Assembly (NCBI GenBank): GCA_028821405.1
Contig: JAPPGK010000012.1
Location: forward strand, 1-54,941
Source of the DNA: Gammaproteobacteria bacterium
GTDB taxonomy: Bacteria; Pseudomonadota; Gammaproteobacteria; Pseudomonadales; Azotimanducaceae
DNA: 54,941 bases
Direction: 5' to 3'
In this document: positions 1 through 54,941 of the stretch, piece by piece
How the letters are laid out: every line of letters begins with the position of its first letter
Numbering within the stretch: the first letter of the stretch is position 1
Position numbers and translations under genes: made by a program
Notes under the pieces: generated by a model
What the model saw: the letters and a program-made list of their open reading frames with translations, nothing else
Database searches by the model: none
Told to the model about the DNA's origin: nothing

Positions 1-117
1 TCGCGTTGGAATCGGCCTTTGGCTTCACCCTCACTTCGCGTTGGACAGTACGGGCATGTTCCCGCCTGCGGTCGAAGCGCTATGCTTAGGTGGATGTGCG
101 TTCGCGCTTGAACAAAG

Positions 118-1257
118 ATGGAAGTCGACAAGAGTTCCTCCACCACCGGGCAACTGCCCATTGTCCCCGACCACGACGAAACGGTCGCGCGCCTGCGCGA
201 AGAGAACGCACGCCTTAGCGCCGAACTCGCGCGGCTGCGTAGGGTGACGGAGGAGTCGGCGGGTACAACCTGGGAAGCCGAGATGGCGCGCGGAATCGCC
301 TACGCCGATGGTCAGTCGCCCACCAGTTCCCTGTCGGCAGGGAGGTTGCTCAAACAACTTGCCGGTCTGTCGAAGGAGCGCATGAAGGCAGGCCTCATCA
401 GGAACAGCAGCGAACTCGAATACCTCCCGAAACCCTGCACCGACGAGGCCCAACTCGAAGCGGACTTCGTTCGCTGGGGCTACTGCCTCGTCAAGGACGC
501 CATGTCCCCGGAGCAGGTGCGGGCCCAGGTGGACCGCTTGGTGGACCAGGCCGAAGCGGAGCAAAGCCTCAAAGCCGGCATCATGACCAGCCGGAACGAA
601 ACCGCCCAGCTCGTCAACAACCTGGTTCTCAAGGGCGCGGTGTTCCGTGACGCCGTGGAGTTCAAGGAGTCGGCGGCCCAACGCGGCCCGCTGGTGGACC
701 GGCTGCTCACCAAGGTGATGGGCGAGGGCTTCGGCTTGGGCTGCGCCCACGGATCCATCGTGCACCAAGGCGGCGGCCTGCAGGAACTGCACATCGACCA
801 GGGCGGCATGCCGATGCCCTATCCGCCGTTCCCATTCGGTTCCCTGATCATCTGGTGCTATACCCAGTTCGACCTCGACAACGGGGCCACGTACTGCGTG
901 CCCGGCTCGCACCGAAGCGCCACCGGCACGACCCGCTTCCGCGATGGTGTCGACCTGGTGCGGCTGGTTGAAGGCGAACCCGGGCTCGTTGCGATCTGCG
1001 CACAACCCGGCACCTGCATCCTCACCGATACGCGGATCCTGCACTGCGGCGGTCGCAGGATGTCACCGGGCACCCGCTACGCAATGCGCTGCCACTACAA
1101 CCGGTACTTCATGCGCGCATTGCATGAGCAATCGACAGCCAACGTACACGTGCCCGACGACGTCTACGAACTCCTGTCGCCACGGCTCAAGCAGATGATG
1201 GGCATTACCGTGAACAATCACGACCCCATCGGCGAACTACGTCACAACGAAATTTGA
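118..1257 (+). CDS. Phytanoyl-CoA dioxygenase (PhyH) family protein
   Basis: 379 residues. The C-terminal two thirds carry the PhyH-type Fe(II)/2-oxoglutarate dioxygenase pattern: LHIDQGG (His about 225, Asp about 227) and a distal His in ILHCGGRR (about 309), followed by arginines that would hold 2-oxoglutarate (GTRYAMRCHYNRY). The typical CVPGSHR turn lies between them. Residues about 20-42 form a heptad-like coiled coil (ARLREENARLSAELARL), unusual for the family, so the protein may oligomerise or bind a partner. The substrate cannot be read; family members hydroxylate acyl chains, amino acids or small metabolites. It is convergent with ileS, only 14 bases away. The ATG at 118 is the first one in frame with the domain. 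Confidence 0.8.
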   Translation: MEVDKSSSTTGQLPIVPDHDETVARLREENARLSAELARLRRVTEESAGTTWEAEMARGIAYADGQSPTSSLSAGRLLKQLAGLSKERMKAGLIRNSSELEYLPKPCTDEAQLEADFVRWGYCLVKDAMSPEQVRAQVDRLVDQAEAEQSLKAGIMTSRNETAQLVNNLVLKGAVFRDAVEFKESAAQRGPLVDRLLTKVMGEGFGLGCAHGSIVHQGGGLQELHIDQGGMPMPYPPFPFGSLIIWCYTQFDLDNGATYCVPGSHRSATGTTRFRDGVDLVRLVEGEPGLVAICAQPGTCILTDTRILHCGGRRMSPGTRYAMRCHYNRYFMRALHEQSTANVHVPDDVYELLSPRLKQMMGITVNNHDPIGELRHNEI

Positions 1258-1271
1258 CGAACGCGCCGCAC

Positions 1272-4200
1272 TCAAGGCGAGCCCCTCCGCATCGAGAACG
1301 CCAACCGCTTGCCGTCGATGGCCGTCTCGGTTGCGCCATCCGCAACGTCACCGGGCGCCAGAGAAAGGGCCAGGGTCTCGCGCCCGATGTACTCGCCGTG
1401 GGCCTCAATCGCTTCGGCGATGTCCTCGTCGGCGTCGTACACCACGTGAATCCGATCGCTGACCGCGAAGCCACTGTCCTTGCGGGCACGCTGAATGCGG
1501 TTGACGACCTCCCTCGCCACGCCCTCGCGCAGCAGTTCGTCGTCGAGGCGGCAGTCGAGTTCGATGGAGATGAATCGATTCGAGACGGTCTCCGTGCCTT
1601 CCTTGGCCTCCCGGAACACGTGGATGTCGTCGCGGTCGAAACGCTCCCCGTCGATGTCGATGACGCCGTCTTCCTGGAATGCCTCGATGGCATCCGCATC
1701 CAACGCCGCGATCTTCCCTTGGAACGCCTTCATGCGCGGCCCAAGTCGTTTGCCGAGCACGGGAAAATTCGGCTTCGCGTAGAGCGCGATGTAGCTCGCC
1801 TCGTCCTTCTCGTAGTGCACTTCCTTGACGTTCAGTTCGGACTTCACGTAGTTCTCGAGCGTCCTGATCTCGTCGAGCAGCGTCGCGTCGCGATGGATGA
1901 TCGTGATCCGTCGCAGCGGCGTACGCAGGTTGATCTTCACCTGCTCGCGTTTGGAACGGCCGAGTTCGATGACCTGCTGCATGCGCGACACGGCGTCCTC
2001 CAACAGCGGCTTGCGAAGCGAGGGCTCCGCTTCGGGGTAGGTGCAAAGGTGTACGGAGAGCGGCGTCGGCGCCTCGTCGGCGAGGCGCGCGAAGGAAAGA
2101 TAGATGTGTTCCGACAGGAACGGCGCGAATGGCGCCATGGCAACCGACAGTTCGTAGACCGCCATGTGCAGCGTGTTGTAGGCGGCGATCTTGTCGGCTG
2201 TTACGCCCTCGCCCCAGAACCGCGCCCGGTTGAGCCGGATGTACCAGTTGGTGAGGTCGGCGATGAACGAAAACAGTCTCGGCACCACGTTGTAGAGCCG
2301 GTAGCGTTTCATCTCGGCGCCGATGTCCTCCTTGAGCGTCTGCAACCGGGAGATGATCCAAGCGTCGAGAATGTTGTCGCCCCGATGGGTGCCCTTGGCC
2401 GGCGTCCAGCCATCGATCGCCGCGTAGGTCTCGAGAAACGACCAGGCGTTGTACCAGGGCAGGAGCGCACGGCGCACCATGTCGCGCACACCCCGGTCGA
2501 CGAAACGCTGCTCCTCGGCGCGAACCAGCCCCGAGTTGATGAGATACAGGCGTAGCGCGTCGGCCCCATAGGTTTCCATCAGTTCGTCCCCGGGGGTGTA
2601 GTTGCGCAGGCTCTTCGACATCTTCTTGCCGTCGGCCGCCAGCACCATGCCGTTGACGATGACGTTGCGGAACGCCGGTTTCTTGAAGAGCGCTCCGGCC
2701 AAGACCATCAGCGTGTAGAACCAGCCCCGGGTCTGGTCCAGTCCTTCGGCGATGTACTCGGCCGGGAATCCCTGCTCGAAGGTCTGCCGGTTCTCGAACG
2801 GATAGTGGAGCTGCGCATAGGGCATCGAGCCGGATTCGAACCAGCAGTCGAGGACCTCCTCGACACGGCGATAGACGCCGGCTTCGCCATCCACCTCGAA
2901 CGTGAGATGGTCGACGTGCTCGCGGTGCAGATCCCCGACCTCGACGCCCGTCAGCGCCTTGAGTTCCTCGCGCGACCCGATGCAGCGCGCGTCGCCCGTG
3001 GTGTCGTTGACCCAGATCGGCAGCGGCGTTCCCCAGACCCTATTTCGGGAGATTGCCCAATCGATAACGCCTTTGAGCCAGTTGCCGAACCGTCCGTGCT
3101 TGATGTGCTCCGGCACCCAGAGCACCTGGTCGTTCGCCGCGACAACATCGTCGACGAACTCTGTGACACGCACGAACCACGACGGCACGGCGCGGTAGAT
3201 CAGCGGCGTGTCGGTGCGGTAGCAGTGCGGATAGCTGTGCACGATGTCCTGGCGTTCGTAGAGCGTCCCGTTGTCGCGCAGGTGGCGGACGATGTGCCGG
3301 TCGGCGTCCTTGACGAACTGGCCGGCGAAATCGCGGACCTCCTCCGTGAAAACACCCGCCATGGTGACCGGGCAGCGGAACGCCTCGATACCCGCCGCCT
3401 GCAGGATCCGGTAGTCGTCCTCGCCGAACGCGGGCGCCTGATGCACGAGGCCCGTGCCCTCGTCGGTGGTCACGTAGTCGTCGGCGACCACGACGAACGC
3501 GCCGCGTTCCCGCTCAGGTTCGAAGTAGTCGAACAACGGGCGGTATCGCCGCCCCACCAAGTCCGCGCCTTTCAAGCGCGTTTCGACCGTGAGCGACGGA
3601 TGCCGCGCCCGGTAGTCCGCAAGCCGCGCTTCGGCCAGGTAGAAGGTCTTGCCGGTATCGGTGTCGGCGACCCGGACGTAGTCGATGTCCGCACCGACGC
3701 AGACCGCGAGGTTCGACGGCAGCGTCCACGGCGTCGTGGTCCAGGCCGACAGGTAGGCGTCCTCGTCCTCGAGCTCGAACAGCACGGTGATTGCGGGATC
3801 CTGGACGTCGACGTAGTTCTGCCCAGCTTCGAAGTTGGCGAGCACGGTCTCCAGTGCCGTGGACACGGGCATCACCTTCATCCCCTGGTAGATGAGTCCC
3901 CTGTCCCAAAGCTGCTTGACCACCCACCAGACGGACTCCATGTACCAGACGTCCATGGTCTTGTAGTCGTCGTCGAAGTCGACCCAGCGACCCAGCCTCG
4001 TGATGGTCTTGCGCCATTCGGCCACGTAGCGCTCGACGATGGCTCGGCACTCGGCGTTGTAGCCTGCGACACCCATCTTCTGGACCGCCTCCTGGGCCGA
4101 GACTCCCAGCGCCTTGTCGATCTCCTGCTCGATGGGCAGCCCATGGCAGTCCCAGCCGAAACGGCGCAGCACATGCCGGCCTCGCATCGTCCAGTAGCGC

Positions 4201-4412
4201 GGCACGATGTCCTTCAGGATCGAACCCAAGAGATGCCCGTGGTGCGGGAGACCGGTCGCGAAGGGCGGCCCGTCGTAGAAGATGTACGGCTTCTTGTCCT
4301 CCGTGCATGCCAGCGACAACCGGAACACGTCCTGATCCTCCCAGTGCGAGAGGATGTCGTGTTCCATCGCGACGAACGAGAACGCGGCGGTTTCTTCCAC
4401 CTGTTGGGTCAT
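1272..4412 (-). CDS. ileS: Isoleucyl-tRNA synthetase, type 2 (eukaryote-like)
   Basis: 1046 residues, class I aminoacyl-tRNA synthetase that charges tRNA-Ile with isoleucine in the cytoplasm. The HIGH box reads GLPHHGH (residues 54-60) in the context YDGPPFATGLPHHGH, and the KMSKS loop is at about residue 595 (KKMSKSLRNYTPGDE). WDCHGLPIE follows the HIGH box as expected. The GLPHxGH form, the length near 1040 and the lack of the C-terminal zinc-binding cysteines place it in the type 2 clade shared with eukaryotes and some bacteria, rather than the E. coli type 1 clade. Type 2 enzymes are generally poorly inhibited by mupirocin. It starts at ATG 4412, with no neighbour on its strand close enough to form an operon. 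Confidence 0.95.
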   Translation of the reverse strand: MTQQVEETAAFSFVAMEHDILSHWEDQDVFRLSLACTEDKKPYIFYDGPPFATGLPHHGHLLGSILKDIVPRYWTMRGRHVLRRFGWDCHGLPIEQEIDKALGVSAQEAVQKMGVAGYNAECRAIVERYVAEWRKTITRLGRWVDFDDDYKTMDVWYMESVWWVVKQLWDRGLIYQGMKVMPVSTALETVLANFEAGQNYVDVQDPAITVLFELEDEDAYLSAWTTTPWTLPSNLAVCVGADIDYVRVADTDTGKTFYLAEARLADYRARHPSLTVETRLKGADLVGRRYRPLFDYFEPERERGAFVVVADDYVTTDEGTGLVHQAPAFGEDDYRILQAAGIEAFRCPVTMAGVFTEEVRDFAGQFVKDADRHIVRHLRDNGTLYERQDIVHSYPHCYRTDTPLIYRAVPSWFVRVTEFVDDVVAANDQVLWVPEHIKHGRFGNWLKGVIDWAISRNRVWGTPLPIWVNDTTGDARCIGSREELKALTGVEVGDLHREHVDHLTFEVDGEAGVYRRVEEVLDCWFESGSMPYAQLHYPFENRQTFEQGFPAEYIAEGLDQTRGWFYTLMVLAGALFKKPAFRNVIVNGMVLAADGKKMSKSLRNYTPGDELMETYGADALRLYLINSGLVRAEEQRFVDRGVRDMVRRALLPWYNAWSFLETYAAIDGWTPAKGTHRGDNILDAWIISRLQTLKEDIGAEMKRYRLYNVVPRLFSFIADLTNWYIRLNRARFWGEGVTADKIAAYNTLHMAVYELSVAMAPFAPFLSEHIYLSFARLADEAPTPLSVHLCTYPEAEPSLRKPLLEDAVSRMQQVIELGRSKREQVKINLRTPLRRITIIHRDATLLDEIRTLENYVKSELNVKEVHYEKDEASYIALYAKPNFPVLGKRLGPRMKAFQGKIAALDADAIEAFQEDGVIDIDGERFDRDDIHVFREAKEGTETVSNRFISIELDCRLDDELLREGVAREVVNRIQRARKDSGFAVSDRIHVVYDADEDIAEAIEAHGEYIGRETLALSLAPGDVADGATETAIDGKRLAFSMRRGSP

Positions 4413-4456
4413 GAGGCAAGGTGACGCAGCCTGAGGCCGCGCATTCTACTTCGCAA

Positions 4457-5620
4457 TCAGGCGTCGTTGGCGCCGACGCGACCGATCAGTTCGTCGCCCG
4501 AGGCGCTGTCGACGATTGCGTCGCCAACTGCCGCGAAGCCATCGTTGTCCGCGATGTCGGCGAGAACCGTCGCCAGCCGATCCGCAATCGCAGAGCCGAA
4601 ACGTCGTTCGGCCATACGCCGCAACAACGCCCGCTCCTCAACGAGAAACTGCTCCCGCGCTCGCAACCTGCCCTGTTCGAGGCCCTGCTCGATGCCCTGC
4701 TCGATGCCCTGCTCGATGCCCTGCTCGATGCCCTGCTCGATGCCCTGCTCGACGCCCTGCTCGCGACCTTGTTCGAGGCCGCGCGCCATGCCGCGCGCCA
4801 TGCCGCGCGCCATGCCGCGGGCCTCGCCACGTTCGATAGCTTGGCGTTCAAGGTCGTCGTAGTACTTCTGAAGCCGTTCGTTGACGCTCTCCAACAGGGT
4901 CATAGGTTCCTCCATCAACATCGCCGTGTAGCTGCGTCCCGGTTGTCCGGTCCGGCGCGGCCGCAGGCGTTCGATCCAGTCCCGAAACGCACGCCGGATT
5001 TGAGCATCGACGGGATCGTTCAGCAGGCCGGCGAGTTCAGCCACCGCAAGGTCCAGCGCCTTCCCCTGGCTAGTCTCCAGCGCCACCAGGGACGAGACCA
5101 GATTGTCTCTTGGTAGATCGTCCGTCGATCGCTGCCACTCGTCAAGCGCAAGATAGGATTGCCGGGGTTGGAACTCCGCCATGGCGGCACCTGCCGGCAG
5201 CATCATTTCGGTCATCGATAGCGGCGCATTCCACCGGCGTCGCCCGTTGTAGACGACGAGTGGTACGACGTGCGGAAGCACTCGCCCCTCCGAGAGTCCT
5301 TGGCGCTGCCGAAGGAGTTCCTGAAACAGGAGTCCGGTGTATACCAGCATGCGCACCGGCATGGTCGCGTCGACTTCCGACTGGAACTCGAGAAGCAACA
5401 CCACATAGGCACCGGGCGGACGGCCGGCATCCTGTCGGTAGGGGATCTTCCAGGTCCTGTCCCCGTAGCGCGTATGCCATCCGTCGCTGACGTACGCCGT
5501 AGGCAGCAACTCCAACCCGTCGAGATCGAGACCGCCGGTCCACGGCTCGGGCAGGAAGCCTCGCACTAGATCGCGCACTACGCGCGGGAACGCGAACACG
5601 ATCTTGTAGAACTCATCCAT
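4457..5620 (-). CDS. Rpn family recombination-promoting nuclease/putative transposase
   Basis: 387 residues when started at the ATG at 5620 (MDEFYKIVFAFPRVVRDLVRG), which is where this family begins. An in-frame extension to 5788 exists but has no family similarity. The N-terminal half has the PD-(D/E)XK layout of Rpn/YhgA proteins, with VVLLLEFQSEVD as the E-x-Q catalytic strand and VVPLVVYNGRRRW after it. The C-terminal part is a highly repetitive helix made of RGMA and EQGI tetrapeptides, followed by a conserved tail (RMAERRFGS). Rpn nucleases are linked to RecA-independent recombination and horizontal spread and occur in many copies per genome. DNA cleavage is inferred from the family. 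Confidence 0.85.
   Translation of the reverse strand: MDEFYKIVFAFPRVVRDLVRGFLPEPWTGGLDLDGLELLPTAYVSDGWHTRYGDRTWKIPYRQDAGRPPGAYVVLLLEFQSEVDATMPVRMLVYTGLLFQELLRQRQGLSEGRVLPHVVPLVVYNGRRRWNAPLSMTEMMLPAGAAMAEFQPRQSYLALDEWQRSTDDLPRDNLVSSLVALETSQGKALDLAVAELAGLLNDPVDAQIRRAFRDWIERLRPRRTGQPGRSYTAMLMEEPMTLLESVNERLQKYYDDLERQAIERGEARGMARGMARGMARGLEQGREQGVEQGIEQGIEQGIEQGIEQGIEQGLEQGRLRAREQFLVEERALLRRMAERRFGSAIADRLATVLADIADNDGFAAVGDAIVDSASGDELIGRVGANDA
4670..4830. repeat. 12-bp in-frame tandem repeats inside the Rpn gene
   Basis: Two adjacent arrays with a 12-base period. GCCCTGCTCGAT (plus strand) repeats about seven times from about 4680 to 4765 and encodes EQGI/EQGL/EQGR on the minus strand. CGCGCCATGCCG repeats about four times from about 4780 to 4820 and encodes RGMA. 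The period is a multiple of three, so copy-number change keeps the frame and would lengthen or shorten the helical linker. This is typical of Rpn genes. Confidence 0.9.
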
Positions 5621-5730
5621 CGTGTCGAGACTAGACCGCCACGCCAACGACGTATGCAGGACAACGCCGTCAATACGTGTCAGAGATATCTCACGGCGGC
5701 TCCCCGCCGGTAGACGAAGAAGCGGTCGGG

Positions 5731-7089
5731 TCATCCTTGCCGCGACATGTCGTAGTGCCGTTCGGTCGCACCGAAGCCCTCCGGCCACCAGACCTTGCGC
5801 ATAACGAGACCCGCTGGCGACTCATCTTGGCGCGAGCCCAAGCCGAACTGGCAGTGGAACCCCGCGTATCTCGCGTCTTCACAGGCCGCATGCGACCAAC
5901 GCCCCTCGGGCCAGCAAAGCCAAGGCATGTTAGACCGCCTCTCGATCGTCTCGGCGAGGAGGATGAGTTCCTGTCTGAGATTCCCGCGCTTGGTGAGATC
6001 CTCGTGGTGCGGGCCGTGGGTAGCCACGATCCAACCAGATTCCTTGAGGCTGTCAATGTCGGCCGGCTTCAGCAGCCATGCCGGATCGAGCATCTGCGGG
6101 ACGCCGATTTCGTCCAATGCCGCGTGCTGCTTGAATTCGGTCATCGCCTTGAGCCCTGAACGGGTCGCGGTACCGACGGCTAGGGCGTCCTCCGGATCGA
6201 GCCCTCGTTCGGCGCAGTGCTGGTAGAGCCGCTGAAGGGGCAGCGGGCGTACTCCATCGCCGTAGTGATTCTCGCCCGCGAACAGCACGGGACAAAGGCA
6301 CGGCAGCTTCTCGAAGACGGGCACGAGGTCGATCACGTCCTTCCATCCGTCGTCGAAGGTCACCAGCGAAACGGACTCAGCCCCATGCTCAAAGTTCCAG
6401 CACTCCACCGCGTCGTTCAACTGCTCGAGTCGACGCGTCAAGTCCGCGTACTCCACGGACATGCCGTAGCGAAGGTGAACCCGGTGAGCCGGCCCGGGTG
6501 CGCCCCGGTGGACACGATGTAGCGCGGGAACTTCGAGAGGGTAGAAACTGCGGTTCGAGCGGCCCTTGTAGGCGCCCTCGGGCCGGAGCCCCGTCGCCCA
6601 CGAGACCACTTCGTCGACCGTATCGCATCCCGCCACGACCTGGTCTCCGCGTCGTTGATCGAGTCGGCGATCAGCCAATTCCTTTGCCCAGCCCGCTGCC
6701 GACCGAAGCACCGCGATCGGCTTGCCCTCCTGCCACGCAAGCGCGAGTTCGCTCAAGGTTCCGGCACCGCCGCCTAGGCCAACGACAAGATCCGCCGACT
6801 GGACGACGATGTGGTTGCGTACAGCACCGAGTTCCGTGCGAACAACGCCAGCGGGATGCGGATTCCGCTCCCAGGCGCGCGCCCAACCGGGCTCGATATG
6901 GATAAGGGTCGTTGCGGTTGCAGCTTCCCGGTGTCCCTTCGCGACCGCGCGCATGACGCCTCCCATGCCCCCCGTAACCAGGTCGAAGCCAGCATCCGCA
7001 AGCGCACGGGCGAGCGACTCGGTCAAGCGCCGCAGTTCATCCGAAATGTCGCCAGCGGATCCGACGACAGCGACGACGTTTCTTTTCAT
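5731..7089 (-). CDS. Fusion of a SLOG/LOG (TIGR00725-like) domain and a NodB-type polysaccharide deacetylase
   Basis: 452 residues. Residues 1-175 form a Rossmann-like SLOG domain: VVAVVGSAG at the start, LVTGGMGGVM (38-47), and the nucleotide-binding signature GLGGGAGTLSE (104-114), a variant of the LOG PGGxGTxxE motif. Residues about 205-452 resemble carbohydrate esterase 4: SLVTFDDGW (241-249) holds the catalytic/metal Asp pair, ATHGPHHEDL (356-365) is the metal His motif, and WPEGRW (393-398) is the third motif. Its ATG overlaps the stop of the giant gene upstream by four bases (ATGA, 7086-7089), so the two are translationally coupled. The likely role is processing of a nucleotide or sugar ligand together with N-deacetylation of a glycan. 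No signal peptide, so a cytoplasmic substrate is implied. Confidence 0.75.
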   Translation of the reverse strand: MKRNVVAVVGSAGDISDELRRLTESLARALADAGFDLVTGGMGGVMRAVAKGHREAATATTLIHIEPGWARAWERNPHPAGVVRTELGAVRNHIVVQSADLVVGLGGGAGTLSELALAWQEGKPIAVLRSAAGWAKELADRRLDQRRGDQVVAGCDTVDEVVSWATGLRPEGAYKGRSNRSFYPLEVPALHRVHRGAPGPAHRVHLRYGMSVEYADLTRRLEQLNDAVECWNFEHGAESVSLVTFDDGWKDVIDLVPVFEKLPCLCPVLFAGENHYGDGVRPLPLQRLYQHCAERGLDPEDALAVGTATRSGLKAMTEFKQHAALDEIGVPQMLDPAWLLKPADIDSLKESGWIVATHGPHHEDLTKRGNLRQELILLAETIERRSNMPWLCWPEGRWSHAACEDARYAGFHCQFGLGSRQDESPAGLVMRKVWWPEGFGATERHYDMSRQG

Positions 7090-10000
7090 CTCCCACCCCG
7101 GATCCGCGACGGCTTGGCGACGATGCGCGCGATGATCGCTTCCCTCTCCGCGCGGTCCGCGCCTTTTCCAGTACCGGAAGGTTCGTGCAGATAGAGCGGC
7201 TCCTCGATGTATACCGGGTGATCCGCCATCTCCACGATGGGCAGCATGTAGGCCCAGTCGTTCGCCAAGTCGACATATTCGCCGTCGAGCCGCAGATCCT
7301 CGTCCGGTATGGCATCGAACAGCCGCTTGCGAAACGAACGCAGGTGCTGCCAGACGTTGCCGCCCCGGTGTCGGCGCGGATTGTCGAAACAGACCGGGTA
7401 GGTCGCCGCCTTGTCCGTTCGCAGCATGGAGCCCACCGTCACGTCGGCGCCCCTCCGGTACTCGGTTGCGAGCCGCTGCAACACGCCCTTGCCTATCAAC
7501 GCATCGTCCGCGTCGAGTGTGACGACGACGGTCTCGGGATCCGCGCAGACGTGTCGAATGGCCGTTACCAAATTCGCGAGCAAGCCCTGGCGACGCCGGT
7601 TCCGAACGATCGTGCAGCGGTCTTCGAGCGGTTTCCATGCGATCTCGAAGTACTCGGCGAATTGCGAGTCCGAGGCATCGTCGAACACCACCGCGCCCCA
7701 ATCCTCGCCTCGCTGGCGGCGCATCGACTCGATGCATCGACACAACCTCCCGGCCGGCACGTTGCGACCGGACACCACGAATACGAATGGTTCTCGGCGT
7801 CGTGGTTCCAGCCACGCCGGCAGGTCGCCGACCCACTCCGGCTCGCCAACCTGACCAGCCGGAACCACGCCGCGTTCGACACGGTCGAGGACCCCAAACC
7901 ACGGGGTCGGATCATCCTTCCTCGAATTGGGCGGATGCACGTAGAACGTCCGCCGGTCGCCGCCGCGATAGGAACGCCCGGCGCCCCCCTGAATCGCGCG
8001 GTCCACCGCTCGGTGCCATGGCAACACCAACCGGCCACTGCGTTCGTCCACGCGGTTCGGGAAAGGCCGCGCGTCCACCAGTTGCTGAAGGTCGATCAGC
8101 GACGCCCGGACCTCGACCCGCCAGGGACCGTCGGCTCCCTCCGGCGTGTAGGGCTGGTCCTCCGCCATCGCGATGTTGAACGCAACGGTGAGCGCGTCCG
8201 GGTCGCTCCGGACCGCGGCGAACATATCCGCAAGATAGTCGTGGTCGCGGTCTCGGCGGCCGATCATCGCATCGGCGTCGACCTGGAGCACGTAGCGCGT
8301 CGAACACGCCTCGAATCCGGCCAACGTTGATGCGAGTTGCGCACCGGTCTCCGCATGGGCCCGGGGGGACGAAACTCCAAACCACCTTCGGTTCACGGAG
8401 GCGGCGACTTCGCCGTCGCCAGAGCCGACGAGGATCCGGTCGATCCATCCGGCGTCCTGCAACGCGTTCGCCGCTTCGCGCAGCCGTCCGAGGCCCCCGC
8501 CATCGCCGTGCTCCCGAAGGAACCCGTCTTCTCGCGAGTCGAGGACCAGTAAACGCTCCGAAAACGCCCGCGGCGATTCGAGCTGCGAAACCAAGTGGGG
8601 AACTTGCACATCGAGCGTCGAAGCCTCCATCGCGCACGCCTTGATGAGCAGCGTGACCTCCGGCAGCGCGGGCATCGGCGCGAGATCGAACAGCAGCTCG
8701 TCCGATGCCGGCTCGAACCGAGCCAGATCGACCGTCCCCAACTCCACTCGGTTTCGAACGGTTAGGTTTGCCCTCGCGAACTCTCGGCGCAGCATGCGTT
8801 CCGGTCGATACACGTCTTCCCGGGTCCGTCCCGAGTCGCGCATCGTCTTGCGGTAGGTGAACGTGCGCTCGTACCGCGCACCGTCGGGAAGCTCGCGGCC
8901 GGCCTCCGGGGTGGAGCCGCCAAACGCAAAGTGCGGATTGCAGACCACCAGCACGACCCGGCCGTCTTCCGCAACCGAGGCCCGGAGATCGCGAAGGATG
9001 CCGCGAAGCACATCGTCGCCTTCGATCGTGCAAAGCACCCGTTGGCAAACGACGAGATCGTAGGGGCCGTCCCCCACGGCGTCCGCCGGGTCGTGCGTGA
9101 ACCGCAGATTCGCGGCGCCGCGCGCCTGCCAGCGCAGCGCTCGCGCCTCGTCCGGGTCGTAGCCGACGACCCCGGCATTCCGTTCGGCCAAGGCCTGTGC
9201 GAGTTTGCCGTCGCCGCAACCGTAGTCCAGCACCCACAGAGAGTCGCCGGCCATGCCCAGGATGGCGTTGTGCGCCGCGGTGTCCTTGTACTGCTCGGTA
9301 ACCCGGAGAACCGCTTCGTGGAACCGCTCGAAGCCGTCGAGTTCCGGGATGTCGGAGTCGGTCAGCGCCTTGCGCATGACCTTGTCGAGGTGAGGATTCG
9401 CGGCCCATCGGAAGGACATCCACGCACGCTGGCACATGATCTTGAATTCGTCTTCATCGTCCCGCGACAGCGCCCGAATGTCGGAGCCGTAGTCGATCAA
9501 GCGCACCCGCCCGTCGATGACGCGCAGGTTGTCTGGATCGATATTTCGACAGACGATGCCACTTCGCCAGCATTCCTCCAGCAGCCCGATCAAGCCCGGC
9601 CCGAAGCCACCGGAATAAGGTTCCGTGTGCTCGTACGGATAGACGAGAACCGCCCGATGCCCGGCGCGCCGGAAGTCGAGGATCGGGTAGAGGTGGCGGG
9701 TGCCGCGCCAAGCACCGACGAACGAATGCAGCAACTCGGGCGCCTCCAGCATAGAGGACGACTTCCACCAATAGTCGAACACCTTGTATACGTGCTGCCC
9801 GTCGCTGAGCGCGACGCCTTCCTTGCCGCTTCCAAGCAACGTCAGCGCCCCGCCCGGGCACGCCAGCCGCCGGGCCGCCGCTTTCGCGTTGGCGACCCGT
9901 TCGTCCTCGAGGCCAGCCGCCAGCGCCAACCGGTTGCTCTCCGACAACCGGGATTGGTGGCATTCGATGTGCGCCGGCAGATCGTGCAGGAAATCCGCGA

Positions 10001-12320
10001 CGCCTTTGTCGTTCAAGGATCGGGACTCGCGTTGGATTCGTTCGAGCGTCTCCGTCCGGTAGCAAGCCCCGAGCCGTTCGGCAAACGCCCGGAGCCTATC
10101 GACCGAGTCACGGTACAGCGGCTCGCTCCACCAGGAGTCACCGTGGACGAGATCGGCGAGTATTCGAGCCAGTCCCCGAATGCGATGAAACGACAACGAA
10201 AATGCCGCCAGTCGCTCGTCGAGGTATTTCGCGGCGCGCGCGGAGAAGAGTCCGACCGCGTCCTCCGCCACGCGGATGTTCGAACCATCCGCCACGAAGA
10301 CATCGCCGGTATCCTCCAGCGCCGAATACATCGCGTACCCTCGAACGTCGTCCACGATGCGTTCGACGTCCAGCGACCCGGCGCGGACCTTGGAACGATC
10401 CTGATACGCGGTGATCGGAAGCGTCCGAACCCGACGATCAAAACACCGCTTCTGCAGTAGCGCCCACAGCATGTCCGAGCGTCGGCTCGGCCGACCGTCG
10501 ACTATCGGCGCGGCGTTCGGGGCAAATCTCAACGCTTCGACATCGAGAACAAACGTGTTGCCGCCGCGCTGCACGCCGTTGCCTAGATGCTCGAACGGGT
10601 CGATGTCGGCCTGCACGGCCAGCGGACGGAAGACCTGTTCGCCCGCCAGGATTCGTTCGGCCTGCGCAGCCACTCGTGAGAACGCCTGACCGACGGTTTC
10701 GCCGGGAGCATCCGGCACGATCCAAATAGGCACTTCAAGGCGGTCAGTCTCTCGACGCGACAGGTCGTAGTAGTAGTCGCGCCGCCCGTTTCTCAAGCTC
10801 GCGTTCTCGGCGCTTCGATCCGGCAGAGCGTCGTCCGGATCCAGTATTGCCAGCCACTGCAACGAAGCGACCAGATCCACGAGTTGAACCCGCACGGTGG
10901 CCGCGACGGGGAGAGGCGGCGCACCCGTACAGGTCCCAAGCGCGATGTCCAGAAAACCGCCAGCCCGAAGTCGGCGCAGGTTCCCCACATTCCGCACGAT
11001 GTTGCCCCGGCGGCGCAGCAGCCGTCCATCGCCTTCCTCTACCAAGGAGTCCAGGCGCATGTCGTCATCCAGAATCCACACCACCGACCCGGGCCGATCC
11101 TTGGCGAACGCGTAGAGGTAGCTTTGCAGGACGGTCCGGGCGTCGGCGATGGAGAGCATCGTGCCGGTCGTCGCGCCGCCATCGAGAATCCGCCCGTGCT
11201 GAGCGTCGTCGGCATGGTGCTTCCGGTCCACGAGATGGACACGCAAACCGCGGTAGCGTTCCCCTTCGACCAGGTGGCGCAGATCCGCGTCAGGCGTTGG
11301 CTGGCAACCGTTCTCCAAAACCAGGACGTCGAGCCCGGACAACTCCGCATCGTCGTCTAGCCCGCGCAGGTCGCCGAGGAGTTCGTGGAGATTCGCCAGT
11401 TGCGCCGTGTCCGCGATGATCCCCACGACGATATGCACCGGAGCCTGGGCGGGCGACTCTCCGAGCGGAGAGGCCCCGGGCTCCCGTTGTGCCGTCGGCG
11501 GGGGCAGCGGCGCACGTTGCCAACCGAAGAGCCGTTGGGCCCGATGCTCGAAAGCCGCCCGCTGATCTTCTGACATGCGCCCGCAGTACTTTCGGTAGAA
11601 CCGGTCGAGCCCCCGGTTCTTTGACGCCGACCCCGGCGTCGACAGCCGTTGCCGCGACCGGCACGCAAAGTGTCGAATGCTCGGCCGGGGCACCGCGCCG
11701 TACCTCACGCCCGGCAAGTCTGCGATCCGGATGCAGAGATCCCGATCCGTGCAACTCGGCAGCCATTCGTCGAACAGGCCCGCTTCGAGCAGCCGGCTCA
11801 GCCGGCAGACCAGGTTGCTGCCTTGGATGCCCGGATTCCCGACCAGGAAATCCGCAGCATCTAACGACACGGGCGGCGTGATTGGTTCCGGTTCGGCGTC
11901 CTCTTCGAGCCGCCATAGTGGTGCCGCGACCAGATCCAGATCACCGCGGGTGACCGTTGCGAGACATGCCTCCAAGTGGTACGGCAGCCACTCGTCGTCG
12001 TCGTCGAGAATCGCTACGTAGACGTGCTCCGGGCTTTCGCTCGAAGTCCGCAGCAGATGATCTAGGCCCGAATTCCATGCTCCGGCGGCACCGTTGGTAC
12101 GCCGGTTGCGCAGGAAATCGACGTTGACGCCCGGAAGATGCCAGCCCTGGACTAGCCGCCGTGTTCGATCGGCAACGTCGCCGACCGAGTCGTCGACGAC
12201 AACCAGCCGCGTTGGCGGTCGACTCTGCCTCTTGACCGAGACGAAAGTCCGCTCTTGCAGAAGGTCAACTCGATTGGCGGTCGCGACGAGAACCGCCACG
12301 ACCGGTTGAGATGCGTTCAT
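7086..12320 (-). CDS. 1744-residue protein: four glycosyltransferase-like domains, kinase-like domain and SAM methyltransferase
   Basis: One uninterrupted frame with GGAGGA five bases before ATG. Domains in order: GT2-like fold at 1-250 (VVVDDS at 41-46, LDDDDEW at 105-111); second GT-like fold at about 295-690 (VWILDDDM at 414-421); kinase-like fold at about 820-1000 (glycine loop LGSGKEG, Lys846 in VYKVF, catalytic-loop equivalent CRNIDPDNLRV at 924-934, IDYG at 942-945); class I methyltransferase at about 1028-1180 (VLDYGCGDGKL, then YDLVVCQRVL); third GT-like fold at about 1222-1480 (LQVDADAMIG at 1345-1354); C-terminal GT2 at about 1511-1715 (VVFDDAS, TLDADDALIG). No signal peptide or membrane helices. 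It reads like a cytoplasmic assembly line that builds, methylates and perhaps phosphorylates a glycan or glycoconjugate. Acceptor and donors are unknown. Confidence 0.8.
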   Translation of the reverse strand: MNASQPVVAVLVATANRVDLLQERTFVSVKRQSRPPTRLVVVDDSVGDVADRTRRLVQGWHLPGVNVDFLRNRRTNGAAGAWNSGLDHLLRTSSESPEHVYVAILDDDDEWLPYHLEACLATVTRGDLDLVAAPLWRLEEDAEPEPITPPVSLDAADFLVGNPGIQGSNLVCRLSRLLEAGLFDEWLPSCTDRDLCIRIADLPGVRYGAVPRPSIRHFACRSRQRLSTPGSASKNRGLDRFYRKYCGRMSEDQRAAFEHRAQRLFGWQRAPLPPPTAQREPGASPLGESPAQAPVHIVVGIIADTAQLANLHELLGDLRGLDDDAELSGLDVLVLENGCQPTPDADLRHLVEGERYRGLRVHLVDRKHHADDAQHGRILDGGATTGTMLSIADARTVLQSYLYAFAKDRPGSVVWILDDDMRLDSLVEEGDGRLLRRRGNIVRNVGNLRRLRAGGFLDIALGTCTGAPPLPVAATVRVQLVDLVASLQWLAILDPDDALPDRSAENASLRNGRRDYYYDLSRRETDRLEVPIWIVPDAPGETVGQAFSRVAAQAERILAGEQVFRPLAVQADIDPFEHLGNGVQRGGNTFVLDVEALRFAPNAAPIVDGRPSRRSDMLWALLQKRCFDRRVRTLPITAYQDRSKVRAGSLDVERIVDDVRGYAMYSALEDTGDVFVADGSNIRVAEDAVGLFSARAAKYLDERLAAFSLSFHRIRGLARILADLVHGDSWWSEPLYRDSVDRLRAFAERLGACYRTETLERIQRESRSLNDKGVADFLHDLPAHIECHQSRLSESNRLALAAGLEDERVANAKAAARRLACPGGALTLLGSGKEGVALSDGQHVYKVFDYWWKSSSMLEAPELLHSFVGAWRGTRHLYPILDFRRAGHRAVLVYPYEHTEPYSGGFGPGLIGLLEECWRSGIVCRNIDPDNLRVIDGRVRLIDYGSDIRALSRDDEDEFKIMCQRAWMSFRWAANPHLDKVMRKALTDSDIPELDGFERFHEAVLRVTEQYKDTAAHNAILGMAGDSLWVLDYGCGDGKLAQALAERNAGVVGYDPDEARALRWQARGAANLRFTHDPADAVGDGPYDLVVCQRVLCTIEGDDVLRGILRDLRASVAEDGRVVLVVCNPHFAFGGSTPEAGRELPDGARYERTFTYRKTMRDSGRTREDVYRPERMLRREFARANLTVRNRVELGTVDLARFEPASDELLFDLAPMPALPEVTLLIKACAMEASTLDVQVPHLVSQLESPRAFSERLLVLDSREDGFLREHGDGGGLGRLREAANALQDAGWIDRILVGSGDGEVAASVNRRWFGVSSPRAHAETGAQLASTLAGFEACSTRYVLQVDADAMIGRRDRDHDYLADMFAAVRSDPDALTVAFNIAMAEDQPYTPEGADGPWRVEVRASLIDLQQLVDARPFPNRVDERSGRLVLPWHRAVDRAIQGGAGRSYRGGDRRTFYVHPPNSRKDDPTPWFGVLDRVERGVVPAGQVGEPEWVGDLPAWLEPRRREPFVFVVSGRNVPAGRLCRCIESMRRQRGEDWGAVVFDDASDSQFAEYFEIAWKPLEDRCTIVRNRRRQGLLANLVTAIRHVCADPETVVVTLDADDALIGKGVLQRLATEYRRGADVTVGSMLRTDKAATYPVCFDNPRRHRGGNVWQHLRSFRKRLFDAIPDEDLRLDGEYVDLANDWAYMLPIVEMADHPVYIEEPLYLHEPSGTGKGADRAEREAIIARIVAKPSRIRGGR

Positions 12321-12382
12321 GCTTCCTCCAACGATGATTGGGTTCGAAAACCACAGTCAGCCGACTTTCAGAAGCAGCTAAA

Positions 12383-12446
12383 GCCTCGACTGGCGTCGAG
12401 GCCCTCGGGGATCACTAGTCATCGCGATCGTTCGATCCGATCCCCG
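12383..12446 (-). promoter_or_regulatory. Hairpin-rich leader of the giant gene
   Basis: Two inverted repeats lie in the leader. GCCTCGAC (12383-12390) and GTCGAGGC (12395-12402) form a perfect 8-bp stem with a 4-base loop. CGGGGATC (12406-12413) and GATCCCCG (12439-12446) form a second perfect 8-bp stem around a 25-base loop. In the minus-strand transcript the first stem comes last and is followed by TTTAG, a weak U-run, so it could act as an attenuator or as a block near the ribosome site. No known riboswitch class was recognised. Confidence 0.35.
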
Positions 12447-12495
12447 GGGGCCGATGCTTTAACCGTCCGGCGGACAGCTAAGCTGAGCGTCGAGC

Positions 12496-12524
12496 ACCAT
12501 ACTGGGAGCTTGCGCAACCGTCAA
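12496..12524 (-). promoter_or_regulatory. Sigma-70-like promoter for the giant glycosyltransferase gene
   Basis: On the minus strand TTGACG (12524-12519) is followed after 17 bases by TATGGT (12501-12496). Transcription would start near 12488, giving a leader of about 165 bases before the ATG at 12320. The -35 box matches well and the -10 box is moderate. Confidence 0.5.
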
Positions 12525-12572
12525 CGCAGACTGACAGGCACGCCAGTCTTGAGCCCAAAAAAACGTGGGCCG

Positions 12573-12971
12573 TCAGCTCAACGTTGCAGCCAAACCGGAG
12601 TCCACGATGCGCTGATCCTGCGTAACGAGCGTGGCACCCAACACCCGGGCGGTTGCCACGAGGATTCGATCAGCCGGATCCCGGTGAAAGGACTCCGGCA
12701 AGGCGGCCAGTTCCGCCGCTACCGCCGGTGAAATCCCCTGCCGGCGCACCAAGGGTGGAGCCACCGCCTTCTCGAGCCACTCTCGCAGCGGCAGCGACAG
12801 TTGGATGCGTCCCAGACTCCGCAGCGTCGCGACTTCCCATAGGGAGATGTCGGAAACCACGAGCGGAGATTCGGCGTCGACCTTCGACAGCACTGCGTGC
12901 TGCGCGGTTGACAGTCGCGCGCTTTCGTTGAGCCACCAAATGAGAATGTGGGTGTCGAGCAAGCAAGTCAC
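12573..12971 (-). CDS. VapC-like PIN-domain toxin
   Basis: 132 residues from GTG 12971; a TTG-started version reaching 12989 is less likely. PIN-domain acidic residues are visible: Asp in LLDTH at the N-terminus, Glu in ISLWEVA in the middle, and the Asp pair in DPADRILVATA near the C-terminus, with LVTQDQRI closing the active site. PIN toxins are Mg-dependent endoribonucleases. The start codon overlaps the antitoxin stop as GTGA (12971-12968), the classic coupling of type II pairs. The closest architecture is the PIN subgroup beginning LLDTHxLIWWL that pairs with Phd/YefM-type antitoxins. Confidence 0.9.
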   Translation of the reverse strand: MTCLLDTHILIWWLNESARLSTAQHAVLSKVDAESPLVVSDISLWEVATLRSLGRIQLSLPLREWLEKAVAPPLVRRQGISPAVAAELAALPESFHRDPADRILVATARVLGATLVTQDQRIVDSGLAATLS

Positions 12972-13207
12972 GTCGCGTTGCTTTCCCAATGGTCCTCTGG
13001 CAAAGCGGGTCCAACGATGTCGCCGACTACCGTCACCGTGCCCTTTAGCTCCATCTGCGGATACTCGGCCGCCGACGCATTCGTGGGCCCGACTTCCGCC
13101 ACCGGCCGACCACGCTTCAAGATGACGATTCGTTCCCCCGTTGCTTGTACGCGATCAAGAATCGCCAAACACCGGGCCTTGAACTCGGACGCGTTGATCG
13201 TCTCCAT
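12968..13207 (-). CDS. Phd/YefM-type antitoxin of the VapBC-like pair
   Basis: 79 residues. METINASEFKARCLAILDRV is the N-terminal DNA-binding fold of the Phd/YefM family, followed by GERIVILKRGRPVAEVGP, the family's typical second half. The C-terminal tail (about residues 45-79) is the likely toxin-binding region. It is the first gene of the pair and would neutralise the PIN toxin and repress the shared promoter at 13218-13245. It ends in a 4-base overlap with the toxin gene. Confidence 0.9.
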   Translation of the reverse strand: METINASEFKARCLAILDRVQATGERIVILKRGRPVAEVGPTNASAAEYPQMELKGTVTVVGDIVGPALPEDHWESNAT

Positions 13208-13217
13208 AATGTGACCA

Positions 13218-13245
13218 GTATTAATGACTAGTTATATTGGGTCAA
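13218..13245 (-). promoter_or_regulatory. Promoter of the toxin-antitoxin pair
   Basis: On the minus strand TTGACC (13245-13240) and TAATAC (13223-13218) are separated by 16 bases and lie just upstream of the antitoxin ATG at 13207. The stretch is markedly AT-rich against the surrounding high-GC sequence and contains the palindrome ATTAAT across the -10 box, a plausible site for autorepression by the antitoxin. Confidence 0.6.
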
Positions 13246-13365
13246 GTCATGTTGGAGACTCACCGGTACCCGAGCGCGGTGGCGCTGCAGGTGGTGCAGT
13301 ACGGCAGCCGATTCGAGATGTCGTTCAGCAGACTCAACAATGCCCGCAAGCGGCATCGCATTCGG

Positions 13366-14355
13366 TCAAGCTGCAGCGGCATTCGCCTCGTAGAGGTGAC
13401 AGGCCACCAACCGATCCGGCTGCCCAACGTCGGTGACCGGGATCAGTTCCGGCGTCGTCTCGCGGCAGACGTCCATCACCTTGGGGCAGCGATTCGCGAA
13501 TCGACACCCGGGCGGCACGTTGACCGGCGACGGGATCTCGCCCTTGATCGCGGTGGACTCGCGGGTTCGCTCGCTGGCCGGGTCTGGCTCCGGGTTGGAA
13601 CCGATGAGTAGCTCGGTGTACGGATGCTTCGGCGCGAAGAACACCCGGTTGGCGGGGCCGATCTCCACGAGCGAGCCCAAGTACATCACCGCCATGCGGT
13701 CGGAGACGTAGCGCACCATGGACAGGTCGTGGGCGATGAAGAGCAGCGTCAATCCCAGCGAATCCTTGAGTTCGTCCAACAGGTTCACGACCTGGGCCTG
13801 GACCGAAACGTCCAACGCCGAGATCGGCTCGTCGCACACCACGAACTCGGGTTCGAGTACCAGCGCCCGGGCGATGCCGATGCGCTGCCGCTGGCCGCCC
13901 GAGAATTCGTGCGGGTAGCGCGACATGTGATCCGGGTTCAGCCCCACCCGCCTTAGCCAATCGCCTACCGTGTCCCGGGCCTCTTGGGAGTTCAAATCCG
14001 TGTGCAGCTTCAGACCCTCGCCGACGATCTCGCCGACGGTCATGCGCGGGTTCAGCGACGAATAAGGGTCTTGGAAGATCATCTGCATGGCCCGGGCGTA
14101 GCGCTGGAAATCCCCCGGCCGGTACCTGGCGGGCATCGACTCGCCCTTGTAGACGACATCACCGCCGGTCTTGTCGTGCAGACCGACGACGGTCTTGCCC
14201 AAGGTCGACTTGCCGGAACCGCTCTCGCCCACCAAGCCAACGATCTCCTGCGGGGCGATATCGAACGAGACGTCGTCCACGGCATGCACCACCTGTCCCC
14301 GCGCAATGGGGAAGTGCTTGGTCAAGTTGCGGATCTGGACGAGCGGTTCGGTCAC
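13366..14355 (-). CDS. Oligopeptide/dipeptide ABC transporter ATP-binding protein (OppF/DppF-like)
   Basis: 329 residues from GTG 14355. Walker A GESGSGKST (about 43-51), Q-loop MIFQDPYSSLNPR, signature SGGQRQRIGIARAL, Walker B FVVCDEPISALD and the switch His in IAHDLSMV are all intact. The C-terminal oligopeptide-type extension has the cysteine pattern CRFANRCPKVMDVC...C of Opp/Dpp ATPases, known in the family to bind an iron-sulfur cluster. It should pair with the OppD-like ATPase at 20628-21662 and the permeases at 23556-25880. Unusually it stands over 6 kb from oppD, with unrelated genes between. Confidence 0.9.
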   Translation of the reverse strand: MTEPLVQIRNLTKHFPIARGQVVHAVDDVSFDIAPQEIVGLVGESGSGKSTLGKTVVGLHDKTGGDVVYKGESMPARYRPGDFQRYARAMQMIFQDPYSSLNPRMTVGEIVGEGLKLHTDLNSQEARDTVGDWLRRVGLNPDHMSRYPHEFSGGQRQRIGIARALVLEPEFVVCDEPISALDVSVQAQVVNLLDELKDSLGLTLLFIAHDLSMVRYVSDRMAVMYLGSLVEIGPANRVFFAPKHPYTELLIGSNPEPDPASERTRESTAIKGEIPSPVNVPPGCRFANRCPKVMDVCRETTPELIPVTDVGQPDRLVACHLYEANAAAA

Positions 14356-14485
14356 GGGGATGCGCCAACTAGGTGACCCTAAGCTAACACGCTAACGCGT
14401 GGGGAGCGACGCCCATGCAGGTCGCTCAGGTTGTACCTATGATGCGCGCCTTCACAGCCGTCGTTCCGTGCAGCCGGAGTCCGCG

Positions 14486-15862
14486 ATGCAAATCAAGAAC
14501 ACCGAATACCACCTCGTCGGCCGCTGGCCGTCGCGCCTCGAACATGCCGATGGTCGAGCGCTCGACGCCGAGCGGGGTGTCCTTCTGGTGCCCTCGTCAA
14601 GACGCCGCGACGAAAGCGCAGCCATCGCCCTGCCGTTCATACGCGTCACCGCTAGGGAAAACCTCGGACTGCCGCCCCTTGTCGTGCTCTTCGGCGGGCC
14701 GGGGGTCGGTGCCATCGACTCGTTCCGCGGGTATTTCTTCGAGTACGTGGAACGCCTGTCGGCGATCTGCGACGTGGTGACCTTCGATCAGCGCGGCTGC
14801 CACGGTGCGTTGCCCGACCTGGTCAACGCCTTCCCGCCGGACTACGACCTGGCCAAGCCGATGACGCGCGAGAGTTACCTGGCCGCACAGCGTTACAGCG
14901 CAGCACGTCTCGGCGCGTACTGGCGTGAACGCGGCGTGGACCCGAACGACTACAACACCGTCGAGAGCGCACACGACGTCGACGACCTGCGCAAGGCGCT
15001 CGGCGCGGAGCGGGTGAACCTCTATGGCGCCAGCTACGGTTCCCACCTGGGTTTGGCGGTGCTCAGGCTTCACGACGAGCATGTCGACCGGGCGATCCTC
15101 TGCCTCGTCGAAGGCCCGGACGATACGCACAAGCTGCCGGGCAACGTGGATCGACATTTTCGGCACCTGGCCGACCTCGCACGGTCCGATGCGAATCTTG
15201 ACGGCGCGTGCAACGACCTCTTCGGCGAGTTTTCGGCGGTACTTGACACGCTCGAACGAACGCCGGCCGAGGGCAACGTGAAAGGCGTCGAGCACCCGGT
15301 GCCGATCGGCAAGTTCGGCCTGCAGTGCGTACTCGGAAACGCACTCGGCAGCACCCGAGCCATGCGGGGTTTGCCCGCATTCGCTCGCCAGCTTCAGCGT
15401 CGGGACTACGCGGCCCTGGTTCGGCGGTTCGACCGGTGGCGGATCAATTCAACCGTCCACGGCATGATGCTCGCCATGGACCATGCCGCCGGCGCGAGCC
15501 CGGAACGCATTCGCCGGATCGAGGCGGAGCGCGCAGATGCCCTGCTCGACGACAGCTTCAACCTGCCCTTCCCGTTCATCGGCGAAGAGCTCGGCGTCAC
15601 TGAACTCGATGATGCCTTTCGTGCTCCCGTGCAGTCCGATACGCCCACGTTGTTGTGCGCGGGTACGCTGGATGGCCGCACGCCGGTGTCGAATGCGGAG
15701 GCTGCCTTGCGCGGGCTACCGAACGGTCAACTCCTCGTGGTCGAGGGAATGGGCCACGAGGAACCGACGCTACTTTTGGACGCGCAGGTGGGGTTCCTCC
15801 GGGGTCGGAACGTCGCGGTCAAACGCCTCGCGATCCCGTTCGCTTTCGATCCTATGGCGTAA
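14486..15862 (+). CDS. Alpha/beta hydrolase, peptidase S33 (proline iminopeptidase-like)
   Basis: 458 residues from ATG 14486 (MQIKNTEYHLVGRW); the frame is open upstream to 14399 but without family similarity. The oxyanion strand is VVLFGGPGVG (family HGGPG), the nucleophile elbow is GASYGSHLG with Ser in the GxSxG position, and the C-terminal VVEGMGHEEP supplies the catalytic His. LLCAGTLDGRTPV carries the acidic residue. DQRGCHGA matches the S33 DQRGxG motif. S33 enzymes remove N-terminal residues from short peptides or cleave esters. It sits beside the peptide transporter ATPase, divergently transcribed, which fits peptide use, but that link is inference. No signal peptide is evident. Confidence 0.8.
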   Translation: MQIKNTEYHLVGRWPSRLEHADGRALDAERGVLLVPSSRRRDESAAIALPFIRVTARENLGLPPLVVLFGGPGVGAIDSFRGYFFEYVERLSAICDVVTFDQRGCHGALPDLVNAFPPDYDLAKPMTRESYLAAQRYSAARLGAYWRERGVDPNDYNTVESAHDVDDLRKALGAERVNLYGASYGSHLGLAVLRLHDEHVDRAILCLVEGPDDTHKLPGNVDRHFRHLADLARSDANLDGACNDLFGEFSAVLDTLERTPAEGNVKGVEHPVPIGKFGLQCVLGNALGSTRAMRGLPAFARQLQRRDYAALVRRFDRWRINSTVHGMMLAMDHAAGASPERIRRIEAERADALLDDSFNLPFPFIGEELGVTELDDAFRAPVQSDTPTLLCAGTLDGRTPVSNAEAALRGLPNGQLLVVEGMGHEEPTLLLDAQVGFLRGRNVAVKRLAIPFAFDPMA

Positions 15863-15920
15863 CAGCGGAATCTCGCGTGCTGTCGCGGGTGCAACCCCTT
15901 GCGTCTGGCCTGACCAACAA

Positions 15921-16612
15921 TCAGCGACGACGACAGACCCTGACGGACTCCCACAGGAAGCGGATCGGCACGGCAAAGAGGCCCTCGCCAAAGCTGGCGC
16001 ACGTCTCGCCATCGTAGAGGACGGCTCCGGCGACGAATCGACCGGGCTCGCTGCGTTGAAGCTTGCGCAGTCCGCGGAAGTCGTCCTTCCTGATCGTTGC
16101 CCCCGCCTTGACCGCGACCCCTGCCAGGCCACGGCTACCGGCATCAATGACGATGTCGACTTCGACCTTGTCCTTGTCGCGGTAATGGAAGAAGGCGAGC
16201 GGGTGCGGATGGCAGGCAGCTTGGCGCCGAAGCTCTTGGAGGACGAACGTCTCGAGAAGCCGGCCAAAGCAGGTAGTGTGTCGTCCAATGTAAAGTCAAT
16301 CAATCGTCCATTCTAAAGTTCAACGTGCGTCTGATTGGAACCTAGTGTCCATAGGCCCTACGCACGAAGGGCACGCATCCCCACAAGTCCCCCAGGAACT
16401 GCGCCTCATAGAGCGGCCAGTTGGTCACCACGCCGTCTCGGTCGCCGCGGGGATCCACTGTCAGTGTGACGGCACGTTCGGGCGCGTAGCGTGCAATGTA
16501 CGAGCTTAAGCTCCGGGCGCGGCGGCGACGCCGGCCCTACACCTCCACGGGGGGCCATGCCGTGCCCGGCGTCGAACCAGGCCGCCACCGCCTCGGGCAT
16601 CCCGCCAACCAT
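15921..16612 (-). pseudogene. Decayed AAA ATPase/DUF4143 gene
   Basis: Two pieces of the same family survive in the same order and strand. At about 16555-16612 the frame reads VGGMPEAVAAWFDAG, the conserved centre of AAA/DUF4143 ATPases. At 16268-15921 it reads GRLLETFVLQELRRQA, then FFHYRDKDKVEVDIVI, AVKAGATIRKDDFRGL and AVPIRFLWES, ending in a TGA: this is the family's C-terminal PD-(D/E)XK-like region, with the usual VKAGAT strand. The N-terminal Walker region is absent and the two pieces are out of register, so the gene is dead. Confidence 0.75.
16269..16554. other. Degenerate stretch inside the decayed gene
   Basis: Between the two recognisable DUF4143 pieces the minus strand keeps a short open stretch (about 16494-16342) reading DGVVTNWPLYEAQFLGDLWG and ending in TAG. 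I do not recognise it; it may be the tail of another truncated gene. The rest is GC-rich simple sequence without coding signal. Confidence 0.3.
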
Positions 16613-16750
16613 TCATGTCCACAAAAGTCTGCAATGTCGTACTTTTTGATAGACGAAATGCGCTGAGGGCGCATTTCAGCGAATCTCCATGGCGTCGGCC
16701 CGTCGTATGAGCAATGCGGCAGCATTATCGAAGCGCCCGGCGGAAGGGCC

Positions 16751-16774
16751 GGGACGGGATAAGCCGGTCCCCTA
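16751..16774. repeat. Dispersed palindromic repeat, copy 1
   Basis: GGGACGGGATAAGC followed by CGGTCCCCTA, an imperfect inverted repeat. On the minus strand its end TAGGGGAC provides the TAG stop codon of the molybdenum hydroxylase gene (16772-16774). It may work as a transcription terminator or a REP-like element. Confidence 0.7.
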
Positions 16775-19045
16775 CGGCGTTTCGTCGTCTCCCGCGGTGA
16801 GCGCCGCGAGCACTTTCGGCGGCGACATCGGTAGTTCCCGCAGACGCAGCCCAACGGCGTCGTGGATGGCGTTGGCGACCGCGGCCATCGGCGGCGCGAT
16901 CGGGACTTCGCCGACGCCGCGCACGCCGTGCGGGTGGGCGTCGTTCGGTACTTCGACGACCACGGTGTCGATCATCGGCAGGTCGGATGCAACCGGCATG
17001 CGGTAATCCAGGAAACCGGCGTTGTCGAGACGACCCGAGGCATCGAAGATGTACTCCTCGTTGAGTGCCCAGCCGATGCCCTGGGCGACACCGCCCTGCA
17101 TCTGGCCTTCGACGTAGCCCGGGTGGATGGCGCGGCCGGCATCCTGCACGGCGGTGTAGCGAACCACTTCGACGCGGCCGGTCTCCTCGTCCACTTCGAC
17201 ATCGCAAACGTGGGTGGCGAATGCCGGCGCGGCGCCCTGCGCGTTCACCGACACGTGCGCAGTGATCGGGCCGCCCGTCTGCGACGCCTTGGCCGCGAGT
17301 TCGGCAAGCGACAGCGGCTCGAAGTCACCAGCGTTGGCGCCTGCCGGACGGGCGTGGCCGTTGTTCCAGTCGACCGCGGCGGGGTCGATGTCCCAGAGCA
17401 GCGCCGCGCGTTCGCGCAACTGCTCGACCACGCGCTCCGTGGCTTCGGAAACCGCGGTGCCGGCGGAGAATGTCACCCGGCTGCCGCCCGTCGTGGCGCT
17501 GTAGCCGATGGTGTTGGTGTCGCCGACCTGTACGCTGACGTTGTGGTAGTGGATGCCGAGGGTCTCGGCGACGATGTTCACCATCGACGCGCGCGAGCCG
17601 CCGATGTCCGGGTGGCCGGTGGTGACCGCGACCGTGCCGTCCTCGTTGACGTTCACCTGCGCGCTCGACTCGCCGCCGACGTTGAACCAGAACCCGCAGG
17701 CGACGCCGCGACCCTGGCGACCATTCTTCGGTGTGGCGTAGTGCGGGTGGTCCCGGGCGGCGTGCAGGGTTTCCTCGAAGCCGATCCGGCGGAACGTCGG
17801 TCCGTAGGCCGCTCGCGTGCCTTCCCTAGCGGCGTTTTTGAGCCGGAATTCGATGGGGTCGAGACCGAGTTCTGCCGCCAGTTCGTCGATCACGGACTCC
17901 ACGCCGAACGCGGCGATGGGCGAACCGGGTGCCCGGTAGGCGTTGCACTTGGGCCGGTTCGCCACGACGTCGTAGCCAACGACCTTGACGTTGTCGATGG
18001 CGTACGGCGCAAAGGCGCAGTTGGACGCCCCGCGAACCGGGGAGCCGGGGAACGCGCCGGCTTGGAACCGGAAGGTCGCCTCCGCGGCAACGATCCGGCC
18101 GTCACGCCGGGCGCCGATCTTGATGGTGTTCGACGAACCCGCGGTCGGCCCCGTGGCGCGGAACACCTCCTCGCGGGTCATCACCATCTTCACCGGGGCA
18201 CCGGCCTTCTTCGACAGCGTATAGGCCAGCGGCTCGAGATAGACGATGGTCTTGCCGCCGAACCCGCCGCCGATCTCCGCCGGGATCGCCCGGATCTCGG
18301 AGAGCTTGGCGCCCGTCATCTTGGCGGTCGCATTCCGGACCATGAAATGGCCCTGGCTCGAACTCCAGATGGTGGCCCGACCGTCCGCCGCTACGCTGAC
18401 CAGGCAGGCGTGCGGTTCGATGTAGCCCTGGTGCACCGGCTTCGTCTTGAAGTCTCGTTCGATGACCACATCGGCTTCGGCGAAGGCGTCGTCGACGTCT
18501 CCCAGCGTGAACTCGGCACGGCTGGCCACGTTGGTCGGCGCATCCGCTGCCGAGGCGTCGCCTTGGGTGCGAAGGAAGTCGTGCAGCACCGGGGCGTCCG
18601 GTTGCATCGCGTCGTCGACGTCGATCACCCAAGGCAACGGTTCGTAGTCGACATCGATCAGCGCGAGGGCGGCTTCCGCAGCTTCCGCAGTCGTGGCGGC
18701 TACCGCGGCCACCGCATGGCCGGCGTAGAGCGCCTTATCGCGCGCCATGACGTTGCGGCTCACGAAGCGCATGTCCGCGGGGCCGACCATCACCGGCGTG
18801 TCGAGCGGAAAGTCCACCAAGTCGGCGCCGGACATCACCGCCTTGACGCCGGGTGCCGCAGCGGCGCGGTCGAGGTCGATCGACTTGATCCGGGCGTGGG
18901 GATGCGGGCTGCGCAGCACCTTGCCCCACAGCATGCCGGCTTGGGCGAAGTCGGCACCGAACGCTGCCCGGCCGGTAACCTTGTCTTCGCCGTCGGGGCG
19001 GATCGTGCGCTTGCCGATCCACTGGTTGTTGTATTCACTGGCCAC
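16772..19045 (-). CDS. Molybdenum hydroxylase large subunit (xanthine dehydrogenase/aldehyde oxidase family)
   Basis: 757 residues. N-terminal aldehyde-oxidase a/b hammerhead domain (KVTGRAAFGADF, LRSPHPHARI), then the molybdopterin-binding domain with IGGGFGGK (about 256-263), AYRAPGSP and the C-terminal GVGEVPIAPP whose Glu is the catalytic base in this family. The AYRAPG motif is of xanthine-dehydrogenase type, not the AYxCSFR of form I CO dehydrogenase. It binds Mo-pterin cytosine dinucleotide and hydroxylates a heterocycle or aldehyde. The partner subunits (FAD and 2Fe-2S) are not adjacent and none is in this window, so it must be encoded elsewhere or be an orphan. CoxD/CoxE-like maturation proteins lie about 9 kb away. 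Confidence 0.9.
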   Translation of the reverse strand: MASEYNNQWIGKRTIRPDGEDKVTGRAAFGADFAQAGMLWGKVLRSPHPHARIKSIDLDRAAAAPGVKAVMSGADLVDFPLDTPVMVGPADMRFVSRNVMARDKALYAGHAVAAVAATTAEAAEAALALIDVDYEPLPWVIDVDDAMQPDAPVLHDFLRTQGDASAADAPTNVASRAEFTLGDVDDAFAEADVVIERDFKTKPVHQGYIEPHACLVSVAADGRATIWSSSQGHFMVRNATAKMTGAKLSEIRAIPAEIGGGFGGKTIVYLEPLAYTLSKKAGAPVKMVMTREEVFRATGPTAGSSNTIKIGARRDGRIVAAEATFRFQAGAFPGSPVRGASNCAFAPYAIDNVKVVGYDVVANRPKCNAYRAPGSPIAAFGVESVIDELAAELGLDPIEFRLKNAAREGTRAAYGPTFRRIGFEETLHAARDHPHYATPKNGRQGRGVACGFWFNVGGESSAQVNVNEDGTVAVTTGHPDIGGSRASMVNIVAETLGIHYHNVSVQVGDTNTIGYSATTGGSRVTFSAGTAVSEATERVVEQLRERAALLWDIDPAAVDWNNGHARPAGANAGDFEPLSLAELAAKASQTGGPITAHVSVNAQGAAPAFATHVCDVEVDEETGRVEVVRYTAVQDAGRAIHPGYVEGQMQGGVAQGIGWALNEEYIFDASGRLDNAGFLDYRMPVASDLPMIDTVVVEVPNDAHPHGVRGVGEVPIAPPMAAVANAIHDAVGLRLRELPMSPPKVLAALTAGDDETP

Positions 19046-19165
19046 TCTGGCACCTCCCCACCATCGTTCACACCACCGCGCAGCCGCGAAAAGGAACGGC
19101 GGATTCTAACGAGGCAGACCCTCGCAAGCGCAAGTCTCGCGCCGAAAAGAACGAAGTCGCCTATG

Positions 19166-19834
19166 TCAGGCTGCTGCGGGGAGTTCGCACCGGATTGCTT
19201 CTTCAATTTCCCCTTCGCTCCGCTCGTAATCTCGCGCGAGCTCGTGAACCGACTCGCCAGCCTTGTAGCGTTCGGCGATCAAGCCGGTCGCGAGCCCGGT
19301 ACCCGCGATCACGGGTCGTCCGGCCGAAAGGGACGGGTCAACAACGACGAGGGCGGGCGCGTCAGCGGTCGCGGCACGTGTAAAGGGGTAGAGCCGGATC
19401 GGTACGCCGGTAGGATCCCGATCAATGCGTCGCAGGGCTTGGTCGAGCACCTCGCGCATGGCGAGTTGGCCAGCTTCACTGATGTTCACCAAGTGTCCGC
19501 ACTCTCGGATGAACAGGTCCAGACCGTCGGTCTCCATTTCTCGACTGATCAACGGGTGGGTTCGGTCCGGCCCAGAGGGTGCATGTCTAACAAGGTATTG
19601 GATTGCAACACGTACCTTCCCCATGGCTACGAGGTGCGTACGACGAATAGCCCCGAGCACGTGCAACTCCGCAAGGTTGAGAAACGAGAGCAACGCCGGT
19701 GAACGCGAGGCCGCTTCGATTAGCGGTCCATAGCCTGTGACGCCCACCGACCACGAGCGGACTGTGGACGCCGGCAGCACGAGATAGTGCGCCGCCTCGG
19801 CTATGGTGTAAGCAGGCTGTTCACGTGGGTCCAT
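19166..19834 (-). CDS. DUF433 domain protein with MerR-like N-terminus (antitoxin-like)
   Basis: 222 residues from ATG 19834; an in-frame GTG six bases upstream is possible. Residues about 6-25 (PAYTIAEAAHYLVLPASTVRSW) look like a MerR-type helix-turn-helix. The C-terminal 60 residues are DUF433: PSLSAGRPVIAGTGLATGLIAERYKAGESVHELARDY. DUF433 proteins often act as antitoxins to a DUF5615 PIN-like toxin encoded next door. Here no such partner follows: the next minus-strand gene is the molybdenum hydroxylase. It may be a solitary regulator or an antitoxin left behind. Confidence 0.75.
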   Translation of the reverse strand: MDPREQPAYTIAEAAHYLVLPASTVRSWSVGVTGYGPLIEAASRSPALLSFLNLAELHVLGAIRRTHLVAMGKVRVAIQYLVRHAPSGPDRTHPLISREMETDGLDLFIRECGHLVNISEAGQLAMREVLDQALRRIDRDPTGVPIRLYPFTRAATADAPALVVVDPSLSAGRPVIAGTGLATGLIAERYKAGESVHELARDYERSEGEIEEAIRCELPAAA

Positions 19835-19918
19835 TTCCACGAGCTCCGATTGGCTCGGGTCGCTACGCTACCACGATGCGGTAGGGAGCTGTGCCTCTCT
19901 TTTGCCCAGTTGTGAGCT

Positions 19919-20374
19919 CTACTTTGCGCGCTTGTTTCCAATGACCTTGTCGGCACGGTTCTCGAGTTTGCGCCCATGCCGAAGGAAGTCGAAACCATCG
20001 TCCGCCTTGGACTCGTCGCCCCTCACAGAGCCACGCCTAGGGGCCGGGCCCGGTTCAGGGGTCCCCGCATCATCGACCGAGACCGGCCTGCCCGTTCGCC
20101 GTCGCTTCGACGCCCGCATCTCGACCAGGAAATAGGTCAGCAGCGAGGCAAAGATCACGACGTTCTTGATCGCGAACGCGACGGCGATGTAGTCGCCAGC
20201 GACCGTTGCCTCTTCCGAGCCCGGCGGAAGTGCCTCGACATAGTCCAGGAACTCGCCATGGAGGTACATCGCCGCCGCGATCACGCCACCGCATCCGGCG
20301 AGCCACTTCCAGCGCCGACGTAGCCACAACAGGAACCCCGAAACGAGCGTGAACTTGAGTAGCTGGTTCAGCAT
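19919..20374 (-). CDS. Small membrane protein of unknown function
   Basis: 151 residues from ATG 20374 (MLNQLLKFTLVSGFLLW). Hydrophobic stretches at about 5-17 and 23-37 and a longer one at about 60-85 (DYIAVAFAIKNVVIFASLLTYFL) suggest two or three membrane segments, followed by a basic, charged cytoplasmic tail (ASKRRRTGRP to the end). I do not recognise the family. The start lies four bases after the stop of the next small gene, so it is the last member of an oppD-orf81-orf151 transcription unit. Confidence 0.6.
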   Translation of the reverse strand: MLNQLLKFTLVSGFLLWLRRRWKWLAGCGGVIAAAMYLHGEFLDYVEALPPGSEEATVAGDYIAVAFAIKNVVIFASLLTYFLVEMRASKRRRTGRPVSVDDAGTPEPGPAPRRGSVRGDESKADDGFDFLRHGRKLENRADKVIGNKRAK

Positions 20375-20378
20375 TGCT

Positions 20379-20624
20379 TCAAGTGATACCGAGGATGATG
20401 CCGACGGCGATGAGCGGCACCACCCATAGTTGCTTGCGGATTTTGCCTTCCTCGTCGGCGACGACGATCTCGAGGTCGTCCTCGGAAAAGTCTTCGACTT
20501 TGCGCCCATGCAGGGCGATCCGCACCTTGGCCTTCTTGATAGCGCGTTCGCGAATTCTGGATCGCACCTCGCCGGTCAAGCGCTCCTTCGCCTGCCGGCC
20601 ACGGTCGGTCACCGCGCGCAGCAT
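20379..20624 (-). CDS. 81-residue tail-anchored protein of unknown function
   Basis: 81 residues. The first 60 are highly charged with alternating basic and acidic clusters (RERAIKKAKVRIAL, VEDFSEDDLEIVVADEEGKI), and the last 15 form a single hydrophobic helix (LWVVPLIAVGIILGIT), so it is probably anchored by its C-terminus. It starts three bases after the oppD stop and ends four bases before the next small gene, which argues for co-transcription with the peptide transporter ATPase. No family was recognised. Confidence 0.65.
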   Translation of the reverse strand: MLRAVTDRGRQAKERLTGEVRSRIRERAIKKAKVRIALHGRKVEDFSEDDLEIVVADEEGKIRKQLWVVPLIAVGIILGIT

Positions 20625-20627
20625 GGC

Positions 20628-21662
20628 CTACTCCGGCGCCGGCGCGGTCTCGACAGCCTTCCGGTGGACGTCCGCCGCCTCCACGTCGCAGCCCTCGTGG
20701 TGCAGCCAGCACCGGGCGAAGTGGTCGGCGTGGAGATCGAAGGATTCGGGGTGGTTGTCCTCGCAGGCCTGCATGGCGTAGGGGCAGCGGGCGAAGTAGC
20801 CGCAGCCCGCGGGCGGTGCGAAGAGGTCGGGCGGACTGCCGTCGATGGGGGTCAGCACCTGGGCAGAGTCGTCGCGGTTGGACGGCATGGCGGCTTTCAG
20901 TCCCAGGGTGTAGGGGTGCGCGGAGCGGTAGAAGACATCGTCGACGCCGCCCTTCTCGACAACCTCGCCCGCGTACATGACCAGCACCTCGTCGGCCATC
21001 CGCGCCACCACGCCGAGGTCGTGGGTGATGAGGATGATGGCCATGCCTCTCTCGCGCTGCAGGTCGCCCATGAGGTCGAGGATCTGCGCCTGGATGGTGA
21101 CGTCGAGCGCGGTAGTCGGCTCGTCGGCAACGAGGATCAGCGGTTCGCAGGCGAGCGACATGGCGATCATGGAACGCTGCAGCATGCCGCCCGAGAACTC
21201 GAACGGGTACTGCCGGGCGCGCTTGGCAGCCTCGGGGATGCGGGTCATGTCGATCAGGTCGATGGCCCGGGAGAACGCCGCCCGGTGGCTCATGCCCTGA
21301 TGCACCTGAAGGGTCTCGGCGATCTGGTCGCCTATGGTCATGGTCGGATTCAGGGAGGTCATGGGGTCCTGGAAGATCATTCCGACCAGGCGGCCGCGAA
21401 TGTCCTTGCCGTCTATCTTCTTCTCCGCGATGACATCCACGCCGTCGAGCATCGCCGTGCCGCTGGTGATCCGGCCCGGCGGCATCGGAATAAGGCCCAT
21501 GATGCTCTGCACGGTCACCGACTTGCCGCAGCCGGACTCGCCCACGATGGCGAGCGTCTTGCCCTTGTCGAGGGAGAAGGACACGCCGCGCACCGCCTGA
21601 ACGGTGCCGCCGTAGGTGTCGAACTCGACCCTCAAGTCGTTCACTTCGAGTAGTGCGCTCAA
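20628..21662 (-). CDS. Oligopeptide/dipeptide ABC transporter ATP-binding protein (OppD/DppD-like)
   Basis: 344 residues if started at TTG 21662, six bases after GGGAG; an in-frame GTG start at 21779 adds a tail with no family similarity. Walker A GESGCGKS, Q-loop MIFQDPMTSLNP, an altered signature FSGGMLQRSMIAMSLA, Walker B ILVADEPTTALD and switch His in ITHDLGVV are present. The C-terminal extension has the Opp-type cysteines (CGYFARCPYAMQAC...C). It energises uptake together with the OppF-like ATPase. The signature SGGMLQR matches the usual OppD form. It is separated from oppC by an inserted plus-strand gene. Confidence 0.88.
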   Translation of the reverse strand: MSALLEVNDLRVEFDTYGGTVQAVRGVSFSLDKGKTLAIVGESGCGKSVTVQSIMGLIPMPPGRITSGTAMLDGVDVIAEKKIDGKDIRGRLVGMIFQDPMTSLNPTMTIGDQIAETLQVHQGMSHRAAFSRAIDLIDMTRIPEAAKRARQYPFEFSGGMLQRSMIAMSLACEPLILVADEPTTALDVTIQAQILDLMGDLQRERGMAIILITHDLGVVARMADEVLVMYAGEVVEKGGVDDVFYRSAHPYTLGLKAAMPSNRDDSAQVLTPIDGSPPDLFAPPAGCGYFARCPYAMQACEDNHPESFDLHADHFARCWLHHEGCDVEAADVHRKAVETAPAPE

Positions 21663-21808
21663 ACTCAACTCCCGCTGGACGTCGCAGCCTTGGCCCGCGC
21701 CGCCAGTGTACAACGCAAACTCCGCCTCGGCTTCGTGCCACTGCGCCTCGCTGCCGGCCGCGGTTTTCGCTTTGACCACGTGCGAGGGTCGGGCGTATCG
21801 TGCCTGCC

Positions 21809-23356
21809 ATGCCGAGACGCATGCTCCCGATCGGAATCCAGACGTTCCGCGACCTGCGCGAACGGGGCTGCTACTACGTCGACAAGACCGACTATCTCGC
21901 CAACCTGGTGGCGGAGGGCAAGCTCTACTTCCTGTCGCGGCCCCGGCGGTTCGGCAAGAGCCTTCTCGTCGACACGCTGAAGGAACTCTTCGAGGGTAGC
22001 GAACCGCTGTTTCGCGGTACGGCGATCCATGATGGATGGGACTGATCCGTTCGCCGTCCCGTCGTGCGCCTCGACTTCAGCAACGGCAACTTCGGCGTGC
22101 AGGGGAATCTCGAGTCGAACGTGATGGAGCAACTGGCGGCCTCAGAGCGCCGCGCTGGCGTCGCCACCGAATACGAAACCGCGCCGGGGCGTCTCGCCAG
22201 CCTATTGGAAACACTCGCCAAGGAGGCGGGGCAGGCGGTCGCCGTCCTGGTCGATGAATACGACAAGCCGTTGCTGGATGCGCTCGACGAGCCGGCGCTC
22301 GCCCGCGCCAACCAAGGGTTCCTGCGCGGACTCTACTCGACCGTCAAGTTCAGCGATGCCCACATCGCCTTCACGCTGTTCACCGGCGTCACCAAGTTCT
22401 CGAAGGTCAGCCTTTTCTCCGACCTCAACAACCTCATCGACATCACCTTGGAAGCCGACTACTCCGCCGTGTGCGGCTACACGGACCAAGACATCGACGC
22501 CGTGTTCGGGGACGAACTGCCGGGCCTCGACCGGGACGCCATCCGCGACGGGTACAACGGATACCACTGGCTCGGCGCAGAGAGGGTCTACAACCCCTAC
22601 GACATACTTCTGCTCTTCCGGCGCCGCCGGTTCGGTGCCTACTGGTTCGAAACGGCAACACCGTCGTTTCTCGTTGACGCGCTGCTCGAACGCGGCGTCG
22701 CGACGCCGGACCTCGACCGCATGGTGGGGACCGAAGCGTTGCTGTCCACCTTCGATATCGACCGGACTTCGACCGAAGCGCTCCTTTTCCAAACCGGATA
22801 CCTGACGATCAAGCACGAGCAGACCGGAGATGGACGGACGCGCTACCAACTCGGCTATCCCAACCGCGAGGTGCGACAGAGCCTGAATGAACACCTGCTG
22901 AACGCGCTACTCCCACGGACGTCCGCCGCCGTCGTGCAACGCTCTTCGCTCCACGAACTGTTGCAGGCGAACGACTTCGAGGGTCTCGAGTCGCAGTTGC
23001 ATGCGATCTTCGCCGCCATCCCCCATCAATGGCATACACGAAACGAGATCGCCAACTACGAGGGCTACTACGCGAGCGTCGTCTACTCCTGTTTCGCGGC
23101 CGAGGGGTTCGACGTCATCTCGGAGGACAGCAGCAGTCGCGGACGAGCCGATATGACGATTCGCTACAACGGCAGCGTCTACGTGTTCGAGTTCAAGGTG
23201 GTGGACCGCGACGCCGAACACGCCGCCATCGCGCAGCTACGCGAACGCGGCTACGCGGACAAGTACCGGCATCTGGGCGTACCGATCCACCTGATCGGCG
23301 TCGAGTTCAGCCGGGCCGATCGCAACCTCGCGGCGTTCGAGGTCGAAGCGGCCTGA
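21809..23356 (+). pseudogene. AAA-ATPase-like/PD-(D/E)XK (DUF1703) protein gene broken by an in-frame TGA
   Basis: The frame opens at ATG 21809 with the family start MLPIGIQTFRDLRERGCYYVDKT and Walker A RPRRFGKSLLVDTL, then meets TGA at 22043-22045 (codon 79), where relatives have Trp in the motif IHDxWDW. The same frame continues without shift: VVRLDFSNGNFG, Walker B-like VAVLVDEYDKPLLDAL, TGVTKFSKVSLFSDLNNL, and the C-terminal nuclease core VYVFEFKVVD, stopping at 23356. One base change (TGG to TGA) thus separates it from a full 515-residue gene. It lies on the opposite strand between oppC and oppD and is a likely mobile insertion. No SECIS-like hairpin was seen after this TGA. Confidence 0.8.
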
Positions 23357-23364
23357 CTCCAACG

Positions 23365-23508
23365 ATGAACGAGATCGACAAGGACCTCATTGGTCACCTG
23401 AACCGAAAGGCCAACCCGTCGGACTACTGGGCCATTCCGTTACCGCGGTCGCCCGTGCCGAACGCCTCGGTCAACTCGGCAACGGGACGGGACAAGCCCG
23501 TCCCCTAG
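23365..23508 (+). CDS. Possible 47-residue remnant ORF
   Basis: ATG 23365 follows the AAA gene stop by eight bases and reads MNEIDKDLIGHLNRKANPSD then YWAIPLP, before running into the dispersed palindrome that supplies its TAG stop. The first 30 residues look protein-like, so this may be the truncated start of a lost gene. It may also be meaningless. Confidence 0.25.
   Translation: MNEIDKDLIGHLNRKANPSDYWAIPLPRSPVPNASVNSATGRDKPVP
23484..23507. repeat. Dispersed palindromic repeat, copy 2
   Basis: GGGACGGGACAAGC then CCGTCCCCTA: a near-perfect inverted repeat (GGGACGGG against CCCGTCCC). It lies 48 bases downstream of the oppC stop in the space before the inserted AAA gene and could end oppABC transcription. 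Confidence 0.75.
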
Positions 23509-23555
23509 TCTCCCGCTCCTTGCACGTCCGCAGCCCGCGTCGGGTTTGGCAACTC

Positions 23556-24944
23556 TCATTCCGTCGCCCGCATCCGCGCGTCCAGAGCATCGCGCAGGCC
23601 GTCGCCGAGCAGGTTGAAGGCCAGCACGGTGACGCTGATGAACGCTGCGGGGGCGATCAGTTCGTGGGGCGTCGTCAGCATGGTCTTCAGGCCCTCGTTG
23701 CACATGCTCCCCCAGGACGGAGTCGGGGGCGCGACACCCATCCCGATGAAGGACAGGAACGCCTCGGTGAAGATCGCGCTCGGCACCGCGAAGGTCAGCG
23801 TGACCAGGATCACGCCCATGGTGTTCGGGATCATGTGGCGCAGGACCAGGTAGTTGGTCTTCGCGCCCAGCAACCGGGATGCGCCGATATAGCCCTCCTC
23901 GCGTATCTGCAGGATCTGTCCGCGGACGAGGCGCGCCGCGGCGGGCCAGCTTAGGAGCACCATGGCCACGAGCATCGGGCCGATGCCGCTGTCGCCGGAC
24001 TCCACGTTGAACAGGATGCGCAGCAGGATCATGAACAGCAGGAACGGCAGCGCCACGACGAAGTCGGCGAAGCGCATCAGGACCTGGTCCGCACGACCGC
24101 CCATGAAGCCGGCGGCACTGCCGTAGAGGATGCCGATGATGACGAAGAAGAACGGCGCCACGATGCCGATGAAGAGCGAGACCCGCGCGCCATGCATCAG
24201 CCGGGCAAGCATGTCCCGCCCGAGATAGTCCGTGCCCAAGGGGTGGAAGGCCATCTTCACCGTGTCCCCGGGACGAACGTCCGATTCGTTTTCGATCAAA
24301 CCTTTCTCGACGGCTTCCCGGGCGGTGATGACACGCGTCACGTCGGCCGTGACCGTGGTGTAGCCGGCGGATTCGCGACCGGCGCGGTCGAGCGCCACGA
24401 CGGAATAGAAATAGGTCTGCGCCTTGAGGTCCAGCCGATCCTCGAAGCTCACGTTCGCCGGACTCAGGATTTCGGCGATGGGAAGGCCCAAAGCGCCATC
24501 CGGCTCGGGATCGTACTGGTTGCGGTATACCCGGTAGCCTCGCGCGCCCGCTACGGGATCCCAAGAGAGCCTGACCGCGTTGGTCGTCGGCTGGTCGGCC
24601 ACGGTGACCGTTGCGGGTGCCCCCGCCACGTCGTCGCCCTCGATGGGCGTCGCACTGACGCCGCGCCAGGGCGCATAGTCTTCCGCCACGGTGGCGGTCC
24701 GGTCCGCGCCGGGTGGCACGCTGATCTGATCGAGATCCTGGGCGGCCGGATCAACCGTCCACAGGAACGGCCCGAGCACCGTGAACGCCAGGAGGGCAAC
24801 CACGAGGTAGAGGGAGATCAAGGCGCGGCGGTTGGCCTTCAGGCGAATCCAGGCATCCTGCCAATACGACAGCGACGGCCGGGAGACCGTCTCGACCTCG
24901 CGTTCGACCTGGACGCGATCCCAGGAGAGCGTTCCTTCGGCCAT
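23556..24944 (-). CDS. Oligopeptide ABC transporter permease OppC-like with an inserted fibronectin-III-like domain
   Basis: 462 residues, much longer than the usual 290-310. A first membrane helix (about 40-62, ALISLYLVVALLAFTVLGPF) is followed by a periplasmic insertion of about 150 residues with an Fn3-like core: PATVTVADQPTTNAVRLSWD, GARGYRVYRNQYD, QTYFYSVVALDRAGRES. Then comes the canonical permease part: HPLGTDYLGRDMLARLMHGAR, several helices, and the ATPase-coupling EAA loop GASRLLGAKTNYLVLRHMIPN. It starts three bases after the oppB stop. Fn3 folds usually bind protein or carbohydrate, so the insertion may touch the binding protein or the cell wall; that is inference. Confidence 0.88.
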   Translation of the reverse strand: MAEGTLSWDRVQVEREVETVSRPSLSYWQDAWIRLKANRRALISLYLVVALLAFTVLGPFLWTVDPAAQDLDQISVPPGADRTATVAEDYAPWRGVSATPIEGDDVAGAPATVTVADQPTTNAVRLSWDPVAGARGYRVYRNQYDPEPDGALGLPIAEILSPANVSFEDRLDLKAQTYFYSVVALDRAGRESAGYTTVTADVTRVITAREAVEKGLIENESDVRPGDTVKMAFHPLGTDYLGRDMLARLMHGARVSLFIGIVAPFFFVIIGILYGSAAGFMGGRADQVLMRFADFVVALPFLLFMILLRILFNVESGDSGIGPMLVAMVLLSWPAAARLVRGQILQIREEGYIGASRLLGAKTNYLVLRHMIPNTMGVILVTLTFAVPSAIFTEAFLSFIGMGVAPPTPSWGSMCNEGLKTMLTTPHELIAPAAFISVTVLAFNLLGDGLRDALDARMRATE

Positions 24945-24947
24945 TGC

Positions 24948-25880
24948 CTACTCCAGCCGGACCCGGGGGTCGACGAAGCCGTAGATCACGTCCACGACGA
25001 TCACCATGAACACGAGGAACGCGCCGTAGAACACCGTCGTGCCCATGATGACGGTGTAGTCGGACTGCTGGACCGCCTGCACGAAGTAGCGCCCGAGACC
25101 GGGAATCGCGAACACCAGTTCCACCACGAAGCCGCCGGTGGTGATGGCGGCGATGGACGGGCCCAGCACGGTGATGACCGGGAGGATGGCGTTGCGCAAC
25201 TGGTGCTTGCGCAGGATGCGGGTCACCGGCAGGCCCTTGGAGCGGGCGGTGCGGATGAAGTCCGAGCTGGCGATCTCCAGCATCGACGAGCGCATGAGGC
25301 GCGTCAGGAACGCCATCGTCCCGAGGCCCAGCACCATCGACGGCACGATCATGTGCTGCACGGTTCCCCAACCGGCGACGGGGAACAGCGTGAAGCCGAG
25401 CCAGTCGTTGATCTCCACCACGCTCAACTGACCGAGTGCGGCGAACACGAACCCCGGCACCGAGATGCCCAGGATGACCAGGAACATGATCACGATGTCC
25501 GGCATCCGGTTGCGGTAGAGCGCGGTCAGCGCCCCCCAGAGGATGCCGCCGAACGCCGCGAACACGATGGCGAGGATGCCGAGCGTCGCCGAGACCTTGA
25601 AGTGCTCGCGGATGATGTCGTTCACCTCGCGGTTCTGCTGGGTGAACGAGATGCCGAAGTCGCCGCTCGCCATGTTCTTGAGATAGATCCAATACTGCTG
25701 GGCGATGGGCTTGTCGAGGCCGTAGCGGGCCTCGAGGTTGGCGCGGATCTCCGGCAGCACGGCCTTGTCGTTCATCAGCGGGTCGCCCGGCACGCCGTGC
25801 ATGGCGAAGAACGTCGCCGTGGCGATGAACCACACCGTGACGATCCCCTGGATCAGCCGTTTGATCGAATACAGGAACAC
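24948..25880 (-). CDS. Oligopeptide ABC transporter permease OppB-like
   Basis: 310 residues from GTG 25880 (VFLYSIKRLIQGIVTVWFI), the length and start expected of OppB; a longer ATG-started form (25973) would overlap oppA and begins with hydrophilic, unrelated sequence. Six membrane segments can be traced. HGVPGDPLM near the N-terminus is typical of the family and the EAA loop reads ARSKGLPVTRILRKHQLRNA. It forms the inner-membrane channel with the OppC-like subunit and is fed by the binding protein encoded just upstream. Confidence 0.9.
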   Translation of the reverse strand: MFLYSIKRLIQGIVTVWFIATATFFAMHGVPGDPLMNDKAVLPEIRANLEARYGLDKPIAQQYWIYLKNMASGDFGISFTQQNREVNDIIREHFKVSATLGILAIVFAAFGGILWGALTALYRNRMPDIVIMFLVILGISVPGFVFAALGQLSVVEINDWLGFTLFPVAGWGTVQHMIVPSMVLGLGTMAFLTRLMRSSMLEIASSDFIRTARSKGLPVTRILRKHQLRNAILPVITVLGPSIAAITTGGFVVELVFAIPGLGRYFVQAVQQSDYTVIMGTTVFYGAFLVFMVIVVDVIYGFVDPRVRLE

Positions 25881-25956
25881 TATCTCGACGATCCGCGTTG
25901 CATCGCCGTCATTCTCAACACCCCTTGGATGACGAATTGGGTCGTTGTTCTCACCG

Positions 25957-27660
25957 CTAGTCGATCCATGCACCGGTGTAGTCGGGGTCGGTTCCCACGG
26001 CTCGGCGGACGATGCCCTTCAGCCTTGGGTGGGAGACGTAGACGGAACCGCGTTCGTAGTTGACCACGATCGCCGCCTCGTCGTAGAGGATCTGCTGTAC
26101 GCGGGACATGGCGTCCATGCGCGTCTTGGCGTCGGACGAGGACCGCGCAATGTCGACCGCGTCGTCGAGTTCGGGACTGTTGAACCGGCCGCGGTTGTTC
26201 TCGTTCCACGACGCGAAGAGATCGGCGAAGGTCATGGGGTCGTCGTAGTCCGGCCCCCAGCCCGCCATCACGATATCGAAGTCGCCGGCAGTCATCTTGG
26301 CGAGCCGCTGCTTGAAAATCTGCGCGTCGATCTTGATGTCGATGCCGAGTTTCTGCTTGTAGAGGTTCTGGTAGTACTCCGCCTGCTTCTTCGCGGTGGG
26401 GCTGTCGCCGATCAGCATGACCAGCGTCGGCGGCTCGGCAAGCCCGAGTTCATCCATCGCCGTCGCGAGGTGACGTCTACCGAGTTCGTCGTCCGGCGGC
26501 GGGTCGGCCAGCGGGTATTCCTGGCGGAAGTAGCCGTCGACGCCCTTCAGCCATACCGGAAAGAGGGACGCGCCCGGCAGGTTTCCCGGCAGCTTGATGA
26601 TCCGGTAGACCAGCTCCGGGGAATCGTTGACGGCCTGAATCGCCTTGCGCAGGTGGTAGTTTCGGGTCAGGCGATCCTCGCGGTGGTTGAACTCCATGAA
26701 GAACACCGCGCCGTCGCTGAACCGCCTGATCTTCCAACGCCGCTGCAGCGCATCGTCGAGGTTCTCCGCCACCAGCCCCGCGAGCGCGGTCTTGTTGTCC
26801 TTGAACAGGTTGATGATCGCGTTGGAATCCGTCGTGAAGTAGGCGTAGTCGATGGCGTTCAGGCGGATGCGCTCGGCGTCCCAGTAGTGCGGGTTCTTCT
26901 CGAGCCGGATGCTCGCGCCATGGACCCAGCTGGCGATCGTGAACGGGCCGTTGTAGAGCAGATCGCCGGCGTCGGCGGCGTAGCGTCCTTTCCTGGACTC
27001 GTAGAACGCCTCGTTGATCGGGTTGTAGGTGGCGAAGGCCACGAGCTTGTCGAAGTAGGGAACGGGCCGCTCCAGGTGGACCTCCAGCGTCCGGTCGTCG
27101 GCGGCATACACGGCCAGCGATTCCACCGGCATCTCGCCCCGGTTCACGGCTTCCGCGTTCTTCAACCCGTAGAGAATGAAGGCGTATTCCGAGGCGTTGC
27201 GCGGATCCAGCACCTTGCGCCATGAGAAAACGAAGTCGTGCGCGGTGATCGGTTCGCCGTTGCTCCAACGGGCTTCGGGACGGAGCCGAAACGTCGCCGT
27301 GGCATCGCCGATCTCCCATTCCTGTGCGACGCCGCCGACCAAGCGGTTCTCGGCGTCGTAGCGCAGCAGGCCCTCCATGGTGTGTCCGAGGATGTTGAAA
27401 CTCACCGCGTCGGTGCCCCGGGTGGAGTCGAGCTGCGGGGGTTCGCCGCCGAGGGAGAGCGTTATCGTCCCCGTCGCCGCGTCGACGGCTTCGCCGGCGC
27501 CGCCCTCGTTCCACTGGGCCAAGAGCCAGAGCAGTACGCCGAGGGCCGCAACGCCGATGCCGCCGAGATAGAGAATCTGCCCCAGCGAGCGGACGTCGAG
27601 GCCGGTTCCCGCGGCACCCTCGGGGACGTTCGGACTCGGTGCTTCGGCGATGTCGGTCAC
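25957..27660 (-). CDS. Oligopeptide-binding protein OppA-like (SBP family 5), membrane-anchored
   Basis: 567 residues from GTG 27660, with AGAGGA five bases upstream. The family 5 pattern is clear: GGEPPQLDSTRGTDAVSFN, MEGLLRYD, TFRLRPEARWSNGEPITAHDFVFSW, then AGWGPDYDDPMTFAD near the C-terminus. The N-terminus lacks a lipobox or cleavable signal; residues 28-48 form an uncleaved helix (ILYLGGIGVAALGVLLWLLA) behind about 25 hydrophilic residues, so the protein is probably tethered to the inner membrane as a signal anchor. It captures peptides in the periplasm for the OppB/C channel. Confidence 0.9.
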   Translation of the reverse strand: MTDIAEAPSPNVPEGAAGTGLDVRSLGQILYLGGIGVAALGVLLWLLAQWNEGGAGEAVDAATGTITLSLGGEPPQLDSTRGTDAVSFNILGHTMEGLLRYDAENRLVGGVAQEWEIGDATATFRLRPEARWSNGEPITAHDFVFSWRKVLDPRNASEYAFILYGLKNAEAVNRGEMPVESLAVYAADDRTLEVHLERPVPYFDKLVAFATYNPINEAFYESRKGRYAADAGDLLYNGPFTIASWVHGASIRLEKNPHYWDAERIRLNAIDYAYFTTDSNAIINLFKDNKTALAGLVAENLDDALQRRWKIRRFSDGAVFFMEFNHREDRLTRNYHLRKAIQAVNDSPELVYRIIKLPGNLPGASLFPVWLKGVDGYFRQEYPLADPPPDDELGRRHLATAMDELGLAEPPTLVMLIGDSPTAKKQAEYYQNLYKQKLGIDIKIDAQIFKQRLAKMTAGDFDIVMAGWGPDYDDPMTFADLFASWNENNRGRFNSPELDDAVDIARSSSDAKTRMDAMSRVQQILYDEAAIVVNYERGSVYVSHPRLKGIVRRAVGTDPDYTGAWID

Positions 27661-27681
27661 AGTTCCTCTGCCCCACTCAGC

Positions 27682-27748
27682 GGGACGGGACGAGCCCGTC
27701 CCCTACGCGACGGTCCAACTCAGTGGGACGGCACAAGCCCGTCCCCTA
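27682..27748. repeat. Dispersed palindromic repeat, copies 3 and 4 in tandem
   Basis: Two copies lie 43 bases apart at 27682-27705 (GGGACGGGACGAGC then CCGTCCCCTA) and 27725-27748 (GGGACGGCACAAGC then CCGTCCCCTA), each preceded by ACTCAGC or ACTCAGT. The second copy contains the TAG stop of the VWA gene on the minus strand. They separate the vwa and oppA genes and may terminate the moxR-vwa transcript. Confidence 0.8.
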
Positions 27749-29209
27749 GGCGACGCTCCGCAACAGGTTACCGACGATGCGGTTCAGATGCATGAGCGAA
27801 TTGCACTCCTGGGCCTGGTGGACATAGGCCGAGTACTTGCGCATCTCCGCATCGCCGACGTTCCAGGTGTTGCGCGATTCCGGATTCAGCCAGATCACCC
27901 GCTTCGACCGATCATACATCTCCTTCACGATGTCCGTACGCGGGTCGCCGTAGTTGTTGCGCGCATCGCCTAAGATGATGATCGTGGTGCGGTTGTCCAC
28001 CTCGTCCATGCAAAGCTTGCGGAAATCCTGGAACGCCTGGCCGTAGTCCGTGGATCCACCCGAGTAGTCGCGCAGCGTCTTGGCGATGGCATCCTCGATC
28101 TTGTTGCGTTCGAACAGTTCGGTGACCTCCGCCAAGTCCGACGAGAACGCGAACGAGCGCACCTTCGGCATCACTTCCTCCAGGCTGTAGAGGAACATCA
28201 GCATGAACCGGGCGTAGGCCGCGACCGATCCGGACACGTCGCAGATGGCGAACACCTTGGGCCGGTCCACCTTCACCGACTTCCAGTGCAAATCGAAGAT
28301 CGAGCCGTCGTAGCTCATGTTGTGGCGCAACGTCCGCGACACGTGCAGTTGGCCGCGCTTGAACACCTTGCGGCGCCGGGAATGCAGCGCGGCGAGCTTT
28401 TTCGCCATGCGCAGCACGATCTCCTGGATCAGGCGGAAGTTGCGGTGCTCGACGTTGGAGAGCTTGACCTTCTGCAAAAGGTCTTCGCGCAGCCGACGTC
28501 CGGTGGCGTCCGCATGGAGCAGGAACTGCCGCTCCACGTAGTCGCGCACCAATTCCCGTAGCCAGTCGCGGCGGCGCTTGAGTTCCTGGGCCAGCCGCCG
28601 CTCGGGGATGTGCGGGCTCGCGCGAAGTTCCCCGATCTCCGCGACAAGGTCCGCGAGCCCCATGGCATCCATGACCTTCCGGGTGTAGAGCCCCTTCTGC
28701 GTGAACACCTGGATCTCGGTGAGGTCCGCCTCCTTGGCGGCTTCGGCCATCCGCACGGTGAGTTCTGTGGTGCCCTCCTGCATGAGCAATCGCCCTAGCG
28801 CCGAGCGAGGGTCGGCCATCGCACCGGGCCCGAGGTCTTCCTCCTCCTCTTCCTCGATGGCGCCGAACTTGCTCTTCTTGCCCTTGGCGCCCGAGCCCTT
28901 GCCGCCGCCGAGGTCCTCGCCCTGGCCCTCGCCACCGCCCTCGCCGTCTTCGCCGTCACCGTCTCCCTCGACGGCAACGCTCTGGCCCGCCACGTCCTCG
29001 AACGAGAAGAACTGGTCGAAGGTGGTATCGAAGGTCTCCTTCTCGTCCGCGGTCTTGGGCAGCACCAGCGCCAACGAGTCCTTGAGGAACGCCCGGTCCC
29101 GGTAGCCGACCAGTTCCACGGCGTTCATGGCGTCCAGCGTCTCCGCCGGGGAGATGCGCACCTCGGCGTTGCGCAGGGCGGCGATGAAGTGGGTCAGGGT
29201 GCGATCCAT
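27746..29209 (-). CDS. CoxE-like VWA domain protein
   Basis: 487 residues from ATG 29209. The C-terminal third is a von Willebrand A fold with an intact metal-ion (MIDAS) site: CDVSGSV (DxSxS), the Thr in SGGSTDYG, and LGDARNN. The N-terminal half is helical, with an acidic, glycine-rich linker at about 80-130 (runs of E/D/G) and a conserved block (RSALGRLLMQEG) typical of CoxE relatives. It is encoded 53 bases after a MoxR/CoxD-like ATPase. In known systems this ATPase-VWA pair acts as a chaperone that inserts or matures metal cofactors, for example in CO dehydrogenase. A target here is not proven. Confidence 0.85.
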   Translation of the reverse strand: MDRTLTHFIAALRNAEVRISPAETLDAMNAVELVGYRDRAFLKDSLALVLPKTADEKETFDTTFDQFFSFEDVAGQSVAVEGDGDGEDGEGGGEGQGEDLGGGKGSGAKGKKSKFGAIEEEEEEDLGPGAMADPRSALGRLLMQEGTTELTVRMAEAAKEADLTEIQVFTQKGLYTRKVMDAMGLADLVAEIGELRASPHIPERRLAQELKRRRDWLRELVRDYVERQFLLHADATGRRLREDLLQKVKLSNVEHRNFRLIQEIVLRMAKKLAALHSRRRKVFKRGQLHVSRTLRHNMSYDGSIFDLHWKSVKVDRPKVFAICDVSGSVAAYARFMLMFLYSLEEVMPKVRSFAFSSDLAEVTELFERNKIEDAIAKTLRDYSGGSTDYGQAFQDFRKLCMDEVDNRTTIIILGDARNNYGDPRTDIVKEMYDRSKRVIWLNPESRNTWNVGDAEMRKYSAYVHQAQECNSLMHLNRIVGNLLRSVA

Positions 29210-29262
29210 GGTGCGTTGAACGGCACGGGCGTCCGCGCGCCGACGGGCGCGATAGGGTCGCC

Positions 29263-30231
29263 CTACGGTCGCACCTTCGGACCGATGCCGTCCGCCCGGA
29301 CCGCCTTGTTGGTCAGCGTGGCGATCTCGGCATCCACGTTCTCGATGTCCTCCTGGAACTTGAGGATCACGTTCAAGGTGTCCCGGACCAGTTCGGGGTC
29401 TAGGCTTTCCGTATGCAGGAGGAGCAGGGTGCGCGCCCAGTCGATCGTCTCCGAGATCGCCGGCACTTTCTTGAGGTCGAGATCGCGCAGATCCTGGATG
29501 AACGCCACCAGTTGCCGACGGAGTTCCGGGGGTATGTCCGGCACCCTCGCATGGATAATGCGCTGTTCGAGATCGGCATCCGGGAAGGGGATGTAGAGAT
29601 GCAGACAACGGCGTTTCAGCGCGTCGGAGATCTCCCGGGTGTTGTTGCTGGTCAGAAACACGATGGGCGGTTCCCGGTGCGCCTTGACCGTGCCGATCTC
29701 GGGAATCGACACCTGGAAGTCGGAGAGGATCTCGAGCAGCAGCGACTCGAACTCGTGATCGGACTTGTCCACCTCGTCGAGCAGGAGTACGCAGCCGTCT
29801 TCCTCGCGCAGGGCCTTGAGCAACGGCCGCGGCTCCAGGAATTCCTCCGAGAAGAAGATGTCGCCGAACTCGTGCAGTCGGGTCACCGATTCCGCGAACC
29901 CCTGCGCGCCCTGCAGCACTTCGTCCAAGGTCTCCTTCAACACCTGGGTGTAGAGCAGTTGCTTGCCGTACTTCCACTCGTAGATGGCCTTGGCCTCGTC
30001 GAGACCCTCGTAGCACTGCAAGCGGATGAGCGGCAGGGCGAACATCTCGGCGGTGGTCTTGGCGAGTTCCGTCTTGCCGACCCCGGGCGGACCTTCGATG
30101 AGCACGGGCTTGCGCAGGTGGAACGCCAGGTAGACTGCGGTCGCGATCTGGTTGCTGCAGATATAGCGGTGCGCCTCGAAGCTGTCCTTCAAGGAATCCA
30201 CCGACGCCGCCAACTGCTCGATGTCCGCCAC
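29263..30231 (-). CDS. MoxR-family AAA ATPase (CoxD-like)
   Basis: 322 residues from GTG 30231, preceded by GGAGGA. Walker A GPPGVGKTE, Walker B CVLLLDEVDKS, sensor FLTSNNTRE and the arginine finger region DALKRRCLHLYIPFP are present. The N-terminal LVADIEQLAASVDSLKDSF start and total length fit the MoxR group that partners with CoxE-type VWA proteins. ATP hydrolysis would drive remodelling of a metalloenzyme substrate held by the VWA partner encoded downstream. Its own TAG stop sits inside a TAGGGCGACCCTA palindrome related to the dispersed repeat. Confidence 0.9.
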   Translation of the reverse strand: MADIEQLAASVDSLKDSFEAHRYICSNQIATAVYLAFHLRKPVLIEGPPGVGKTELAKTTAEMFALPLIRLQCYEGLDEAKAIYEWKYGKQLLYTQVLKETLDEVLQGAQGFAESVTRLHEFGDIFFSEEFLEPRPLLKALREEDGCVLLLDEVDKSDHEFESLLLEILSDFQVSIPEIGTVKAHREPPIVFLTSNNTREISDALKRRCLHLYIPFPDADLEQRIIHARVPDIPPELRRQLVAFIQDLRDLDLKKVPAISETIDWARTLLLLHTESLDPELVRDTLNVILKFQEDIENVDAEIATLTNKAVRADGIGPKVRP

Positions 30232-30362
30232 GAGTCCTCCGAAACGCCGCCACGACTTCGAACGGCGCAAAAGCAGGCCATTATAGCGTCCACTTCTCCG
30301 CCAACGTTGCTGCACAATCCCGCGGTTTGCCGCGCGCGGTCGGTGCGGCGACAATGGTCCGG

Positions 30363-31496
30363 ATGAACGCATCGCAAGTACGACCCCTCGACGGCGTCCT
30401 GGTGGTCACCCTGGAACAGGCCGTCGCCGCGCCGCTGGCCACCTGTCGCCTCGCCGACGCCGGCGCGCGGGTCATCAAGCTCGAACGCACCAGCGGCGAC
30501 TTCGCACGCGCCTACGACACCGCCGCCAACGGTCAATCGGCGTACTTCGCCTGGCTCAACCGCGGCAAGGAGTCGTTGACCGTTGACATCAAGGACGAAG
30601 CCGACCGGGATCTCGTTCTGCGCATCCTCGCCCGGGCCGATGTGTTCATCCAGAACCTCGCCGTCGGGGCGGCGGCGCGGTCGGGGTTGGGTTCGGACGA
30701 TCTGCGCGAACGGTTCCCGCAACTCGTGACCTGCGACATCTCCGGGTACGGCGAAACCGGGCCGTATGCGGACATGAAAGCCTACGACCTCCTCGTGCAG
30801 GCGGAATCGGGACTGGTGTCGGTCAACGGCGCCCCGGGACCCTATGGCCGGGTCGGCATTTCGGTATGCGACACGTCCACCGGACTTGCCGCGGCGCTCG
30901 CCATAAACGAAGCGCTCGTCCAACGGCAGCGAACGGGTCTCGGTTCGGCGATCAAGGTGTCGATGTTCGACGTCATGGCGGATCTCATGGCGGTGCCGTT
31001 GCTGCATCACGACTACCTGGGCGCGGGGCCCGAGCGAATCGGGCTGGCGCATCCATCCATCACGCCCTACGGCGGATTCGTCACGGGCGACGGCGTCACC
31101 TTGGTGATCTCCGTGCAGAACGACCGCGAGTGGGAGTCCTTCGCGACCCACGTCATGGAACGCCCGGAACTCGTCGACGATCCCTCTTACGCCACGAATC
31201 CCGCGCGCCTCGAACGCCGGGAAGTGGTGGACGGGATGGTGCAGGAGTTCTTCTCACGGCATACGCGGTCCGAGATGGAAGCCAAGCTCAGGACTGCGCG
31301 CATCGCCTACGGGGCGGTGAACGATGTGACGGGGTTGTCGAGCCATCCGCATCTGCGCCGGCTGACGGTCGACTCGGAGACCGGCGATGTCGAAGTTCCC
31401 GCGCATCCGAACGCGGCCGCGGCGCCGCCGAGGTCGCCGCGGCTGCCGCGCCTCGGCGAACACAACGAACGAATACGGCAGGAATTCAGCAAGTAG
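30363..31496 (+). CDS. CaiB/BaiF family (class III) CoA-transferase
   Basis: 377 residues from ATG 30363; another ATG lies nine bases upstream. The start PLDGVLVVTLEQAVAAPLATCRLADAGARVIKLE is the family III CoA-binding pattern, and CDISGYGETGPYADMKAYDLLVQAESGL contains the conserved GYG and the catalytic Asp (in KAYDLLVQ). These enzymes move CoA between carboxylic acids through an aspartyl-anhydride intermediate. The substrate is unknown. It is divergent from moxR and followed 10 bases later by a PPOX flavoprotein gene. Confidence 0.88.
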   Translation: MNASQVRPLDGVLVVTLEQAVAAPLATCRLADAGARVIKLERTSGDFARAYDTAANGQSAYFAWLNRGKESLTVDIKDEADRDLVLRILARADVFIQNLAVGAAARSGLGSDDLRERFPQLVTCDISGYGETGPYADMKAYDLLVQAESGLVSVNGAPGPYGRVGISVCDTSTGLAAALAINEALVQRQRTGLGSAIKVSMFDVMADLMAVPLLHHDYLGAGPERIGLAHPSITPYGGFVTGDGVTLVISVQNDREWESFATHVMERPELVDDPSYATNPARLERREVVDGMVQEFFSRHTRSEMEAKLRTARIAYGAVNDVTGLSSHPHLRRLTVDSETGDVEVPAHPNAAAAPPRSPRLPRLGEHNERIRQEFSK

Positions 31497-31506
31497 AGGA
31501 GTCCCG

Positions 31507-31980
31507 ATGCCATCACGCCGCAAGCTGATCGAACTCGACGCCGACGAGATCCGCGACTACCTGGATACGGAAAAGACGCTGATCATCGTCGGCAACGGCC
31601 ACAACGGCTATCCCCACCCCATGCCGATGTGGTTCGCCCAAGATGCCGACGGCGCCATCCGTTGTACGACCTTCACCAAGAGCCAGAAGGTGCTGAACTG
31701 GCGCCGGGACCCCAAGGCGACGCTCCTCGTCGAGAGCGGCGTCGAGTACGCGGAACTGAAAGGCGTCGTGATCTACGCCACTTGCGAGGTGATCGACGAC
31801 AACGACGAGGTCAAGGACACCCTGGTCGCCATCAACTCCCGGGGCCGGAACCTCGACGACGAAGGCAGGGCCAAGCTCCGCGCGGCGGTATCGGGGACCG
31901 CAGCGAAGCGCGTCGTGCTAAAGTTCACCCCGGTGCGCTACCTCACCTGGGACCACGCCAAGCTCGGCGGTCGCTACTGA
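31507..31980 (+). CDS. PPOX-class (pyridoxamine 5'-phosphate oxidase-like) flavin-binding protein
   Basis: 157 residues from ATG 31507 with GAGGAGT upstream. The split-barrel pattern is visible: TLIIVGNGHNGYPHPMPMWF, IRCTTFTKSQKVLNWRRDPK, ATLLVESGVEYAELKGVVI and the C-terminal FTPVRYLTWDHAKLGGRY. PPOX proteins bind FMN or F420 and reduce or oxidise small molecules. It lies in a row with the CoA-transferase and the selenoprotein gene (28 bases before it), suggesting one transcript. Confidence 0.8.
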   Translation: MPSRRKLIELDADEIRDYLDTEKTLIIVGNGHNGYPHPMPMWFAQDADGAIRCTTFTKSQKVLNWRRDPKATLLVESGVEYAELKGVVIYATCEVIDDNDEVKDTLVAINSRGRNLDDEGRAKLRAAVSGTAAKRVVLKFTPVRYLTWDHAKLGGRY

Positions 31981-32008
31981 ATAGGAATCATCGACCGGAG
32001 GCCAACGA

Positions 32009-32230
32009 ATGGACATCTCCATCACCTACTGCACTTCCTGAGGCTACAAACCCAAAGCGGTCAGTTTGGCTGCAAAGATCAAGGACGTCCTCGGCGAAGA
32101 AACCTTCATCATCGAGGGCGCGGGCGGCATCTTCGACGTCAACGTCGACGGCAAGCTCGTCTACTCGAAGCACGAAACCGGGGAGTTCCCGGACGAGGAC
32201 GCTCTCGTCAGCGAGATGCAGGGGCTGTAA
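32009..32230 (+). CDS. SelW/Rdx-family selenoprotein with in-frame TGA (Sec)
   Basis: 73 residues read through the TGA at 32039-32041. The frame starts at ATG 32009, seven bases after GGAGG: MDISITYCTS, then TGA at codon 11, then GYKPKAVSLAAKI, IIEGAGGIFDVNVDGKLVYS, KHETGEFPDEDAL and stop TAA at 32230. This is the full-length Rdx/SelW/SelT-like thioredoxin fold, whose redox motif is CxxC or CxxU; here it is C8-T-S-U11. Homology on both sides of the TGA, no frameshift, and a SECIS-like hairpin 10 bases downstream argue for selenocysteine, not a pseudogene. Automatic gene callers would miss it. The function is a thiol/selenol redox protein of unknown partner. Confidence 0.85.
32042..32074 (+). 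promoter_or_regulatory. Bacterial SECIS-like hairpin after the selenoprotein TGA
   Basis: CCAAA (32052-32056) pairs with TTTGG (32065-32069) around the loop GCGGTCAG. The loop carries GGTC, as in the E. coli fdhF SECIS. Seventeen bases separate the TGA from the loop GGT, close to the 18 in fdhF, and the hairpin lies within coding sequence, as bacterial SECIS elements do. SelB would bind it to deliver selenocysteyl-tRNA. Confidence 0.7.
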
Positions 32231-32280
32231 GCGGCGCACGTTCGACGCACCTGCATACCCCGCTCCCGCGACACGCGTAT

Positions 32281-32306
32281 GGGGAGCGCCGCAAGGGCGT
32301 CCCCTA
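32281..32306. repeat. Dispersed palindromic repeat, variant copy
   Basis: GGGGAGCGCCGCAAGG then GCGTCCCCTA, an imperfect inverted repeat related to the other copies by its CCCCTA end. It lies between the convergent selenoprotein and ahcY genes, where it may serve as a terminator. Confidence 0.55.
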
Positions 32307-32386
32307 CGCCTCCGTAACGGGGACCCGTGCGATCGCCCGGCGCGACACGCAACAGGTCGTCGTCACGGGACGCCAAGGTGCCCCGC

Positions 32387-33748
<1,362 letters not shown>

Positions 33749-33861
33749 GGAATGGCTTCTAGCGGTTTACGGTGTTAGCGGACGCGCACCATACCAGCGG
33801 ACTCGCGGGGGGCCAATGTCGGGATCCTTCAGCCCATCCCCGCCTCGTACCCGCGACGCGG

Positions 33862-34968
33862 TCAGCGGCGCATCTCGAAGACGATTCTGTTCCTGACACC
33901 CTCGACGGTCACAGGTTGGCCATCCACGAACTTCGGCGCATAGCGGAACCGCTCGGCAGCATCGATCGCGGCATCCTCAAAGGCTCGCACGATCGCCGAC
34001 TCGGTCACCCCGCTAACCTGAGTGCCGAGCTTCGAGTCGACGACCTTCGGCTCGCGCACAAAGCCCATTTCGTCAACCGCGAACTCCAACAAGACGTACC
34101 CCTCGGCGTTCCTTGTGAGAGCGCTTCTAGGATAGGTGGGCACGCGCTTGAACAGCGGCTGGTAATCGGCCGTCCCCATCCAGGGGACCGTCTGCCCGAT
34201 CGCCAGGCAATGTTCGGTTGCCCGGTCGCTGTCGCCGAGTTCCTCGTAGGCCTCCACCAAGTTGGCCCGCGCCATCAAAGCGGTTGTATCGTCCGCCGGC
34301 AACAACTCCACCACCGTCGTCATCGACTCGACGGCCTGCGGGTACCGCTCGCGACCGAGGTGGATCTTGCCGATCCAGAACTTCGCACGCGCCACACGTT
34401 CGGTCTCGCCGAGCCGGCCAAAGGTCTCGGCCGCTTCGCCGAGCAGACGTTCCGCGCGTGGGGACCACCAAACCTGCATGCCGCCGTTCAGCTTGACTTC
34501 CGCCATGACCTCGCTGTCCTCGGGGTAGTGGAGCGCGGTGAGCTTCAGCACCCGGTCCAGTTGCCTCCGGGCGTGTTCATCCGGCACGGTGTTCAGCAGG
34601 GACATCTCGACCTGGAGCAACTCGGCCGAGTCAGAGCCGTAGGCGCGGCGCATGAGCTTTCGGGCTTCCTTCAACTCGCGGTACGCGGGGTTGCGGAACC
34701 CGGTCATGGCCAGTGCGTAGCCGTGGTTGAAGGCCAGCGTTGCCTGCACCTTGATGTCATCGGGGTAGACCTGCTCCCCGAGACGTCGGGCCTTCTCCGC
34801 ATGCCCCGCCGCCACCACGTAGGCCGACGCCTCCATAGCCTCCTGATAGGCCTTGAAGGCCACCGTGAACTCGGCCTGCGGATCGGCGATGCCGGGAAGC
34901 GCCAACGTCAAGCCGACGCCAATCGCAAGTGCCCGGCACAGACCCGTCACAGAGCGACACAACAGCAC
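33862..34968 (-). CDS. Exported TPR-like protein with C-terminal TonB domain
   Basis: 368 residues from GTG 34968. A signal peptide (VTGLCRALAIGVGLTLALPG) ends at about residue 30. The middle is a run of helical TPR-like pairs (AGHAEKARRLGEQVYPDD, LGETERVARAKFWIGKIHLG, ANLVEAYEELGDSDRATEH). The last 100 residues are a TonB C-terminal fold: VPTYPRSALTRNAEGYVLLEFAVDEMGFV, then RFRYAPKFVDGQPV and VRNRIVFEM. It lacks the TonB N-terminal helix and proline-rich linker, so it is a soluble periplasmic protein, not an energy transducer. It follows a shorter paralogue directly. Confidence 0.75.
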   Translation of the reverse strand: MLLCRSVTGLCRALAIGVGLTLALPGIADPQAEFTVAFKAYQEAMEASAYVVAAGHAEKARRLGEQVYPDDIKVQATLAFNHGYALAMTGFRNPAYRELKEARKLMRRAYGSDSAELLQVEMSLLNTVPDEHARRQLDRVLKLTALHYPEDSEVMAEVKLNGGMQVWWSPRAERLLGEAAETFGRLGETERVARAKFWIGKIHLGRERYPQAVESMTTVVELLPADDTTALMARANLVEAYEELGDSDRATEHCLAIGQTVPWMGTADYQPLFKRVPTYPRSALTRNAEGYVLLEFAVDEMGFVREPKVVDSKLGTQVSGVTESAIVRAFEDAAIDAAERFRYAPKFVDGQPVTVEGVRNRIVFEMRR

Positions 34969-34973
34969 GCGAA

Positions 34974-35465
34974 TCAGCCCCCGGGATGCATCATGAAGAC
35001 GATCCGGTTCCGGACTTCCGGCACCGGCACGGCCTTGCCGTCCACGAACCGGGGCGCATACCGGAATCCCTTGGCCGCCTCGAGTGCCGGTTGGTGGAAG
35101 ACTTTGCCGCCCTTGGAGTCGACAACGGTAGGCTTCCTCACGAAACCCATCTCGTCCACGGTGAATTCCAAAAGGACAAACCCCTCGCGGTCTCTGGTTG
35201 CAGCGCTCCTCGGGTATTCCGGGGCGCGCTTGAAGAGCGGCAGGTAGTCGTCGTTGCCCGTCCACGGCTTCGTCCGACCAATCGCGTAGAGCGATTCCCC
35301 GATACGCCGTGCTTCGGCGGCGGGCTCTAGCGCCGCGTGGAACTGCTGTGCGGCCACCGCTTCCCCGTATGCCTTGTAGGCAGCTTCGAAGGCCTGCTGG
35401 TCATCGGCGCTGGCCGCGGCGACCAGCATCAACCCGCACCCCAAGAGAATCGGTCGAATGTTCAT
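34974..35465 (-). CDS. Short exported TonB-C-domain protein, paralogue of the next gene
   Basis: 163 residues from ATG 35465; signal peptide of about 20 residues (RPILLGCGLMLVAAASA). After a short helical stretch (AAYKAYGEAVAAQQFHAAL) it has the same TonB-C block as its neighbour: PLFKRAPEYPRSAATRDREG, VLLEFTVDEMGFVRKP, FRYAPRFVDGKAV and VRNRIVFMM. The two share the phrase GFVLLEF/GYVLLEF with VDEMGFVR, so they arose by tandem duplication, with the TPR region lost here or gained next door. The genes are five bases apart. Confidence 0.75.
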   Translation of the reverse strand: MNIRPILLGCGLMLVAAASADDQQAFEAAYKAYGEAVAAQQFHAALEPAAEARRIGESLYAIGRTKPWTGNDDYLPLFKRAPEYPRSAATRDREGFVLLEFTVDEMGFVRKPTVVDSKGGKVFHQPALEAAKGFRYAPRFVDGKAVPVPEVRNRIVFMMHPGG

Positions 35466-35558
35466 CGCCACTCCTGTTGCCCGACGACGTGACGGCACCC
35501 CGGCGCTGCCGCCATTTGAATCCGCCAAACGGGGCCTGTCAACGTCCGGGGGCGTGGC

Positions 35559-36431
35559 TCACCCGTCGTCACCCACGGCGAGGAGCCGATCGACCAGCGC
35601 TGCGACGCCGTTGTTCTCGTTGCTCTCGGTAACCCAGTCCGCCGCCTGTTTGACGAGGGGGTCCGCGTTGCCCATCGCGACCCCGAAGGCGGCGCCGCGG
35701 ATCATGGGGAGGTCGTTCGCCGCGTCGCCGACGGCACAGATGGCGCGCGGGTCCAACCCGGACTCGACTGCGAACCGCCGGATGCCCGCCCACTTGTCGA
35801 CATGGCCGCGGATCGTTTCCAGGTACCAGCCCGGCGTTCGCTTGGACTCGACGAGAACGGTCGCGAAATCGCCGGCATCCGTGATGGCGGCCTCCAACCT
35901 GCGTAGGTCGTCACGATCGCCGAACGCCCCCACCACGAGGACATCGTCGCGGCAGGCATCTTCCGGCCGGGTGTCCCGGCCACCGGAGTCGCCGCCGAAA
36001 TCCACGTAGTGACGTGTTGGCTCGTTCCAAGGCACGCTGGCGTCCACGACGAAGTCCGGGCCTCCCCGGCCATCGGCATCGCGCTGCAGAATGAGTGCCT
36101 GTCCCCGGCCGCGGGCAAGTCCGAGGAGATGCTCGACCTGGCCGACGGTGAACGGGGCGCTATGGAGTGTCTCGCCGGTGCTGGATTTGGTGAGTGCGCC
36201 GCCCAGGCACACCGCGGGCAGCCTCAGCGACAACTCCTCCATGGCCTGCCGCGTCGTACGGTATCGCCTTCCCGTGGCCAAGACGACCGCCAGCCCTTCG
36301 CCATGGGCGCGCCGAACCGCCGCCCGCGTCTCGGGCAAGACCTGATTGTCTTCGTTGACGAGGGTTCCGTCGACGTCGATCGCGAGCAGGGAGACGCGCT
36401 TGGGAATGCGTGGAACAACGATCACGGGCAC
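35559..36431 (-). CDS. HAD-superfamily (Cof/IIB) hydrolase
   Basis: 290 residues from GTG 36431. Motif I is LLAIDVDGTLVNEDN with the nucleophilic and acid Asp, motif II LATGRRY, and motif IV CAVGDAANDLPMIRGAAFGVAMGNA with the metal-binding Asp pair. The large cap between motifs II and III is the type IIB cap of Cof-like phosphatases. Substrates in the family are sugar phosphates and pyridoxal phosphate. It is followed 94 bases later by the TonB-like pair but not clearly part of that unit. Confidence 0.88.
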   Translation of the reverse strand: MPVIVVPRIPKRVSLLAIDVDGTLVNEDNQVLPETRAAVRRAHGEGLAVVLATGRRYRTTRQAMEELSLRLPAVCLGGALTKSSTGETLHSAPFTVGQVEHLLGLARGRGQALILQRDADGRGGPDFVVDASVPWNEPTRHYVDFGGDSGGRDTRPEDACRDDVLVVGAFGDRDDLRRLEAAITDAGDFATVLVESKRTPGWYLETIRGHVDKWAGIRRFAVESGLDPRAICAVGDAANDLPMIRGAAFGVAMGNADPLVKQAADWVTESNENNGVAALVDRLLAVGDDG

Positions 36432-36769
36432 ACGTTAGCACGCACGGCAACCGGGTTCGTGGGGACAGTGGCTTCAGTCGCTGACGCTGTCGCCGACCAA
36501 CCCGATGGCCAGGCCCGGCAGTTGCAGTCCGAGGCATTCGTCAGTCCGAGCATCGGCGCGCCGCCTTCGTCCCGATGTTCGCATCATGCTGGACTGGTTC
36601 CGGATCGCAGCGCCACGCCTGCTCGTCCGGAGACGTGGGCGCGAAGCCGTGAACGACGGCTTGCCCTGTCCCCGTTCAAGGCTCCACATCGCCAAAACTG
36701 GCAGTAGCTTTTGCCGAGGCGAGTTGTCAGAATCCGGCATAAACAAGCCGCAAGGCGCGGAGGACGCGA
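36432..36769. other. Non-coding stretch between divergent hydrolase and desaturase genes
   Basis: About 340 bases with short overlapping ORFs on both strands whose translations are rich in Arg/Ser and lack family features. No clear promoter or repeat was found, apart from the GGAGGA ribosome site for the desaturase at its end. Confidence 0.4.
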
Positions 36770-37969
36770 GTGAACCTTCTTGACTGGTGGTACGGCCTTG
36801 TGGGCTTGTCCATTCCCGCCGTGGTGATCTATACGCTCATCGTCACCCACCTCACGATCATGTCGGTCACCCTCTACCTGCACCGGCATTCCGCGCACCG
36901 CGCACTGGACCTGCATCCCGCGCTGGCCTTCTTCTTCCGGGCCTGGCTCTGGCTTACGACGGGCATGAACACCAAGCAATGGACCGCGATCCACCGCAAG
37001 CACCATGCGCTGGTGGAAACCGAGGACGATCCCCACAGCCCGAAGATCTACGGCTTGAAGGAGATCGTCCTGAGGGGCACCGAGTACTACCGCGCCAGCG
37101 CCACCGAGGAGACACTCGAGAAGTACGGCAAGGGAACGCCCGACGACTGGTGGGAGCAGCATGTCTTCACGGCGCACTCCTTCTGGGGCATCGGCAGCAT
37201 GATGGCGGCGAATCTCCTCCTCTTCGGCAGTCTCGGCGTCGTGATCTGGGCCGTGCAGATGCTGTGGATCCCGGTGCTCGCCGCCGGCGTCATCAACGGC
37301 GTCGGCCACGCCATCGGCTACCGCAACTTCGAGACCCCCGACGCGTCCACCAACATCGTCCCGTGGGGCATCCTCATCGGCGGCGAGGAGTTGCACAACA
37401 ACCACCACACCTATCCGAACTCCGCCAAGTTCTCAGTCAAGCCTTGGGAGTTCGACATGGGCTGGTTCTGGATCCGCCTGTTCTCGATCTTCGGCCTGGC
37501 CAAGCCGCGATCCACCGGCCCGGTGGTAGCGCGCCAGGACGACAAGGCACACATCGACATGGACACGGTCTGGGGCGCGCTGAACGACCGCTTCCGGGTC
37601 ATGTCGCGCTATGCGGAGAGCGTAGTCGGTCCGCTTGCCAAGCTTGAGATCCGAGCCGCCGACGCGGCCACCCGGCGGCTGTTCCGACGCGCGAAGAACG
37701 TCCTTTGCCGCGAAGAGATGCTCGTTCGAGAACGAGACCGCCGGGACATCAAGGCGATCCTCGAGTCGAGCCCGATCCTGAAGACGATCTACGAGAAGCG
37801 CCTGGAGCTGAACGCCGTGTGGGCGAAACGCGGCGGCAGCCGGGAGGATCTGCTACACGCGTTCAGGAACTGGTGCGTGGAAGCGGAGAACACGGGCATC
37901 CAAGCCTTGCGCGAGTTCGTCGTGGAGTTGAAGTCGTACACGATGCCACTGGCACGGTCTCCGGCCTGA
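36770..37969 (+). CDS. Membrane fatty acid desaturase (acyl-CoA delta-9, DesB-like)
   Basis: 399 residues from GTG 36770, five bases after GGAGGA. Three histidine boxes that bind the di-iron centre are present: HRHSAHR (about 39-45), HRKHH (about 75-79) and HNNHH (about 211-215). Four hydrophobic stretches surround them. A C-terminal cytoplasmic extension of about 150 residues (AESVVGPLAKLEIRAADAAT through NWCVEAENTGIQALREFV) is shared, as far as I recall, with Pseudomonas DesB-type enzymes and not with short desaturases. It introduces a double bond into long-chain acyl-CoA, adjusting membrane fluidity. Convergent with the CoA-transferase gene. Confidence 0.92.
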   Translation: MNLLDWWYGLVGLSIPAVVIYTLIVTHLTIMSVTLYLHRHSAHRALDLHPALAFFFRAWLWLTTGMNTKQWTAIHRKHHALVETEDDPHSPKIYGLKEIVLRGTEYYRASATEETLEKYGKGTPDDWWEQHVFTAHSFWGIGSMMAANLLLFGSLGVVIWAVQMLWIPVLAAGVINGVGHAIGYRNFETPDASTNIVPWGILIGGEELHNNHHTYPNSAKFSVKPWEFDMGWFWIRLFSIFGLAKPRSTGPVVARQDDKAHIDMDTVWGALNDRFRVMSRYAESVVGPLAKLEIRAADAATRRLFRRAKNVLCREEMLVRERDRRDIKAILESSPILKTIYEKRLELNAVWAKRGGSREDLLHAFRNWCVEAENTGIQALREFVVELKSYTMPLARSPA

Positions 37970-38051
37970 CGCGACCCACGCCCGCTTCAACCGAGTGGGG
38001 ACAATCCGTAGGGCGACCCTCGCGGTAACCCGAGAAAACGCGCGTCGCGCC

Positions 38052-40463
38052 CTATCGTGCCGCGATCGGCACCGTGCCCACGACATCGTCGATGACGAGT
38101 TCGGCGATGTCGTCGTCGGTGAGACCCGCGTATTCCTTGAGCACTTCACTCGTATGCTCGCCGAGAAGCGGCGCGCGTTCGTTCGGCGGCTGTCCGGCGC
38201 GCCGAAACTGGTAGGGCTGTCCCGGGTAGTGCTTGACGCCAAGGCCCGGCCGATCCTGAAGCCGTAGGCCCTCGCGGGCCGCGATCTGGGGATCGGTAAG
38301 CAGATCCGGACCGTTCATGACCGCGCCGGCGGGTATGCCGGCAGACTGCAGGTCGGCCATCAACGCCAAGTGGTCGCGGGGGGCTGTCCACCCGGCGATG
38401 GCGTCGTGGCAGCCGGTGCCCACCTCGGCAATCGCGCGATCGCCCACGATCTCGGCAAGCGCGGCGCAATGCGCTTGGGTCTTGCAGGTGATGGCGATCC
38501 ACCGGTCGTCGCGGCACGGATAAACGCCCTGCAGCGGGTAGTGGTGATGACCGTTGCCGACCCGGCCGGGGTCGACACGGGCCAGCGACCAGGCGGTCAT
38601 CGCGTCGCCGACGTAGAGGCTGCATGCCTCGACCTGCCCGAAGTCGACGTGCTGCCCCTCGCCGGTGCGGTCGCGGTGATTCAGCGCCGCGAACAACGCG
38701 TTGGCGCCCATGACCCCGGAAAACAGGTCGCCTCCGGTGGTTCCGGTGAACAGCGGTTCGCCGCCGGGGTAGCCGGTGAGGTGGGTGAAACCCGCCATCT
38801 GTTCGGTGGACATGCCGAATGCCACGTAGTCCCGCCAAGGACTGTCGGCGCCGAATCCGGACAGGGAGATCATCACGAGGCGCGGATTGATGTCGCGAAG
38901 CGTGTCGTAGTCGAGCCCGAAGTTGGCCATGACGCGCGGCGTGTAGTTCTCGATGAGGACGTCCGCGTCCTCCACCATCTTCTTGATGATCGCCACGCCG
39001 CGCGGATCCTTGAGGTTCAGCGTGATGCCGCGCTTGTTGCGGTTCACCCAGTTGAAATACGGCGAACTCTCCCAGCCCGGCAGTTCGGTGTTGGCGTTCG
39101 ACGAGGCGCTGCCGCGCCAGCCGTCGATGCGCTGGATCGACTCGACCTTGATGACCTCGGCACCGGCGTCCGCAGCGATCTGGGCGCACACCGGTCCGGC
39201 GAAGAACATGGACAGGTCGAGGACGCGCACGCCGTCGAGGGGCAGCGGATTGGCGCCGTCGGGGGAATCCTTGGTTTGCGACGGGGACACCCTCGGCAGG
39301 CTTGAGAGCACCTGCTCGGTGTGTTCGCCAAGCAACGGCGGCCGGTAGGGACGGGGCTCGGTGCCGGTGGCACGAAACGGGATGCCCGGCACCTCCACCG
39401 TTCCGGCCACAGGATGGTCGAGGGGCACGATGAACCCCCGGTGCCGGTGCGGCGGCAGGTCGAACATGCCCGCCATGTCCGGCACGAGTCCGAACGGCAC
39501 CCGCCATTCCTGCGCCTCGTGGAAAAGCGCCTGGGCGGTCCGGTCCGCGAGAGCTTCCCGGAACGCGGCACGGATCTCGTCGATGCGCTCGTCCGCGTTC
39601 ACCCAGGAGACCGTCCGGTAGCGTTCCGATTCGGCGATGTCCTTACGGCCGAAGAACTCGCACAGCATGCGCCATTGTGGGCGCGTCAGCGCGTTGATGC
39701 CGATGATCCCGTCCGCGGTCGGCAGCATGCAGCATGTGCCCGCACCCGCACCGACGCTGGAATACCGTTCGGGGACGATGCCTCGGTACTCGTAGAGCAT
39801 CGTCGGGATCTGCGCACCGGCCAGAACCGCTTGCTGCACGCTCACGTCGACGTGGTCGCCGCGGCCGTGGCGCATCCGGCCGAGCACGGCGAGCTGCGTG
39901 GCGGCGGCCGCGAACGCACCCGCCAGGGTCTCCGAGATAGCACCGCCGACCTGCAGCGGCTCGCCGTCGGGCAAACCGCACAGCTGGGTCCAGCCGCCGA
40001 CGGCGCAGGAGACCAGGTGCGATGACTCGTAGGCGGAATGCGGCCCGAAAGACCCGAAGCCCGAGATCGTCGTGAGAATCACGTCGGGGTTCCAGCGTCG
40101 GAGGGCGTCGTAGCCGATCCCCCGGGCTTCGAGGGATTCCGCCGTCTCCCCCGCCACCACCACGTCGAACCGCTGCACCAGCGCCCCGAGTTGCTCGCGC
40201 CGGCGCGTCGGTTCGGTATCGAGGATGACGCTGCGCTTGCTGGTGTTCAGAAAGAAGAACGACGCACTCGCCTCGAGCCGCGTCGCGCCGTCGGCCCCGT
40301 CCGGGAACGGACCCATCTCGCGGGTCTCGTCGCCCGTCTCGGGGCGTTCGACCTTCACGACATCGGCGCCGAGGTCGCCCAATAGCTTGGCGCAGAACGG
40401 CGCGGCAATGCCCTCCGAGATGTCGAGAACGCGGACGCCGGCTAGTGGCGACGGGCGGGTCAT
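38052..40463 (-). CDS. Double-domain CaiB/BaiF (class III) CoA-transferase
   Basis: 803 residues from ATG 40463, about twice the usual length. Two complete family III domains lie in tandem. The first starts PLAGVRVLDISEGIAAPFCA and the second, at about residue 410, PLDGVRVLDLSMFFAGPVCA. Each has its own GFGxxGP/SGFGADSP block and each ends with PLLGEHTxxVL. The normal catalytic-Asp position in family III (YDLLVQA) reads YESSHLVSCAVGG in domain 1 and YVAFGMSTEQMAG in domain 2, so neither domain keeps an obvious Asp there. Its TAG stop is followed by GGCGCGAC, as in other genes of this window. Substrate unknown; the fused form resembles subunits of heteromeric CoA-transferases. Confidence 0.85.
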   Translation of the reverse strand: MTRPSPLAGVRVLDISEGIAAPFCAKLLGDLGADVVKVERPETGDETREMGPFPDGADGATRLEASASFFFLNTSKRSVILDTEPTRRREQLGALVQRFDVVVAGETAESLEARGIGYDALRRWNPDVILTTISGFGSFGPHSAYESSHLVSCAVGGWTQLCGLPDGEPLQVGGAISETLAGAFAAAATQLAVLGRMRHGRGDHVDVSVQQAVLAGAQIPTMLYEYRGIVPERYSSVGAGAGTCCMLPTADGIIGINALTRPQWRMLCEFFGRKDIAESERYRTVSWVNADERIDEIRAAFREALADRTAQALFHEAQEWRVPFGLVPDMAGMFDLPPHRHRGFIVPLDHPVAGTVEVPGIPFRATGTEPRPYRPPLLGEHTEQVLSSLPRVSPSQTKDSPDGANPLPLDGVRVLDLSMFFAGPVCAQIAADAGAEVIKVESIQRIDGWRGSASSNANTELPGWESSPYFNWVNRNKRGITLNLKDPRGVAIIKKMVEDADVLIENYTPRVMANFGLDYDTLRDINPRLVMISLSGFGADSPWRDYVAFGMSTEQMAGFTHLTGYPGGEPLFTGTTGGDLFSGVMGANALFAALNHRDRTGEGQHVDFGQVEACSLYVGDAMTAWSLARVDPGRVGNGHHHYPLQGVYPCRDDRWIAITCKTQAHCAALAEIVGDRAIAEVGTGCHDAIAGWTAPRDHLALMADLQSAGIPAGAVMNGPDLLTDPQIAAREGLRLQDRPGLGVKHYPGQPYQFRRAGQPPNERAPLLGEHTSEVLKEYAGLTDDDIAELVIDDVVGTVPIAAR

Positions 40464-40666
40464 GGCCTCGTCTCGGCGCGAGTTCGGCTGGCCATTGAAG
40501 ACGGGATGCGCGGCTCGCTTTGGGCGGAGATGAACACAATCTATCGCATTCGGGGTCTTCGATGGGGCGCGTCTGACAAACGACGACCGGACCTCACCCA
40601 ATGCGCCCAATGCGCGCATGCCGTTGGGTATGCTTGCGCGCTGTCGCTCATTGAGAACTCCTGAAC

Positions 40667-42097
40667 ATGGCGGACGCTCCCGCAGCAGCGTCGCCCGTGG
40701 ACGCCACGGACCGGGTGTCGTGGTCAACCGTCTTCGCCTACGGCGTGCCCGCCGTCGGTGCCGGCTACATGTACCTGCTGATCGGCTTGTACGTGATGAA
40801 GTTTTCCACCGACGTGCTCTTGATCTCGCCGCTCATCATGGGGCTGATCTTCAGCGCCTCCCGGGTATGGGATGCAGTGTCGGATCCGCTGGTCGGCTAC
40901 CTCTCCGATCGCACGCGTTCGGTGTTCGGGCGGCGGCGCACCTGGATGGCGGCGAGCGTGGTGCCGATCTCGGCGACGTTCGTGATGATCTTCGCGCCGC
41001 CGACCGGCCTCTCGGCAACGGGCCTCGTGATCTGGATGGCGGTTGCCATCATCGGCTTCTACTCGGTGATGACCGCATTCTTCGTCCCCCACCTGTCTCT
41101 CGGCGCCGAACTGTCCACCAACTACCACGAGCGCAGCCGGCTGTTCGGCTTCCGCCACGGTTTCTACACCGTCGGGTCGATCCTGTCCCTTCTCACCATG
41201 CAGATCCTGATCGGCGCCGAGGCACAAGGTCCGGCAGCGGCGCGACAGAGCGCCTTCGAAACCTCGCTCCCGGCGTGCCTGTTCATGGCGCTGATGATCG
41301 TGTTCGCCGTCGCGAAGCTGCGCGAGCGGCCGGAATTCCAAGGGCGCGTCAACACCAACCCGCTGCGCGCCTTCGCGGACGTGTGGCGCAACCACCACGC
41401 GCGGTTGCTGATCATCGTCACGCTGATCGAGAACATCGGCTCCGCCGCCATCGGCGTCCTCACCTTGTACGTGGCGCAATACGTGGTCGGCGCGCCGCAC
41501 ATGGCGCCGCTGGTCATCCTCTTCTACATGATCCCGTCGGCTTTCTCCGTGCCGTTGTGGATACCGCTGTCGCGGCGAATCGGCAAGGTGCGCCTGTGGA
41601 TGTACTCCATGCTCGGGACCGGCTTCTCGTTCGGGGCGATGTTCCTGTTGCCGTTCATGCCGGCGGAGCTTCGACTGCCGTGGATCTTCGTGTTCGCGGT
41701 GTTCGCGGGCCTCGCTGCGGGTTGCGGCGGCACCATCGGGCCATCGGTGCAGGGCGACGTCATCGACTACGACGAACTGCGCACCGGCGAACGCAAGGAG
41801 GGCTCCTATTTCGCGGCGTGGAACTTCGTCTACAAGAGCGCCATCGGTGTAATGCTGGCGCTGACGGGTTTCGTCCTCGAGCTATCCGGCTTCGTGCCCA
41901 ACCAACCGCAGACCATGACGACCCAGATCTGGATGGTCGGCCTCTACGGAATCTTCCCGCTGGTCTGCTACACGATCGGTGCGATTCTGTTCTCGCGGTT
42001 CAGATTAGACGAAGCCGCCTACCAGAAAATCCGGGCGGAGTTGGACAAGCCCCGAGGGTACGGCGCGGGGGCGGGCGCTGCGCACGAGCAGACGTGA
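40667..42097 (+). CDS. MFS transporter of the GPH (glycoside-pentoside-hexuronide) type
   Basis: 476 residues with about 12 hydrophobic helices. The GPH cation-symporter motif between helices 2 and 3 is clear: WDAVSDPLVGYLSDRTRSVFGRRR. Helices 4-5 have FFVPHLSLGAELSTNYHERS and the second half has SVQGDVIDYDELRTGERKEGSYFAAWNF, both typical of MelB/GPH relatives. It probably imports a sugar or organic acid with Na+ or H+. It is divergent from the double CoA-transferase, with 203 bases between, so the two could share a control region. Confidence 0.88.
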   Translation: MADAPAAASPVDATDRVSWSTVFAYGVPAVGAGYMYLLIGLYVMKFSTDVLLISPLIMGLIFSASRVWDAVSDPLVGYLSDRTRSVFGRRRTWMAASVVPISATFVMIFAPPTGLSATGLVIWMAVAIIGFYSVMTAFFVPHLSLGAELSTNYHERSRLFGFRHGFYTVGSILSLLTMQILIGAEAQGPAAARQSAFETSLPACLFMALMIVFAVAKLRERPEFQGRVNTNPLRAFADVWRNHHARLLIIVTLIENIGSAAIGVLTLYVAQYVVGAPHMAPLVILFYMIPSAFSVPLWIPLSRRIGKVRLWMYSMLGTGFSFGAMFLLPFMPAELRLPWIFVFAVFAGLAAGCGGTIGPSVQGDVIDYDELRTGERKEGSYFAAWNFVYKSAIGVMLALTGFVLELSGFVPNQPQTMTTQIWMVGLYGIFPLVCYTIGAILFSRFRLDEAAYQKIRAELDKPRGYGAGAGAAHEQT

Positions 42098-42272
42098 CGC
42101 GGGTGGTTCTGCGCTCTTGGCCTTGCGCCGGGACGCGGAGCGACGGCAAGGGTCGCCACAAAGTCGAAGAACGTGGCGGCATGGCCGAAGGCCGCACGGC
42201 ACGGGTTTCCCGTCCCCGCGCACCCTACGGGCGCGGCCTCGGGGCCGGAGGCCGATCACGCGGAGGCGGGGG

Positions 42273-43964
42273 TTACATTCGCTCCACGGTTTCGATGCCG
42301 AGGAGACCGAGCCCCCGCGACAGGGTGTCCGCGGTGTGCCGGCAGAGCAGCAGGCGGTCGTCGCGGGCATCGCTGTCCAGGACCGGGCAGGTCTCGTAGA
42401 AGCGCATGAACGCCGCCGCGAGATCGTAGAGGTAGGTGCACAGGTGGTGGGGCATGACGGTTGCCGCGACTTGCTCCAGGGTCTCCTGGAAGCGGACTAG
42501 CTGAAGGGCAAGGGCGTGTTCCACCGGTTCCCGGATCGTCGGTGTGCCGGTGAGCGATCCCGCCTCGACCCGCCCTCGCTGGAAGAGGCTCTGGATCCGG
42601 GCGTAGGCGTACTGCAGGTAGGGAGCGGTGTTGCCCTCGAAGGACATCATGGCGTCCCAGTCGAAGACGTAGTCGCCGGTGCGACTCTTCGACAGATCCG
42701 CGTACTTGACGGCCCCGATGCCGACTGCGTGCGCCACCCGGTCCACTTCATCGGCTTCGAGGGCGGGATTCTTGGTCTGCACCAACCTGCGAGCCCGCTC
42801 CGTCGCCTCGTCGAGCAGATCCAGGAGCCGAGTACCGCCTCCCGCCCGGGTCTTGAACGGGCGCCCGTCGGCGCCCAGCATCATCCCGAACGGGTGGTGT
42901 TCCAACGATGCGCCCGCCGCGTAGGACGCCCGCTCGGCCAGCGCGAACAATTGCCGGAAGTGCAGGCTCTGCCGCGCGTCGACGATGTAGAGCACGCGCG
43001 CCGCCTTCAGCGTGCCCGTGCGATGCCGGACGGCCGCGAGATCCGTCGAGTGGTAGACGTAGCCGCCGTCCGACTTGCGCACGATGATCGGCACCACCTT
43101 GCCGTCCTTGCCCTTGAATTCATCGAGGAAAGCGCACAACGCCCCGTCGGACTCGGTCACGAGTCCCTTGGCCTCTAGATCGGCGGCGATACCGTCGAGA
43201 TCGTCGTTGTAGGCACTCTCGCCGCGAACATGCTCCGGTCGCAGACCGACGCCAAGTCGATCGTAGACGGCCTGGCAGTGGGACATCGAAATGTCGATAT
43301 AACGCTGCCAGCGGATGAGCGTCTGCGGATCGCCTCCCTGCAGGTCGACGACCACTTGCCGTGCCCGCTCCGCGAACGCCGGGTCGTTCGCGAACCGCTC
43401 GCTGGCCTCGGTGTAGAAGCGCTCCAGATCGCCCAGCGCCTCGCTGTCCTCGCCGGTGTCGTTGAGGTGCGCGACGAGACGCCCGAAATTCGTACCCCAA
43501 TCGCCGACGTGGTTCTGCCGGACGACGTCGTAGCCCAAGGCCTCCAGCACCCGCGCCATGGCGTCGCCGATGATCGTGCTGCGCAGGTGGTGAACCTGCA
43601 TCTCCTTGGCGAGATTGGGGTGGGAGTAGTCGATGACCACGCGGCTACCGCCGCCCACCGGGTCGAGGCGACCCCCGCGCAGTGTTTGCGCCAGGTATTC
43701 GTCCGCGATGGTGAGGCTGATGAAGCCAGGGCCTGTGACTTCGCAACGCGCGGCAATCCCCGTGAGATCGGCACCGTCCACGACCCGCTGCGCGAGTTCC
43801 CAGGGCGACGTGGACAGTCGCTTCGCCGCCGCCAGGGCCCCGTTCGCCTGGTAGTCGCCGAATTCCGGGCGCGTCGCGGGGCCGACGATGGGGGGAGCGC
43901 CCGCCGCCCCGGCTTGTGCAAGCGCCGCTTGCAGACGCTCGCCGAGCAATGTCTTGACGTTCAC
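42273..43964 (-). CDS. argS: Arginyl-tRNA synthetase
   Basis: 563 residues. The N-terminal Add-1 domain, NHVGDWGTNFGRL, the ADYSHPN-like YSHPNLAKEM strand and the DALR anticodon-binding domain (TAPYLQYAYARIQSLF, VPHHLCTYLYDLAAAFMRFYE) identify ArgS, which charges tRNA-Arg. The HIGH-box position reads QVHH (residues about 123-126) in KEMQVHHLRSTIIGD, where E. coli ArgS has HVGH; the first His and the Gly are thus replaced. The KMSKS loop is degenerate, as in many ArgS. Its ATG overlaps the stop of the upstream cold-shock-domain gene (ATGA). Confidence 0.93.
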   Translation of the reverse strand: MNVKTLLGERLQAALAQAGAAGAPPIVGPATRPEFGDYQANGALAAAKRLSTSPWELAQRVVDGADLTGIAARCEVTGPGFISLTIADEYLAQTLRGGRLDPVGGGSRVVIDYSHPNLAKEMQVHHLRSTIIGDAMARVLEALGYDVVRQNHVGDWGTNFGRLVAHLNDTGEDSEALGDLERFYTEASERFANDPAFAERARQVVVDLQGGDPQTLIRWQRYIDISMSHCQAVYDRLGVGLRPEHVRGESAYNDDLDGIAADLEAKGLVTESDGALCAFLDEFKGKDGKVVPIIVRKSDGGYVYHSTDLAAVRHRTGTLKAARVLYIVDARQSLHFRQLFALAERASYAAGASLEHHPFGMMLGADGRPFKTRAGGGTRLLDLLDEATERARRLVQTKNPALEADEVDRVAHAVGIGAVKYADLSKSRTGDYVFDWDAMMSFEGNTAPYLQYAYARIQSLFQRGRVEAGSLTGTPTIREPVEHALALQLVRFQETLEQVAATVMPHHLCTYLYDLAAAFMRFYETCPVLDSDARDDRLLLCRHTADTLSRGLGLLGIETVERM

Positions 43965-44419
43965 TCTGGAACGACGTCCTCGGCCTGCCAGCCGCGCTCG
44001 CGCTCCACCGGCACGAAGTTCACGGTCTGGCCATCCTCCAAGCTCGCCCGTTCGCCCCCTTGCCGACGAATGGAGCGGTGATGGACGAAGATCTCATCGC
44101 CGTTGGGGCGGCGCACGAAGCCGTAGCCCTTGGTCCTGTCGAACCACTTGACGGTACCGGTCTCGCGCTTCGCGTCCGGCGGTGGTTCCGGTCGGCGTGC
44201 CGGACGCCGCCGGGACCGGCTTCGACCGCCCTCGCGGCGCCGCCTGGCTCGCGGCTGGCGTGCCTGGGAGCGGTACACGGTACCCGCCGTGAGGACGCCG
44301 ACGAAAAAGAACATGGCCATGAGCGCCAGGTACCTCTCGTCCAAGAGCCGGAAATAGATCTCCGTGGCGGCAACGGCCAACATGGCGGCCACGACGACGA
44401 TTGTGACGGTGAGTTTCAT
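43961..44419 (-). CDS. Membrane-anchored cold-shock-domain protein
   Basis: 152 residues from ATG 44419 (MKLTVTIVVVAAMLAVAATE). Two hydrophobic helices at about 3-22 and 31-50 are followed by a strongly basic linker (RRREGGRSRSRRRPARRP) and a C-terminal cold-shock OB fold: TGTVKWFDRTKGYGFVRRPN, then DEIFVHHRSI. RNP-1 (KGYGFV) and RNP-2 (DEIFVHH) are intact, so nucleic acid binding is expected at the inner face of the membrane. It overlaps argS by four bases, giving translational coupling. Start chosen because upstream residues have no hydrophobic or family character. Confidence 0.8.
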   Translation of the reverse strand: MKLTVTIVVVAAMLAVAATEIYFRLLDERYLALMAMFFFVGVLTAGTVYRSQARQPRARRRREGGRSRSRRRPARRPEPPPDAKRETGTVKWFDRTKGYGFVRRPNGDEIFVHHRSIRRQGGERASLEDGQTVNFVPVERERGWQAEDVVPE

Positions 44420-44604
44420 TTGTCTTCTTCTTTGGTGCCTAGCGGAATACACCCGCCCGACGAGTGATGCCGATAATACGGCATCGCAACTTGATTCGAG
44501 TGAGAGCCTTTCACCGACGAGGCGTGTGCCGTCGGTGACGCGTTTGACCAACCCGGCGTCAACGCCGATGTTCGGGTCCGTCCAGCCAGCCCGTCGCGGC
44601 GACC

Positions 44605-44679
44605 GCGCGCCCTGCGGGCGCGTTGGGACGGCGCGCCCTGCGGCTCGTTGGGAGGGCGCGCCCTGTGGGCGCGTTGGGG
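44605..44679. repeat. Three tandem GC-rich palindromic units downstream of the cyclophilin gene
   Basis: GCGCGCCCTGCGGGCGCGTT followed by GGGA at 44605-44628, then variant copies at 44631-44653 and 44656-44679, with a period of about 26 bases. Each can fold on itself (GCGCGCCC against GGGCGCG). They follow the stop of the peptidyl-prolyl isomerase on the minus strand and may act as terminators or as a REP-like cluster. Confidence 0.75.
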
Positions 44680-44692
44680 TCGCGTCTACGGC

Positions 44693-45280
44693 TCAGTCCG
44701 CCAACGGCTCGACGCGGCGGATCGTCTCGATGACGATGGGCGTCAACGGCACATCGGGGAATCCGGCGAAAGTGCCGGTATCCGTCAGTTCGATCGCCTC
44801 GGCGACATCCATGCCGGCGGTCAGCTTGCCGAAGACGGTGTAGCCCGGTTGGCCCGGGCGTGCGTTCAGATGGTCGTTGTCCTTGGCGTTGATGTAGAAC
44901 TGCGCCTCGGCGGAATCCGGGTCCGCCCGCCGGGCCATCGCAATGGTCCACAGGCGATTGGGTTCGCCGTTGGCGGACTCGTTGACAACCGTTTGCGGGG
45001 CCTTGCGCTCGTTCATCTCCGGGTCGAAGCCGCCGCCCTGGATCATGAAATTGGCGATGACCCGATGGAAGATCAACCCGTCGTAGAAGCTCTCGTCGAC
45101 GCGTTCGAGGAAGTTGCGCACGGTTTGCGGCGCCTTGGACGGCCACAGTTCCACCGTCATCGTTCCGACGCTGGTGACGATTTCCACGCTGACGTTTTCC
45201 ACGCTGATGTTCTGCGCTTCGTCCGCGATGGACGCGGTGGCAAGCAAAAGGCCGCAGGTCAGCAGAACGGCTTTCGACAT
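44693..45280 (-). CDS. Exported cyclophilin-type peptidyl-prolyl cis-trans isomerase
   Basis: 195 residues from ATG 45280 (MSKAVLLTCGLLLATASIA); the first 19 residues are a signal peptide, so the enzyme acts in the periplasm. Cyclophilin motifs: FYDGLIFHRVIANFMIQGGG with the catalytic Arg in FHRV, the Gln in AEAQFYIN and the region GYTVFGKLTAGMDV. It speeds proline isomerisation during folding of exported proteins. The gene starts just after the pdxJ stop, third in the yciB-pdxJ-ppi operon. Confidence 0.93.
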   Translation of the reverse strand: MSKAVLLTCGLLLATASIADEAQNISVENVSVEIVTSVGTMTVELWPSKAPQTVRNFLERVDESFYDGLIFHRVIANFMIQGGGFDPEMNERKAPQTVVNESANGEPNRLWTIAMARRADPDSAEAQFYINAKDNDHLNARPGQPGYTVFGKLTAGMDVAEAIELTDTGTFAGFPDVPLTPIVIETIRRVEPLAD

Positions 45281-45281
45281 A

Positions 45282-46055
45282 TCAAGACTCCAGTTGCTCA
45301 AGGTAGCGTTCGACAGTCCGCGTCAACCCCATCTCCAAGGCGTCCGCGACCAGGGCATGGCCGATGGATACCTCGGCGATATGACCCATGGAGACGAACC
45401 GTGCCAGGTTGACCAAGTCGAGGTCGTGGCCGGCGTTGACCCCGAGACCGCGCTCGTGGGCAAAGCGCGCGGCATCCCGGTACGTTGTCCAGGAAGCCTC
45501 GGCGTTCGGATGGTCGAGACCGCATCGCGCGACCTGGTCCGCGTAGGGCCCCGTATAGAGTTCGATTCTGTCCGCGCCCAAGCGCTTTGCCGCCGCGATC
45601 TGCACACAGACGGGGTCCATGAACAGACTGACCCGCGCTCCCCACGATTGATAGCGCGCTACAAGCCTCTGAAGTTGCACGACCGTCCCTTCGTCGGTGA
45701 GGTCCCAGCCGTGGTCGGACGTGAGTTGGGCGTCGTCATCCGGTACCAAGGTGCATTGATGGGGCCGGATGTCGTCGATTAGGCGATCGAACCCGGGGTA
45801 GCCGCCCGCGCGCGCCGGTGCCTTGGGGTTGCCCTCGATGTTGAACTCCGCGCCCGGGTATTCGTCGACCAAACCCTTGAGCGCGTAGACATCGCTGGCG
45901 CGGATGTGCCGCGCATCCGGCCGCGGGTGGACGGTGATGCCCCCCGCCCCCGCATCGAGCACCGTCCGGGCGCAGTCGACGACGTTCGGCCGGTCGCCGC
46001 CCCGGGCGTTGCGCAGCCAGGCGATCTTGTTGACGTTGACCGACAGCACCGTCAT
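45282..46055 (-). CDS. pdxJ: Pyridoxine 5'-phosphate synthase
   Basis: 257 residues from ATG 46055. PdxJ condenses 1-deoxy-xylulose 5-phosphate with 3-amino-2-oxopropyl phosphate to give pyridoxine 5'-phosphate, the last ring-forming step of the DXP-dependent vitamin B6 route. Motifs: SVNVNKIAWLRNARG, AGAGGITVHPRPDARHI, EFNIEGNP, RVSLFMDP and GVNAGHDLDLVNL. This enzyme is confined largely to Pseudomonadota and relatives. It overlaps yciB by four bases (ATGA, 46052-46055). Confidence 0.97.
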   Translation of the reverse strand: MTVLSVNVNKIAWLRNARGGDRPNVVDCARTVLDAGAGGITVHPRPDARHIRASDVYALKGLVDEYPGAEFNIEGNPKAPARAGGYPGFDRLIDDIRPHQCTLVPDDDAQLTSDHGWDLTDEGTVVQLQRLVARYQSWGARVSLFMDPVCVQIAAAKRLGADRIELYTGPYADQVARCGLDHPNAEASWTTYRDAARFAHERGLGVNAGHDLDLVNLARFVSMGHIAEVSIGHALVADALEMGLTRTVERYLEQLES

Positions 46056-46666
46056 GGGTTGCCGTCCCGGGATGGCGTGCTTTCCCGTTGCCGCGACTGC
46101 GACGCCTCCAGATCGCCTTTCGCCGGCAGGGAGGGCAACTGGCCGGTGGCGGCGAGGTAGATGAAGCTGCCGCCCACGAGGAGGAACGACACGACGAATC
46201 CGGACACGAACTTGTAGTACACCCACGCATCTTCGCTGAACGTATAAGCGACCCAGATGTTGATCGTGCCCGACAAAGCAAAAACGCCGGCCCAGCCGTA
46301 AGTGAGTGCTCGCCACGCGCGGTTGGGCAACACCATGACCTTGCCGAGCGCCCGTTGCACGTAGTTGCCCCGACCGACGAAACGGCTGCCGATGATGACC
46401 AGTGCGAGTATCCAGTTGACCACCGTCGGTCGCCATTGGATGAACAACGGATTGCGGAACACGAGCGTCATCGTGCCGAAGATCATGGCCGCCCAGAACA
46501 CGAACCACACCTGCCCGGGGATCGGCCATGCCTTGAGCTTGAAGACCGCGAGCTGGATCACCGCAGCACCCATTAGCGCCGCCGTCGCGTAGTAGATGTC
46601 GCGGCCCGTGGCGAGCCAGACGCCGAAGAAGGCGACGACGGGCAGGAAGTCGATGATCTGCTTCAT
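46052..46666 (-). CDS. yciB: Inner membrane-spanning protein YciB (IspZ/septation protein A family)
   Basis: 204 residues from ATG 46666. Family start MKQIIDFLPVVAFFGVWLATG, then four further hydrophobic helices, with QWRPTVVNWILALVIIGSRF, VMVLPNRAWRALTYGWAGVF and NIWVAYTFSEDAWVYYKFVSG as the conserved blocks. YciB proteins are involved in cell-envelope integrity and division; the molecular activity is not settled. First gene of the yciB-pdxJ-ppi unit, coupled to pdxJ. Confidence 0.93.
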   Translation of the reverse strand: MKQIIDFLPVVAFFGVWLATGRDIYYATAALMGAAVIQLAVFKLKAWPIPGQVWFVFWAAMIFGTMTLVFRNPLFIQWRPTVVNWILALVIIGSRFVGRGNYVQRALGKVMVLPNRAWRALTYGWAGVFALSGTINIWVAYTFSEDAWVYYKFVSGFVVSFLLVGGSFIYLAATGQLPSLPAKGDLEASQSRQRESTPSRDGNP

Positions 46667-46884
46667 TCCTTGGACATCTCGCCGGTGGCACAACCGCGGG
46701 GCACGAGACCGCAATGATAGCGCTCCGAAGCCGAAGGAACGGGCTCGTCCGATCCCGCGCCGTCCCCGCACCGTCGCGTCCGATGCCGTCGTCGGGGCGC
46801 CCGGTGCCCCCGCGCTGGCGTTCGACGCCGAAACACCGAACAATACAACGGCAATCCTTGGGGGCCGGTTCTTAACAGCTAGCC

Positions 46885-48492
46885 ATGGCGAATGATGTTG
46901 TCGACGTGTTGATCGTCGGGGCGGGCGCATCGGGCGCCGCCGTGGCCTGGAGCCTGGCGGAGACCCGGATGCGGATCGTGTGCCTCGAACAGGGCGGCTG
47001 GATGAACCCGGCGGAATACCCGAGCAACGCACGCGACTGGGAGACGCGAGCCGCCAAGGAGATGCAGGTCAGCCCGAACCTGCGCAAGCGTCCCGCCGAC
47101 TACCCCATCAACGACGCCGACTCGCCCATCGCGATCCTCAACTTCAACGCCGTCGGCGGCAGCACCATCCTCTATTCGGCGCACTTTCCCCGCTTCCACC
47201 CCTCGGATTTCCGGGTCCGGACCCTCGATGGCGTCGCCGACGACTGGCCCATCGACTACGCCACCCTGGAACCCTTCTTCGCCCAGAACGACAACAACAT
47301 CGGCGTCGCCGGATTGGCCGGCGACCCGGCCATCCCCGCCCACGAGCCGCCCTTGCCGCACATCCCCATGGGCCGCATGGGCGAGACCATGGGCCAGGGC
47401 TTCAACAAGCTCGGCTGGCATTGGTGGCCGTCCGACAGCGCCATCATCACGCGGCCCCACAACGGGCGCGGGGAATGCCTGAACCTCGGACCCTGCAACA
47501 CCGGTTGCGCGCAGGGCGCCAAGAGCAGCGCCGACATCGCCTATTGGCCGGTCAACGAACGCGCGGGCGTAGAACTCAGAACCCACTGCCGGGTTCGGGA
47601 GATCACCGTCGACGAGAACGACATGGCCACCGGCGTGACCTACTTCGACGCCGACGGCAACGAACGCCATCAGCGAGCCGAGGTCGTTGTCGTCGCGTGC
47701 AACGGTGTCGGCACCCCGAGGCTGCTGCTCAACTCGACGTCGGCACGGTTTCCCGACGGGCTCGCCAACCGCTCCGGACTCGTTGGCCGCAACCTGATGC
47801 TCCATCCCTGGGGGCTCGTGGTCGGGCACTTCGACGAACCCCTGGCGTCCAACTTCGGCCCGCAGGGTTGCTGCATCCTGAGCCAGCAGTTCTACGAGAC
47901 GGATGCCTCGCGGGGCTTCGTACGGGGCTACAACATGCAGATCACCCGCGGCGGCCCACCCGTCGGCACCGCGCGGGGTGGCGTCGCGCAAGGCGCGATC
48001 CCATGGGGCGAGGGCCACCACGAAGCCTTCGACCGGTTGTTCGGGCGTTCCATTCACCTGGGTCTTTGCTGTGAAGACCTGCCCGAAGCGCACAACCGCG
48101 TGACCCTCGACCCCGTCCTCGCCGACTCGAACGGCATCCCGGCGCCGAAGATCAGCTACACCTTGAGCGAGAACAGCCGGCGCATGCTGGACCACGGACT
48201 GGACCGGGGCGCGGAGGCGATGGAGGCCGCCGGGGCGCGGCGGGTCCAGAAGGTGCCGTCGCCGCTGCGCATGGCCGGCTGGCACCTGCTCGGCACGGCG
48301 CGCATGGGGACCGATCCGGAGCGTTCCGTGGTCAACGAGTGGGGCCGCAGCCACGACGTCCGCAACCTGTTCATCGTCGACGGCAGCGTTTTCGTGACCT
48401 CGGGGGGTGTCAATCCGACCACCACGATCCAGGCCGTGGCGCTCTACATCGCGGATTCGATGAAGCGGCGGCTCGCCAATCTCTTCGACTAA
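46885..48492 (+). CDS. GMC-family FAD-dependent oxidoreductase
   Basis: 535 residues. The N-terminal Rossmann motif is VLIVGAGASGAAVAWSLAE, with the ribose-binding Glu in CLEQGG. The middle has FNAVGGSTILYS and four cysteines around CLNLGPCNTGC. C-terminal active-site blocks are MAGWHLLGTARMG (catalytic His) and SGGVNPTTTIQAVAL (catalytic Asn and FAD contact). It is most like the dehydrogenases that pair with a gluconate 2-dehydrogenase subunit 3, encoded here eight bases downstream, and pass electrons to a cytochrome. No Tat signal is visible. Substrate: probably a sugar or polyol. Confidence 0.9.
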   Translation: MANDVVDVLIVGAGASGAAVAWSLAETRMRIVCLEQGGWMNPAEYPSNARDWETRAAKEMQVSPNLRKRPADYPINDADSPIAILNFNAVGGSTILYSAHFPRFHPSDFRVRTLDGVADDWPIDYATLEPFFAQNDNNIGVAGLAGDPAIPAHEPPLPHIPMGRMGETMGQGFNKLGWHWWPSDSAIITRPHNGRGECLNLGPCNTGCAQGAKSSADIAYWPVNERAGVELRTHCRVREITVDENDMATGVTYFDADGNERHQRAEVVVVACNGVGTPRLLLNSTSARFPDGLANRSGLVGRNLMLHPWGLVVGHFDEPLASNFGPQGCCILSQQFYETDASRGFVRGYNMQITRGGPPVGTARGGVAQGAIPWGEGHHEAFDRLFGRSIHLGLCCEDLPEAHNRVTLDPVLADSNGIPAPKISYTLSENSRRMLDHGLDRGAEAMEAAGARRVQKVPSPLRMAGWHLLGTARMGTDPERSVVNEWGRSHDVRNLFIVDGSVFVTSGGVNPTTTIQAVALYIADSMKRRLANLFD

Positions 48493-48500
48493 GGTCAACG

Positions 48501-48977
48501 ATGACTCAGCGCCACATCATCGGTACCGACAACCCCCTGACCGAAGGTCAACGACGGGTGCTCGCGATCGTGCTGGACCTCATTGTGCCGGCGAGCGACG
48601 ACGGACTCCGGCCGAGCGCCGCGGACGTCGACGTGCTGGGGTACATTCGTGAGGTGGAGGGCCACACCCTCGACGCACTGCGCGCCGACCTTGATCGTCT
48701 CGACGCCGAAGCAAGGCAAACACACGGCCAGGCGTTCGCGTCGCTCGATCCCGCAACGCGCCAAGGCCTTGTGGACGCCTTAAGGGAGATGGCGCCCCAC
48801 TTCATGCGTACCCTCGCCCTGCAGACCGTCACCTGCTACTACCAGGACGACCGCGTCCTGGAAGCCATCGGCGTGGGCGCGAGGCCGCCCTTTCCGAAGG
48901 GATACGAGGTGCCGCCCGGCGACCTGTCGTTACTTGAGCCGGTTCGGCAACGCGGCAAGGTCTACCGGGACGCATGA
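48501..48977 (+). CDS. Gluconate 2-dehydrogenase subunit 3-like small subunit
   Basis: 158 residues. The pattern LTEGQRRVLAIVLDLIVPASDD, PSAADVDVLGYI, FASLDPATRQGLVDAL and the end YYQDDRVLEAIGVGARPPFPKGYEV match the subunit 3 family, in which the small subunit stabilises or exports the FAD subunit. Unlike many members it has no Tat signal, so the complex may stay inside the cell. It overlaps the downstream deaminase-like gene by four bases (ATGA, 48974-48977). Confidence 0.85.
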   Translation: MTQRHIIGTDNPLTEGQRRVLAIVLDLIVPASDDGLRPSAADVDVLGYIREVEGHTLDALRADLDRLDAEARQTHGQAFASLDPATRQGLVDALREMAPHFMRTLALQTVTCYYQDDRVLEAIGVGARPPFPKGYEVPPGDLSLLEPVRQRGKVYRDA

Positions 48978-50518
48978 CATCCATGCCCCGCACCCGAACC
49001 ATACGTTGTCGACGCGCACCCGTGGCGGGGAGAGTGCGATGGGGTCGCCCGTTTCAGCATGGGGCAGGACAAGCCCGTCACCTGCTCTTGGCCGTGGTCG
49101 CGCTCGCGACGGCAGGTCAAGTCGCCTTGGGAAACGACGATCGGCCATTCTGGCATCCCGACGCGGGTACGCCGGCCGAGCGTTTCGAACTGGCCAAGCG
49201 AACCGAGCCTGAACTCGTCGCCTTCCTGCGACGTTTCCCCAAGGGGGCGGACCTGCACAACCACGCCGGCGGCGCCGTGTACAGCGACTACGTCATCGAC
49301 GCTGCCCGGGCCAAGGGCCTGCGCTACGACCCCCGTCTGCGAGGGTTCACCGTCAGCGAGGAGGACCACACGGTGAGCCTCGACCAGCTGGAATCCGACG
49401 CGGCCATGCTCAAGGCGTTCTTCGAAACCGTCAGCATGCGCGGCTGGTATCCGAACACCGGCGACGGCCACCACCACTTCTTCCAGACCTTCTCGCGCCT
49501 GGGGTCCGCCCGGCGTAGCGAAGCGCAGGTCCTGGCCGAGATCGTCCGCCGCAACCGCTACCAGCACGTCAACTACGTCGAACTGATGATGAACGCCGCC
49601 CCGTCGGCGACATGGGGGCGATTCTTCGAGGTATTCAACGAGTTCGATGTCGACGACCTGCCCGGTAGCCTCGCGCCGTTCGAACCGCTGATCGAAGACC
49701 CCTCGATTCGTCGGTCGTTCTCGGCGTACATCGACGAACTCGAGGCCGAAGTGTCCCGCGAACTCGGCCTCTCGCCCGCGTTGGGCGAAAAGGAAAGCGA
49801 CATCGCCGTGGGCTATATCGGATCGCTCCTGCGTACGGGCCCGACGGAGCGGTTCTTCCGGATGGCCGTGGTTGTCTTTACGGCCATGGAGGCCGACGAT
49901 CGGGTCGTCGGGCTGAACATCGTCGCCCCCGAAGACCACCCTGCTTCCCGTCGGCAGTTCGATCACCAGATGAAGATCCTCGGTTTCCTCTGGGAGCGCT
50001 TCGACAAGCCCGCGATCACGTTGCACGCCGGCGAGCTGACCTTGCGCTACGCGCCCGTCGCGTCCATGTGGGACCGCATACGACGGAGCATCGACGAAGG
50101 ACACGCACGACGCATCGGCCACGGCATTTCCATCGCCTGGGAACGCGACGTCGTGGGTCTCCTCGAGCAGATGGCGCAGGACGAGGTGCTCGTCGAGATC
50201 AACCTGACCAGCAACGAGAGCATCCTCGGCGTGCGCGACGACGCGCATCCCTTCGAGCTCTACCGTCGCGCCGGCGTCCCGGTGTGCCTGACCACCGACG
50301 ACGAAGGCGTCAGCCGTTCCAACCTGACCATGGAATACGTCAAGGCCGTGCAGCGCTACGACCTCGGGTACGAGGACATCAAGACCATCTCCCGGGACTG
50401 CCTGGCGCACTCCTTCCTGCCGAAGGACGCGAAGGCCGGGCGTTTGGCCATGCTGGATGCGGCGTTCGCACGTTTCGAGAAGTCACTCGCGACCGGCTAC
50501 CGCGAGATCGCCGAGTAG
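48974..50518 (+). CDS. Exported adenosine deaminase-like (ADGF/ADA) metal-dependent hydrolase
   Basis: 514 residues from ATG 48974. A basic N-terminus and hydrophobic stretch (HLLLAVVALATAGQVALG) form a signal peptide. The amidohydrolase metal and catalytic sites are present: ADLHNHAGG, TLHAGE (His and Glu), RIGHGISI (His) and LTTDDEG (Asp pair). The order and spacing resemble adenosine deaminase growth-factor type enzymes, which act outside the cytoplasm. The first 30 codons contain a copy of the dispersed repeat, so the true start could lie downstream. Fourth-member position after the GMC pair suggests joint expression. Confidence 0.8.
   Translation: MTSMPRTRTIRCRRAPVAGRVRWGRPFQHGAGQARHLLLAVVALATAGQVALGNDDRPFWHPDAGTPAERFELAKRTEPELVAFLRRFPKGADLHNHAGGAVYSDYVIDAARAKGLRYDPRLRGFTVSEEDHTVSLDQLESDAAMLKAFFETVSMRGWYPNTGDGHHHFFQTFSRLGSARRSEAQVLAEIVRRNRYQHVNYVELMMNAAPSATWGRFFEVFNEFDVDDLPGSLAPFEPLIEDPSIRRSFSAYIDELEAEVSRELGLSPALGEKESDIAVGYIGSLLRTGPTERFFRMAVVVFTAMEADDRVVGLNIVAPEDHPASRRQFDHQMKILGFLWERFDKPAITLHAGELTLRYAPVASMWDRIRRSIDEGHARRIGHGISIAWERDVVGLLEQMAQDEVLVEINLTSNESILGVRDDAHPFELYRRAGVPVCLTTDDEGVSRSNLTMEYVKAVQRYDLGYEDIKTISRDCLAHSFLPKDAKAGRLAMLDAAFARFEKSLATGYREIAE
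49061..49084. repeat. Dispersed repeat copy inside the deaminase-like N-terminus
   Basis: GGGGCAGGACAAGCC then CGTCACCTG resembles the intergenic copies (GGACAAGCCCGTC core) but is less symmetrical. It lies in the N-terminal region before the signal helix, where coding constraint is weak. Confidence 0.45.
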
Positions 50519-50523
50519 GACCC

Positions 50524-51546
50524 ATGGGCCAAGATTCCGAAGACGACCAAGACAAAGAGCGCGATGCGCCGGTCCAAGCCGACAAGGCGCCGAGCGTGGC
50601 GAGCATCCACGACTACCTGCTCTACGGGTTGTCGCTGCCCGAACGGGCGATCCGCGGCACCGCCGGCGTCGTTGGCGGGACGCTACGCGAATCCGCCACC
50701 CTGCTCGTGCCGCAGACGTTCCGCAACGCCAGGACTTACCAGATCTTCATCGGCCAGATGCTCGACTTCATGGCCGAGGACATGGCGGGGGTCGATCCCG
50801 ACCACCGTCCCGGCCCGCCGCGCGTCGACAACTACGTAGCCCGCAAAACGGTAGGCAACTTCGTCGATCTCGCCACGCTAGCCACCTTCCATGTATCGCC
50901 CATGTTGCTGCTCGCCCTCGTCGGCGACATCGCCTACGGGTCCAAGGCATACCTCAAGGAGTTGGCGGAAGATCTCGAGGCGCGTGGCGTCATCGACGAC
51001 GCCAGCGCCATTCAGCAGGCCGACGATCTCCTGGACGCGGTCGCCGCCACCAGCCAGAAGACCGCGCAGTCATTCGACACGCCGCCTCTGTCGGTGGACG
51101 GCCTGAAAGACACCATCCGCCAAACACGCGAGTCCGTCGCCGAGATCGATCCCACGAAGGTGCTTCCCAAGGACGAGCTCGACCGCCTTTGGGAGCGCAT
51201 TCGCCGGACCGCGCAGGGCGAAGGCGTGAGTCCCCTCGACATCTCGGGACTGATGACGCTCGGGACCCTGGAAAAGGTCGGCAAGGTCGGCACCGGGGCG
51301 TTGTCGGGCGTCCGAGTCGCCGGTTCCCTGGTCAACCGGCACGTCCTCGACCACTACCGGAGTGCGCTGGGGGACATCCACCGGGACGGCTTCTACCGAA
51401 CGCTTTCGACATCGAGTCGACCCTACGTGAACGCGCTCTGGCACAACTTCACGCGGGAACGGACGACCTTGACCGAGGACTTCATCAAGAGCGGCGGCGT
51501 CGGGCGAACCCTGCGACGCGTGCGCGATTGGATGAAGGACCCGTAG
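50524..51546 (+). CDS. Protein of unknown function
   Basis: 340 residues from ATG 50524, five bases after the deaminase-like gene. Acidic N-terminus (GQDSEDDQDKERD), a helix-rich body, a weakly hydrophobic stretch at about 118-136 (FHVSPMLLLALVGDIAYG), and a glycine-rich segment TLEKVGKVGTGALSGVRVAG. Charged helices alternate elsewhere. No family or catalytic motif was recognised. Close spacing suggests it belongs to the GMC/deaminase transcript. Confidence 0.65.
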   Translation: MGQDSEDDQDKERDAPVQADKAPSVASIHDYLLYGLSLPERAIRGTAGVVGGTLRESATLLVPQTFRNARTYQIFIGQMLDFMAEDMAGVDPDHRPGPPRVDNYVARKTVGNFVDLATLATFHVSPMLLLALVGDIAYGSKAYLKELAEDLEARGVIDDASAIQQADDLLDAVAATSQKTAQSFDTPPLSVDGLKDTIRQTRESVAEIDPTKVLPKDELDRLWERIRRTAQGEGVSPLDISGLMTLGTLEKVGKVGTGALSGVRVAGSLVNRHVLDHYRSALGDIHRDGFYRTLSTSSRPYVNALWHNFTRERTTLTEDFIKSGGVGRTLRRVRDWMKDP

Positions 51547-51664
51547 GCCGACCTTGGGACGACCCGCGCGGTCAGCCGATGCGTGACGCGCCGTTGGCAC
51601 GACGGCGGACGCAGGACGAGACAAGCTCGATGCGATCTCGCTGGCCCCGCGCTGGCCTGAAATT

Positions 51665-51699
51665 ATTATGCTGACAAACATAATGTTGATGTGCATAAT
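51665..51699 (+). promoter_or_regulatory. ATTATG/CATAAT repeats before the DUF234 ATPase
   Basis: ATTATG (51665-51670) and CATAAT (51679-51684) form an inverted repeat with an 8-base spacer, and CATAAT recurs at 51694-51699, seven bases before the ATG. The patch is sharply AT-rich against its surroundings and could hold a promoter and an operator. Confidence 0.4.
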
Positions 51700-51705
51700 C
51701 ATCGA

Positions 51706-53109
51706 ATGGAGCTCTTGGGCCGGCACGAGGAACTGTCACGGTTGGACGCTGCGGCCAGTCGGGCCGGGGCTTTCACCGCCGTTTGGGGCCGTCGACGGGT
51801 CGGCAAGTCGCGCCTGCTCACCGAGTGGTCGAGGCGTCGCAACGGGCTCTACCTAACGGCCGACCAAACCGTGGCCCCCGTCCAGCGGCGTTACCTGGCA
51901 GCGGCGGTTGCGGAGCGATTTGCGGGTTTCGCCGATGGCGACGATCCCGATTGGCCTTCGTTCTTCCAGCGTTTGGCGAACGAAGCCCGGCGGGCCGGTT
52001 GGCCGGGCCCGTTGATCCTCGACGAACTGCCGAACCTGCTAGCGGCCGACGCCCACATGGTCTTCGCCCTCCGGAATCTGCTCGATCACCCCGAACAGGC
52101 ACCGAATCTCGTGGTTTGCGGCTCGAGTCACTACATCATGCACGCGGCCGTGGTGGGGGCGGATGCGCCGCTCTACGGTCGTGCGGTCGAGGCCTTCGCC
52201 GTCGAACCGTTGAAGCCCGGCTACCTCCGCGACGCTTTCCCCGACTGCTCGACACGCGATCTCGTTTCCGCCTACGCGGTGTGGGGCGCCCTGCCTGGGT
52301 ATTGGGAATTGGCGGCCCCGTTCGGCCGTGATCTGGATAGCGCCGTCGACACCCTGGTTCTCGATCCCGCCGGCTCGCTACACGACGAGCCTCACCAGCT
52401 GCTCTCGGATGACACACCCTCGGGGCTCGCGCTCCGGCCTCTGCTTGACGCGATCGGTACCGGCGCCCACCGCGTCAGCGAGGTCGCCCGTCATATCGAC
52501 CGGCCGGCTTCCAGCCTTCCGCGACCGATGGCGACGCTGACTGCGATGGATCTCGTGCGGCGCGACACACCCTTCGGCAGCGATCCGCAGTCCGACAGGC
52601 GCAGTCTCTACCATCTGGCCGACCCGTTCTGGCGGTTCTGGTTTCGGGTGGTCGCCCCCAACCGCTCCGCACTCGCCGCTTCGTCCCGCGAGACACGCCT
52701 CGGCTACTGGCGAAAACACCGAGCCGCCTTGGAATCCCGCGCCTGGGAGGAACTCTGTCGCTTGGCGGTACCGGCGTTGCACCACGCCGACTCCCCGTTG
52801 GCTCGACTCGGCCCATGGGCGCCCGCACAACGCTATTGGCGGACAAACGACCCTTCATTCGACGTCGTAGCCCAGTCCGTTGATGGCCGACGGATCCTCG
52901 TCGGCGAAACCCGTTGGCGTGCCTGGGGTCAGCCCATCCGCGCCGCCGTACCGGACCCAACGTTCCACCCGGAGGACGTGGCGACCACCCTGGGCATCGA
53001 CGACCGCGAGATCGTGAGCGTCCTTTTCGACGCCGAAGGACGCGGCGCGGACGCGAATGCGCCGTTCCATATCGTCGACGCAGACACGGTGATGACCGTG
53101 CTGCGCTAA
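51706..53109 (+). CDS. AAA ATPase of the archaeal-type/DUF234 family
   Basis: 467 residues from ATG 51706 (MELLGRHEELSRLD); a GTG 15 bases upstream is possible. Walker A is VWGRRRVGKSRLL and the Walker B-like strand PLILDELPNLLA. ICGSS-like CGSSHYIM and the winged-helix RVSEVARHIDRPASSLPRPM follow. The C-terminal DUF234 block YHLADPFWRFWFRVVAPNRS and a degraded PD-(D/E)XK strand (ILVGETRW) complete the family layout. Such ATPases are often mobile or defence-linked and multicopy. Convergent with the Nudix gene. Confidence 0.85.
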   Translation: MELLGRHEELSRLDAAASRAGAFTAVWGRRRVGKSRLLTEWSRRRNGLYLTADQTVAPVQRRYLAAAVAERFAGFADGDDPDWPSFFQRLANEARRAGWPGPLILDELPNLLAADAHMVFALRNLLDHPEQAPNLVVCGSSHYIMHAAVVGADAPLYGRAVEAFAVEPLKPGYLRDAFPDCSTRDLVSAYAVWGALPGYWELAAPFGRDLDSAVDTLVLDPAGSLHDEPHQLLSDDTPSGLALRPLLDAIGTGAHRVSEVARHIDRPASSLPRPMATLTAMDLVRRDTPFGSDPQSDRRSLYHLADPFWRFWFRVVAPNRSALAASSRETRLGYWRKHRAALESRAWEELCRLAVPALHHADSPLARLGPWAPAQRYWRTNDPSFDVVAQSVDGRRILVGETRWRAWGQPIRAAVPDPTFHPEDVATTLGIDDREIVSVLFDAEGRGADANAPFHIVDADTVMTVLR

Positions 53110-53114
53110 CAGGC

Positions 53115-53669
53115 TCAGTTCTTGGGAGTCGGCGGTGCGAAGCGCTCGAGCTTGCGGACCATTCTGAGGATCGACTCCTCCCGCGTGACCATCTCGATGC
53201 TGTCCAAGCGAACCCACTTCAGGGCAAGGGACTCGTGCGTCGCTGCCAGCGGCCCCGGGCGTTCGAGGCGGAGCAGGAACCGGACGTCGTAGTGGAAGTG
53301 GGCCGGGTCACGGCCCCGGGCTGGAATCGCATGCACGTCGAGGTCGAGGACATCCTCCCGCACCGGTGCGACGGACAGTCCGGACTCCTCCCGGGCTTCC
53401 CGGCACGCCACCGCCAGGGGATCGCTCTCGCCGTCCGAATGGCCGCCGAGTTGAAGCCACCGGCCGAGCTTGGCGTGGTGGGTCATCAGCATCGAGGTGC
53501 CCGCCGCGTCGAGGACAACCGCGGAGCCGGTGACGTGCCCGTCATCCCAGCAGTCGCGTTCGAAACAGCACGGCTGGCGCTCAACGAAGTGCCGGAACCG
53601 CGCGATGTCTTCGTCGGGATAGCGGTCGGCGTAGCCGGTCAGCAGCGTGAGGAGCTTGTCTCGGTGCAT
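53115..53669 (-). CDS. Nudix hydrolase
   Basis: 184 residues from ATG 53669. The Nudix box is GGHSDGESDPLAVACREARE then ESGL, with the catalytic REARE-E pattern intact. A leading helical region and the strand GSAVVLDAAGTSMLMTHHAK fit the fold. It hydrolyses a nucleoside diphosphate linked to another group; the substrate cannot be read. The gene stops five bases from the DUF234 ATPase stop. Confidence 0.9.
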   Translation of the reverse strand: MHRDKLLTLLTGYADRYPDEDIARFRHFVERQPCCFERDCWDDGHVTGSAVVLDAAGTSMLMTHHAKLGRWLQLGGHSDGESDPLAVACREAREESGLSVAPVREDVLDLDVHAIPARGRDPAHFHYDVRFLLRLERPGPLAATHESLALKWVRLDSIEMVTREESILRMVRKLERFAPPTPKN

Positions 53670-53737
53670 TCCTTTCGGTGACTGGCGCGGTCGGGTTATG
53701 CTGCCGCACCTTCTCGTCGATTTGGAAGAGTCCATAC

Positions 53738-54019
53738 ATGATCGCGCTACTCGCAAGGTTGAACGTCGCCGCCGGCAAGGAAAAGGAGTTCGAGTCCGTG
53801 ATGCTGGAACTCGTGGCGGCCGTCCGCGCCAACGAACCCGGCAACCAGCTCTACACGCTGGTCAAGGACGACGAGGGCTACGCCGTGATGGAACTCTACG
53901 ACGACGACGCGGCATTGGCCGCTCATGGCCAGAGCGATCACTTCAGGGCTGCGGGTGGCAAGTTCCGCGGACTGATGGCGGGGCCTCCCGACCTCAAGCG
54001 TTTCCAAGTCGTCGGCTGA
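53738..54019 (+). CDS. Antibiotic biosynthesis monooxygenase (ABM/YgiN-like) domain protein
   Basis: 93 residues from ATG 53738 (MIALLARLNVAAGKEKEFES). The dimeric ferredoxin-like ABM pattern is clear: VMLELVAAVRANEPGNQLYTLVKD, then YAVMELYDDDAALAAHGQSDHF and the end PDLKRFQVV. Family members oxidise quinones or haem, often without cofactor. It is divergent from the Nudix gene. Confidence 0.85.
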   Translation: MIALLARLNVAAGKEKEFESVMLELVAAVRANEPGNQLYTLVKDDEGYAVMELYDDDAALAAHGQSDHFRAAGGKFRGLMAGPPDLKRFQVVG

Positions 54020-54037
54020 CGTCGGACAGGTCAAGGC

Positions 54038-54061
54038 GGGACGCCACAAGGGCGTCCCCTA
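54038..54061. repeat. Dispersed palindromic repeat, copy between ABM and AlkD genes
   Basis: GGGACGCCACAAGG then GCGTCCCCTA, with GGGACGCC pairing with GGCGTCCC. It sits 18 bases after the ABM stop and could terminate that transcript. Confidence 0.7.
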
Positions 54062-54091
54062 CGACGTCGCCCCTCCCGCGATCCGGGCCGG

Positions 54092-54941
54092 ATGAAGTTC
54101 CCCCAGTATCACGACGAGGTGCTCCGTGCGCTGCAGGCGCTGGGCAATCCCTCGTTGGGCCGGCACATAGCCAAGGACCGCGGTTCGTCCCTTAGGTACG
54201 TCGGGATCCGGGTACCAGCCCTCCGGCGTCGCGTGAAACAGGGATTTTCGTTCTACGATCTGGACCATGACTCGGTGCTCGCCATCTGGGACGACCTGTG
54301 GATGGAGAGCGAGTGGGGCGACGTGCTGTTCGCCGCCGAGGAGTACTACCGGCCCATCGTCCGCAAACGCGTCGACGGGGCCTCCATGGGCTTACTCGGC
54401 GTGGCTGGGCCGGAGGCGGAGCCGGTACCGAGCGGCGGCGAGGCACCGGACCCGGCTATGGGGCGGTACTGGCCCGTGATGAAGCGGTGGATCGACCGGG
54501 TCGACAACTGGTGTCACGCCGACGCGTTGAGCGCAACCTATTCGCGACTCCTAGAGGCAGACGCCGGGACGGTCATGCCCGTTCTCGACCGCTGGAATAG
54601 GGACGAGGCGCTTTGGCCCCGGCGGGTGTCCATCGTCAGCCTCATTCACTACACCGGCAAGAACGCGGTATTTCTTCCACCCGACGTGGTCTTGCCGATG
54701 GTGGATCGCTGCGTCGAAGACCGCCGCCAACCCATGCAGAAGGCTGTCGGCTGGGTTCTCCGCGAGATGTGGCGGGCGTATCCCGAGGAGATCGAGGACT
54801 ACTTGCAGGCCAACGCGCCTCGGATCGCGCCGTCAGCCTACACCCGCGCCATCGAACGCATGGACGCCGGCGCGCGCAAGAAGATGCGAGCTAGTGTCCC
54901 GTCAACCCTCAAACGTCGCGTCAGCGTGGCCGCAAGCGTCG
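54092..54941 (+). CDS. DNA alkylation repair protein (AlkD-like HEAT-repeat glycosylase), cut by the window edge
   Basis: The frame runs from ATG 54092 to the last base (283 codons) without a stop. AlkD-family features: LGNPSLGRHIAKDRGSSLRY then VGIRVPALRR, MKRWIDRVDNWCHADALS and LVDRCVEDRRQPMQKAVGWV with LREMWRAYP. These fit a solenoid of short helices. A glycine/proline-rich insertion (residues about 111-133) is unusual. The family removes alkylated bases such as 7-methylguanine. The end probably lies a few codons beyond the window. Confidence 0.85.
   Translation, partial: MKFPQYHDEVLRALQALGNPSLGRHIAKDRGSSLRYVGIRVPALRRRVKQGFSFYDLDHDSVLAIWDDLWMESEWGDVLFAAEEYYRPIVRKRVDGASMGLLGVAGPEAEPVPSGGEAPDPAMGRYWPVMKRWIDRVDNWCHADALSATYSRLLEADAGTVMPVLDRWNRDEALWPRRVSIVSLIHYTGKNAVFLPPDVVLPMVDRCVEDRRQPMQKAVGWVLREMWRAYPEEIEDYLQANAPRIAPSAYTRAIERMDAGARKKMRASVPSTLKRRVSVAASV

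Follow-up and report, generated by a model that had tools for sequence, protein, structure and literature searches.

We analyzed a 54,941-nt stretch of a gammaproteobacterial contig (GenBank JAPPGK010000012.1; hereafter the window) and found that it carries a gene for a 1744-residue protein, which we refer to as the giant, with six predicted domains in the order GT-GT-kinase-MT-GT-GT (GT, glycosyltransferase; MT, methyltransferase), followed by a partner gene (Table 1). The initial annotation had described an uninterrupted frame of this length and gave no strand for it; we confirmed the frame on the minus strand only, the plus-strand reading of the same positions containing stops. Domain profiles left gaps of 2-24 residues between successive domains, and a simple hydropathy scan found no transmembrane stretch (best 19-residue hydropathy 1.39).

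Table 1. Features of the locus, with positions in the window
Feature	Position	Strand	Basis
Giant-protein CDS, 1744 aa, six domains	7086..12320	-	Single ATG-to-stop frame; GGAGG 4 nt before ATG
Domain 1 (res 1-275), predicted GT2, GT-A type, DDDDEW	11496..12320	-	Pfam Glycos_transf_2 E 5e-14 at 10-133
Domain 2 (res 285-800), predicted GT-A type with C-terminal helical part, LDDDM; family marker	9921..11468	-	AlphaFold and Foldseek
Domain 3 (res 818-1012), protein-kinase-like	9285..9869	-	Profile matches protein kinases, best E 2.4e-6
Domain 4 (res 1013-1215), predicted class I SAM methyltransferase	8676..9284	-	Pfam Methyltransf_23 E 4.2e-14 at 1029-1188
Domain 5 (res 1216-1505), predicted GT-A type, VDADAM	7806..8675	-	AlphaFold and Foldseek
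Domain 6 (res 1508-1740), predicted GT2, GT-A type, LDADDA	7101..7799	-	Pfam Glycos_transf_2 E 2.6e-14
Partner gene, 452 aa, SLOG/LOG-like and CE4 (NodB-type) deacetylase fusion	5731..7089	-	Pfam
SLOG/LOG-like domain of partner	6592..7086	-	Pfam LDcluster4 E 2.7e-27
CE4 deacetylase domain of partner	5734..6567	-	Polysacc_deac_1; TFDDG and HxxxH motifs identified visually
Acquired cassette, approximate extent ~6.8 kb, giant and partner genes	5700..12534	.	Near-empty sites in sister species

Four of the domains had been described as glycosyltransferase-like with DxD-type motifs, and all four motifs are present as conserved acidic sites. Taken separately, domains 1 and 6 scored 53.0 and 53.9 bits against Pfam Glycos_transf_2 (cut-off 23.3), the whole giant matched the same model with an E-value of 8.5e-28, and the NCBIfam models TuaG, PglI, and WcaA matched domain 1 far below their cut-offs. 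Domains 2 and 5, for which there was no Pfam match, were the doubtful pair, and both gave GT-A folds when modeled with AlphaFold (mean pLDDT 88.5 and 92.1, respectively) and searched against the PDB with Foldseek. GT-A enzymes were the best matches in each case, with a probability of 1.00 at the top (best E-values 1.1e-5 for domain 2 and 9.8e-8 for domain 5); they included hyaluronan synthase, PcManGT, GlfT2, and AvpGT for domain 2 (1e-5 to 1e-4) and COLGALT1, a Leptospira glycosyltransferase, and GalNAc-Ts for domain 5 (1e-7 to 1e-5). TM-scores by query length were modest among the best 50 matches each, at 0.18-0.36 for domain 2, the model of which has a longest helix of 41 residues, and 0.34-0.51 for domain 5. 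Three of the best 50 domain 5 matches were IspD-type nucleotidyltransferases, which have the fold in common with GT-A enzymes. Thus domains 2 and 5 resemble known GT-A enzymes in modeled fold and acidic site; unlike them, their profiles had no credible sequence match to a solved chain, the best for domain 2 being a designed protein (E-value 0.099). The acidic positions were invariant in the relatives compared: D106-D109 with W111 in domain 1 (46/46), D418 and D420 in domain 2 (37/37), D1348 and D1350 in domain 5 (25/25), and D1603, D1605, and D1606 in domain 6 (24/24). We conclude that all four are predicted GT-A type glycosyltransferases, domains 1 and 6 from their sequences and domains 2 and 5 from their models. 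We rejected a recent duplication of domain 2 as the source of domain 5, a profile comparison of the two having found nothing (probability 0.2%).

The kinase-like fold and the Rossmann methyltransferase of the initial annotation were borne out by the matches to protein kinases and Methyltransf_23 (Table 1). Domain 4 is predicted to be a canonical class I SAM methyltransferase, with D1032, G1034, and D1055 kept in 17/17 relatives. In domain 3, Lys846 (ATP-binding), Asn931 (catalytic loop), and Asp943 (DFG) were kept in all 35 relatives compared; the position of the catalytic (HRD) Asp is Asn926 in the giant and Asn in 33 of the 35, only L026 and L029 having Asp there, and domain 3 may be a dead kinase. 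The absence of the usual catalytic Asp had escaped the initial annotation, as had the partner gene, while its reading of the domains stood.

The start of the partner gene overlaps the stop of the giant (ATGA), an arrangement also seen in 5/5 other loci examined, which were picked for a 4-nt overlap in the ORF table. Its SLOG/LOG-like part scored 95.7 bits against Pfam LDcluster4 (cut-off 26.3) and matched TIGR00725 with an E-value of 1.1e-23, under the cut-off of that model (83.4 versus 106.9 bits). For the predicted deacetylase the Polysacc_deac_1 match was marginal, with 23.5 bits on the 452-residue protein (cut-off 23.1; E-value 5.9e-5) and 21.7 on a longer ORF; relatives in L012, L070, and L071 scored 52.1, 61.9, and 86.5 bits. 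PADLOC gave no whole-protein match to the partner (PsyrA, 0.0073).

Comparison with sister species showed that the two genes form an acquired unit. Two of these species have near-empty sites, in which the flanks lie 267 bp (G301) and 140 bp (G309) apart, placing the right end of the cassette at 12534 or 12567, respectively, and domain 2, and with it the cassette, was not found in 15 congeners. The two-gene cassette is plainly mobile. It contains no export gene, transporter, regulator, or resistance gene; an oligopeptide-ABC-type gene at 13366-14355 sits outside it, in flanking DNA common to the sister species. We rejected a phage or plasmid gene, as only 1 of 50,697 phage and 3 of 72,556 plasmid records matched, and in no case did the match span 80% of the query. 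A full-length copy, 95.2% identical to L035, is present in a single viral-contig record (L049), which was omitted from our counts.

A search with domain 2 identified 37 loci in bacteria and archaea, not counting fragments or repeat copies (L002-L005, L049, and L079-L082) and loci without domain 2 (L037, L038, L039, and others). These are scan returns rather than a random sample, many from metagenome bins, and some are close kin (L030/L031/L033; L008/L032/L077; L026/L029). Sixteen encode the six domains as a single frame with unchanged order; of the 15 besides the window, 14 are complete and L010 stops within domain 6 where its contig ends (the listed frame of L011 starts inside domain 1). The recurrence of the arrangement in these 15 loci shows that the giant is not a frame artifact, and its presence in other phyla excludes a chance ORF. 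The initial annotation had allowed that homologs might always be split here; full-length copies exist, and in other relatives these modules are separated or rearranged.

In 12 of the 16 full-length loci, the giant either has a fused SLOG domain or is followed by one on its own strand within 920 bp; of the other four, L010 is cut by the contig end, and L006, L009, and L014 have no SLOG in 1.3-1.6 kb. SLOG is fused to the giant itself in L035 and to the kinase-like domain in L030, L031, and L033. LDcluster4 is common but sparse, with at least one in 112 of 150 control genomes, mostly one per genome. Over all 37 loci, 18 have SLOG, 10 have GTP cyclohydrolase II (GCH2) with NADAR instead, and none has both; among the nine with neither, a contig end truncates L010, L018, L023, and L024 but not L006, L009, L014, L015, or L041. 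All ten GCH2-NADAR loci fall in one clade of 13, so the split partly tracks the tree and represents far fewer than 28 independent events. LOG/SLOG proteins are nucleotide hydrolases and GCH2 and NADAR belong to riboflavin metabolism; to our knowledge some SLOG proteins are not hydrolases of the LOG-like kind. The loci differ from these known proteins in tying them to GT assembly modules. Deacetylase profile matches occurred at 7/37 loci (the window, i.e., L001, L012, L016, L069, L070, L071, and L076), three of which seeded that profile, the window partner included, and Pfam supports the assignment in the window, L012, L070, and L071. More generally, since the module profiles were built from the same loci, their matches are not independent of the seeds. 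An ORF between the giant and SLOG in L008, L032, and L077, and the C-terminus of L075, resembled a histidine phosphatase by eye; two had no Pfam match.

The initial annotation knew of no described family with this domain order, and our searches agree: Pfam, NCBIfam, and PADLOC hold no full-length family for the giant, we found none in print within open-access paper searches, and against the PADLOC system models the giant had no whole-protein match (mad2, 2.1e-10, confined to the methyltransferase part; PD-T4-6, 1.7e-4, covering 47 residues within the kinase part). That sequential activities are fused in one chain, as it had also proposed, is supported by the six domains in one frame, but the fusion of GT, kinase, and methyltransferase as such was already known: according to the available part of its description, Klebsiella pneumoniae O7 ORF6 is a long single polypeptide with the order MT-kinase-CBM-coiled coil-GT-GT that needs its catalytic Asp D441 and acts in ABC-exporter-dependent O-antigen assembly (PMC11231755). 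WbdD of E. coli O9a likewise combines the two tailoring activities in one chain, with the methyltransferase before the kinase, a coiled-coil domain and, in the available part of the source, no GT domains (PMC3482155). The giant might accordingly be a surface-polysaccharide enzyme of this kind, a one-chain polymerase and terminator in which the GTs build the repeat and methyl phosphate is added as an end cap by the kinase and methyltransferase. It shares with O7 ORF6 the combination of two GT2 modules, a kinase or kinase-like domain, and a SAM methyltransferase, and our kinase-methyltransferase profile found WbdD through its methyltransferase part only (E-value 1.4e-5). UDP-glucose-dehydrogenase-like genes occur at 8/37 loci and epimerase genes at 4/37, labels that Pfam confirmed in L008 and L012 only (L016 falling below the cut-off). 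We nevertheless consider this role unlikely. As far as these two sources describe their enzymes, the giant differs in placing the kinase before the methyltransferase and GTs at both ends, in having Asn at the equivalent of D441, and in having a SLOG-CE4 partner and no cassette exporter, and it has no room for a coiled-coil ruler because of the short gaps between its domains; we therefore rejected its membership among the terminators. Relative L030, described below, also lacks export genes. The initial annotation had suggested a role in building a modified glycan; that the product is a glycan polymer is not established.

Several relatives lie within or beside restriction and DNA-modification operons. 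In L030 the cluster has hsdM-hsdS on one side and hsdR on the other, all on one strand (by Pfam), with a 115-aa ORF, SLOG-kinase, M20, AsnB-like, NAT-like, and GT-GT genes and no export gene between hsdS and hsdR; by profiles, L031 and L033 (cut at both ends) have the same placement, and in all three loci these genes overlap or are closely spaced. The chance expectation for HsdR within 10 kb is roughly 0.4% of loci, the HsdR profile having been seeded with L023, L030, and L031. L023 and L025 have a type I restriction gene nearby on the opposite strand, DruF- and DruE-like genes directly follow L071 on the same strand, and L016 adjoins Dpd genes, including those for DpdA-like proteins, and a folE2 GTP cyclohydrolase gene. 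Dpd is a 7-deazaguanine DNA modification-restriction system with GTP-derived chemistry, and we know of no GT, kinase-like, or methyltransferase domains among its parts; unlike it, the window cassette has no DpdA-type transglycosylase. A jumbo-phage paper describes DUF4326 fusions with Macro, SLOG, and NADAR domains and restriction-modification parts, and the available part of its text does not mention such a giant (PMC7824862).

These neighborhoods could reflect no more than a pile-up of mobile genes in islands, the giant serving ordinary carbohydrate metabolism, a reading that is compatible with the other alternatives and that we judge somewhat unlikely. It suits the mobility of the cassette and the fact that most full-length loci examined showed no clear defense gene beside the giant, part of the flanking ORFs having been scanned. 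Counting against the defense role proposed below, no defense gene was recognized among ten ORFs scanned with Pfam beside the window cassette, HSDR_N was not found in the genome of the window, and many of 29 flanking proteins of relatives had no PADLOC match (6/10 in one set and 6/9 in another). Speaking against a pile-up are the three one-strand clusters between hsdS and hsdR, the genes of L071 running straight into DruF-DruE, and the involvement of three different modification or restriction systems. The core could also be a new class of defense-linked hypermodification machine, making a glycosylated nucleotide-derived group on nucleic acid, or a soluble signal or poison, in cooperation with the restriction enzymes among which it is embedded (HsdR, DruE, Dpd), the window carrying a compact stand-alone form; we regard this proposal as quite doubtful.

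Relatives also carry tailoring modules with the core, including AsnB amidotransferase, NAT acyltransferase, M20 hydrolase, radical SAM, and UDP-sugar dehydrogenase. Together with the nucleotide-processing partners, GTs, methyltransferase, and deacetylase, the AsnB-like, NAT-like, PhyH oxygenase, and radical SAM genes of relatives would be usual for a secreted natural product, e.g., a glycosylated nucleoside antibiotic, unrelated to phage defense; L041 adjoins a non-ribosomal-peptide-synthetase-like gene, and one fold match of domain 2, AvpGT, has been crystallized in the presence of the nucleoside Ara-A. AvpGT is, however, one of many GT-A matches of similar strength, the two-gene cassette has no transporter, regulator, or resistance gene, and an antibiotic cluster would not usually sit between hsdS and hsdR, making this an improbable explanation in our estimation.

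The absence of an exporter and of a transmembrane stretch, with conserved nucleotide-processing partners, instead points to a nucleotide-linked glycoconjugate. Our preferred reading, held tentatively and at rather less than an even chance, is that the mobile cassette is an intracellular assembly line for a small, soluble, decorated glycoconjugate built on a nucleotide-derived starter. In the substrates and order of steps that we infer, the SLOG/LOG-like domain would cut the base-ribose bond of a nucleoside 5'-monophosphate to give a base or ribose phosphate, GCH2 and NADAR doing the equivalent in relatives; the four GT-A domains would add sugars successively from nucleotide-sugars; the CE4 domain would strip an N-acyl group off one sugar; the methyltransferase would cap a sugar or phosphate; and the kinase-like domain would phosphorylate with an altered active site or be a nucleotide-binding regulator. 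The chemistry ascribed here to LOG, GCH2, and NADAR is general background. Counting against the assembly line, GT-A and SLOG folds are used for other chemistry as well (as in the nucleotidyltransferases matched by domain 5), the split between SLOG and GCH2-NADAR partly tracks the tree, nine loci have neither, the kinase may be dead, and the UDP-glucose-dehydrogenase-like and epimerase genes fit a sugar polymer equally. The proposed product may serve host defense, given that restriction and DNA-modification operons contain or adjoin several relatives.

Taken together, our results point to the giant and its partners as an undescribed system building a nucleotide-linked sugar compound. A six-domain predicted sugar-assembly enzyme that stays a single chain in both bacteria and archaea, is accompanied by one or another nucleotide-processing partner, and recurs in restriction loci offers a lead to new nucleotide-sugar chemistry, and a kinase-like domain that conserves Asn where the catalytic Asp is expected raises a question of enzymology; the window's two-gene form is compact enough for expression in its entirety.

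The giant gene is a single uninterrupted frame of 1744 residues running from ATG to stop with no internal stops, and a GGAGG motif lies 4 nt upstream of its start. Pfam recognized Glycos_transf_2 in domains 1 and 6 (E-values of 5e-14 and 2.6e-14) and a SAM methyltransferase at residues 1029-1188, and it returned no glycosyltransferase match for residues 285-800 (domain 2) or 1211-1512 (domain 5). Relatives were added to make an alignment of each region (20 rows for domain 2, 18 for domain 5), and the predicted structures reached a mean pLDDT of 88.5 and 92.1. In Foldseek searches of the PDB, GT-A enzymes ranked first for domain 2 (hyaluronan synthase, PcManGT, GlfT2, AvpGT, and mannosyl-3-phosphoglycerate synthase) and also for domain 5 (COLGALT1, a Leptospira glycosyltransferase, and GalNAc-transferases), where IspD-type nucleotidyltransferases made up 3 of the 50 matches listed. 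Since TM-scores by query length were modest (0.18-0.36 for domain 2 and 0.34-0.51 for domain 5 among the matches listed), we based the GT-A assignment on E-values, a top probability of 1.00, and invariant acidic pairs, D418/D420 in domain 2 (37/37 relatives) and D1348/D1350 in domain 5 (25/25). Profiles of the two domains gave no credible match by sequence to solved chains.

The kinase-like domain profile matched protein kinases (best E-value 2.4e-6), and Gly832, Glu834, Lys846, Asn931, Asp943, and Gly945 were invariant in 35 relatives. Where a catalytic Asp would be expected, 33 of these have Asn and two (L026 and L029) have Asp; in the giant this domain may have a changed activity or none. 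D1032, G1034, and D1055 of the methyltransferase are kept in 17/17 rows. Residue 1171, which adjoins the invariant Arg1172, is Tyr in the window and His in 16 of the 17.

Loci of relatives came from scans of genome contigs (43) and viral contigs (1), with two more usable from plasmid records (L050 and L051); further genome searches found domain 2 in 3/369, 8/343, and 2/344 genomes. Module profiles placed domain 2, our family marker, in 37 loci including the window, 16 of which (window counted) have all six domains in one frame and the same order; among these, L010 ends within domain 6 and the listed frame of L011 begins inside domain 1. By the titles of their records, these loci, many of them metagenome bins, come from Pseudomonadota, Planctomycetota, Poribacteria, Neomarinimicrobiota, Bacillota, and methanogen-type archaea. 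Other loci carry reshuffled forms. Ten have domains 1-2 with GTP cyclohydrolase II (GCH2) and NADAR, accompanied by AsnB-like (10/10) and NAT-like (9/10) genes; three of the ten (L050, L072, and L078) have the order domain 1, kinase, domain 2. SLOG-kinase fusions occur in L030, L031, and L033, and domain 2 with NAT, SLOG, and CE4 in L069, L070, and L076, the last two with M20 and PhyH as well. Nine additional loci have the kinase-like domain and domains 5-6 without domain 2, and seven of these also carry a radical SAM gene; in L026 and L029, the same two that have the kinase catalytic Asp, radical SAM is fused at the C-terminus.

Two further loci were unusual. The extended giant of L075, which has SLOG alongside and a convergent nSTAND1-FGE protein, ends in a domain we take by eye to be histidine-phosphatase-like; by profile it resembles the ORF that separates the giant from SLOG in L008. 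In L041, domain 2 stands on its own beside a 2640-residue NRPS-like protein, whose first 1000 residues contain PP-binding, aminotransferase III, and condensation domains.

Features of the window and of related loci
Feature	Location	Strand	Description
Transposase_31 (YhgA-like) gene	4457-5788	minus	Pfam E-value 1e-20
Partner gene	5731-7089		SLOG + CE4-type deacetylase; start overlaps giant stop as ATGA
Giant gene	7086-12320	minus	six domains
115-residue protein	L030:9017-9364		between hsdS and SLOG-kinase gene
Extended giant	L075:1095-6956		full-length giant + extra C-terminal domain
Domain 2 locus	L041:1929-11188		adjoins NRPS-like protein
ApeA_NTD1-like gene	L078:15761-17146		~3 kb past GT cluster
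Radical SAM sister architecture	L022, L026, L027, L028, L029, L034, L051		domains 5-6 + kinase-like

The SLOG part of the partner matched Pfam LDcluster4 (E-value 2.7e-27), a family present in 112 of 150 control genomes from the window's phylum, and its deacetylase part exceeded the Polysacc_deac_1 cut-off marginally. SLOG is linked to the giant in 12 of the 16 full-length loci, either fused (L035) or downstream on the same strand within 920 bp, with an intervening ORF in L008, L012, L032, and L077; the ATGA overlap was also read in 5/5 other loci inspected. Across the 37 domain 2 loci, 18 have SLOG, 10 have GCH2 and NADAR, none has both, and nine have neither. Because SLOG-type and GCH2-NADAR partners both act on nucleotides, we read them as alternative routes supplying one building block. 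In the domain 2 tree a single 13-member clade contains all ten GCH2-NADAR rows, and the three hsd-embedded loci with SLOG are placed elsewhere; the split is therefore largely one of descent.

Searches for domain 2 in 15 further species of the genus, and in the remainder of 57 relatives, were negative, and of 299 genomes sampled across the phylum two matched the giant (the window's own and one reshuffled form). Three sister species carry DNA matching both cassette flanks: window positions 5699 and 12535 are only 267 bp apart in G301, and 5698 and 12568 only 140 bp apart in G309, with different filler between them, while matches in G302 stop farther out (5421 and 13248), bounding the site less closely. 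From these junctions the acquired unit is the giant plus its partner. The Transposase_31 gene, which sits between IleRS and the cassette, is backbone, as G301 and G309 have the same DNA.

Defence genes adjoin some relatives. GT-cluster genes lie between hsdM-hsdS and hsdR on a single strand in L030, and by profile are placed likewise in L031 and L033; at L023 and L025 a type I restriction gene is encoded on the other strand. The 115-residue protein of L030, which by eye resembles an AlbA/Schlafen-type fragment, had no PADLOC match at 1e-8. HSDR_N gave 122 matches across the 150 control genomes, so that HsdR would be expected within 10 kb of ~0.4% of loci (genome size taken as ~3.7 Mb), a rough yardstick because the controls are from the window's phylum and L023 and L025 are Bacteroidota. 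By profile it was observed at 4/37 loci (L023, L030, L031, and L033, three of which also seeded the profile), plus L025 by PADLOC, and these fall into three separate lineages of the tree. Against a link to defence, no clear defence gene was recognized at most full-length loci, and PADLOC searches with 29 flanking proteins chosen by hand, plus three others, left 6/10 and 6/9 of the first two sets unmatched. In L071, DruF- and DruE-like genes (986 and 2001 residues) come next on the same strand; the cluster directly upstream of such genes in L071 and L079 comprises GT-GT, GCH2-NADAR, AsnB, NAT, and CE4. L016 adjoins Dpd genes (a DpdA-DpdB fusion, a DpdC/DpdA-like protein, and DpdE, F, G, H, J, and K) and folE2 (Pfam GCHY-1, E-value 7.6e-100); PADLOC detected neither DpdD nor DpdI beside it, and the DpdJ-like protein had no match when its C-terminal fragment was searched by itself. 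Dpd genes and folE2 beside a GT cluster were seen in L016 and in L082, from Candidatus Uabimicrobium amorphum. Matches of uncertain meaning were to a restriction-enzyme-like protein (L012), GajA over only 56 residues (L011), and a reverse transcriptase (L073). The ApeA_NTD1 match in L078 was weak and sub-cut-off (E-value 5.6e-5), a possible defence gene.

No model in Pfam, NCBIfam, or PADLOC spans the full giant. The closest characterized fusion we found was Klebsiella O7 ORF6 (PMC11231755), followed by WbdD (PMC3482155), matched through its methyltransferase part (E-value 1.4e-5). Both depart from the giant in the order of their domains and in their coiled coil and exporter setting; O7 ORF6 differs further at the catalytic Asp. 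We rate the giant as probably belonging among multi-module glycan enzymes. Hydropathy showed no transmembrane stretch and the cassette contains no exporter, two points that argue against a surface polymer, while UDP-glucose-dehydrogenase-like genes at eight of the 37 domain 2 loci and epimerase genes at four speak for carbohydrate supply. Giant and partner, with the domains, motifs, and conservation observed and their joint presence as a cassette, would assemble a soluble, nucleotide-derived glycoconjugate inside the cell.
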